Shown: piece by piece, positions 1 through 33,435 of the stretch
How positions within the stretch are numbered: the stretch's first letter is position 1
How the letters are laid out: each line of letters begins with the position of its first letter
Virus record (IMG/VR): IMGVR_UViG_3300050132_000139
Location: 1-33,435 of that record
Length of the DNA stretch: 33,435 nt
Reading direction: 5' to 3' (one strand)
Source of the DNA: a virus
The notes under the pieces: generated by a model
Told to the model about the DNA's origin: nothing
The model's input: the letters and a program-made list of their open reading frames with translations, nothing else
Database searches by the model: none
Position numbers and translations under genes: made by a program

Positions 1-126
1 GCTCAATAAAGTTGGCACGAATGAGGAATCCCGCAGATTGAGATACGTACAGGTTGAAGAATGTGGACAGGTCGGGTTCGGTGTATTCCGTAAGAGCGTA
101 CTCAGAAATAAAGATATGCCCCGAAG
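1..126. repeat. Contig-end repeat, left copy
   Basis: Identical to 33295-33420. Most simply an assembly overlap of a circular or circularly permuted genome, since the methyltransferase-like frame continues across it. Downstream of the repeat (127-141 versus 33421-33435) the two ends diverge. Confidence 0.9.
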
Positions 127-706
127 TAGGTGCCGAAGCGGTGTCATAGTTGAAGGACGCAGTATCATACGGAAGTGACACCGTGTACGACATCGTTTCG
201 AAGTACTTCTTGCTGAGGGCTTGGACTTCGGGTAGGTCAACCATATAATAAGTCCCGATGGTTCCCGTGAAGTAGCTTTGTAGGCAATGCCCAAGTCCTC
301 CGTAGAAAGGTCCAAATTCAACCACAGTTGAGCCTGAGAGGTTCCCGAAGGCATGGACCATCATTCCTACCGTCCCGGCATACCGAAGCGTCTCACCAGA
401 CATAGGACCGTATTTGGTATTGATAGTGTACATACTGCCTCCAAGAGTGTCATTCAACTTGAAGGAGGCATAAATGGATGCTAATGCAGCACTTAGAGCA
501 GACGATGCCGGGAGAGAAGCAGATAGTGATGCAGAAATGAAGTTGTAAGAGGCACTTAACGAAGTGAACCCGTAGGATGGCTCAGTTACTCCTACTGTCG
601 CTACAATGTCCATTGTGGATTTGAATTGGTCAAACCAGAATGGATTGTTGGTTGCCCGAACACAGGCATTTACAAATGGATTTATGCTGCCGCCGGACAC
701 CCACAT
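1..706 (-). CDS. Sugar O-methyltransferase-like protein, N-terminal part (gene spans the contig junction)
   Basis: The gene starts at ATG 706 behind a good ribosome site (GGAGGA, 6 bases upstream of the ATG); its start overlaps the previous stop as TAATG. It runs off the left end and continues in frame at 33294-33182, giving about 272 residues in all. Residues 1-60 are loosely structured, followed by a short Ser/Ala-rich stretch (SLSASLPASSALSAAL). Then come features of SAM-dependent 'putative sugar O-methyltransferases': LNDTLGG, SGETLRY, a glycine-rich SAM loop VVEFGPFYGG, the acidic VDLPEVQALSKKYF and a late FISEYALTEY. The assignment rests on remembered family motifs, not a search. The substrate is unknown; its place between tail-tip and fibre genes suggests glycan methylation of host surface or virion, which is inference. 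Confidence 0.66.
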   Translation of the reverse strand, partial: MWVSGGSINPFVNACVRATNNPFWFDQFKSTMDIVATVGVTEPSYGFTSLSASYNFISASLSASLPASSALSAALASIYASFKLNDTLGGSMYTINTKYGPMSGETLRYAGTVGMMVHAFGNLSGSTVVEFGPFYGGLGHCLQSYFTGTIGTYYMVDLPEVQALSKKYFETMSYTVSLPYDTASFNYDTASAPTSGHIFISEYALTEYTEPDLSTFFNLYVSQSAGFLIRANFIE

Positions 707-1014
707 TATGTTTTTCCTCCGTTGAATGTTACAAGACGATTGAGAGTTTCTTGCCTATGTTTACACCCACTGCAACCACTCAAATGGGTGTGTAATATAG
801 CATCCGATATTTTCGCAATCGGTCTTGCCAAACGCTCGACAATATCACCTAACCCCCGTGGACTATCACGATATTTATTAACGAGTTGGGTATAATCCTC
901 GGGACTGATTACCAAAAATTCGCCTTCCACTTTTCCGTGGGACATTACGTCCTCAATGTAGTTCGGGGGGCGAGTGGAAGCCTGATGCTCAATTGTTTTG
1001 ATGAGTATTTTCAC
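706..1014 (-). CDS. Small conserved phage protein with C-x2-C motif
   Basis: This 102-residue protein has a GTG start at 1014; no in-frame ATG lies closer than residue 24. Its middle reads like an amphipathic region (VISPEDYTQLVNKYRDSPRGLGDIVERLARPIAKISDAI) and it ends with CSGCKHRQETLN, a C-x2-C-x2-R-x3-LN signature I recall from small proteins near tail genes of environmental phages. No enzymatic motif is visible and I give no function. Its stop overlaps the start of the methyltransferase-like gene (TAATG), implying translational coupling. Upstream it faces the divergent HNH gene at 1065, which separates it from the rest of the tail operon. Confidence 0.72.
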   Translation of the reverse strand: MKILIKTIEHQASTRPPNYIEDVMSHGKVEGEFLVISPEDYTQLVNKYRDSPRGLGDIVERLARPIAKISDAILHTHLSGCSGCKHRQETLNRLVTFNGGKT

Positions 1015-1026
1015 GGATATAATTAG

Positions 1027-1055
1027 TTGATTTGGGGTGACAAACTTGATACTAT
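1027..1055 (+). promoter_or_regulatory. Sigma70-like promoter directly in front of the HNH gene
   Basis: TTGATT at 1027-1032 and TACTAT at 1050-1055 are separated by 17 bases, a good match to -35/-10 consensus. The expected transcription start is about 1062, and the ATG of the HNH gene is at 1065, so the message would be leaderless or nearly so; no Shine-Dalgarno sequence precedes the ATG. This gives a plus-strand gene its own transcription inside a minus-strand late operon. Confidence 0.5.
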
Positions 1056-1064
1056 ATTGTCATT

Positions 1065-1598
1065 ATGTGGAAAAGAATATGTCCTAACTGCGGAAAAGAA
1101 TTGTTTTATAGTTGTGAATACGCTCTTAATAGAGCACTTCACAGAAATAATTTGTGTTATTGGTGTGCTAAAAAGGACTCCCGAACTCTCTCCGAAAGAT
1201 TTTGGTGTAAAGTTCAAAAACAAACGGAAGGATGTTGGATATGGACAGCTAATTGTAACCAAAAAGGATATGGGTTGTTTATTTTTAATAAACGCAATTA
1301 TAGTTCTCATCGTATCTCGTGGGAACTTCACAATGGTCCAATCCCAAAAGGAATGCAAGTTTGTCATCATTGTGATAATCCCCCGTGTGTAAATCCATCG
1401 CACCTTTTTCTGGGGAACCCCGAATCTAATACGCATGATGCTATCCAAAAAGATAGATTAAGTAAAAAGATACGGAATTCGGATGTAAAATTCATACGAC
1501 AAAGTTCATTGCCAAATTCTCGACTCTCCACAATGTTCAATACTACATCGGAATATATTCATAAAATACGTTGCCGTAAAAAAAGACAATTTGTGTAA
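1065..1598 (+). CDS. Free-standing HNH homing endonuclease (HNH_3 type) with zinc ribbon
   Basis: The 177-residue protein opens with a zinc ribbon: CPNC at residues 6-9 and CYWC about 21 residues later. It continues with the HNH_3 hallmarks: RFWCKV, GCWIWT, KGYGLF, SHRISWELHNGPIPKG, then the catalytic HHCDNPPCVNPSHLFLG and a following N and R-rich tail. The family makes site-specific DNA breaks and spreads by homing. It is the only plus-strand gene in the tail operon and lies tail-to-tail against the stop of the Cys-rich gene at 1599. The C-terminal region has a possible DNA-binding helix pair. Target site unknown. Confidence 0.9.
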   Translation: MWKRICPNCGKELFYSCEYALNRALHRNNLCYWCAKKDSRTLSERFWCKVQKQTEGCWIWTANCNQKGYGLFIFNKRNYSSHRISWELHNGPIPKGMQVCHHCDNPPCVNPSHLFLGNPESNTHDAIQKDRLSKKIRNSDVKFIRQSSLPNSRLSTMFNTTSEYIHKIRCRKKRQFV

Positions 1599-4500
1599 TC
1601 ACGGTGCAGGCACCACATCGGTAGGGCATCCAATTCCGTTATCAATATATGCTTGGGAAAATGACCCTGCATTGCAGACGCAATTTTCACGCAACAAAAG
1701 AGTAATCCAAGGCGTGGCATAGATATTTGGGTCGAGCGCATTATTGCCACAAATGTTACTTCCTTGTTCTGGAAAGATGAATAGAGGTTGCCCCGGTGGA
1801 TAGCACATGTTTCCTTTTGGACAAGCCCCACCAGCGAAATCTTTCGTAGTAAGGCATCCCATATACACTCCGTTCATGAGTGGAGGGGCACCCGTAGGAA
1901 CTTTGCATCTGGCTTCATATTGATTGCGAAGAGGATAATATTTGTGACAAGGAATTCCCAATTCAGAATCTCCCGAAACATCGGGTTGGCAGGAAGCGTC
2001 TTCTTCCCAAGAACAATTTGGGTCGCACTCATGGGTTTCAATTAAAGTGTAAGGGTCAGTAACTACTGAACATGCACAAGGAGGACTCACATACAAAGGG
2101 TCTTCCATTGTCTGGAATGGTATCATTTGAAGCATCGTAATATACACTCCATCACCATAAGTAAACCCTGATGGGATTGACCAGTAGTTTTTAGCATTGG
2201 TATTGAAAGTCTCTGAGTTGGGGCTAAAATATGCCACACTTGGACCACATGGACCATTGTATAGGCAAGTGTCAGTACAGGATGATGATATGATGTTCTG
2301 GTCAAATCCACAGGCAGCTTGGTTTGCTCGGGGTTCGGAAGGAGTTGCGGGAATGATGCCACAACTATCAGCGGGACCACTTGTGCAATCATATGGGATT
2401 CCCGTATTCCAAGCAATTTGTCCCATTACTCTTGTATATTCTCCTACGTCTCGGTAATTGTATTGCCAAGAACGGACGGTGAAATCACCTTTTGGTGTAG
2501 TGTCATTCCATTTCCAATCCGGACTGAATGGCGACCACATTTGACCTTTACCTGTATAAAGAGATTGACTGATACCATTTACCCCATTTAGTGCCACAGT
2601 TTGATTATCAATGACAGTAACCGTATGAGTTCCATTGATAACTGCAAGACTAGTACTACCACCAATTGAAACGGGGTCTCCACTTATCAAATAAGTTGGC
2701 TCTGACAACGAACAAGTCACTGGATTTTGATTGTTTGCAGAGGTTATATCAACTCTGCCACAGATGATAGAATTCATCTTGGGCCAGCGCATTTTATAGA
2801 CTACCCCGCTACCACAGTCGGGAATAGGTTGTTCAGGGAATAGCGAAGCACTTGCCATTCTGGGTTCAATAAGTGTAATCTGATACCCGCTATCAGTGGA
2901 ACCAGTCCACATACCATCAAGATTTCCAGTACCACATACCCACATAATATCTCCCGTAGATATGTCTGTCGGTTGACCTGTCGGTTCTAAAGTAAGCACT
3001 GTATCAGTAATACTTGAAATACAGCGATTACTGTATGACTCAGTAGGTTGCAATCTATCAGCCCCACAAGGTCGGAAATAGTTGAATGACTGTTTGGGGA
3101 ATATGACTTCGGCATATTTACATGCCCATATAACATCGTCATGACCTTGGTGAGAAGGAGCATCTAAATTACACGATGATGGTGATGTCCAAAAGAAATT
3201 ACTTCCTACAAAAGCTCCTTGAGGTACGTTATTGGCTTCGGGCACAGTAAGGAAGGCAGTTGCCCTTGGCACTCCACATTCAGTACTCCATGCTCCATAC
3301 CCCCGAAGATATATTTCCCAACATGCATCAACGTCATTGAAAAACATACAATTGCAGTAGTTGGGATGGTCAACGCACCATATTCTGTCAATCCCAATAG
3401 GTCCGGGTTTCCCAATGATGTTACCCGTGAAAAGGGAAGATGTTTGGCAGGCAGGAACATATGGTTCTCCCTCGCCTTCGTCGTGGTACACCACCGGCCC
3501 CATATTGATAAGGGCATCTTGTCTCCAAGGATACACGGTCTCGTCCCCGAAGGACCAATATGACATCAAATTTACGACTTCATCATAGACTTGCTTAATG
3601 GTGTATGGGTCTTGCAATGAACCCCCAGTCTCTTGATGATAAGTTTGGTCAAATGAAATAGAACCTATTCCCGTGGTGTCAAACGTCTGAGTATAATCCG
3701 TTTCGCCAAATCCCATGTGAAAATGCATTGTTTGAATCCACGTATAGCAATGGGTATCATTGGTGCAACCACCCCTTTGTGGTTTTGGGCCATAAGTGTA
3801 AAGGTCATAGGTTGAAGGAGTAATGACCATTTGAATTGCCAATTCGGTTGTTGAATCTAATGGGCCTCCACAACCCGCAGTACAGAGAGTAATGTCAACG
3901 TGCCATTCAATAGTCCAGCTTCCTAATCCATTTTTTGTTACAACATCGGGGGCGGCATATGACCCATAGGTTTTCAAATCCCCACACCATTGAGAAATCA
4001 ATGCCCCTGCATTTGAATTGACGGCTGGGAGCATTCCAAAAGCCGTGTCTGCATTTCCTTGAGCACATAAATCGGAATAGTCTCCCGAACAACCATGAGA
4101 CCCCGAACTACAGGACGCTGCAATTATGTTTCCGTAAATATCAATCGTGGTTGCCGCATCAGCATTTCCGCCCATTTCTGTGGAATGGTCAAAGGTGAAG
4201 GTCGTGCAACCAATTTCGGTTGGCTCGCCACAACCTTCGTCTCCACAAGTACATTCCGTGTATCCATCGGCACAGCAGAACTGAGTGCCCGTATCCACAG
4301 AATCGTAGGTGAAGACATCGGTATGGGTATTAAAATATGAAGTTGCCGAGACAGACCTATATTTCACGCTGTCCACGGAGCCAGTGTGAAGAAACTGATA
4401 GGTACATCCATCACAGCACCAATCCCAATCGTCGGGTATCTGATTGTCGGGAGAAGTATAGGAACGTTTTCCTATCCATGCTTTGTGGGCATACAAATTC

Positions 4501-4931
4501 TTGAATCCCAATTTGCGTGGTGGGCATTGGGATTGGGTGTCTTGACTCTGGCTGTAGCAATTGTGGAAATTACCCGTGGAGAACGACCCAGTGGGGCAAG
4601 GTTGGACTATACTGTCGTCTTGGGGCCAGCACCACACATTTCCATTGATGCCATCCCCACAGATGAAGTTTTGGGGAGGGTCACTGGCATAAGGAGAGCA
4701 GTTTGCTTCAAGTCCACCGCCGTTGGCAATCTCAAATGGGTCAATCCACTGAGGAAGATGAGATGCCGAGTAATTCAGCATCTTGGTGACGTTGTACTTT
4801 ATCTTGGGAAGGTCAGAGTTGGAGCCGCTGGAATCAGTCTGTACAGTCTCATAGCAACTCCCAAGAGTGGGAATAAGCACGCTTGAGGAAGTTTCTCCGC
4901 AAGGCAATCTGGTATTTGGACTGACACTCAT
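1599..4931 (-). CDS. Giant cysteine-rich tail-tip protein
   Basis: The 1110-residue ORF begins at ATG 4931, overlapping the previous stop (TAATG). By hand count it carries about 59 cysteines (5%), many in pairs or CxC/CxxC groups (WCCDGC, FCCADGYTECTCGDEGCGEP, YCNC, PPCAC, NCVC). Residue use is otherwise Gly/Ser/Thr/Asp-rich, typical of beta-rich structural proteins. No signal peptide or membrane segment is seen. By position, after tape measure and two tail proteins and before fibre-type genes, it should be a distal tail or hub protein. Whether the cysteines form disulfides after lysis or bind metal cannot be told. I do not recognise the family. Confidence 0.75.
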   Translation of the reverse strand: MSVSPNTRLPCGETSSSVLIPTLGSCYETVQTDSSGSNSDLPKIKYNVTKMLNYSASHLPQWIDPFEIANGGGLEANCSPYASDPPQNFICGDGINGNVWCWPQDDSIVQPCPTGSFSTGNFHNCYSQSQDTQSQCPPRKLGFKNLYAHKAWIGKRSYTSPDNQIPDDWDWCCDGCTYQFLHTGSVDSVKYRSVSATSYFNTHTDVFTYDSVDTGTQFCCADGYTECTCGDEGCGEPTEIGCTTFTFDHSTEMGGNADAATTIDIYGNIIAASCSSGSHGCSGDYSDLCAQGNADTAFGMLPAVNSNAGALISQWCGDLKTYGSYAAPDVVTKNGLGSWTIEWHVDITLCTAGCGGPLDSTTELAIQMVITPSTYDLYTYGPKPQRGGCTNDTHCYTWIQTMHFHMGFGETDYTQTFDTTGIGSISFDQTYHQETGGSLQDPYTIKQVYDEVVNLMSYWSFGDETVYPWRQDALINMGPVVYHDEGEGEPYVPACQTSSLFTGNIIGKPGPIGIDRIWCVDHPNYCNCMFFNDVDACWEIYLRGYGAWSTECGVPRATAFLTVPEANNVPQGAFVGSNFFWTSPSSCNLDAPSHQGHDDVIWACKYAEVIFPKQSFNYFRPCGADRLQPTESYSNRCISSITDTVLTLEPTGQPTDISTGDIMWVCGTGNLDGMWTGSTDSGYQITLIEPRMASASLFPEQPIPDCGSGVVYKMRWPKMNSIICGRVDITSANNQNPVTCSLSEPTYLISGDPVSIGGSTSLAVINGTHTVTVIDNQTVALNGVNGISQSLYTGKGQMWSPFSPDWKWNDTTPKGDFTVRSWQYNYRDVGEYTRVMGQIAWNTGIPYDCTSGPADSCGIIPATPSEPRANQAACGFDQNIISSSCTDTCLYNGPCGPSVAYFSPNSETFNTNAKNYWSIPSGFTYGDGVYITMLQMIPFQTMEDPLYVSPPCACSVVTDPYTLIETHECDPNCSWEEDASCQPDVSGDSELGIPCHKYYPLRNQYEARCKVPTGAPPLMNGVYMGCLTTKDFAGGACPKGNMCYPPGQPLFIFPEQGSNICGNNALDPNIYATPWITLLLRENCVCNAGSFSQAYIDNGIGCPTDVVPAP

Positions 4932-5785
4932 TATGGTACATTGGGAAAACTCCCCGTTGCGTTCATATACGACCCCGTTGGACGTTGAGCACTATCTATC
5001 ATGGTCGTCGTAATACTGCTGACGCCATTCAAGCAAGTGCGAACTGTCTGAGTAAGAGGAAGCAAGGATAGGAGTTCCCAATAGCGACCATTGAACCCCT
5101 TGAAATCTTTACCGTTGGATGCTGCCTGATTTGGTAATTCTGGCCACACCGGGAAATAGTTTACGTCAAAAAATCTCACACTATCCCCAACAAACGGTAT
5201 GACGGTCGGAGGTACTATGGGGGGCGGTAAAAAATAAGTCAGCCCCGCAAACAGGTTTGAGTTTATGTTGGTCGTGAATCCACCGTTTTGAATGGTGTCA
5301 TAGACTTCAAACATAGAAGGGATTGTGGAGCAACATCTGTAAACGCCGGGAATTGGTTTGACGTATAGCATAACAATGTTGTTGGTAGCTGTAGCATAGT
5401 TACCGATTAATAGCAATTGCCCTATGGCATAACTCCCCGCAACTACACTGGTGACAGGTGATGGGTTTGTTGCCATAGTTACGCCGGGGGAACGGGAATT
5501 TGCGGCGTTTTTCAAATCACCCCAAATGTAATCTTTTCCCGGCATTACTCGGACAACATCTCCCACGCTATATGACCCCGTTATATCCCATTCTCCTGTG
5601 TAAGTATCGGGATTTTGAAGGTATTTGTATTTTGAAGATAACTCCAAAAACGTGCCTCCAAAATTGGAATCGCTAACAAAATCACTATTGGGATAAACGG
5701 CATTTTGACGAACAGTATCTTTGACTGCATTGCCCCAATAACTGAACGGGTCGTTCGTTGGCTTTAAGTCATTGATAAAATTCAT
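4931..5785 (-). CDS. Probable tail-tip or baseplate structural protein
   Basis: The 284-residue protein starts at ATG 5785, five bases after the upstream stop. The first ~60 residues are mixed helical; residues 60-90 contain YTGEWDITGSYSVGDVVRV, which resembles short carbohydrate-binding or spike-like modules of the 'WxxxxxYxxGDxV' kind, though this is only a resemblance. The rest is Gly/Ser/Thr/Pro-rich with a proline run (FLPPPIVPPTVIPF). Its stop overlaps the start of the Cys-rich protein gene, so the two are likely co-translated. Tail location is inferred from order. Confidence 0.65.
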   Translation of the reverse strand: MNFINDLKPTNDPFSYWGNAVKDTVRQNAVYPNSDFVSDSNFGGTFLELSSKYKYLQNPDTYTGEWDITGSYSVGDVVRVMPGKDYIWGDLKNAANSRSPGVTMATNPSPVTSVVAGSYAIGQLLLIGNYATATNNIVMLYVKPIPGVYRCCSTIPSMFEVYDTIQNGGFTTNINSNLFAGLTYFLPPPIVPPTVIPFVGDSVRFFDVNYFPVWPELPNQAASNGKDFKGFNGRYWELLSLLPLTQTVRTCLNGVSSITTTMIDSAQRPTGSYMNATGSFPNVP

Positions 5786-5790
5786 ACTGA

Positions 5791-6816
5791 TTATTCAAAT
5801 GGAGATACTTTGTCTTTGTATCCTGTAGGTTGAGATGGGTCTGGTTCCGACGCCGAGTTGATAAGATTGAATGGCGTGTACAACCCGTAAGCGCCAGCAC
5901 TCCAAGCAAAAAATTGCCATTGCTGTGTGGCCTGCACTTTATTCAGACTGATGGTCTGATATTCGGGTGGAGATTCCAACCATCCCACGAATGTCACAAT
6001 TCCGTTTTGGTCTTGTGAGTATCCATTGACATAAAGCGTTGCATTTGGGTTGCTGGCATTTTGCCAAACCGAACGAAACGCTCCCGTAGGAAACTGTGAG
6101 ATAATGAATGGAGGTATGTCTTGGAAGTTGTTTCCAGTTTTGGCGTATCTCTGAATCAATGCATCCGTTGTCAATAGCATTCCGTTGGCACTGTTATCCC
6201 ATGCCTGACCTGTCGTAGGGGTTGCGTTTGGATTGTAGGTGTTGCTAATAATGACACTTCTCTTCAATGTAGGGACGAAGATGTTTCTTCCTTCCACTCC
6301 TGACTTTTTGAGGTTGAATGCTATCAACGACGATAGATAAGGATACGTCGGGTCGGTCCCGACAATCTTAAACATATCATTCAGAGTCAACCTATCCTTT
6401 TTCATATTGTAATCTATGGCTATCTTTTCCTTGTAATTCAAATTACCAATGAAGGTTCTCTCAGCCGCCTCAAATATATTCTGTTTGACGGGGTGCTGAC
6501 TGTATTCCCATGTGGTCAGAGGTTGTGGTTCATTATCAATTGAATTGATGATGATGTCCACAGGGAATGTGATTGTGATTGTCCACAAATGTCCTCCTTG
6601 AATGCTGTATTCATATCCAAGCGTCTGACAAGATTTGGCAATATCGTTTACTTGTGCCTGAGTTCCTTTGTACACGGTTTGGCTCTCACCACCACTGCGT
6701 ACATTCCATCGTGATGTAGTTACACCTTGAACGGTGGCGTTCTTGATAATGCCTTGGAACACACTGTTATTCGGTGCTGTCCCCAACGTTTCGAGATTGT
6801 CTATTGGGCTGCTCAT
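5791..6816 (-). CDS. Probable distal tail protein
   Basis: This 341-residue ORF starts at ATG 6816, one base after the tape-measure stop. Its composition is beta-rich with WNVRSGGESQTVYKG near residues 38-52 and LWTITITFPVD about residue 100. The first gene after a tape measure is normally the distal tail protein in siphophages, which is the reason for the call; I recognise no family motif. A central stretch has KKDRLTLNDMFKIVG and VFVP-type beta strands. Confidence in it being a real structural gene is high, in the exact role low. Confidence 0.62.
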   Translation of the reverse strand: MSSPIDNLETLGTAPNNSVFQGIIKNATVQGVTTSRWNVRSGGESQTVYKGTQAQVNDIAKSCQTLGYEYSIQGGHLWTITITFPVDIIINSIDNEPQPLTTWEYSQHPVKQNIFEAAERTFIGNLNYKEKIAIDYNMKKDRLTLNDMFKIVGTDPTYPYLSSLIAFNLKKSGVEGRNIFVPTLKRSVIISNTYNPNATPTTGQAWDNSANGMLLTTDALIQRYAKTGNNFQDIPPFIISQFPTGAFRSVWQNASNPNATLYVNGYSQDQNGIVTFVGWLESPPEYQTISLNKVQATQQWQFFAWSAGAYGLYTPFNLINSASEPDPSQPTGYKDKVSPFE

Positions 6817-6817
6817 A

Positions 6818-8167
6818 TTACATTCCTGCTTCTCTCAATGCCGCCTGTTGAGCCGCATTGGGAGTCCATCCTTGCTTATTGGAAAAATCTTTCACGGTTG
6901 TACTCCTACCTATTGTCGGTGGAGTAGGAGTTTGCATAGCCGCAAGAGGACTATCAGCAGACATTCCCACACTCGGAGAAAGTTTGTTATCAATACTCGT
7001 CAGTAGTTGATTCGTTATTTTCTGTTCATTCAATTGATTTTGGGCTGCATTGAGACGATACGAAGTATCAACCCCGAGCAATCCTCCGATTCTAACCATT
7101 TCATTAGAAGCAATTCCCGAGCGAGTTAAAGCGGCAGCAACGATAGGCCCGTTTCCTCTATCTTTAGCATTCTTCTGGCTCTCAATAAGTTCATCTAATG
7201 GACTCTTTGACTTTTCGGCGGCAAACTCTTTCATCACCGCATTAAACACATCGGAATTTCCTCCCGAAAGTCGTTCGGCGTATTTACGGATGGCATCTTC
7301 ATAAACCTTCTGTTTCTCTTCGGGGGTGCCGTTTACCATGCCCACCAGTGTATTTTGTAGTGCCACATCAGCCCCGAATTGCTTAAGCATTCCAATATCT
7401 CCCAACCCCCGGTTGGAGCGTTCTGCCGAAGCAAGATTGGAGATATAATCGGCTTGTTTGCTATAGAACCCCGACGAAGATTTTCCTCCCCCAATATGCA
7501 ATAAGTCCATAACTCCGATAAGCCATTGACCGAATGGAACTATGGCGTGAAGAGTAAGAATAGAAATCTGCTCTTTCAATTCTTTGAATTGAGCAGTGAG
7601 TTCAATTACCTGTTTGATTTCCTCTTCGTTTATTCCAGACTCCGCTGGCCCCTGTAAAAGTTGTTCTCGTTTGTATAAAAAATCTGCTCCCGCCTTACCC
7701 ATAGATTCACGAAAAAACATCTGACTCTCGGTTAACCCTTTACCAACAGAGGCAGCAAGCGTCTTTCTCAGAGCAGTATCAAAATTGAAATTGGCAAAAT
7801 CTGATTCTGAAATACCAAATGCTTTCAATTTGGACATTTTGTCCGCATCCGTGTACGCATCCTTCATGTACTCTTGGAACTTTCCCGATGCTTGTACCAA
7901 ATTGCTTGCGCTTTTTCCTACCGATTCCATTATTCGGTTCAATTGAATGGCTCGGTCAAGAGATACCCCCAGTTCATCCGATGCTTTTTCCGCCTCTTTA
8001 GCAAACTCTACTGCGGAACTAATCATTTCCGAAAGGGCACCAATTCCGAGACCAGCCAACAAAGCACCTTTGAGTTCATTAACTTGCCCCATGATAGCAG
8101 CTATTCCCCGTTGGAATCCAACGCCATCAATTCCTACGCCAATTTTGATTTGAGGACTGCCTGCCAT
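6818..8167 (-). CDS. Short tape-measure protein
   Basis: The 449-residue protein has the layout of a tail tape measure. The N-terminus is IGVGIDGVGFQRGIAAIMGQVNELKGALLAGLGIGALSEMIS, a common 'D...F...l..i......' start followed by an Ala/Gly hydrophobic segment. Long amphipathic helices follow, with one hydrophobic stretch around residues 205-225 (ILTLHAIVPFGQWLIGVMDLL) and a disordered Ser/Pro/Thr C-terminal region. In this class the length sets tail length at roughly 1.5 angstrom per residue, so a tail of about 65-70 nm is expected. It directly follows the chaperone candidate. The start at 8167 sits one base after the upstream stop. Confidence 0.8.
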   Translation of the reverse strand: MAGSPQIKIGVGIDGVGFQRGIAAIMGQVNELKGALLAGLGIGALSEMISSAVEFAKEAEKASDELGVSLDRAIQLNRIMESVGKSASNLVQASGKFQEYMKDAYTDADKMSKLKAFGISESDFANFNFDTALRKTLAASVGKGLTESQMFFRESMGKAGADFLYKREQLLQGPAESGINEEEIKQVIELTAQFKELKEQISILTLHAIVPFGQWLIGVMDLLHIGGGKSSSGFYSKQADYISNLASAERSNRGLGDIGMLKQFGADVALQNTLVGMVNGTPEEKQKVYEDAIRKYAERLSGGNSDVFNAVMKEFAAEKSKSPLDELIESQKNAKDRGNGPIVAAALTRSGIASNEMVRIGGLLGVDTSYRLNAAQNQLNEQKITNQLLTSIDNKLSPSVGMSADSPLAAMQTPTPPTIGRSTTVKDFSNKQGWTPNAAQQAALREAGM

Positions 8168-8168
8168 A

Positions 8169-8774
8169 TTATGCTCCTACGGGTTCCTGTTTCATATTCT
8201 TCACCATCTCTAAATCTTCGTCGGTCATGATGGTGATTGCCCCACACTTTTCAAGATGCCGAAAGTAATCTTGAAGTGCTCGGGCAACAGAAACATTCAA
8301 CGCTTCCGATTGACTGTATCCCAATTCCGAAGTCAGGGTATTTAACACCGAATGCGTCCAGTGAGTCCCCGATTGCTCTCTCTTTTCGGACATTTCAAGT
8401 TCCCAATACTTTGGGATGATAACTCCGCTTTTGAGATACTCTTTGAACAGCGAAAATTTGGAAAACAAATCAAACCCTTTTTGTTTGGCTTGTTTTCGTA
8501 TTGATTTTCCCCATTTGTTTGTCCACGCCTTAAACTCTTCCCCATCGTTAATAAACTCAAGAAACTCTTCATAAGTCCTTGAGCAGATAGTAACCCCGAG
8601 AATAAGGTCGTCAATCCCACCCATTGTGTCGGGGTCTTCCGAAGAAAACCCACAACCAAATCTTTGCATGAGAAAGATATGCCCCAAACAAAGCGGCTTC
8701 AACTCCACACCCAAAACTACATACGGCTCGGGAATAAGTGCTTTGGTGTAGTTTTCCAGTTGATTGGATTTCAT
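8169..8774 (-). CDS. Probable tail assembly chaperone
   Basis: The 201-residue protein starts at ATG 8774 (SNQLENYTKALIPEP), chosen because it overlaps the tail-tube stop as TAATG; a longer reading upstream would run over the tail gene. It is charged and helical, with KPLCLGHIFLMQRF early and SQSEALNVSVARALQDYFRHLEKCGAI near the end. Its position between tail tube and tape measure is the classical chaperone slot (gpG/gpGT in lambda). I see no clear slippery sequence for a programmed frameshift, so this would be a single-frame version. Function is from position only. Confidence 0.6.
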   Translation of the reverse strand: MKSNQLENYTKALIPEPYVVLGVELKPLCLGHIFLMQRFGCGFSSEDPDTMGGIDDLILGVTICSRTYEEFLEFINDGEEFKAWTNKWGKSIRKQAKQKGFDLFSKFSLFKEYLKSGVIIPKYWELEMSEKREQSGTHWTHSVLNTLTSELGYSQSEALNVSVARALQDYFRHLEKCGAITIMTDEDLEMVKNMKQEPVGA

Positions 8775-9196
8775 TATACTTGGAAGAGGTTGGGGTAACG
8801 AGACAGTTTGAGGGTGACTCGGGTGGCAGAAGTATTGCTTCCAACGATGGAAACATTGTCCACGAGCCAATAGCCAGAGATGGCAGGATACACGTTATCC
8901 TGCACATAGACCCATTGAGATACGCCGGGATGGGCAACAAAGGCGTTGCCTACATTGTCATTGAAGGTAGCTCCACCGAATTGAAATCCAGTGCCTCGTT
9001 GCGTGGCAACGTATGTGAAAGTGGCTTCCTCACGGAAGTCCCAGTACACTTTAGAGACAGTGGTATCGCCGCCGTCTCTTACGACTTCTGAATCCGCAAT
9101 GATTGCGTGGTCCCTTGTCTGGAAGGAACCCACGGCATTGGATACAATGCTATAGACACCCCAATTGATTCCGACTCCACGGTACGTGTTTATTAT
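8774..9196 (-). CDS. Tail-tube protein paralogue with apparent ATA start
   Basis: The reading frame from 9196 encodes about 140 residues closely related to the protein at 9936-10325: NTYRGVGINWG / NTYHGVAVNFG, GSFQTRDHAIIADSEVVRDG / GQFQTNDHGYTSDTEVIRDG, and endings with NxLVDxVxIxxSNxxAxRVTxKLSxYP. Homology starts at the very N-terminus, where the paralogue has ATG; here the aligned codon (9194-9196) is ATA. The first standard start, GTG at 9133, would drop about 20 conserved residues. An in-frame TAG lies four codons upstream of the ATA. The endonuclease gene stops only 4 bases before it. Role: tail-tube or tube-cap subunit, inferred from paralogy and position. Confidence 0.7.
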   Translation of the reverse strand: MINTYRGVGINWGVYSIVSNAVGSFQTRDHAIIADSEVVRDGGDTTVSKVYWDFREEATFTYVATQRGTGFQFGGATFNDNVGNAFVAHPGVSQWVYVQDNVYPAISGYWLVDNVSIVGSNTSATRVTLKLSRYPNLFQV

Positions 9197-9200
9197 AGAG

Positions 9201-9887
9201 TTACCCTACTCTTTCTAAGACGTTCCTACATTGTTTATTAACGGCATCGTACCGCCAGAACTTCTTAGGCTTAAGAATGTCTATTATTTTGTTTTGCCTA
9301 ATCAGGTCTTTCTGTTGTTGTCTTTTGTGGTATTTAGAATCATACTCCAACACAACATTATGTTCTTCATCGTACCCGTCAATATAGAACAAATCGGTAT
9401 CTGTATGAATTTGATAATTTGGTTCAAACTTGAATCCCAAATCATTCCATTTTGACAACAATTCCAATTGACCTCTGTCGGTTTTGACTTTCAACCATTT
9501 GGAATTGTGAAGACCTTCTATATGTTTCTTACGTATATCAGGTCTGTGCATTGCTAGTTTTATGCAACCAGATAATTTTGTGTGATATTCTGGGTTAGCA
9601 TATCGTATGATACGTTCTTTCTTAGCAGCACCAGACATTTTTTCTCTAGTAAAAGGAGTGGTATTTTGTTTGATTAGTGATAACCTATCACAAAATTCAT
9701 CGCTTCTTTTACCAGCAGCAAATGTTTTTCCATAACTCGGATTACAATCCCCGAGTTTGGAACACGAATTACATATAGAATTGTGTTTGCTGCTACGATA
9801 TAAACTATCTTTATTGCAAAAATAGATTATGCATCCGCAATGCGGACAATTCTTAAAAAATGAAGTTGGTATCCTTCTGTTTCTCAT
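9201..9887 (-). CDS. Free-standing homing endonuclease, Vsr/PD-(D/E)XK-like, with zinc ribbon
   Basis: The 228-residue protein starts at ATG 9887 (MRNRRIPTSFF); a TTG start at 9923 is possible but that stretch matches a promoter. Domains: zinc ribbon CPHC ... CNSC with 21 residues between the pairs (residues ~13-40); a GKTFAAGKRSDEF / TPFTREKMSGAAKK region resembling NUMOD-type DNA-binding repeats; and a C-terminal nuclease core YIDGYDEEHNVVLEYD followed by YHKRQQQKDLIRQNKII. The D...ExD...H pattern fits Vsr-like or PD-(D/E)XK nucleases; the subfamily is uncertain. It is inserted between two paralogous tail-tube genes, abutting the downstream one. Confidence 0.82.
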   Translation of the reverse strand: MRNRRIPTSFFKNCPHCGCIIYFCNKDSLYRSSKHNSICNSCSKLGDCNPSYGKTFAAGKRSDEFCDRLSLIKQNTTPFTREKMSGAAKKERIIRYANPEYHTKLSGCIKLAMHRPDIRKKHIEGLHNSKWLKVKTDRGQLELLSKWNDLGFKFEPNYQIHTDTDLFYIDGYDEEHNVVLEYDSKYHKRQQQKDLIRQNKIIDILKPKKFWRYDAVNKQCRNVLERVG

Positions 9888-9893
9888 ATCATT

Positions 9894-9923
9894 ATGATAC
9901 CGTATGAGACACCATGAAGTCAA
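9894..9923 (-). promoter_or_regulatory. Sigma70-like promoter in front of the 9.2-kb endonuclease
   Basis: On the minus strand TTGACT (9923-9918) and TATCAT (9899-9894) are 18 bases apart. Only six bases separate the -10 box from the ATG at 9887, so transcription would begin at or next to the start codon. No Shine-Dalgarno sequence is present. The geometry is the same as for the HNH gene at 1065. Confidence 0.5.
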
Positions 9924-9935
9924 CTTATTATCCTA

Positions 9936-10325
9936 TCATGATACTATAGAAGGATATTGAGTCATCTTGACTGTTACTCGAACTGCGGCAACGTTGGAAC
10001 GCTTTACGTCAACGCTATCCACCAACCAATTGGTTCCTGCGATGGCGGGATAATTGGCGTCCGTCACTGTGGCGATGGCACCAACAGCATTGACGGTGAC
10101 TGTGGCAGTGCCAGAAGGCCCACCCGCAGCACTGGCGACGTAATCAAACGTGGCGGTCTGCTTAAAGGCATAGAAGGTCTTTTCAACCTCTGCCCCAGTA
10201 CCGTCCCGAATGACTTCCGTGTCAGAAGTATAACCGTGGTCATTGGTCTGAAACTGACCCACGATTGACGTGATGCCAGCGGCAAGACCAAAATTAACTG
10301 CTACTCCGTGATATGTATTTTGCAT
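9936..10325 (-). CDS. Major tail-tube protein candidate
   Basis: The 129-residue protein starts at ATG 10325 behind AAAAGGA and an AT-rich spacer, a leader type shared with other structural genes here. It is Thr/Val/Ala-rich and beta-dominated, ending with WLVDSVDVKRSNVAAVRVTVKMTQYPSI. A second copy of the same family lies at 8774-9196. Place in the order (after a tail-terminator candidate, before chaperone and tape measure) points to the tube subunit. Which of the two paralogues is the major one cannot be decided from sequence, but this copy has the normal start and strong ribosome site. Confidence 0.66.
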   Translation of the reverse strand: MQNTYHGVAVNFGLAAGITSIVGQFQTNDHGYTSDTEVIRDGTGAEVEKTFYAFKQTATFDYVASAAGGPSGTATVTVNAVGAIATVTDANYPAIAGTNWLVDSVDVKRSNVAAVRVTVKMTQYPSIVS

Positions 10326-10341
10326 ATATTTATCCTTTTAA

Positions 10342-10758
10342 TTATTTCAAGCCACACAGTATGTCCAAAACGTACTCTTGCTTGTGTGCATCCCCCTGCC
10401 AACTATCCTTCGTGTCCGTCACAAGCACATTGTAAACGAAGTAATTCGGATAGATATTGAGGATTGGAATCGTTGAACTACTCAAGAAGTTCTTGAAAAT
10501 GGTGTCTGACAACTGCGTACTGGTTACGTCAGTATCATATCCAATCTCTTTCACCACTATCGTAGTCGCCACATGGTAAATCCCACTGTAGGGGAAATCT
10601 TCCGTGGCTGATTCTGCATAGCACACCACAAGGGGGGCCGTTTTGTCCACATTATCAATTCCCGTTGTCACCGATGCTGATACGGTGGAGGCAGCAAGAG
10701 ATGCTGTCGCCAACGCTTGACAAGCTAACTCGGTTTGACGAAGAATTGGTAGTGACAT
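10342..10758 (-). CDS. Probable tail terminator protein
   Basis: The 138-residue ORF begins at ATG 10758, and its stop lies just upstream of the tail-tube leader. Mixed alpha/beta composition with VVCYAESATEDFPYSGIYHVATTIVVKEIGYD, then a helix and a beta-rich end (IYPNYFVYNVLVTDTKDSWQGDAHKQEYVLDILCGL). This layout (helix, long central strands, 'f....y...v...' end) resembles gpU-like tail terminators, and the slot before the tube gene fits. No diagnostic residue is seen, so the call is from position and general shape. Confidence 0.55.
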   Translation of the reverse strand: MSLPILRQTELACQALATASLAASTVSASVTTGIDNVDKTAPLVVCYAESATEDFPYSGIYHVATTIVVKEIGYDTDVTSTQLSDTIFKNFLSSSTIPILNIYPNYFVYNVLVTDTKDSWQGDAHKQEYVLDILCGLK

Positions 10759-10764
10759 ATTGGT

Positions 10765-11184
10765 TTAGGACTGTTGGGCCAAGAACTGAACGTTACCTTG
10801 CCCGAATTGGTTTGCGGCACCCGAGCCAGCAACGAATGGGGGATAACTTCCAACTACTTTGCCTGCAATGGTTGGAATACTTCCAGACCAAGGGATGATA
10901 GCGATGGCACCGGGAATCAAGATTGCTCCGATTGGGGTGGTCGCCGAACTGCCTGTGACCTGAATCACGGAAGCACTAAACACCGTTGGGTCGTTATAGA
11001 CCGTTAATTGAATAACGTCTGGGAACCCGCCCGTGTCAATAGTCGTCCATGAACTTCCAGTTACCACAGTGTTGCCAGCAATGAAATTGCTGCTACTCGT
11101 TTGAGTATTGATATTGGCGGATACTGTCGTGCGAACTGAGTCCACCACACTCGTTACGGTCGCATTTGTTGAAAGTTGGTTCAT
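10765..11184 (-). CDS. Structural protein of unknown role
   Basis: The 139-residue protein starts at ATG 11184 behind AAAAGG and overlaps the end of the upstream endonuclease gene by four bases. It is rich in Ser/Thr/Gly/Val with almost no charged residues, contains ASVIQVTGSSATTPIGAILIPGAIAIIPWSG, and looks like an all-beta virion protein. It lies between connector-type genes and the tail terminator candidate; a minor decoration or neck role is possible. I do not recognise the family. The intact start and ribosome site show that the upstream nuclease insertion did not damage it. Confidence 0.6.
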   Translation of the reverse strand: MNQLSTNATVTSVVDSVRTTVSANINTQTSSSNFIAGNTVVTGSSWTTIDTGGFPDVIQLTVYNDPTVFSASVIQVTGSSATTPIGAILIPGAIAIIPWSGSIPTIAGKVVGSYPPFVAGSGAANQFGQGNVQFLAQQS

Positions 11185-11738
11185 ATTGAATTACCTTTTA
11201 AGACATCCGTTTGTTGTTTTGTTTCCGAATTGATTCGTATGAACGAGTATAACGGATTGTCTATACGTTTGAAATACTCGATTATATTGTTTTGTCGAAT
11301 CAAATCCTTTTTCTGTCGGCATTGTCTCTTATGATAGGGAGTATCATATTCGTAAACAACGTTGTTTACTATATCATACCCGTCCACATAATACCCAATG
11401 TCTTTCAAAAAATAGTCAGTAAGTATCGAAGCATTCAATGCCTCAAAATACTCGGCGGCACCTTTGTCTTCTCTCGCCGTAATTCCCAATTCTTGGAGTC
11501 GTGTTACCTTTTCTATTCTAAGGTTTCTTCTACGCTCATCCGTGTACGATTGGCAAAGATTTTCTCGTGTCTGTTCCGAGATGATTCTTCCTACCATCCA
11601 CGGAGTTTCTCTTTTTACTCCTTTGAATATACAACTTCCACATAGAGTGTTATGCTTCTTAGCATACCAAAACCCAGTCCTGTGGCTATAGGTTTGTTTC
11701 TCACCACATTTCGGGCAGTGTTTTGTATATTCTTTCAT
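11181..11738 (-). CDS. Second Vsr/PD-(D/E)XK-like homing endonuclease with zinc ribbon
   Basis: The 185-residue protein starts at ATG 11738, one base after the upstream stop. It is a relative of the enzyme at 9201-9887: zinc ribbon CPKC ... CGSC with the same 21-residue gap, and a C-terminal core YVDGYDIVNNVVYEYD followed by YHKRQCRQKKDLIRQNNII. The middle part differs and is shorter (residues ~45-100, GRIISEQTRENLCQSYTDERR). No separate promoter is obvious, so it probably rides on late transcription. It is inserted between a tail-completion candidate and a structural gene without disturbing either. Confidence 0.82.
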   Translation of the reverse strand: MKEYTKHCPKCGEKQTYSHRTGFWYAKKHNTLCGSCIFKGVKRETPWMVGRIISEQTRENLCQSYTDERRRNLRIEKVTRLQELGITAREDKGAAEYFEALNASILTDYFLKDIGYYVDGYDIVNNVVYEYDTPYHKRQCRQKKDLIRQNNIIEYFKRIDNPLYSFIRINSETKQQTDVLKGNSI

Positions 11739-11739
11739 C

Positions 11740-12378
11740 TTATCCGAAGGTCTTCTTGATACCTTCGTTTTGCTTGCGGATAATGTAATCCCGCATACTC
11801 TGAGTTTCCATTTTCACAGCTTCCATTGCACCCGTTTCAATGATGTCGTGGACTTTCTGACTGTAATGTTTCCCACCTACCACCGAGTTCCAAATCCATG
11901 CAATTGGAGAGAATCCTTCTTTGGCGGCTTCCGCCCCACCGAATACTCTGCTGCTCTTGGCTGTCCCCGATGGAATCTTTGCCCCGCCTTTGCTTGGAAC
12001 CACCATTGCCAATTTCTTAATGGCTGGCATCCAACCACTGCGGACGAAGTTGACGTGACTTTGATACTTCCGAATGAGTTTCTCAACTGCATTCACCATC
12101 TTCTGTCCTGTCAATCCTCTCTTTCCCGCTTTCGCCCGCTCTACATTAACTAGCACCGCTGCCAACGGAGCATTCGGATATTTCGCCGATGGGCCTTCCA
12201 ATTTTGCCCGAATGATATTCTTATCGGCTCCTTTGGTCGTCTGCACCGCATCTCGGGCGATATAGTAAGCGTGCTGGTCGCACGACTCTTTGAATGTCCG
12301 CTTGGAGTAATTCATGTACTCCTTGAACACCCTATCAAACTCTCGGGTGTCCACCGTAAATGTCAATCCGTTTGCCAT
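11740..12378 (-). CDS. HK97 gp10 / minor tail protein Z-like tail completion protein
   Basis: The 212-residue protein starts at ATG 12378 (MANGLTFTVDTREFDRVFKEYM), one base after the previous stop; a longer start at 12408 would overlap the upstream gene. The opening strand plus helix 'FTVDTREFDRVFKEYMNYSKRTFKESCDQHAYYIARDAV' is typical of head-tail neck or tail completion proteins that begin with a self-binding helix. A central basic region carries GWMPAIKKLAMVVPSKGG. Position between connector and tail genes agrees. Confidence moderate. Confidence 0.65.
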   Translation of the reverse strand: MANGLTFTVDTREFDRVFKEYMNYSKRTFKESCDQHAYYIARDAVQTTKGADKNIIRAKLEGPSAKYPNAPLAAVLVNVERAKAGKRGLTGQKMVNAVEKLIRKYQSHVNFVRSGWMPAIKKLAMVVPSKGGAKIPSGTAKSSRVFGGAEAAKEGFSPIAWIWNSVVGGKHYSQKVHDIIETGAMEAVKMETQSMRDYIIRKQNEGIKKTFG

Positions 12379-12379
12379 G

Positions 12380-12718
12380 TTAAATACCTTGCGTAGTATT
12401 GTGGGCAATGATACGAATGTATGACAAATTCGGGTCTCTCTTCACACTCTCAATACGATACTGTTCCCCGAGATAGCTTAGAATCTGTTGGGGTTGCGGA
12501 AGAGCCGCAAAGACATCATTCCCACTCGTATCAACCGCTTGGGTGCTCAATGTAAGCATCTTCACCGTGGAGAATCCCCCATCTTCCAGTTCCCTTTTGA
12601 ATAGAGAAATGCTTGGGACGCATACATAATCGGTGCCTTGAAAAGTGAAGACGGGCGAGTTCATCGCCTTTTCTCCAAAATCCAATCCACCAAGAATGTA
12701 ATTTGTCAGTGTGGGCAT
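12380..12718 (-). CDS. Probable head-tail joining (head closure) protein
   Basis: The 112-residue protein starts at ATG 12718. It has a small beta-barrel look: VFTFQGTDYVCVPS, a helical insert (FKRELEDGGF), VKMLTLSTQAV and a final strand pair YLGEQYRIESVKRDPNLSYIRIIAHN, the pattern of small head-closure or 'stopper' proteins in which the last strands describe resetting values after a loop. The slot after capsid genes and before the gp10-like gene supports it. No motif is decisive. Confidence 0.55.
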   Translation of the reverse strand: MPTLTNYILGGLDFGEKAMNSPVFTFQGTDYVCVPSISLFKRELEDGGFSTVKMLTLSTQAVDTSGNDVFAALPQPQQILSYLGEQYRIESVKRDPNLSYIRIIAHNTTQGI

Positions 12719-12722
12719 ATCC

Positions 12723-13181
12723 TTATGCTATCGTGACCAAAACACCGTGATTAAAACTCATAGTCACTGGATTTCCAGTGGCACTATCAGTTCCAACAAT
12801 GGTTGTAAATGCCACTCCACCCGCAAGGTTGGAAGCAGTCACATAGGAACCAGTCTTAGCCAATGCCACAGTTCCACTGACCCCACTTCCGAGGACATAT
12901 GATGCTGAGGCAGCTTGAGTTACGGTTCCAATTTCGGTTTGCGATACCAAAGCAAATGAAGACGAGATGTTTTCAAATGGTACTGGCCCCGCATAACTTG
13001 CCAATCTTGTTTCATAGTCAGCATCACTCTCGGCGGCGGCTATGTCCACAGGCAATCCCTGACTTGCCATACGAATTTGATACTGCTTGAATGTCTCAAA
13101 ATCCGTTTGCGGATACGCATTGGGCGGGACATTGTTAACGTGTTGAGTGCGAATCAACTGGTAAACGCTGTTTGCTGCCAT
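12723..13181 (-). CDS. Virion protein of unknown role next to the capsid gene
   Basis: The 152-residue protein starts at ATG 13181 behind AAAGGAT and an A/T-rich spacer. The first half is helical and charged (FETFKQYQIRMASQGLPVDIAAAESDADYETRLASYAG), the second half beta-rich and nearly uncharged (ASYVLGSGVSGTVALAKTGSYVTASNLAGG). It follows the capsid terminator, so its expression may be lower than that of the capsid. Connector or decoration are both possible. Not recognised. Confidence 0.55.
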   Translation of the reverse strand: MAANSVYQLIRTQHVNNVPPNAYPQTDFETFKQYQIRMASQGLPVDIAAAESDADYETRLASYAGPVPFENISSSFALVSQTEIGTVTQAASASYVLGSGVSGTVALAKTGSYVTASNLAGGVAFTTIVGTDSATGNPVTMSFNHGVLVTIA

Positions 13182-13198
13182 ATTTTTATCCTTTCAAC

Positions 13199-13237
13199 AA
13201 AAAACGGGCCGACTGACTACCTGCCAGCCAGCCCGTT
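13199..13237 (-). terminator. Strong rho-independent terminator after the major capsid gene
   Basis: On the minus strand a 13-base arm (13237-13225) pairs with 13215-13203 around a 9-base loop and is followed by a U run. Two of the pairs are G-U wobbles that work only in minus-strand RNA (they are A-C in the other strand), so the structure is made by late transcription. It should limit read-through from capsid to connector genes. Confidence 0.85.
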
Positions 13238-13259
13238 GTAGAGGTTATTGTCTGTCAAC

Positions 13260-14192
13260 TTATACGATAATCTGAACAGCACCATAGGTGTTACCTGCGG
13301 CACAACCATAGATTGCCGTGCTGGACAATTGGTACTGACCAGTTTGCTGTAGGTATGACACACGATTCTGCATCGTGAATCCGCTGGTTTCGTCAGTCTG
13401 GTTGACTGCGGTGACTAAACCATTATTAACTTCCAACGGGGCACGGGCAGCGATTGCGAGTGCGGCCTTGTGAACTGCGAATCCGAACAGACCGTTGACA
13501 CCGAGCCAACCTGCGCTGTTCAACGAAACCGAGGAACTGACGTTGTATGGGGCATCAGCGACACCACCAAATTGATAACAATCGAATCCTGCGACACGAA
13601 TGTTTTCGTAGTCTTGGATTGGTTTGCTATTACCGTAGATATACGTTGGGCTGAGGCTGTTATTCAACGCTTGATAGGTATCAGGCGTCAGAATAAGCGT
13701 ACGATTGGTGCGAGGCACGAATTTCTTGTCCAAGCCAGCCGCCACTGCCGAAGCAGAAAGATAGGTGTAAGTGGAAGCCACAACGATGTGCTGTGTGCCC
13801 ATGTTGGCGGAACCTGACAGACTGCCGAGCAAGTCAACTGCGACTGTGTTGGCGAGAGTCATACTTTGTCCGGGGACAAAAGTATTGATAAGTACTTCGG
13901 GGATTGCCGTGGCCCAAGCCAGTTCCGAGAACGCATCAGTCACGTCTTTTTGGACGAGAGTGACGGTCACAGCAGAAGCAGTCGTGGACTGTGCGGTATA
14001 TCCATTCAAATCTGTGCGATTTGCGGCCCAGTTGGTCGTTGCCAAACGGGTTACGATTGCCGAACCTCCACCCTGAATTTCTGTACTGAAGTCGTTGGAG
14101 AAGTTCGTAAGCCAAGGTGCGTACGAGATTAGCTGAGGTAGCGAGCGGAGGCTGTAAGCTACCAAAAAACCATTGAGATTGTTTGCTAACAT
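13260..14192 (-). CDS. Major capsid protein
   Basis: The 310-residue ORF starts at ATG 14192 behind AAGGA. It has a hydrophobic helical N-terminus (LANNLNGFLVAYSLRSLPQLISYAPWLTNFSNDF), long Thr/Ala/Val-rich strands, a P-domain-like helix region (TVAVDLLGSLSGSA ... YTYLSASAVAAGLDKKFVPRTNRTLILTPDTYQAL) and a C-terminal FGFAVHKAALAIAARAP, the common 'GF.r.AaalA.r' end of HK97-fold coats of the P22-like sort. It follows protease and scaffold genes and is followed by a terminator, as is usual for the most strongly made protein. Confidence 0.8.
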   Translation of the reverse strand: MLANNLNGFLVAYSLRSLPQLISYAPWLTNFSNDFSTEIQGGGSAIVTRLATTNWAANRTDLNGYTAQSTTASAVTVTLVQKDVTDAFSELAWATAIPEVLINTFVPGQSMTLANTVAVDLLGSLSGSANMGTQHIVVASTYTYLSASAVAAGLDKKFVPRTNRTLILTPDTYQALNNSLSPTYIYGNSKPIQDYENIRVAGFDCYQFGGVADAPYNVSSSVSLNSAGWLGVNGLFGFAVHKAALAIAARAPLEVNNGLVTAVNQTDETSGFTMQNRVSYLQQTGQYQLSSTAIYGCAAGNTYGAVQIIV

Positions 14193-14251
14193 ATATTTAT
14201 GTCCTTATATTGGTTGTTGTTTGTCTTTATAAGACTGGTTTGCTTACCGCC

Positions 14252-14716
14252 TTATTTTGAAGCGAGGTTCACTTTATTCACAGGAGTAAAGTGCATTTGC
14301 TTCATTGCCCCAAGAATCACACGTTCGTTTTTCTTGAAGAAATCAATTTTCTCTTTGCCTTTGAGTTCGTCAAAGGTCTTATAGACTCCCACTGGGTCAA
14401 CAGGAGCGGCAGGTGCCTCTTCCTTGACTGTTCCCTCGGGGATGCCGATGGCAGCGAGTTTCTGCACGACCTTTTGGTCAACAGATTCAACTGCGGCGAC
14501 GAGGACTGCGGCTTCTTCTTTCTTGGCTTCCACCTTTTTCTCTTCCTCTTCAACCCGCTTCTCTTCCAGCGTCTTGAGTTTGGCTTTGAGTTCTGCGATT
14601 TCTCCTTGCATCTTAGCTTTCTCTTCGTCGTATGCCGAGAGTTTTACGGCTGTTTCGGCTTTCTCCGTCTTGAGAGTGGAGAGTTCACGATTCAATTTTG
14701 CGATGTTTACAATCAT
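14252..14716 (-). CDS. Coiled-coil scaffold candidate
   Basis: The 154-residue protein starts at ATG 14716 behind AGAGGAC. Residues 1-65 are a continuous heptad-type coiled coil rich in Lys/Glu (LNRELSTLKTEKAETAVKL, EIAELKAKLKTLEEKRVEEE). An Ala/Pro-rich hinge follows, then a compact C-terminal part (VGVYKTFDELKGKEKIDFFKKNERVI). Long charged coiled coils between protease and major capsid genes are normally internal scaffolds removed by the protease. This is inference; the motif 'Y..fdeLkG.e..dFf..n...i' I recall from similar phage genes. Confidence 0.68.
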   Translation of the reverse strand: MIVNIAKLNRELSTLKTEKAETAVKLSAYDEEKAKMQGEIAELKAKLKTLEEKRVEEEEKKVEAKKEEAAVLVAAVESVDQKVVQKLAAIGIPEGTVKEEAPAAPVDPVGVYKTFDELKGKEKIDFFKKNERVILGAMKQMHFTPVNKVNLASK

Positions 14717-14752
14717 ATTATTGTCCTCTTGTTTCTACCTTAGTGCTGTGCG

Positions 14753-14819
14753 TTACCGAATCAATGCGTATGAATATGTCAATTCAGCCCCACAACCGGG
14801 GCAATTTCGTTTATATTCC
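14753..14819 (-). pseudogene. Decayed zinc-ribbon stub of a homing endonuclease
   Basis: In the gap after the S49 gene the minus strand can be read as [22 protein letters not shown] then TAA (14755-14753). It lacks a start codon. The match to the start of the nuclease at 11738 (KEYTKHCPKCG...TYS) and to that at 1065 (CPNCGKELFYSCEYALNR) is obvious over about 20 residues, but the second cysteine pair and any nuclease domain are missing. It looks like the leftover 5' end of a lost endonuclease gene. The short length means coincidence is not excluded. Confidence 0.5.
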
Positions 14820-15965
14820 TTATTCGGCATGAGATATGGATTCGATAAAAGTATCGAAGTCAGATACGATTTCATCAGCAAGGTTCGCTTTCACAGCAGC
14901 TTCTCCGTCAAACAATTGACCTTGCATCATACTATCTTCGACTGGACCACGGTTAGACACAACCCACATCTTAAACTTTTCGTACTGTTTGTCAATATCC
15001 GATTGAATAAGTTTGGCATCTTCTTCGGAAAGTGGGATTTCTGGTTGCCCCATTGTCTTATGGTCCCCAGCACTGAAAATCTGAACATTTACCCCCTGCA
15101 TTTCCAATGCTTTACTCATATCAACGACTTTGGCATACACGCCAATGCTCCCCAATTCTGAGGAAGGAGTGCAATAGATACCATTCGTGGAAACCGCTAA
15201 ATATAGTGCGGCAGAGGCGCAGATGGTATCACAAAATGTGAATACTGGCTTCGTCTCAGTCAGTTTCGCAATCATATCACCACATTCTTGCACCCCAATG
15301 GAGACGCCTCCGGGGGAATTGATATGCATTACGCAGGCTTTGGTATCGGCATTGTAGGCTTGCTTGATTGCCTTGGTAACATCGTCAAGGTCCACACAAC
15401 CCATAGCCTTCATCTCTGGGCCGATGCGTTTGTGGAGTTCCCCGTCAATGTTGATAATGGAAACCCCGTCCCTCTCCGAATAGAGCGGAGAGAATTCGGA
15501 CATTGGGTTCCCAGAGAAGAGTTTCTTGGCAATCATACGGAGAGCGTGGACAAATCCCTTAGAATGCTTCATGTTATCGTCGTCATCGTCAGATTCCCCA
15601 CCGAAATCGTCTTCATCGGGTTCGTGATGCTTAATCTTGGAGCCGCATTTGGTGCAGTATTCCTCTTCTTCGGTTCCTACCGCTCCCGGCACTCCCGGCA
15701 AAGGCGCTTCCTTCTCTTCCTTACCAACTGCTCCCGGCACACCGGGGAGAGGAACATCCTTCATATGAGTTTCAATGTATCGCTTATCCATCAGGAGGAT
15801 TTGAATGTCATTTTTCATACTTTTCTTCTTGTTTTTTCTGTCCCACTGAGAGTAGCAAAATGCCGCCCGTTGTTTCTGGTCGGGGAAGGTCTTATTGGAC
15901 TCGGAATCGCCCATGCAGCGACTAATAAACTCGTCCTTCTGTTCGCCTTTACGTGGTTCTGGCAT
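14820..15965 (-). CDS. S49-family head maturation protease (lambda gpC / SppA-like)
   Basis: Start ATG 15965 ([17 protein letters not shown]) was chosen for its AGGAG site and because it begins four bases after the portal stop. It has 381 residues. The N-terminal 45 residues form a conserved module with [20 protein letters not shown] linker follows with two copies of [10 protein letters not shown] (residues ~72-81 and 88-97), a CTKC and acidic runs. The protease domain spans ~165-375: INSPGG (215-220), nucleophile Ser251 in [17 protein letters not shown], and Lys303 in GDHKTMG as the probable general base. It should cleave scaffold and capsid precursors during head maturation. Confidence 0.9.
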
Positions 15966-15969
15966 ACAA

Positions 15970-17607
15970 TTACTCCTGTGTGTTACTTGGTTGTGGGGCA
16001 CTTTGCTCAGTAATAGCGAGCGTACTGTTGCCCTTTTGGGTTATCAAATTGAGAATGACCGCCGAATCTTGGTCGGGGAATTCCTTCTTGAGGTCTTCCA
16101 CATCTTGAAGAATCTGACGGGTTTCCACTTTGCGTCGGGCTTGGGTAGAGACGTAATCCGAATCGTTCTCCCGACAATATTCCTCTCCACTGATGAGTCC
16201 CGCCTTCCAAAGTTCAAGATTGACCTTGTTATCATTATTGGAATCAAGACGAAATTCGGGGGGGAGGGTGAAATCAATCACTTGCCCAAGGTCTTCTTTG
16301 TAGTTTTTGGGGATGTATCCTTCTTCCATACCACATGCAAGCGCATAAGCGACTGCGGTAGTGGCGTGTTTCTTCATGAGCGTCTGCCGTTCCGATACTG
16401 ATTTCAGTACCATTGCGGTAACGGCGTTGACTGCTCGCCCCGAAATGGACTCGGGGTCGTAAATCATCTGACTTGGGATGCCAATTGCGGAAAGCAATTT
16501 GCATTCAATAGTCTTCATGTACTGTTGAATCTCTTCGCTTGGACGCTGAGAACGGAAAGATTGCAACTCACCACCTTCGGCTTTGACATAGTTAATGTTC
16601 GGGGTCTTCACCACGCTCACTCCATGCACCGTAGGTTCCATTGCCGGGATGCTGGTCAGATTGTTTCCACCCGAAGCCGCCTGAATTTGATTGAGAAGAT
16701 TCTCATACTCTTGTGGGGCTTGGCCCATGTCGTTCTTAATGACATAGGCAATCGTCGCCTCCAATTTTGCAATCTCAAGCAGGAATCGGTTGAGGTCATC
16801 CAATTGGAGACCATGAAGCACGCTGGAATAAAGAGCGGGAAGTCCACGTCCCTTGTCAAACACCAGAGGATTGAATATTAGACATCCGTTTTCAACGGAT
16901 ACTAATGTGTCCTGACTTGGAATCTTTGGGTCTGGTGGGACTGTGGCTATCTGTGCGTCATCCCGCTTAATTGAGTAAGCGATGGGCGTGAAATTGTCAT
17001 CATACACGACACCATCAAGACATCGGTATTCTTTTCCTTTGAACGTCACCCGCAATGCATCCTTGCCCGCCATGTTGGCCGAAGCAGTACCAACTCGGTG
17101 GGAACCCACAAATTGGAGCAAGGGCCACTTATGCTTGTTGATAACGTAAAGCATAAGCACGTCGCCATCCATATCCAGAGTCCTACTAAGGACACGAAGA
17201 TTGGTGCGCCAGTCAAAAGCACGACCACGAGTATTGCAGTTGTTGAACCAGTAGTTGTTTATCCAATCTTGGGCCTTCTTGCCCCAATCCTGATTGCTAC
17301 CTTTGTAAACGAAATCCCAATGTTTGCCGACGACGTAGTTGGCTTTCAATTCCGAAGCCACCCCAATGCCGGGGAGTTTGAAGAACAACTCACGGGAGAG
17401 ACGAACGATTTGCTCACGAGAAACTTGGTCAAGTGCTGTCTCATTTCCCTGCAAAGCATAGAAACGCTGTCGGAACATTCCGACGTTCTCAGCAGACCAA
17501 ATATTGGGGAGCAACCCCAACTCATGCTTCTTGATTTGTTGAGTCGTATTCCAACGGTTGATACGATTCGTCAACCCGTCTAGGTCTATCTTTTTCTTGA
17601 ATGGCAT
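15970..17607 (-). CDS. Portal protein (lambda gpB family)
   Basis: The 545-residue protein starts at ATG 17607. It has the lambda-type portal layout: RINRW near the N-terminus, an early helix with [28 protein letters not shown], the 'DGDVLMLYV' strand at ~170, [81 protein letters not shown], and a stem/crown part with [11 protein letters not shown]. It forms the dodecameric ring at the head vertex through which DNA is pumped. It lies between the gpW-like gene and the protease, as in lambda. Confidence 0.93.
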
Positions 17608-17610
17608 AGG

Positions 17611-17865
17611 TTAAGTGAAAAATGGTTTGACCTGCGTGTTGTTGTGACCGTACACCGCAGGATTCATTTGACGCAAACAATAGCGTGCCTCAGCCAGCAT
17701 AGTCTCCACAGGAATTGGAAACTTGGATGTGAAAGATGTGCCTTCACCTTCAAATGACATGTAAGTCTTTCCTTCCATAAGAAGAGTGAAAGCGAGATTG
17801 TAAAGCGCCAGCACTTGGTCCTCGGTCAGGATGTTGGGGTCTAGTAATAGTCCTTGAGTTGTCAT
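17611..17865 (-). CDS. gpW-like head-tail connector
   Basis: The 84-residue protein starts at ATG 17865 and ends four bases before the portal start. Two helices (EDQVLALYNLAFTLLMEGKTY and PIPVETMLAEARYCLRQMNP) flank a short strand pair with FEGEGTSFTSKF; gpW of lambda has exactly this helix-hairpin-helix size and sits between terminase and portal. The call depends on size, predicted fold and synteny. Confidence 0.68.
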   Translation of the reverse strand: MTTQGLLLDPNILTEDQVLALYNLAFTLLMEGKTYMSFEGEGTSFTSKFPIPVETMLAEARYCLRQMNPAVYGHNNTQVKPFFT

Positions 17866-17916
17866 ATCATCATAGCGTGTGTGTTACATACTTCCTCATA
17901 AATCCCGCATAAATCC

Positions 17917-19806
17917 TCATACTTTCGGGGCTTCGGGTTCCTCAATTAACGCATTCATATCAGAAGCACTGGGGCAGTACGTACTACTTTGAAGCGCCAT
18001 TACAAGTTGCATGTTTTCCATATCCCAAACGTGGTTGGGGGTATCTCCGATTTGTTCATACCTTCCCGACTTCTTATTGAGTTCCTCACTAAACATCTGC
18101 TTATTGTAATCGGCATTGGCACGCTCGTTCAACTTCCATCTGAACGGAAGTTGCCCGTCTCGTAGCTTTTGAAGGACCGATTTGACACTAAAGTTGCTCC
18201 AAGTGTACAGATTGGCTCGGCACATCTTGAATTTGGAAGTCTGAGGCCACTGGCAATCCACCAGCGAAATTTCCGAATACAGCTTGTCAATATCAATGGT
18301 CTTGCCGTTGGGTTCCATTATCTTATGGCGATAACACTTCTTAGGATATACGATTCCGCCGTCTCCACGTAGGCAAGTCCACTGTGCCAACATTCGCTTC
18401 CCATTTTTCAACGTAATGACTTTCCCATGCTGGACTGATTCCTTGTAAACCTCTCGGGTATCGTTACCAGAGTCAATCCCGACGCAAAGCGGATGTATCT
18501 TGTACTTGGTGATGATTTCCTCAACCTCACTGAATCCCGCACAAGTCCCCCAATCAATAAGCCGACATTCAGGAACTTTATTGCTCCAAGCACGCACGAG
18601 CCAATTAAGATAGTCTTTCTGTGGGTCAATCGTAAGGAACCTAATGGTTTCCTCGGGCCATTCGTCCGATGGCTTGTACGCCTCAGTCATGAGTTTCTTC
18701 ATGTCGGGTTGCATCCCCATCTTCCAAAACTTTCCCAAAGTCTGAGTCCTGAACAACTCGTGCTTGATACGCAGACCAAGCGTCCTCTTCTCTATCACGG
18801 CGTCAAAATAGGCAAGGGAAATCTGCTTGAATGGGACGGAACGATTACAAAATTGAGACCACGAGTACGTATGGATACTGGAATCGTTGCCTTTATGTAT
18901 CAGAAGATAATCGCCGTTGGACATTAACTCCGTCCGATTGGTCGCCGTATCCTGAATTTCATGAAAACAATGCTGACAGACAAGACGTGCGGAAGCGGCT
19001 TTCTTGTCGTAGTTCTTCACTTCGTTCTCATCTTCCTCGGTCTTGTCAAAAATCATACCGAAATATTTTCCATTCTTCTCACCATTCCACTCATAGAGTT
19101 GGAGCGTATGGCAGGCAGGACATTTGAATCCCCACTCCCACCACCATCCCTTCATGCATTCCTTGTGCCAGTCGCTTCCTTCAAAATCGGGCTGTCCTGC
19201 CAAGACCATCTTGCGAGTAGCATTGAACGCCGACTGACGATTCTTCAACTTCTCAATGACCCCACGATGACCATCGGCTTGCCATCGCCATACTTCGTCT
19301 GCCAACACAATCTTAGCCGTATATCCAAGAATGTTAGACTCGGCTGGCCCACTGACACGAAACGTCATATGCGGCAACTGCACGCCCGTCTTCCTTGCCA
19401 TAAACCGCTGGCTATTGATTATCCTTTTGATGTCGTCGTTGTTCTTAAGCAAAGGGATGATGCGTTCCTCCACGACTCGTTTGGCATTCTCGGCGGTATC
19501 GTGAATCATCAGCGTGGGACCGGGGGATTCAAGAATGAGGTAGGGGATAAAGACCTGTTGAAGAAGAGACTTGCCTGCCTGTGTACAAGCGGCGAGATTC
19601 AACTGTTTGCAATTGTCATCCGTCAAATCCTCCATCGGTCTCTTGAGATAAGGATAGAAATCAATGTTGAATCTTCCCGGTGGGTTATAAACGTTGGGAA
19701 GAGGACAACTGTCGTGAAGCCAAGACCACAGGGGGCGAGTATCAATGGGTCGAAGACCTTTCCCGAACGCCGTGACAAAGCCAGATTGTTGGTCGTTATT
19801 TAACAT
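17917..19806 (-). CDS. terL: Terminase large subunit, GpA family
   Basis: The 629-residue ATPase-nuclease pumps DNA into the prohead. Visible parts: Walker A-like ACTQAGKS (73-80), Walker B VLADEVW (167-173) with Asp170/Glu171, a zinc ribbon CPAC (229-232) and CQHC (277-280) as common in GpA proteins, and nuclease acidic residues Asp394 (LTIDPQKD), Asp445 (GIDSGNDT) and a late Asp in HVWDMENM. It overlaps the preceding gene by 11 bases. Length and motif order match lambda gpA relatives, implying a cohesive-end-type or related packaging mechanism; the cut site is not identified. Confidence 0.95.
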   Translation of the reverse strand: MLNNDQQSGFVTAFGKGLRPIDTRPLWSWLHDSCPLPNVYNPPGRFNIDFYPYLKRPMEDLTDDNCKQLNLAACTQAGKSLLQQVFIPYLILESPGPTLMIHDTAENAKRVVEERIIPLLKNNDDIKRIINSQRFMARKTGVQLPHMTFRVSGPAESNILGYTAKIVLADEVWRWQADGHRGVIEKLKNRQSAFNATRKMVLAGQPDFEGSDWHKECMKGWWWEWGFKCPACHTLQLYEWNGEKNGKYFGMIFDKTEEDENEVKNYDKKAASARLVCQHCFHEIQDTATNRTELMSNGDYLLIHKGNDSSIHTYSWSQFCNRSVPFKQISLAYFDAVIEKRTLGLRIKHELFRTQTLGKFWKMGMQPDMKKLMTEAYKPSDEWPEETIRFLTIDPQKDYLNWLVRAWSNKVPECRLIDWGTCAGFSEVEEIITKYKIHPLCVGIDSGNDTREVYKESVQHGKVITLKNGKRMLAQWTCLRGDGGIVYPKKCYRHKIMEPNGKTIDIDKLYSEISLVDCQWPQTSKFKMCRANLYTWSNFSVKSVLQKLRDGQLPFRWKLNERANADYNKQMFSEELNKKSGRYEQIGDTPNHVWDMENMQLVMALQSSTYCPSASDMNALIEEPEAPKV

Positions 19807-20110
19807 CTTCTACTTTCTTTGGATTGAGAGATGGAATCCGTTCATACAAGGACACGCATTGTGATTCCTCGTTGGGGTCATACCTCTCAACTGTAACTTG
19901 CCCATCTTTCTCACGATAACGTTTCAACATGGGAAGTTTGTTTTTAATCAACCACAAACGGGTATGTAAATTATCCATTGCAATCGGTAAAGGTTTATCC
20001 TGTTCTTGCCAGTAGTCTTCCCAGTCCGATTGATTAAAGGCTTGCTTATGAAAGCATTTGTATCCCCATCGGCAATAAAACTCTACTTCTTCTTCTGTTA
20101 GTTCAATCAT
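19796..20110 (-). CDS. Small protein between terminase subunits
   Basis: The 104-residue protein starts at ATG 20110, overlapping the small terminase stop (ATGA), and overlaps the large subunit start by 11 bases. It is aromatic and charged (VEFYCRWGYKCFHKQAFNQSDWEDYWQEQ) and has no known motif that I can see. Tight coupling to both terminase subunits suggests a packaging accessory. Unknown function. Confidence 0.72.
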   Translation of the reverse strand: MIELTEEEVEFYCRWGYKCFHKQAFNQSDWEDYWQEQDKPLPIAMDNLHTRLWLIKNKLPMLKRYREKDGQVTVERYDPNEESQCVSLYERIPSLNPKKVEDVK

Positions 20111-20583
20111 TGGGAACCTCCATTCCAGTTCTTCAAATCTGTCTGTAGACGCTTCACCAGTTCATTGTAGTACTCCCGACAGAGTTTATTGACTGCTTCC
20201 TCACTCAACCCAGTAACCCGTGGGGGTAGTTCTTTGGTAAGGCGGTCTTTGAGTACAGCGGATAGTTGGGTGCCAAAGGTAAGCATGAATTCCTCCACAT
20301 CCTTTATCTGAACCATCTGCTTCTTCGCCTCTTCAATCGCCAACTCTTGGAGTTTAATATCATTACCCAACTTAATCTTCTTGAGTGCTTCAAGGGATTT
20401 CTCTTCTTGGACTTCAATCTCGGATTTGTGCTCGTCGTAATACTTACGCACCTTATCGGCGTGGACTTGATTGACGGTGAATCCTTCGGGGCAATGTTGT
20501 TTGACGATTTTCAAATGAGCCAGTGGGATGCCCATCTGGACAGATGCCTGTTTCAGGGTTAGGAACTTTGTCTTGGTTTTCAT
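20107..20583 (-). CDS. Terminase small subunit (Nu1-like)
   Basis: The 158-residue protein starts at ATG 20583. N-terminus: TLKQASVQMGIPLAHLKIVKQHCPEGF, a winged-helix/HTH as in lambda Nu1. A long Lys/Glu helix spans residues ~45-100, then FGTQLSAVLKDRLTKELPPRVTGLSEEAVNKLCREYYNELVKRLQ, which matches the C-terminal helical region of Nu1-type subunits. It recognises the packaging site and loads the large subunit, encoded two genes downstream. Confidence 0.8.
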   Translation of the reverse strand: MKTKTKFLTLKQASVQMGIPLAHLKIVKQHCPEGFTVNQVHADKVRKYYDEHKSEIEVQEEKSLEALKKIKLGNDIKLQELAIEEAKKQMVQIKDVEEFMLTFGTQLSAVLKDRLTKELPPRVTGLSEEAVNKLCREYYNELVKRLQTDLKNWNGGSQ

Positions 20584-20662
20584 AGTGCTTGAATGCGTAT
20601 TCCCAGTTCTGGCGATAGGTTGCTTCGTCGGTGGGTCTTCGTCTGCTTCCTTTGCCGTTCAT
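20453..20662 (-). CDS. Small conserved MNGKGSRRRP protein
   Basis: The 69-residue ORF starts at ATG 20662. Its N-terminus MNGKGSRRRPTDEATYRQNW is a short phage family I know from early/packaging regions, usually ~40 residues long and ending soon after an aromatic/basic stretch. Here the frame stays open and overlaps the small terminase gene by 131 bases. The C-terminal ~35 residues are therefore likely frame-sharing read-through rather than conserved sequence. Function unknown; strongly basic N-terminus. Confidence 0.68.
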   Translation of the reverse strand: MNGKGSRRRPTDEATYRQNWEYAFKHYENQDKVPNPETGICPDGHPTGSFENRQTTLPRRIHRQSSPRR

Positions 20663-20663
20663 G

Positions 20664-20756
20664 CTACGTTAACGTTACCGATAGGTCATTGTTGAGTTTT
20701 TGGTCGGGAAAACGGGGTTGTATGGTAAGTCGTTGCGCCCCGCACCCCGCCTCCAT
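20664..20756 (-). CDS. Possible 30-residue leader ORF
   Basis: An ATG at 20756 opens a 30-codon frame (contains LTIQPRFPDQKLNNDLSVTLT) that stops with TAG one base before the MNGKGS start. That spacing is what neighbouring operon genes show, and the region otherwise would be an unexplained 150-base gap. No ribosome site is visible upstream (the GGAGG lies inside the ORF). A perfect palindrome ACGTTAACGT overlaps its end. Could be non-coding. Confidence 0.35.
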   Translation of the reverse strand: MEAGCGAQRLTIQPRFPDQKLNNDLSVTLT

Positions 20757-20815
20757 AATATGCATACAAAAGTAATAATTCTTTTTCTAATAGATACATA
20801 AATCGTTGCGTATCT

Positions 20816-21247
20816 TTATTGTTGAGTCGTGATGAATTGTAATAGCTTAGTCCTCTCTTCATCATTGCACTGATGCAATTTACGCTTGACCAGCCACGCC
20901 TCTCTCATTGTGTTGTTGGGCTTGACCTTGCCCGCTCTACACTTGCTCTGACGTATGACTGACCGAAGCGAGGTAGCAGTGAGTCCATCTTGTTTGATAC
21001 GCTTGAGCCATCGTCGTTGTTCTTGCTTGGTCATATGCCGTAACTCATACATGCAATGCACGTCAACGCTATCATCATGCTTAATGCCCTTTATTTCTGA
21101 GGATAGACGTATATGCTGCCACTCAATAGACGGATATTTTGCTACCAATTCTCGCATTGAATACTTGGATAACAGCACCCGAATGCCATTGAGATAGGCA
21201 TTGAACGAGCGATGGTATTGCTGTTGTAGTTCAGCTATGGATTGCAT
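20816..21247 (-). CDS. Unknown helical protein, possibly DNA-binding
   Basis: The 143-residue protein starts at ATG 21247 (MQSIAELQQQYH), overlapping the end of the HNH gene by 17 bases; a longer reading would overlap it more. It is basic and helical, with KQEQRRWLKRIKQDGLTATSLRSVIRQSKCRAGK, where 'GLTATSLRSVIR' looks like a recognition helix. No family recognised. It could be a regulator of the packaging/late genes just downstream. Confidence 0.6.
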   Translation of the reverse strand: MQSIAELQQQYHRSFNAYLNGIRVLLSKYSMRELVAKYPSIEWQHIRLSSEIKGIKHDDSVDVHCMYELRHMTKQEQRRWLKRIKQDGLTATSLRSVIRQSKCRAGKVKPNNTMREAWLVKRKLHQCNDEERTKLLQFITTQQ

Positions 21248-21788
21248 TATGATTAGAAACTCGTTTGCACAACTCAATGAAATAGTCATCGCTTTTACCC
21301 CACTTCATTTCGTTTATGTCTTTATCAACCCACTGAACATTGCCTTCTACATATCCAACCGAAGAGTCAATTCGGTCAAGAGATGCATTACCATCTGTGA
21401 GCCAGCTTTTGGATTGGAACTGCAATGGCATTCCACTCAATGCACATTTCCTTTTCTGTTTTAGGAATAAGCACCAAACATATTCAATAGTAATAGAGAA
21501 TTCCAACTTGCGAGCATTGGCATTTGCCTTACATCGGTTGAAATAGGTGGCGGATACTTCGCCATATCCTTTCCATTTTGGGCTTTTAGATTGAATTGGA
21601 GTTGTGGGGTGATGTGTAACATTGGTGCATGTCATTGTGCGTTTTATGTCCCCGCCAGCCGATATTCCTGTATCTCCACAATCGCAAGTCCAATCCCAAT
21701 ACGCTACATTGTTTTCCATACGATTTAATCCAATGACAGTTCGAGTTCCAAATTTCTTATCCTTCAAATCTATTACTGGTCTTCCCAT
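21231..21788 (-). CDS. HNH endonuclease with MGRP..DL..KKFG leader domain
   Basis: Start ATG 21788 was chosen for the GGGAG site five bases upstream. It gives 185 residues beginning MGRPVIDLKDKKFGTRTVIG, the usual opening of a phage HNH group. A CxCG knuckle follows (WTCDCGDTG) and then the nuclease part: KCALSGMPL, ASLDRIDSSVGYVEGNVQWVDKDINEMK. That C-terminal signature is typical of HNH proteins of the 'sLDRiDs..GY..gNvqwv' type. It is embedded in a block of small early-type genes. A homing or selfish role is likely. Confidence 0.87.
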   Translation of the reverse strand: MGRPVIDLKDKKFGTRTVIGLNRMENNVAYWDWTCDCGDTGISAGGDIKRTMTCTNVTHHPTTPIQSKSPKWKGYGEVSATYFNRCKANANARKLEFSITIEYVWCLFLKQKRKCALSGMPLQFQSKSWLTDGNASLDRIDSSVGYVEGNVQWVDKDINEMKWGKSDDYFIELCKRVSNHNAIHS

Positions 21789-21789
21789 A

Positions 21790-22119
21790 TTATCTCCCAT
21801 TCACAATTCTCAATGACATACTCAACTCTTGTGCCACCCGCTTTACTTCTTTGGAGAGGTTAACATGAACAATTCCTGTTGCCTTTGCGATTGACCTGAT
21901 TGTATTCGGAACACCATAAATGCCGCCTATATCATACCCTGCTGCATACGTTGTAGCAATGAGTGAAGCAGTTGGGTTGCGACTGGTAAGCACATAATAG
22001 ACCATCCAATCAAGTAATCGGCGTATATTCGTGTCTTCCACCACAGTCGGAGAATCTTCATTAGGATATTGAAAATCTGCTGTCTCAACTGGATTGCCTT
22101 CGTCATCCTGCGCTTGCAT
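21790..22119 (-). CDS. Probable HTH protein
   Basis: The 109-residue protein starts at ATG 22119 (TTG at 22134 is an alternative). The acidic N-terminus (QAQDDEGNPVETADFQYPNEDSPTVVED) is followed by a helical core with LIATTYAAGYDIGGIYGVPNTIRSIAKATGIVHVNLSKEVKRVAQEL, in which the last part has the spacing of a helix-turn-helix. Possibly a transcription regulator or small terminase-like DNA binder. Not recognised beyond that. Confidence 0.6.
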   Translation of the reverse strand: MQAQDDEGNPVETADFQYPNEDSPTVVEDTNIRRLLDWMVYYVLTSRNPTASLIATTYAAGYDIGGIYGVPNTIRSIAKATGIVHVNLSKEVKRVAQELSMSLRIVNGR

Positions 22120-22120
22120 A

Positions 22121-22309
22121 TTACTTGTGCCCAAATATATCCTGATAATTCACCCTATACTTCTCGCTGGTTGGCTTTAGCGACTCAAGATGGGTATGCA
22201 CCGAACGCCATGCAAATCCACGCTCCTTGTGCATCTCCTTGACATCATTGTCAGACCAGTGCCGAACTCTTTCCTCACGCCCTTTGGATTTCTTGATTTC
22301 GGTTTCCAT
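22121..22309 (-). CDS. Small charged protein
   Basis: The 62-residue protein starts at ATG 22309, overlapping the previous stop as TAATG. It is very basic at the N-terminus (METEIKKSKGREERVRHW) with no recognisable domain. It is part of a chain of overlapping small genes from 22798 down to 20664, the usual look of phage early or delayed-early genes. Function unknown. Confidence 0.6.
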   Translation of the reverse strand: METEIKKSKGREERVRHWSDNDVKEMHKERGFAWRSVHTHLESLKPTSEKYRVNYQDIFGHK

Positions 22310-22434
22310 TATTTCTTTCGTACTGGTGCCGCAGTTGAGGATTTGAGTTTGGGACAGAAATGGATTTTGTCACCGACGGCGTCAACACAAATCACTCGGC
22401 CACATTTACAGCGAGTTACTTTTGACTTTTTCAT
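22309..22434 (-). CDS. 41-residue zinc-finger-like protein
   Basis: The gene starts at ATG 22434 and ends in TAATG overlap with the next gene. Sequence MKKSKVTRCKCGRVICVDAV ... KIHFCPK has cysteines as CxC-x5-C-x10-C, possibly a single zinc site. Its start overlaps the TGA of the frame at 22431-22622 (ATGA), which supports real coupled translation. Function unknown. Confidence 0.55.
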   Translation of the reverse strand: MKKSKVTRCKCGRVICVDAVGDKIHFCPKLKSSTAAPVRKK

Positions 22435-22513
22435 TGCGATGCTTTCTCCACCACACCCGATGGTATTCCCGATACGCCGCCCATCTCTGAGGGTCCAGAA
22501 TGCTCGGCGACAT
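22406..22513 (-). CDS. Alternative 35-residue frame overlapping 22431-22622
   Basis: This ATG at 22513 opens MSPSILDPQRWAAYREYHRVWWRKHRNEK, an aromatic/basic composition that looks more protein-like than the other frame at the same place. An upstream extension without start (VFRYSSQEIQTSQEI) also reads well. Either it is a real overlapping small gene or the region holds a frameshift joining it to the MKSSPAHLESMKRWRRANP start of the other frame. Confidence 0.4.
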   Translation of the reverse strand: MSPSILDPQRWAAYREYHRVWWRKHRNEKVKSNSL

Positions 22514-22622
22514 AATTTCTTGTGATGTTTGTATTTCTTGGGATGAGTAGCGAAATACAGCTATCGGGGTTGGCCCTGCGCCAACGCTTCATTGATTCCA
22601 AATGTGCCGGGGACGACTTCAT
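22431..22622 (-). CDS. Small ORF in a coupled chain
   Basis: This 63-residue frame starts at ATG 22622 inside an ATGA overlap with the previous gene and ends in an ATGA overlap with the next, the best argument that it is translated. Its N-terminus MKSSPAHLESMKRWRRANPD is protein-like; the C-terminal half (EHSGPSEMGGVSGIPSGVVE) is less so, and another frame there looks better. See the overlapping frame at 22406-22513. Confidence 0.45.
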   Translation of the reverse strand: MKSSPAHLESMKRWRRANPDSCISLLIPRNTNITRNYVAEHSGPSEMGGVSGIPSGVVEKASQ

Positions 22623-22798
22623 GAGCGAGGTACACGGATGTATAGCTTGTGTTTCAGTTTGTACGCCCGAAGCCAATGCTTGAGGTCAGCAATCAACACT
22701 GGGTTTCCAAACACGAGGTAAGACTTCCAACCGAGGGCTTTCTGTTTGTGGTAATAGTTTCTGCCTACGGCGTCGTATTGAGATAATGGTTTCTTCAT
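22619..22798 (-). CDS. 59-residue protein, first gene of the leftward transcript
   Basis: Starts at ATG 22798 with a weak AAGAG site. The sequence MKKPLSQYDAVGRNYYHKQK ... GWKSYLVFGNPVLIADLKHWLRAYKLKH is compact, basic and aromatic. It marks the left edge of the non-coding region at 22.80-23.36 kb and the head of the minus-strand gene chain. No family recognised. Confidence 0.6.
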   Translation of the reverse strand: MKKPLSQYDAVGRNYYHKQKALGWKSYLVFGNPVLIADLKHWLRAYKLKHKLYIRVPRS

Positions 22799-22894
22799 CT
22801 CTTATACATATAGGCGATTTTACCAAAACATCATGCTATGTATCTTTGTCTCCGAGGAAGGCAACTTGTCGTTCCTATGAAGAGATTGGTTGCT

Positions 22895-22914
22895 CGTGTA
22901 TCGCAGGATGCACG
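22895..22914 (+). repeat. Hairpin 1 (8-bp stem, GCAG loop)
   Basis: CGTGTATC at 22895-22902 pairs with GATGCACG at 22907-22914 around GCAG. The one non-Watson-Crick pair is T-G read on the plus strand, a legal G-U only in plus-strand RNA. Confidence 0.65.
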
Positions 22915-22922
22915 TAAAACCA

Positions 22923-22996
22923 CGGCAGCGAGTCCCACCGAGCAGGTACAGTGAAGGCAATCATTGATGACGGTCTTTTCGCTATGCTCGCTGCCG
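22923..22996 (+). repeat. Hairpin 2 (10-bp closing stem of a 74-base domain)
   Basis: CGGCAGCGAG at 22923-22932 is the perfect reverse complement of 22987-22996. Inside, ACCG (22937-22940) can pair with CGGT (22971-22974), giving a multi-part domain. Confidence 0.65.
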
Positions 22997-23010
22997 ACCC
23001 CATCTTTGCG

Positions 23011-23046
23011 TCCTCGGTAGGTTGAAGTACGCTTACCTGCCGAGGA
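23011..23046 (+). repeat. Hairpin 3 (12-bp stem)
   Basis: TCCTCGGTAGGT at 23011-23022 pairs with ACCTGCCGAGGA at 23035-23046; the only wobble is again T-G on the plus strand. The loop can add AAG/CTT around TACG. Confidence 0.7.
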
Positions 23047-23052
23047 CTGTCA

Positions 23053-23103
23053 GACCACCCCAATATGTGAATACGTAGATACAGGTGGATACTTGGGGTG
23101 GTC
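23053..23103 (+). repeat. Hairpin 4 (11-bp perfect stem)
   Basis: GACCACCCCAA at 23053-23063 is the exact reverse complement of 23093-23103. Three more A-T pairs (TAT/ATA) are possible past a one-base bulge. The loop includes an inverted TATCCAC. Confidence 0.7.
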
Positions 23104-23295
23104 CACTCCGTCACCCCAACAAACATTCCTATATTTTCTTTTTTAGAAGTCGTGTTAACGGAATGGTGGGCAGCAAAATGTTTTTTCTGGGGCAGCGTAG
23201 GGGGCTTCAAGGTATCCACTGTGTCAAATGTTTTGTTTTACAGGTCAGTATGCCTCAAAAATGCCTCCACGATATCCACCCAGAAAAATAAATGT

Positions 23296-23301
23296 TATAA
23301 T
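23296..23301 (+). promoter_or_regulatory. TATAAT -10 box candidate for the replication operon
   Basis: A perfect TATAAT stands 60 bases before the first plus-strand gene. The -35 position (23273-23278, TATCCA) is poor and coincides with a DnaA-box-like core, so the promoter may need an activator or be controlled by DnaA-type binding. A weaker alternative is TTGAGT (23312) with TGCTAT 17 bases later. Confidence 0.4.
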
Positions 23302-23361
23302 AAGTTGTGTGTTGAGTTGTTTTGTGTTATTCTGTGCTATGTAAGATTAGAAAGCATATTT

Positions 23362-23616
23362 ATGACAAACACAAATCAACAAATTGAGTTCGCCGCCAAG
23401 TGGTGTGCTAACTTCGTGAACCGAAACCGTGAGACATTGAAGACCGTAGGTATCCTGCCGATGGAAATCTATGCCTCGTATAAGGCAAGCACCGCCTTTC
23501 CTATTGGGTGGAAGAGTTTCTTCCCAATACTTCACATCTGCGGATGCTACAAGACACGTCTTCCCGACATGACCCATCGTTACACCATCGTTGAACCTCC
23601 TACCTACATCCAATAA
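23362..23616 (+). CDS. First gene of the replication operon, unknown
   Basis: The 84-residue protein starts at ATG 23362; the longer upstream reading runs through the hairpin region and is not credible. It has an N-terminal helix (IEFAAKWCANFVNRNRETL), then YASYKASTAFPIGWKSFFPILHICGCYKTRL. No ribosome site is evident. Placement directly before the helicase suggests a role in replication initiation, but nothing in the sequence proves it. Confidence 0.62.
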   Translation: MTNTNQQIEFAAKWCANFVNRNRETLKTVGILPMEIYASYKASTAFPIGWKSFFPILHICGCYKTRLPDMTHRYTIVEPPTYIQ

Positions 23617-23617
23617 T

Positions 23618-25117
23618 ATGCGTGTATCACTCACAGACATCGTTTCCAATTCTCGCTATCGTGCCAAGATACACTACAAAAATAGGATATTCGTGGACAC
23701 GCTGACTGGGGAGAAAATGAACATAAACATGGTGTTTGAGAAGTTGCGTGCAATTGACCCACAGCTTACAACTTCCGAACTACAGGCATACCTTAATACT
23801 GTTGATATTGAAGTTGAACCTGCCAAACCACAAATCAATGTTGACGAGGCAATAAATCGGGCAATGGAATCACTCGGGGCAATCTTCAAGACGGATGAGG
23901 ACGGAACAATGACATTCTTCTATGGTAGTATGCCAATCAAGGATGAGGATTTGGCGATTGAGATTTGCTCCCAACGCAACGACGAAGGGTTGGCTGATAT
24001 TCCAAAAGAGAAAATCATTGACCGGCTTCACTCCAAGCGCACCAAGGAACGTAAGCGTTTGTTTGAGAGGCTAACGTTGGATATAGCATTTGATGCTGCA
24101 CTCGGCGATAAATCCAATGAGATGGCGGAAGAGATTATGAGATTGGTATGTGGTCCTGATTACAAACCAATTTACGCCACGATTCTGCGACAGGTTGTGT
24201 GGTTGGTGAAGAAGAAGTTCCGTGGCGATGACCCACGCACCATTCTGTATCCCATCTTTGTTAATCTCTATGGACAGGGGCACACAGGCAAATCCAGTTT
24301 GTGGGAGTTCCTATTCTCGGTCATCCCCAAATCGCTGTGTAAAAATGAGAACAACTCCGACCACGCATTCAATGACCCACGCACCTACCACTCCTTTATG
24401 GAGAAGCTAGTGATTATCTTCGGCGAACTTAGCAACATGGATAAGGTAAGTATAGAGAAATTCAAGAATCTGATTGACATGCTTCGCATCTCAATGCGAG
24501 CGTTGAACTTCAATCGTGATGCTGATGGCCCAAACTTCGCCACATTGGTTGGCACATCCAATCGTCATCTACGAGACATTATCAAGGATGGCCCCGACGT
24601 TCGTAAGTGGATTGAGATACCATTCTATTATCACGGAAACAAAGCGAGTCAACATAACAAGTCATTTCTCCCACTCAAAGCATATGACTATCGCTCGTTT
24701 TGGAAGTCCGTAGATGTGGATGGTCCGTGTCCTCTCGAATCCGTCTATACCGAGTTTTGCGAGTTGGCAAGCAAAGTTTGTGGCAGCGGATTGACTACTA
24801 CCGAGTTTTTCCTAAAGGAGTATGTGGACCACAACCAATCCATTTTACTTGATGGACCGCAAACCAAAACGTTGGATGAAATCTATTCCTCCTATAAGCA
24901 AGCGGTATCATCTATGCGGATAGGTCAACAGAAACTCGCCGAAGCAATGGTGAAGACGGGGTTTGTTAAACGAGAGTTCAACTACGGGAATAAGTGGCAA
25001 ATTCCCCGTCGCCACGAATGCTGCCTATTCACCGACGAAGAGTTGGCGGAATACAAGACGAGTGTGGACGCAAAGATGACTCCACTCGAAACCAAACTAA
25101 ACGCCATTCTAATATGA
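23618..25117 (+). CDS. SF3/VapE-like replicative helicase
   Basis: The 499-residue protein starts at ATG 23618, one base after the previous stop. The C-terminal half is the helicase: Walker A GQGHTGKS (219-226), Walker B strand LVIIFGE (264-270), sensor GTSN (312-315) and a following Arg in DVRKWIEI (about 329) as arginine finger candidate. This is the virulence-associated protein E / superfamily 3 arrangement. The N-terminal ~200 residues lack primase motifs; the primase is a separate gene just downstream. It should unwind the origin for host polymerase. Its stop overlaps the primase start (ATGA). Confidence 0.88.
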   Translation: MRVSLTDIVSNSRYRAKIHYKNRIFVDTLTGEKMNINMVFEKLRAIDPQLTTSELQAYLNTVDIEVEPAKPQINVDEAINRAMESLGAIFKTDEDGTMTFFYGSMPIKDEDLAIEICSQRNDEGLADIPKEKIIDRLHSKRTKERKRLFERLTLDIAFDAALGDKSNEMAEEIMRLVCGPDYKPIYATILRQVVWLVKKKFRGDDPRTILYPIFVNLYGQGHTGKSSLWEFLFSVIPKSLCKNENNSDHAFNDPRTYHSFMEKLVIIFGELSNMDKVSIEKFKNLIDMLRISMRALNFNRDADGPNFATLVGTSNRHLRDIIKDGPDVRKWIEIPFYYHGNKASQHNKSFLPLKAYDYRSFWKSVDVDGPCPLESVYTEFCELASKVCGSGLTTTEFFLKEYVDHNQSILLDGPQTKTLDEIYSSYKQAVSSMRIGQQKLAEAMVKTGFVKREFNYGNKWQIPRRHECCLFTDEELAEYKTSVDAKMTPLETKLNAILI

Positions 25118-25938
25118 ATCTCACGTTCTCAATCTTAGAGTCAGATTGCGTTCACAAAGACAAGCGGGGAGCACCCGTTCGCATAGAGGGCACGGTATCG
25201 GATGCTGACCTCTATGATTTGACGGCTTGGGGTCTCACGCACCACATCGTTATCGCCTCGTTCCGAGAAGCATATCGGTGTAGTGCGTTCTGGTTGGGGT
25301 GTGATATGATGGCGATGGATTTTGAAGACGAGCATACGACTGCCGACCAAATTCACAATCAGTTGGTCGCTCTCAATTACAACCACGCCATCATCGGCTC
25401 AACTAACCATCTCAAGTTCAAGAACGATGGTACTGGTGTGCGTGAGCGATTCCACGTCTTCATCCCATTCACGAAGCGGGTCACGGTCAAAGAGGACTAC
25501 AAAGAGATTGTTCGCTACTTCATTCGCCAGCAGAAATGGGTAGTGGACATGGCAGCAAGTTGTGACGTGTGCCGCTATTATTTCAAGCACAGTATTGCTC
25601 TGCATATTTATGAGGATGGGAGGGATTTCCCCATTGAGGATTACAAAGAATTTGTTGAGATACATCGCCGAATGCGAGAAGAGAAAGCCAAAGATGCTGC
25701 CGAGCGTAGCAAGCAGTTCGCCCACATTCCAGCTATTAAGCAGTTTGAAAGGACTAAGCATTTCCGAATACTGCGGCGTGGATTCAGCGGCGAAGGATGC
25801 TATAGTTTGCGTTGCAGTGTAATTGGTGCAATGAAAACTTGTGGCTTGACAAACGGCGAGGCGCATGATATGTTTGTCAAGTACAATGCATATGGCGGCA
25901 AATTTGAACGCCGCAATCTTGACAGTCTATTTGGGTAA
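25114..25938 (+). CDS. Archaeo-eukaryotic-type (PrimPol-like) primase
   Basis: The 274-residue protein starts at ATG 25114 in an ATGA overlap with the helicase. AEP-like elements: acidic motif MDFEDEH (Asp69, Glu71, Asp72), STNH with His99 (motif II), and RFHVFIPF (111-118) as the following strand. Such small primases often pair with SF3 helicases, usually fused and upstream; here the order is helicase then primase in two genes. It is likely to make primers for host DNA polymerase. The motif assignment is by eye. Confidence 0.72.
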   Translation: MNLTFSILESDCVHKDKRGAPVRIEGTVSDADLYDLTAWGLTHHIVIASFREAYRCSAFWLGCDMMAMDFEDEHTTADQIHNQLVALNYNHAIIGSTNHLKFKNDGTGVRERFHVFIPFTKRVTVKEDYKEIVRYFIRQQKWVVDMAASCDVCRYYFKHSIALHIYEDGRDFPIEDYKEFVEIHRRMREEKAKDAAERSKQFAHIPAIKQFERTKHFRILRRGFSGEGCYSLRCSVIGAMKTCGLTNGEAHDMFVKYNAYGGKFERRNLDSLFG

Positions 25939-26019
25939 AAACAAAACCGACAACCCCACCCATAAAACACAAGCGGGAAGTCAAACAGAAACAGTAGAGT
26001 AACATCTACATCAAAACAT

Positions 26020-26526
26020 ATGATAGCAAAATATACACCTAACACGTTCATTCCCTGCCCCGAATATACGGGCGTGGCTCGTATCGTTGATGTGACCGAC
26101 ATGAAGCCTCACACTTCCCAGTACGGAACCAAAGACCAATTTCGTTACATTCTCGAAGTGGACGTAATCAAGAACAAGGAGGCGGGTTCTCGCTTCACTG
26201 TTGCCACGGCTCCGATGTCGTTGAGCCTGCACGAGAAGGCAGCACTTCGCAAGTTCGTGCAGAAGGTTCTTGGTCGTGAGTTGACCGAGAAGGAACTTGC
26301 CGAGGGAGTTGACACCGAAACACTCGTTGGCAAATCAGTCAACGTGGTCGTGGAGCACGTCAAATCGGCAGATGGCACAAAGACCTACAGTAATCTCGCC
26401 TTCGTTCAGGTGGCAAAGACCGAAGCCAAGTGGGAATCGGAGTATGTCCGCTTCAAGGACCGTGAGGATTATGAGAAGGATGCTGCTGGCGAAGAAGCAG
26501 AAGAGTCCGTTGCCAAAGGCAAGTAA
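26020..26526 (+). CDS. SSB-like / replication accessory protein
   Basis: The 168-residue protein starts at ATG 26020. The beta-rich first part begins KYTPNTFIPCPEYTGVARIVDVTDMKPHTSQYGTKDQFRYILEVDV, followed by LSLHEKAALRKFVQKVLGREL, LVGKSVNVVVEHVKSADGTKTYSNLAFVQV, and an acidic tail (EDYEKDAAGEEAEESVAKGK). I recall this layout from phage proteins annotated as replication or single-strand-binding; the acidic C-terminus is typical of SSBs that recruit partners. A terminator follows its stop. Confidence 0.7.
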   Translation: MIAKYTPNTFIPCPEYTGVARIVDVTDMKPHTSQYGTKDQFRYILEVDVIKNKEAGSRFTVATAPMSLSLHEKAALRKFVQKVLGRELTEKELAEGVDTETLVGKSVNVVVEHVKSADGTKTYSNLAFVQVAKTEAKWESEYVRFKDREDYEKDAAGEEAEESVAKGK

Positions 26527-26542
26527 ACACAATTAACTCAAC

Positions 26543-26571
26543 GGGGAGGACAGCCCACTCCCCATTTTTTT
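26543..26571 (+). terminator. Rho-independent terminator abutting the next start codon
   Basis: GGGGAG (26543-26548) pairs with CTCCCC (26558-26563) around a 9-base loop and is followed by A and seven Ts ending directly at the ATG at 26572. The only Shine-Dalgarno-like sequence (GGGGAGGA) for that gene lies in the 5' arm. It may attenuate the distal operon. Confidence 0.72.
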
Positions 26572-26781
26572 ATGACCAAAGAAACACAAGTTCGGTTAGA
26601 CCAGTTTCGCTGTGTCGCCCTCCACGCTCTTATCCGCTCGGATAAATACACCCACGCCGGAGCCGGTGGAGAATTGATGACGACTATCGCAAATGATATT
26701 GCCATAACCATGTTACGAAAATCATATGAGACGGACGACGGAATAGTCGCAGGCCCAGACTACGCCCACCCAGTGCAATAA
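26572..26781 (+). CDS. Small protein after the SSB-like gene
   Basis: The 69-residue protein starts at ATG 26572 immediately behind a terminator hairpin. Composition is ordinary, with LMTTIANDIAITMLRKSYE as a clear helix; the N-terminus resembles small phage proteins that begin 'MTKETQVRLDQFRCVALHALI'. Unknown function. Its end carries the first copy of a 25-base near-repeat (26769-26793). Confidence 0.6.
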   Translation: MTKETQVRLDQFRCVALHALIRSDKYTHAGAGGELMTTIANDIAITMLRKSYETDDGIVAGPDYAHPVQ

Positions 26782-26793
26782 GCATATGAAACG
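26769..26793 (+). repeat. 25-base near-repeat, copy 1
   Basis: Starts CCCAGTGCAATAAGCAT; 23 of 25 bases equal 27073-27097. It spans a stop codon, the intergenic GCAT and the next start codon. Confidence 0.75.
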
Positions 26794-27085
26794 AAAATCA
26801 ACCGAGATACCGTTGGAGTTTCTTATTAAGCATCACGAGTATCCTCATAGCGTACGAACTCACGGTGAATTAAAAACGGAGTGGCGAAGTTTGGGGCCAG
26901 TTGGTAATGTACCAGTGCCAGAACATTCGTATAAGCAATTGGTTCGTTATGCTCATTGGTTACAACGACTCGGCATGGATGACATTGACATTTTGATTAT
27001 GTTCGATGACCTATACTGGGAAGCGGTTAAAGAATATAACCTCGGCGAAAAGGAAAAAAATGAACCTTCTAACCCAATGCAATAA
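26786..27085 (+). CDS. Unknown 99-residue protein
   Basis: Starts at ATG 26786, four bases after the previous stop. Contains KSTEIPLEFLIKHHEYPHSVRTHGELKTEWRSLG and a helix YKQLVRYAHWLQRLGMDDIDILIMFDDLYWEAVKEY. It is charged and soluble with no recognised domain. Its 3' end overlaps the start of the HNH gene by 26 bases. Confidence 0.6.
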   Translation: MKRKSTEIPLEFLIKHHEYPHSVRTHGELKTEWRSLGPVGNVPVPEHSYKQLVRYAHWLQRLGMDDIDILIMFDDLYWEAVKEYNLGEKEKNEPSNPMQ

Positions 27086-27446
27086 GCATCTGAAACGCCA
27101 ACCCGCCGACTTCTCCTATCTCAGTGGTAGTGCTACAGAGTTAGCCTTTAGCCAATCCGTGGAACAGTTGAACCATCACCCCAACGCTGGTCTCATGGGA
27201 TATGATATGTATATCCGAAAGAACAGACTTGGGTTATGGAGTACCCGCAAAGCCATCTACATGGAGTACTATGATGGGTTATGTCAAGTATGTAAACTGA
27301 GGAAAGCGGTAACACTTCACCATCAGTCATATGCCCACCTTGGAAAAGAGGAAATTGCTGGCGAAGTTGTTCTTATCTGTTCCAAATGTCACTCACGGGC
27401 GCATCAGAAAGAAATTGAATATGCCAGTCAACATAGAAAAACTTAA
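27060..27446 (+). CDS. HNH-family nuclease in the replication operon
   Basis: Start ATG 27060 (MNLLTQCNKHLKRQ) with an AAAGGA site is preferred to the longer frame, giving 128 residues. HNH/zinc part: CQVC (residues ~79-82), VTLHHQSYAHLGKEEIAGEVVLICSKCHSRAHQK, i.e. two C-x2-C pairs flanking the HH and ending CH-x3-H. This small type is widespread in phages; it could act in DNA processing or homing. It lacks the extra zinc module of the other nucleases here. Confidence 0.85.
   Translation: MNLLTQCNKHLKRQPADFSYLSGSATELAFSQSVEQLNHHPNAGLMGYDMYIRKNRLGLWSTRKAIYMEYYDGLCQVCKLRKAVTLHHQSYAHLGKEEIAGEVVLICSKCHSRAHQKEIEYASQHRKT
27073..27097 (+). repeat. 25-base near-repeat, copy 2
   Basis: Equals 26769-26793 at 23 of 25 positions; here the second variant turns the ATG of copy 1 into CTG. 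It lies over another gene's stop and the 5' coding part of the HNH gene. Confidence 0.75.
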
Positions 27447-27588
27447 AACCCGATACCAACAATTGGTCGGCAAGCGGGTGGAGTTTAAGCCCACCGAGGA
27501 TTTGCCCGAGCAACTGGCTAAAATCACCAAAAAGGTCGTGCTCCAAGACCAAGTAAAGCGCATCATGGAGGAGATAGAAAATCTATGA
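27421..27588 (+). CDS. 55-residue helical protein
   Basis: Starts at ATG 27421 within the end of the HNH gene (26-base overlap) and ends in an ATGA overlap with the next gene. Sequence MPVNIEKLKTRYQQLVGKRVEF then KPTEDLPEQLAKITKKVVLQDQ is a helical, strongly charged protein. Unknown function. Confidence 0.58.
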   Translation: MPVNIEKLKTRYQQLVGKRVEFKPTEDLPEQLAKITKKVVLQDQVKRIMEEIENL

Positions 27589-27761
27589 CCCCCGAAGAAG
27601 TCATTGTGGAGTGCCGTAGGCAGCTTTTGGCTATGAGGGATAGAAACGCCCGCCGAGCACGTCAGGATGCCTCTGAGAGGGCGCTAGACGACCTATTTGA
27701 CCGTTTACGAGAGAATTCAAATCATCTCCACTACCTGTTGGACAATTGGCATCCGTGTTAA
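27585..27761 (+). CDS. 58-residue Arg-rich helical protein
   Basis: Starts at ATG 27585 (ATGA overlap with the upstream gene) and ends TAA 27761. Sequence starts MTPEEVIVECRRQLLAMRDR and continues as an almost unbroken basic helix (ARRARQDASERALDDLFDRLRE), ending HYLLDNWHPC. The tight overlaps on both sides support translation. Function unknown. Confidence 0.62.
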   Translation: MTPEEVIVECRRQLLAMRDRNARRARQDASERALDDLFDRLRENSNHLHYLLDNWHPC

Positions 27762-28282
27762 ACTACGACCCAACTACGAATACGTATTCCCGTACGTGTC
27801 CCCAATGCGGTAAGCCGCTAACCACCCCAAACACCAAATGGGTCAAATCGTGGCTGTACAAGTGCGAACGAGATGGCACGCTTTGCAAGGATTGTGGTCA
27901 TGCCAATCAAAAGACGGGGTGTAAGGCACCCGAATTACTTCACGGGCACGTCATGCGCCTTGAGGATGGATACTACCAACGCAAGTGTCCAGAATGTGGA
28001 CAACCCATCCGACAGAAGAATCTGCGGGATGCCATCAAGTGTTTCCGAGCGAAATCCAAATGCCGAAAATGCGAATGTCTTCGGCGCAAGAATACTCCCG
28101 ACTGGTCGTTGCTCCAACGTTTGCCCAAGAATGAGATGGCGGGCACAGTGGATTGGTATCGGCAGGTTTGCCAGAACATCTGCAAAGGAATCACGAGCCG
28201 TCGTCTATCCGAGTCGCAGCAAGAGAAATTTTGGGAGATGCTCCAAAGAAAGAGTTTGACAAATTCCGAGGATGTGGTATAG
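27755..28282 (+). CDS. Double zinc-ribbon protein without nuclease domain
   Basis: Start GTG 27755 (TTG 27746 is the alternative) gives 175 residues. It has two zinc ribbons: CPQC ... CKDC (25 residues between pairs) and CPEC ... CRKC (21 residues between), the second with exactly the spacing found in the three homing nucleases elsewhere in this genome. The C-terminal ~60 residues are helical and basic (VDWYRQVCQNICKGITSRRLSESQQEKFWEMLQRK), with no nuclease motif. It is the last gene of the operon, before a terminator. DNA binding is likely; function unknown. Confidence 0.7.
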   Translation: MLNYDPTTNTYSRTCPQCGKPLTTPNTKWVKSWLYKCERDGTLCKDCGHANQKTGCKAPELLHGHVMRLEDGYYQRKCPECGQPIRQKNLRDAIKCFRAKSKCRKCECLRRKNTPDWSLLQRLPKNEMAGTVDWYRQVCQNICKGITSRRLSESQQEKFWEMLQRKSLTNSEDVV

Positions 28283-28307
28283 TAGTGGAGTTGTGTCCGT
28301 GTTAACT

Positions 28308-28340
28308 CCCCGCCAGCGGTTTTGGCGGGGTTCTTGTTGT
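28308..28340 (+). terminator. Rho-independent terminator ending the replication operon
   Basis: CCCCGCCA (28308-28315) pairs perfectly with TGGCGGGG (28323-28330), loop of 7, followed by TTCTTGTTGT. It lies 26 bases past the last plus-strand gene in the convergent gap. Confidence 0.82.
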
Positions 28341-28355
28341 ACAGGTACACAAACA

Positions 28356-28375
28356 CCCCGAGATTTCTCTCGGGG
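28356..28375 (-). terminator. Second hairpin in the convergent gap
   Basis: CCCCGAGA (28356-28363) pairs with TCTCGGGG (28368-28375) with a TTTC loop. Read on the minus strand it is followed by TGTTTGTG, so it may stop the leftward late transcript; the U-tract is weak. Confidence 0.5.
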
Positions 28376-28504
28376 GATTTACGAGGGTGAAGATTAACTT
28401 TGGAAGATACTGATAAATATCATTTACTTTTTCAATTCGCCCAATCTCCATTTACGAAGTTCGTCTTGGTCGGCAAAGCTCTCATGCTTACGGTGAGCTT
28501 TTCT

Positions 28505-28702
28505 TTACTTTTTATCTAATTCTGACTTCACACCTTCAGCATATGATGACTTCTCTGTGAGTTTAAGAAGTTCTGAAAGCCTTGAATTCACGATTAGATG
28601 CAGCTCTTGTATCTTATTACCTTGTTTTATTGTTTTATATAATGATATAATTGCCACAATGAATGTGGTCAATACAGTGATTAATGTTATTAAGGTTTCC
28701 AT
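28505..28702 (-). CDS. Single-span membrane protein, holin candidate
   Basis: The 65-residue protein starts at ATG 28702. Residues 1-24 (METLITLITVLTTFIVAIISLY) form a clear transmembrane segment, followed by a basic turn (KTIKQGNKIQ) and a helix HLIVNSRLSELLKLTEKSSYAEG. I recall the 'l.VNSRl.eLL.l' pattern from small membrane proteins near phage lysis genes. It is the last gene of the late transcript, where lysis genes often lie, but no endolysin is next to it. In-frame codons continue after its TAA to 28424. Confidence 0.6.
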   Translation of the reverse strand: METLITLITVLTTFIVAIISLYKTIKQGNKIQELHLIVNSRLSELLKLTEKSSYAEGVKSELDKK

Positions 28703-28722
28703 AGATGGTTTTCGTTTTCTGA
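28703..28722 (-). repeat. 20-base direct repeat, copy 1
   Basis: AGATGGTTTTCGTTTTCTGA, identical at 28803-28822, exactly 100 bases away. On the minus strand it encodes SENENHL in both places, before the membrane protein here and at the start of the 28-residue ORF there. Confidence 0.85.
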
Positions 28723-28738
28723 TTTATTCATATAGTTC

Positions 28739-28825
28739 TCACTCGTTGACTGCCTTGGTTAAGGATTCAAGGCCGGTTTCCAGACGAGCAACTCTTGGTT
28801 CAAGATGGTTTTCGTTTTCTGACAT
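28739..28825 (-). CDS. 28-residue coiled-coil peptide
   Basis: Starts at ATG 28825 behind a strong AGGAAAGAG site and ends TGA 28739. The sequence starts MSENENHLEPRVARLETGLE, with heptad leucines and then SLTKAVNE. Such N-termini normally belong to longer coiled-coil phage proteins, so it may be a truncated gene, but the good ribosome site argues that the peptide is made. Confidence 0.5.
   Translation of the reverse strand: MSENENHLEPRVARLETGLESLTKAVNE
28803..28822 (-). repeat. 20-base direct repeat, copy 2
   Basis: Identical to 28703-28722; lies in codons 2-8 of the 28-residue ORF. Confidence 0.85.
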
Positions 28826-28849
28826 ATTGTCTCTTTCCTATAATAATGG

Positions 28850-29626
28850 TTATCCACTAAACGCCCCTGGATAATGTATTTTAAAATAGTTTAAATACAT
28901 ATTTTTTATCTCAGCAGCACTAAATGCATAATTCCAAATCGCTATTTCTATTATACCACCTGTGAAGGGTAAACTACTTTGGTAATCTCCTATTTCATTC
29001 AAATTAGAACCACCAAATCCTGCCCATGCTGCTGACGTTCCTTTAGCAGTTTGATTTTCATAAAAACGTGCGGTGCCAGTATTATCCCGTTGAAACCAAC
29101 AAACAACTGGCTTGCCAGCCGCAGTGCTTAAAGTGGAAGAAATTATAGTAACAAATCTATTATACATACTAATAGTATTAGCCGCCGACTGGAATTTTCT
29201 TATTTGTAAGTTTGTGTCACTACTTCCAATTAACATTCCATCCGCTGACGAATAACATACTATAGCCATCGTAAAGATTGCTGAGCTAAGGTCTATTGGA
29301 TAACACCGAAGATTCTGACCAGCAAAAACAACCACCGACTGTGAAAACACAGATGAACTTACTTGATATTTTGGCCCCGTACTGGTGGAACCTGTAATCA
29401 CATTCCCATGAGTATCTATTGACGCCCACGGTTTATTGCTACCTGATATTACTGTAAGATTTGGTAAAGTTAGAGAATCGGCCCGCCACCAAGCAATCAA
29501 CGGATAATCACTCGGAGCCGGAGTAGGAGATAAAGAACTAGTATCAAGCAAGATTGAATATACAATACTAGACGGCAATGTATATCGCCTTGATTCTCTA
29601 TGAAGTATATTTGATTGTTGTAGCAT
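28850..29626 (-). CDS. Lectin-like (LamG-type) virion adhesin, copy 2
   Basis: Start ATG 29626 (MLQQSNILHRESRRY) follows the previous stop by four bases; 258 residues. It aligns along its whole length with the protein at 29631-30389: YPLIAWW, GSTSTGP.YQ.SSSV, FTMA.VCYSSADG, ISSTxSTxAGxPVVCW, FYENQTAxGTSxAWxGF, and NMYLNYFKxxYPGAFSG. Strand pattern and 'GGIxEIxIWNxAFSxxEIKNMYLNY' are typical of concanavalin-like LamG domains. Probably a surface glycan binder at the tail tip. Confidence 0.75.
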   Translation of the reverse strand: MLQQSNILHRESRRYTLPSSIVYSILLDTSSLSPTPAPSDYPLIAWWRADSLTLPNLTVISGSNKPWASIDTHGNVITGSTSTGPKYQVSSSVFSQSVVVFAGQNLRCYPIDLSSAIFTMAIVCYSSADGMLIGSSDTNLQIRKFQSAANTISMYNRFVTIISSTLSTAAGKPVVCWFQRDNTGTARFYENQTAKGTSAAWAGFGGSNLNEIGDYQSSLPFTGGIIEIAIWNYAFSAAEIKNMYLNYFKIHYPGAFSG

Positions 29627-29630
29627 ATTA

Positions 29631-30389
29631 TTAACCACTAAATGCACCGGGATAGTTCAATTTAAAGTAGTTTAAATACATATTTTTTACTTCATCCAAA
29701 CTTAACACATATCTCCATATAATTATTTCAGATATACCCCCCACAAAAGAAGTCGGAGCAGAGAGATTACCACACATCCGGTCAAGTCCAGTTGATGAAA
29801 ATCCACGCCATGCTACAGAAGTTCCTCTGGCGGTTTGATTTTCATAGAAATTTACAACTCCTCCCGAACTGACGTGTTGATACCAGCACACTACAGGATT
29901 TCCAGCAACAGTAGAAAATGTTGAGGAAATTGCCTCAGTAACATCATCATATATACTTATATTATTAACACCAGAACGAAATTTTCTTACTTGAAGGTTA
30001 GTAGTGCTATTGCCAAATATCACGCCATCCGCTGATGAATAACATACTACTGCCATTGTAAATAACGAATTAGTAAGATTCAATGACGGAATTACAGCAA
30101 GATTCTGTGAGTTAAATACAACAAGTGAATTGTTCAAACTCGGAATAACGGAAGAAGTTATTTGATATGTTGGCCCAGTAGAAGTTGACCCGCTTGCTAA
30201 ATAACCTCCACCATCAATTGTTCTCCAAGGAACTAAACTTCCAGACAACACCGTTGGATTCGCATAGGTTATTGCACTGGATTTCCACCAAGCAATCAGT
30301 GGGTAGCTGTATGGAGTAACAGTATTGCTCCCATAGTCATTTAAATAGAATCGTTTTCCTCCACGGTGCAATGTATGTAATTGAGACAT
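29631..30389 (-). CDS. Lectin-like (LamG-type) virion adhesin, copy 1
   Basis: The 252-residue protein starts at ATG 30389 (MSQLHTLHRGGKRFYLNDYG). It is a tandem paralogue of the next gene, with the same C-terminal GGISEIIIWRYVLSLDEVKNMYLNYFK ending YPGAFSG and same central motifs. The 'I.W...LS..Ei..m...y' end is the usual last helix-strand of LamG-type sugar-binding domains. The short identical C-terminus may be a peptide for attaching to a fibre. Divergence between copies is concentrated in the middle loops, as expected for receptor binders. Confidence 0.75.
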   Translation of the reverse strand: MSQLHTLHRGGKRFYLNDYGSNTVTPYSYPLIAWWKSSAITYANPTVLSGSLVPWRTIDGGGYLASGSTSTGPTYQITSSVIPSLNNSLVVFNSQNLAVIPSLNLTNSLFTMAVVCYSSADGVIFGNSTTNLQVRKFRSGVNNISIYDDVTEAISSTFSTVAGNPVVCWYQHVSSGGVVNFYENQTARGTSVAWRGFSSTGLDRMCGNLSAPTSFVGGISEIIIWRYVLSLDEVKNMYLNYFKLNYPGAFSG

Positions 30390-30395
30390 AAATTG

Positions 30396-30749
30396 TTAAC
30401 TTATTCGATTGATAAAACCATCAACGAGTATAACATTTGGAATTGAAGAATATGCTGATACCGTTAGTCCATTTTGCAAGAGCTTCCCATCAGCTATTAG
30501 TAATCTTCCTAATTGAGGTCCTACTGTTATTCTATTAACATTATTAGGTTCAGATGTTCCACCCCATAGAATACTTGTCAAAATGCTAGATGTGGACTCG
30601 TTGTATGCGTAGAGCCAAATCTCATCATACGATGTGGTTCCCGCTACTGCGGTATGTATTGGTGTGGCTGAACCACTCGTGTTTGCAGCAACTAAAATTT
30701 GTTGACCGTTAACCGAAGCCGATAGAGGTAATTTTGTGTATGTTGCCAT
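30396..30749 (-). CDS. Small tail-associated beta protein
   Basis: The 117-residue protein starts at ATG 30749 (MATYTKLPLSASVNGQQILV). Contains PIHTAVAGTTSYDEIWLYAYNES ... LTSILWGGT; I recall the 'iHta..Gt...DEiwlya.N......lt..wGg' pattern from phage tail/neck or fibre-attachment proteins in marine and freshwater metagenomes. It lies between the repeat fibre and the lectin-like pair. Adaptor role inferred. Confidence 0.68.
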   Translation of the reverse strand: MATYTKLPLSASVNGQQILVAANTSGSATPIHTAVAGTTSYDEIWLYAYNESTSSILTSILWGGTSEPNNVNRITVGPQLGRLLIADGKLLQNGLTVSAYSSIPNVILVDGFINRIS

Positions 30750-30768
30750 ATATTATTTTGGATTGGTG

Positions 30769-33123
30769 TTAGCTAAAAACTTGAATGTTAATAATGTCTA
30801 TAGTAGATGAGCCTACTGGTGCCCAGCTTGAACTTACAGCAGTAAACGATTGCGATGCCCACGATGCTGAAATAGCATTACTAGCAGTAACATAATAGAT
30901 AGAACCAGTAAAAAGAGTGGTTCCTGCGTTCAAAGAAAATGAGGCAGTTTGAGAAAATGAAGAACTTAAGGACTGACTTGCCCACGATGCAGAAACGGAT
31001 GATACGGAAGTTGATGGTGCCCATGATGCCGATATAGAATTCTTTGCCCAAGAAGCAGTGCCGAACAAAGAAGAAGTAACACGGCCTATAATATTACCAT
31101 TGACAAGCAAATCACCGTCTATATACGTTAATGGAGCGGTAAGAACAAGTTCAGAGTTTCCTGCTTCTATAGAATAATACACCGGAGAATTGGCTGCATC
31201 TACCAACCTTACTTCTCCGCTTATTGCACCATCACCAAGCGTTAGAGGATTACTTATTGCATTTGGTGCCCAAGAAGCACTTACTGCCCAACTTGCTGTT
31301 CCTTGCAATGCACTTGTAATCGTAGGAGCAGTTATATTACCGGATTTATCAATTATAGTAGTAATTAACCACACGCCGGGAATTGCAGATTGAGTGAATA
31401 TATTATATCCATTGTATGATGATATTGACCCAGAATCGAATAGATTACCAATAACATTTGGAATGTTATTTATAGTAAGTGACCCTAAGTTAAGATATGA
31501 AGCAGTAAGAGAATTTGGTAAACTTGGTGCCCAAGAAGCACTTAACGACTGACTTGCCCAAGAAGCACTTGGAACTGTGGTAACTGATACAGATGGTGCC
31601 CAACTTGCACTAATAGCATTGGAAGAAGTTACTTGCAATGTTCTCGTAAATGGATTATAGACCAAATTTTGGTCATTGCCATAAATTGGCGTATTATCCC
31701 ACATCAATAGCTGATAAGGGCTATTGATTGAAGTAACGTCGATTAAATCAAGATTGAAGGCAGTGTTGGCAGTCAAAGCACTTCTTGCAAACGATGACGA
31801 TTTAGCATTTGATGCACTAGTAGCAAACGAAGCACTTGTGGCTCGGTCGGCAAAACTAGCAGATACAGATGGTGATGACGGTGCCCACGAAGCACTAACT
31901 GCGTTCTGTGCCAAGTCAGCAAAGTCAGCAGATACAGCCTGCAAGGCGTGTGAAGAAGTTAATGCTTCGTTTGCCCACGATGCAGATACAGCATCTTGTG
32001 TTTGGTCAGCATAAGAAGCAGTTCCCAAAAACTTACCGTCATTAGGCACAATGTTGTGGTCCCCAATATGTAAATCACCACCAATACCAATGAAATCTCC
32101 CGATTGAACATTGAAATTCAATCCCGAGGGACTTCCTTCAATCGTAGAGAGATGCCCACCCGTACCAATATCTCCCACCAATTGCAATGTGGCTACGTTG
32201 GTCGGGTCAGTGATTGTTATTGGGCCAACCTGAGATTGACTGATGGTGAATGCATAGGATGCCGTATCAACCTTAAGAGCAACGCTTGCCGTTTGAGCAT
32301 AAGACGCACTGACCGAATTGAAAGATACAGACGCCGTGTCAGCATGAGAAGCTGATGGTTGTGGAGCGAAATTCAGAGCAACACTTGCTGTGCCCGCATA
32401 GGAAGCAGAGACGGCATTATAAGCATACGAAGCTGTATCAACGGTTCCACCCACATGAAAATATCGGGCATCCGAACTGCTGATTGTGAGCACGTAGCTA
32501 TTGTCAAGATTATTTATCTTGACGGGGATTCCTTTGCTTGGCTTGATGATGCGGAGGTCTCGTGCGTTCCAGCAGGGAGCATCAGACCCCGTGTTCTCCC
32601 ATCCCGGCACACTGATGTACCATGACGTGTCAATCTTTCCAAATGCTTCAACAAGGTAAGGACCGGGAACGAGTGAATTGAAATAGACCGAACCCGTGCT
32701 ATCAGTAAGAGAACTGGTAGCGCAAAGTGCTATGATAGACCCCGAAAAGTCAATTGGATAGTTCCATTGTGGGGTGAGTTGAAGCTTCTTGGTCGCAAAA
32801 GGTGACTTGACCATGTAGAGTAGGTCAAAGAATAAGCACTGAGCCGCACCATTACGAGCACTCCCCGAATAAATGTAGGAACCCGTCTCTGTGGCAACCA
32901 AGTAGAAAGAGGTAGCGGGAGTAGGTGTACCAATCTCAACCTTGTACGTGGCAGGGACGATGGAAGCGGTAACGACACCACCAGCACCTATAGGGAAATT
33001 GAAAGAGTCACCAACCGAGAGGAAGCTGGCGGTTGTATTGGGCGGGGCTTGGGGAGTAAACAATACTTTCTTCCCAGTAAGGGGAGATTCGTTTACATCC
33101 CTGAAAATCAAGTTCAGGTTCAT
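30769..33123 (-). CDS. Long tail fibre with [ST]AS[YWF]A repeats
   Basis: Start ATG 33123 (MNLNLIFRDVNESPL) gives 784 residues. Residues 1-~215 look like two Ig/carboxypeptidase-like beta sandwiches (GSVYFNSLVPGPYLVEAFGK). From ~230 to the end there are about 25-30 copies of a five-residue motif such as TASYA, SASYA, SASWA, SASFA, broken by short folded stretches (VATLQLVGDIGTGG; GEVRLVDAANSPVYY; DGDLLVNGNI). The motif type is common in fibres of environmental phages and probably forms a trimeric fibrous stem. Underlying DNA repeats (GCCCAAGAAGCACTT-like) could recombine and alter fibre length. Confidence 0.8.
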   Translation of the reverse strand: MNLNLIFRDVNESPLTGKKVLFTPQAPPNTTASFLSVGDSFNFPIGAGGVVTASIVPATYKVEIGTPTPATSFYLVATETGSYIYSGSARNGAAQCLFFDLLYMVKSPFATKKLQLTPQWNYPIDFSGSIIALCATSSLTDSTGSVYFNSLVPGPYLVEAFGKIDTSWYISVPGWENTGSDAPCWNARDLRIIKPSKGIPVKINNLDNSYVLTISSSDARYFHVGGTVDTASYAYNAVSASYAGTASVALNFAPQPSASHADTASVSFNSVSASYAQTASVALKVDTASYAFTISQSQVGPITITDPTNVATLQLVGDIGTGGHLSTIEGSPSGLNFNVQSGDFIGIGGDLHIGDHNIVPNDGKFLGTASYADQTQDAVSASWANEALTSSHALQAVSADFADLAQNAVSASWAPSSPSVSASFADRATSASFATSASNAKSSSFARSALTANTAFNLDLIDVTSINSPYQLLMWDNTPIYGNDQNLVYNPFTRTLQVTSSNAISASWAPSVSVTTVPSASWASQSLSASWAPSLPNSLTASYLNLGSLTINNIPNVIGNLFDSGSISSYNGYNIFTQSAIPGVWLITTIIDKSGNITAPTITSALQGTASWAVSASWAPNAISNPLTLGDGAISGEVRLVDAANSPVYYSIEAGNSELVLTAPLTYIDGDLLVNGNIIGRVTSSLFGTASWAKNSISASWAPSTSVSSVSASWASQSLSSSFSQTASFSLNAGTTLFTGSIYYVTASNAISASWASQSFTAVSSSWAPVGSSTIDIINIQVFS

Positions 33124-33138
33124 ATGTCTTTTGATAAT

Positions 33139-33173
33139 ACCGTCCACGAAGACGGTTTAGCTATCACCGATAG
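33139..33173 (-). promoter_or_regulatory. Two hairpins upstream of the fibre gene
   Basis: ACCGTC/GACGGT (33139-33144 and 33151-33156) and CTATC/GATAG (33161-33165 and 33169-33173) lie between the methyltransferase stop and the fibre start. They may be an attenuator or RNA processing site; the T-tract needed for a standard terminator is not convincing. Confidence 0.35.
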
Positions 33174-33181
33174 ACTGTGTG

Positions 33182-33435
33182 TTACTTCTTGATTCCAATG
33201 AGCACCACGTTGGGAGAGCGTATTTTTGGCTCTGCCGAGGCAGTCACATTGAAGGAAACCGAGCAACTTGCCACGAATCCATAGTAGGTGCTCGGCTCAA
33301 TAAAGTTGGCACGAATGAGGAATCCCGCAGATTGAGATACGTACAGGTTGAAGAATGTGGACAGGTCGGGTTCGGTGTATTCCGTAAGAGCGTACTCAGA
33401 AATAAAGATATGCCCCGAAGATGGAGCCGAGGCAG
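33182..33435 (-). CDS. Sugar O-methyltransferase-like protein, C-terminal part
   Basis: This is the other end of the gene at 1-706, in the same frame; the stop TAA is 33184-33182. Bases 33295-33420 equal 1-126, so the two records overlap, and unique C-terminal coding begins at 33294: PSTYYGFVASCSVSFNVTASAEP ... SPNVVLIGIKK. The last 15 bases of the window differ from 127-141 at five positions. Complete coding order: 706 to 1, then 33294 to 33182. Confidence 0.68.
   Translation of the reverse strand, partial: ASAPSSGHIFISEYALTEYTEPDLSTFFNLYVSQSAGFLIRANFIEPSTYYGFVASCSVSFNVTASAEPKIRSPNVVLIGIKK
33295..33420. repeat. Contig-end repeat, right copy
   Basis: Identical to 1-126; see left copy. Confidence 0.9.

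Follow-up and report, generated by a model that had tools for sequence, protein, structure and literature searches.

Free-standing homing endonucleases of the seg and mob type in phage T4, together with HEG islands near tail operons, are among the closest described parallels to the locus examined here, since in both a lone, co-directional nuclease gene lies between conserved phage genes (PMC2988022, PMC10448857). The likeness extends to the exchange of nucleases at one site and to a recombination boundary beside the nuclease. In contrast to seg and mob, the 3' end of the nuclease family found here supplies the Shine-Dalgarno sequence (SD) of the next gene and often stops 4 nt before its start. 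Short distances between a stop codon and the following start codon favour translational coupling, and the coupled E. coli pairs galT/galK and rplK/rplA (both +3) resemble the present junction, which is likewise short (+4) and has its SD in the upstream gene (PMC12548453). Unlike in those pairs, the start position in our locus reads ATA and not AUG, GUG or UUG. Genes with rare start codons offer a further comparison: pcnB uses an AUU start, as does infC, and an rpoS allele of E. coli carries ATA in place of ATG, so that in each case, as here, the codon is one base from AUG. The gene described below differs from these in being a natural phage gene behind a nuclease, with a putative AUA start. 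Finally, phage SPP1 makes two forms of a tube-type protein, gp17.1 and gp17.1*, in unequal dose (PMC6316719); the SPP1 forms come from one gene via a frameshift, whereas here there are two genes.

The window (the whole 33,435-nt stretch of DNA that was analysed, in whose coordinates all features are given) is a phage contig from IMG/VR and belongs to an uncultured phage. In order of transcription, its minus strand encodes a first tail-type paralogue (P1), a nuclease, a second tail-type paralogue (P2), a small conserved gene and a probable tape measure gene. The features of this locus are as follows.

9936..10325, minus strand: P1, the first tail-type paralogue; ATG start, 129 aa, own SD AAAGGAT
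9201..9887, minus strand: free-standing endonuclease of homing type, 228 aa long, with a zinc-finger-like CxxC N-terminus and the core DGYD...EYDxKYH
9204..9212, minus strand: Shine-Dalgarno-like AGAGTAGGG within the nuclease 3' end, 7 nt before the ATA; predicted pairing -4.9 kcal/mol
9197..9212, minus strand: small hairpin whose loop holds the SD (AGAGT-AGGGTA-ACTCT), -4.4 kcal/mol
9206..9208, minus strand: TAG in frame upstream of P2, read from the sequence
9194..9196, minus strand: first ATA, the expected P2 start position; at +4 after the nuclease stop, where homologous junctions have their start, and opposite the P1 ATG in the alignment
9191..9193, minus strand: second ATA, which by gene length corresponds to the P2 ATG of contigs L001 and L004
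9131..9133, minus strand: GTG, where the P2 frame has its first usual start codon, read from the sequence
8774..9196, minus strand: P2, the second tail-type paralogue, its open frame counted from the first ATA and ending in TAA at 8776-8774; homologues in L001, L004 and P1
8169..8774, minus strand: next gene, placed where a tail assembly chaperone would stand; no SD, and a start ATG that overlaps the stop of P2 (TAATG)
6818..8167, minus strand: probable tape measure gene, with a weak tape-measure match

An earlier, sequence-only reading of this DNA had named P2 a tail tube protein. Gene order agrees with that name, as P2 lies between the head-tail genes and the tape measure gene, where a tail tube gene is expected. 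Searches of Pfam, PHROGs and NCBIfam gave no family match for P1 or P2. The structure model of P2 is all-beta but of low confidence (pLDDT 48.6), and most of the structures that match it best, though none significantly, are tail and baseplate proteins of phages. Based on gene order, this model and these matches, P2 is probably a tail tube protein.

The anatomy proposed for the start of P2 was borne out. After the TAG at 9208-9206, the P2 frame reads GGT AAC TCT ATA ATA AAC ACG TAC. Four bases, CTCT, separate the nuclease stop TAA (9203-9201) from the ATA at 9196-9194, where the sister gene has ATG; a second ATA comes next, at 9193-9191. The starts of the two paralogues align without gaps (MQNTYHGV in P1, IINTYRGV in P2). 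The P2 frame remains intact across 140 codons, and P2 is best described as a separate gene with ATA at its expected start position. Codons one base from ATG make up 9 of the 64, and a near-ATG triplet at a given place is by itself not rare; the ATA is more than chance because ATG stands at the other starts of window genes that we inspected and because it occupies the place of ATG or GTG in homologous nuclease junctions (see below). P2 thus combines a conserved open frame without a usual start and a properly spaced SD before AUA, which is the pattern of a non-AUG start. Judged by how long P2 is in L001 and L004, the start would be the second ATA, but we favour the first as the start position because it agrees with both the +4 spacing of homologous junctions and the paralogue within the window.

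The frame contains no ATG, GTG or TTG before the GTG at 9133-9131, 21 codons downstream of the ATA. The sequence-only reading was right that this is the first usual start codon, but it overstated the loss that a start there would entail as about 20 conserved residues. Two residues upstream of the GTG are invariant in six of six relatives (G10 and G16 of P0001), and about one third of this stretch matches the sister gene, a share slightly lower than that over the full-length protein (43%). A P2 that begins at the GTG and lacks its first 21 codons would have the merit of a usual start codon, but it would drop both invariant glycines, no SD is visible ahead of the GTG, and every relative starts at or near the ATA position. 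We regard such a start as very improbable.

In IMG/VR, contigs related over P1, P2 and the downstream gene were limited to L001 and L004; INPHARED held no close relatives by DNA or by P2 protein, and no relatives were found in bacterial genomes. P2 is 53% identical to its homologue in L001, 48% to that in L004 and 43% to P1 of the window. It is present in all three phages, and the codons that differ between L001 and L004 are mostly synonymous. L004 represents an empty site, in which the P1 stop is followed by 34 nt and then by P2 (ATG CCC AAA GTA CAT GGC), its ATG preceded by AAAGGAGGTAT (GGAGG). In L001 the P1/P2 junction holds a different nuclease that ends 2 nt before the ATG, and P2 keeps that ATG. 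Both contigs also encode a close homologue of the nuclease found in the window, in L001 after P2 and in L004 ahead of P1. Since the junction is empty in L004, holds another nuclease in L001 and holds this nuclease in the window, it is an insertion place for different nucleases; as the three known phages differ there, the ATA junction is not a conserved regulatory device. Along L001 (1144-8435), at least four nuclease genes lie between consecutive head and tail genes, the one in the P1/P2 junction among them.

A nuclease placed between two tail genes, with TCTATA at both ends of the insert, could also reside in a group I intron, with P1 or a short exon spliced to P2. This candidate was rejected: an Rfam search gave no intron match at gathering thresholds, P1 is complete with its own stops, and the empty site of L004 holds two separate genes. 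Additionally, the insert is almost wholly coding and so has no room for an intron core, which leaves this explanation with a negligible probability. The nuclease accordingly lies outside an intron or intein, between conserved genes. Its DGYD...EYDxKYH core is conserved in 19 homologues, and the protein bears weak resemblance to DUF559 (below cut-off), to restriction-endonuclease-like proteins and to Vsr. Membership in the Vsr-like or EDxHD group did not reach significance, with no PDB sequence match and an E value of 0.89 for 1vsr. The structure model (pLDDT 79) has a restriction-endonuclease-like C-terminus, and its best structural matches are mostly nucleases of this kind, none of them significant. 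Movement into nuclease-free sites is indicated by its different places in the window, L001 and L004 and by a recombination boundary in two further loci (L046 and L038, below). Insertion, movement and exchange at one site agree with the earlier naming of a homing nuclease: the protein behaves like a free-standing homing-type endonuclease, for which cleavage and homing are predicted.

Two scans collected 25 and 63 viral loci (overlapping sets) that encode nuclease homologues with the conserved core, and we compared 56 distinct nuclease ends, some of them from more distant relatives. In nine of these 56 junctions the ATG or GTG of the next gene lies exactly 4 nt past the nuclease stop (TAAtccgGTG, TAAagcgATG, TAAccagATG, TAAtacaATG, TAAtccgATG and others). 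The SD in +4 junctions often falls within the last nuclease codons, as in L035 (TTAGGAGGATAAAGCGATG), and its predicted pairing in six of them ranges from -4.0 to -10.2 kcal/mol. The first ATA of the window occupies this same +4 place. A general enrichment of +4 spacing after nucleases relative to other gene pairs is weak (6 of 45 against 11 of 230, p 0.04, by a crude automatic count), and the argument therefore relies on the homologous junctions themselves.

The +4 spacing also bears on a +1 frameshift at the nuclease stop, in which GGG TAA C would be read as GGG and then AAC, fusing the nuclease to P2. The frame fits, with entry into P2 after its upstream TAG, and SPP1 makes its long tube protein via a +1 shift at CCC UAA (PMC6316719). 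The frame relation, however, follows from the +4 spacing and is equally present in junctions with an ordinary ATG; a nuclease-tube fusion is implausible, and slippage from GGG to GGU should, in our judgement, be weaker than that from CCC to CCU. We consider a frameshift highly improbable.

The end of the nuclease element, GGGTAACTCT, is common to the window, to L089 and L090, where ATG follows, and to L046 and L038, where ACG follows. The L089 copy (2490-2850, in a 369 kb phage contig) is a frame-broken nuclease whose GGGTAACTCT junction still gives ATG. The ATG after this shared end in L089, the single base that separates ATA from ATG and the single assembly all speak for a base error or a minority variant in the metagenome assembly, with ATG or another usual start in the phage itself. 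On the other hand, neighbouring genes of the contig are intact and show no sign of poor quality, and L046 and L038 indicate that start changes at this junction do occur. These two loci come from separate assemblies and have ACG at the +4 place (L046:2867 and L038:1495). They are near-identical from well upstream, through the nuclease and up to 33 nt past the junction, after which identity falls to about 80%; the downstream gene differs by 47 synonymous and 5 non-synonymous codons. The same codon in two independent assemblies, within near-identical sequence that then diverges, makes a base error an unlikely source of the altered codon in L046 and L038. An error in the window we hold to be quite unlikely, though worth weighing. 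A junction with an altered codon at the start position appears to move along with the nuclease. As other in-frame ATGs lie close by (at -8 and +13, counted from where the nuclease stop ends), L046 and L038 do not prove the use of ACG; homologues of their downstream gene begin near, not exactly at, the ACG.

The pairing predicted for the SD of the window, at its 7-nt spacing, is comparable to that of most genes of the same phage. The hairpin that presents this SD is a peculiarity of the window, being absent from the L046 and L089 junctions, and 17 of 200 shuffled sequences fold equally well; translating ribosomes would open it. The predicted pairing and the homologous +4 junctions agree with the proposal that P2, which follows the free-standing homing-type nuclease immediately, is in a position suited to SD-assisted initiation or reinitiation. 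Judged from the relatives, a nuclease-borne, coupled start context of P2 is well supported.

We propose that the P1/P2 junction received a copy of a free-standing homing-type nuclease gene, which replaced the leader of P2, so that the nuclease 3' end would provide the SD and stop 4 nt before the P2 start. The start codon has probably changed at this junction, either by point mutation from ATG to ATA or by co-conversion of the junction with the nuclease. With the SD paired or close by, a fraction of the ribosomes that end nuclease translation would initiate or reinitiate on AUA, at the first ATA and possibly at the second too, and the level of P2 would then be below that of P1 and, as the sequence-only reading suggested, might depend on the nuclease. 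The second tail gene is thus probably made weakly, from an ATA start behind a mobile nuclease. Against this reading count the ATG of P2 in both L001 and L004 and the very weak initiation on AUA in reporters. Taken as a whole, this reading (a real P2, a nuclease copied into the junction, a genuine ATA and likely weak, coupled AUA translation) stands in our estimate about evenly between right and wrong.

The strength of AUA initiation is central to a further explanation, in which the ATA is genuine yet leaves P2 effectively silent, its start broken by the insertion or by a later mutation, with decay beginning and P1 alone building the tube. In reporters AUA is very weak, at most 1% of AUG (Hecht 2017, as quoted second-hand in PMC12864459), while the rpoS allele with ATA lowers RpoS at most about 5-fold (PMC12864459). 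P1 has an intact ATG and SD, and SPP1 is able to build tubes with one of its two tube proteins (PMC6316719). Against silencing stand the intact frame of P2 and its conservation in three phages with mostly synonymous change between two of them. The gene at 8774-8169 probably depends on ribosomes leaving P2; because this conserved gene overlaps the P2 stop and has no SD of its own, some translation of P2 is expected and complete silence is less likely. We consider silencing rather unlikely, with a real share of the probability.

Weak translation of P2 from ATA would, if true, make P2 a phage structural gene that starts naturally with AUA, and would show clearly how a selfish nuclease can capture the translation start of its neighbour. 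The +4 junction with its SD inside the nuclease suggests a way for such nucleases to enter between essential tail genes while these stay expressed, and altered start codons would reveal the consequences of junction change. Gene annotation would miss P2 or shorten it by 21 codons. A broader version, in which the nuclease family carries a portable junction (SD, stop and next start) and ATA or ACG travel with it between phages and reset the dose of the adjoining structural gene, which would come to depend on nuclease translation, seems doubtful to us.

Further nuclease genes are present elsewhere in the window. A second gene of the same broad type lies at 11181-11738, with its TGA overlapping the ATG of the next gene (ATATGA), and two more open reading frames, at 1065-1598 and 21231-21800, resemble HNH-type nucleases by motif only.

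Follow-up and report, generated by a model that had tools for sequence, protein, structure and literature searches.

Replicons that encode a primase and an SF3 helicase and carry a stem-loop as their putative origin have been documented, and such an origin has been proposed for Bordetella phage BIP-1, in comparison with pRN1, where the stem-loop is required for replication (PMC4234260). In both, the large stem-loop lies 3' of the replication gene, and in BIP-1 it is located roughly in the middle of the genome. In another well-described case, RSF1010, the RepB' primase binds the ssiA hairpin exposed on one strand (PMC4434180), and each strand carries one such site (ssiA or ssiB). Consecutive hairpins in non-coding phage DNA near early genes are also known in a different capacity, namely in the put RNA of phage HK022, a leader of ~70 nt with two stem-loops that is contained within the early-promoter transcript and acts on RNA polymerase (PMC9378689). 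Here we compare these systems with a cluster of four hairpins in a viral genome.

The window analyzed, which is the whole stretch of DNA and corresponds to the whole virus record of an IMG/VR-type collection, is 33435 bp long and carries at its ends (1-139 and 33295-33433) a direct repeat of 139 nt with 97% identity; the genome is therefore likely to be nearly complete, with a circular or terminally redundant form. The leftward genes include those for a GpA-type terminase, the portal, the head protease and the major head protein, and the replication operon is transcribed rightward. Among known phages, the best identity of the terminase is ~25%, to Verrucomicrobia phage P8625 and others, and this phage is far from all of them. 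Several other features of the genome deserve mention. Two adjacent leftward genes (28850-29647 and 29631-30389) share stretches of ~75% similarity and apparently arose by tandem duplication; a 48-nt tandem duplication in the head protease gene (15660-15755) encodes a repeated 10-letter peptide; a GC-rich, near-perfect hairpin between converging operons (28308-28330) is likely a terminator; and a long imperfect foldback within a leftward endonuclease-like gene (9600-9790) has a plus-strand RNA z of -4.4 and is the top window of a 150-nt scan of the genome.

The divergent operons are separated by a gap of 563 bp (22799..23361) that is non-coding according to the ORF list and codon scores. On its left side, the gap is flanked by a leftward gene for a 59-aa protein (22619-22798), the first of the left operon, and on its right side by the rightward operon, which begins at 23362. 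The four hairpins follow one another in this gap, at the places given in an earlier note on this DNA, which also described the region, correctly, as non-coding; the stems are 8, 10, 13 and 11 bp long, the third being one pair longer than the 12 bp noted before. Hairpin 1 (22887..22922, plus strand) consists of an 8-bp stem (22895-22902/22907-22914) with the loop GCAG and one T-G pair (T22899-G22910), extended beyond a 3x3 internal loop by an outer 5-bp helix (22887-22891/22918-22922). Hairpin 2 (22923..22996, plus) has a perfect, GC-rich 10-bp stem (22923-22932/22987-22996) enclosing a loop of 54 nt with a predicted internal arm. The 13-bp stem of hairpin 3 (23010..23047, plus; 23010-23022/23035-23047) includes the second T-G pair (T23018-G23039) and is followed by an inner AAG/CTT helix with a TACG cap. 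Hairpin 4 (23053..23103, plus) has a perfect 11-bp stem (23053-23063/23093-23103) and a 29-nt loop that contains GTGAATAC and GTGGATAC. The 3' arm of this last hairpin (23093-23100) has two mutually exclusive partners, given that a third CACCCCAA copy located downstream (23112..23119, plus) can pair with it in place of the 5' arm.

The region 22885-23125 folds on the plus strand with an energy of -99.5 kcal/mol (z ~ -5.1), which none of 300 shuffles reaches, and, scored against shuffles, this fold ranks first among 276 strand-windows of 240 nt genome-wide, in a scan whose window phase was set on the hairpin element and thus favours its rank. Compared with sequences in which the loops are shuffled and the stems retained, the plus-strand energy of the region is average, so that loops and spacers add no folding and the stems alone account for the extreme values of the whole region. 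By stem count alone, the cluster is uncommon, although not to an astronomical degree: of 200 shuffled genomes, 5 contain three stems of at least 10 bp inside 250 bp at some position. This frequency, along with the 150-nt scan, in which several coding windows outscore the hairpin region and some fold about as unusually, would be compatible with the absence of any function, the hairpins being a chance cluster or the remains of a former gene that happen to fold. We consider this very improbable because stem length, G+C content and strand bias combine into a genome extreme and because the reading frames yield no protein-family match. The open frames of the gap score like non-coding DNA, with the exception of a 24-codon plus-strand ORF (22951-23025) that is too short to judge; it starts with GTG, spans hairpins 2 and 3, and has an unusually gene-like codon score. 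By eye, it resembles the start of a tail-completion protein; it matched no family, and the decayed-gene interpretation was set aside, as was a 114-aa minus-strand frame across the cluster, the codon score of which is that of non-coding DNA.

The hairpin cluster is real and strand-biased. In the same region, the z of the plus strand is -5.1 vs. -1.9 for the minus strand, a difference that exceeds those of all 300 shuffles and is the largest among 138 windows of 240 nt. The earlier note pointed out that both T-G pairs become G-U only in plus-strand RNA, which is indeed the case, and took this asymmetry to favour a folded RNA. Two transitions on the same strand are a 1-in-2 event, which makes this a weak argument; the strand preference itself, as the z values show, extends beyond the two pairs. 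With the stems fixed, the excess is modest: 5 of 400 trials attain the observed asymmetry when the wobble orientation is random, and 24 of 400 when it is fixed. The further step, from strand bias to RNA rather than a DNA cruciform, holds in part: the bias is genuine, and plus-strand single-stranded DNA fits it as well, since under DNA parameters the plus strand again folds better (z -4.9 vs. -2.9 for the minus strand). Thus, the plus-strand preference fits either a plus-strand RNA or exposed plus-strand ssDNA, and the evidence specific to RNA is moderate. It does not fit as readily with inverted repeats that act in double-stranded DNA, either as operators for a regulator of both operons or as hairpins that insulate the transcription of the operons from each other. 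The location between divergent promoter candidates and the perfect complementarity of the arms of hairpins 2 and 4 are in line with such a role, but the strand asymmetry would be left unexplained, loops ranging from 4 to 54 nt are ill-suited to a single dimeric regulator, the arms of the four hairpins have no sequence in common, and none of the hairpins has a U-tract after it on the plus strand. Altogether, a double-stranded role appears decidedly unlikely.

Transcription signals bear on whether the hairpins belong to an mRNA. A pattern scan detected a candidate extended -10 element for the leftward operon (TGGTAAAAT, 22817..22825, minus strand, one mismatch), one for the replication operon (TGTTATAAT, 23293..23301, plus strand), the gap's single perfect match to the extended -10 pattern, located 3' of all hairpins, and a weak rightward candidate (TGAGATAAT, at 22779) 5' of the hairpins; all of these are pattern predictions. 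The two best promoter predictions lie on either side of the hairpins, each oriented outward, so that, if those are the main promoters, the cluster is probably outside both mRNA leaders. The proposal in the earlier note of a leader made rightward, before the replication operon, accordingly loses its footing, with the perfect element 3' of the hairpins and only the weak candidate 5' of them. Intrinsic termination was also considered and rejected: there is no plus-strand intrinsic terminator in the region, no hairpin is directly followed by a T-run (a U-tract 3' of the stem) on the plus strand, and the two weak minus-strand terminator matches in the region occur at chance frequency.

The weak candidate at 22779 does leave room for an RNA, and a structured plus-strand RNA, either a small RNA made independently or an extended leader of the replication operon, comes a close second among the interpretations, as a real possibility that we nevertheless find somewhat doubtful. 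Such a molecule could be an antisense RNA, a put-like antiterminator or an origin-associated RNA. The plus-strand fold and strand difference that top their respective scans, the wobble pairs that are G-U solely in plus-strand RNA, the UACG loop of hairpin 3, the alternative partners of the hairpin 4 arm, and the precedent of the put RNA all agree with this possibility; in particular, the CACCCCAA / TTGGGGTG / CACCCCAA trio would permit switching between two hairpin states. The likeness to put has a limit in that the hairpins described here are upstream of the best promoter candidate. An RNA is also disfavoured by the weakness of the only upstream promoter candidate, by the missing plus-strand terminator after the hairpins, by the lack of any contribution of loops and spacers to folding and by the lack of a homologue for covariation. 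In addition, no known RNA family was recognized: Rfam gave no match at or above the gathering score in the window, and only chance-level ones in the gap. The most specific version, a new plus-strand RNA of ~240 nt that is transcribed from a promoter of its own, located within or next to the leftward gene for the 59-aa protein, and controls replication through the CACCCCAA-trio switch, seems unlikely to us.

The operon next to the hairpins (23362..26526, plus strand) encodes an 84-aa ORF, a helicase, a primase-like protein and an initiation protein. The helicase (23591-25117, plus) matches DUF5906 above the Pfam cut-off, and nothing similar to it was found in phages or plasmids. The primase-like protein (25114-25938, plus) was assigned by one PHROG match (PHROG 1883) and motifs read by eye, and its AlphaFold model, made without an alignment, has a pLDDT of 40. 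The last gene (26020-26526, plus) encodes a probable NGO0469-family replication-initiation protein (E 2e-18, just below the curated cut-off).

Several compositional signals in and around the gap speak for an origin. The cumulative GC skew, whose amplitude is matched by 8 of 5000 block permutations, is lowest at 22487, ~0.4 kb from the hairpin cluster, and highest at 6356, nearly half the genome away; this is the pattern of a bidirectional theta origin, with the skew minimum at the origin and the maximum opposite to it, partly confounded here by gene direction. Among the leftward genes alone, the skew differs between the halves by permutation (p 0.022), and a rank test is not significant (p 0.155); the skew is partly tied to the direction of transcription. 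Four of the 13 iteron- or DnaA-box-like TATYCAC heptamers of the whole window (23067 and 23085 on the minus strand, 23213 and 23273 on the plus strand) are confined to 213 bp (23067..23279), and the hairpin 4 loop contains two of these; this clustering is only suggestive given that the motif was picked after the sequence had been viewed. With respect to the DnaA box TTATNCACA, GTATTCACA (23066) is the sole sequence near the hairpins that differs by no more than one base, and the other three heptamers match solely at the 7-bp core; hence, no cluster of near-consensus TTATNCACA boxes, as would be expected of a DnaA-dependent origin, is found near the hairpins. An AT-rich block with 28% GC, a possible unwinding element, follows the hairpins (23120..23159), and a second one precedes the operon (23280-23359).

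Comparison with the described replicons reveals partial similarity. As in pRN1 and BIP-1, where a primase and an SF3-type helicase are encoded, large hairpins in non-coding DNA are adjacent here to genes for a putative primase and a helicase that may be of this type; unlike in those systems, there are several hairpins, primase and helicase are separate proteins, and the hairpins are found on the 5' side of the operon. Neither the helicase nor the primase-like protein shows BLAST similarity to the BPP-1 primase. Because of this position and the lack of detectable similarity, membership in that group is not claimed. With RSF1010, the locus shares repeats, AT-rich DNA and short single-strand hairpins near replication genes, although the four hairpins share a preference for the plus strand, in contrast to the distribution of the ssi sites over both strands. 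The iterons of RSF1010 are true 20-bp repeats, whereas those found here are only 7-mers. By this analogy, the element might at most work like the pRN1 and RSF1010 models.

Searches for relatives returned little. With the helicase, the primase-like protein and the terminase as queries against viral contigs, genome contigs, phages or plasmids, only two close relatives were retrieved, both of the terminase (~65% identical), on contigs (L002 and L003) that start ~650 bp upstream of the terminase gene and do not include the gap. No homologous gap locus was found in the viral contigs or genome contigs, and a search with a Walker-A DNA pattern gave no match. The pattern of hairpin 3 occurs in 33 contigs, which were compared by BLAST and ten of which were folded, with the other hairpins in none of them; the triple pattern of hairpin 4 occurs in one contig that is unrelated and made of repeats. 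One unrelated viral contig found through the hairpin 3 pattern (L014:6535-6640) has two successive hairpins that share a GAGGTGGGGCAG-type loop.

We favour, tentatively and at a little less than an even chance, a replication origin or control region in which the hairpins form on the unwound plus strand. This reading is favoured by the adjoining operon with its helicase, primase-like and initiation proteins, by the GC-skew turn, the clustered heptamers, the AT-rich blocks and the predicted outward promoters outside the hairpins, by the preference for plus-strand folding with DNA parameters, by the documented putative stem-loop origins of primase/SF3-helicase replicons, and by the binding of the RSF1010 ssiA hairpin to its primase. 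On the opposite side are the tie between skew and gene direction together with the rank test, the heptamers, which were chosen post hoc and are imperfect as DnaA boxes, the 5' position of the hairpins where pRN1 and BIP-1 have theirs 3' of the replication gene, the absence of BPP-1 primase similarity, the reliance of the primase identity on one PHROG match and motifs by eye, and the G-U wobble, which is more at home in RNA. In such an origin, a phage initiator, which could be either the DUF5906 helicase or the NGO0469-family protein, or else the host DnaA would bind the TATYCAC repeats, and the adjacent AT-rich blocks would melt. The unwound plus strand could then fold into the four hairpins, the working molecule being ssDNA, and, by analogy with the ssi sites of RSF1010 or the stem-loop of pRN1, the hairpins might position the phage primase and helicase, with two forks departing in opposite directions.

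Should the element turn out to be a structured RNA, it would add a new regulatory RNA to those of phages. If it is an origin, as we tentatively propose, it would provide a concrete origin for a phage lineage that is almost without relatives in the collections searched, and would extend the idea that phages with a primase and a helicase initiate replication at hairpins rather than at classical iterons.
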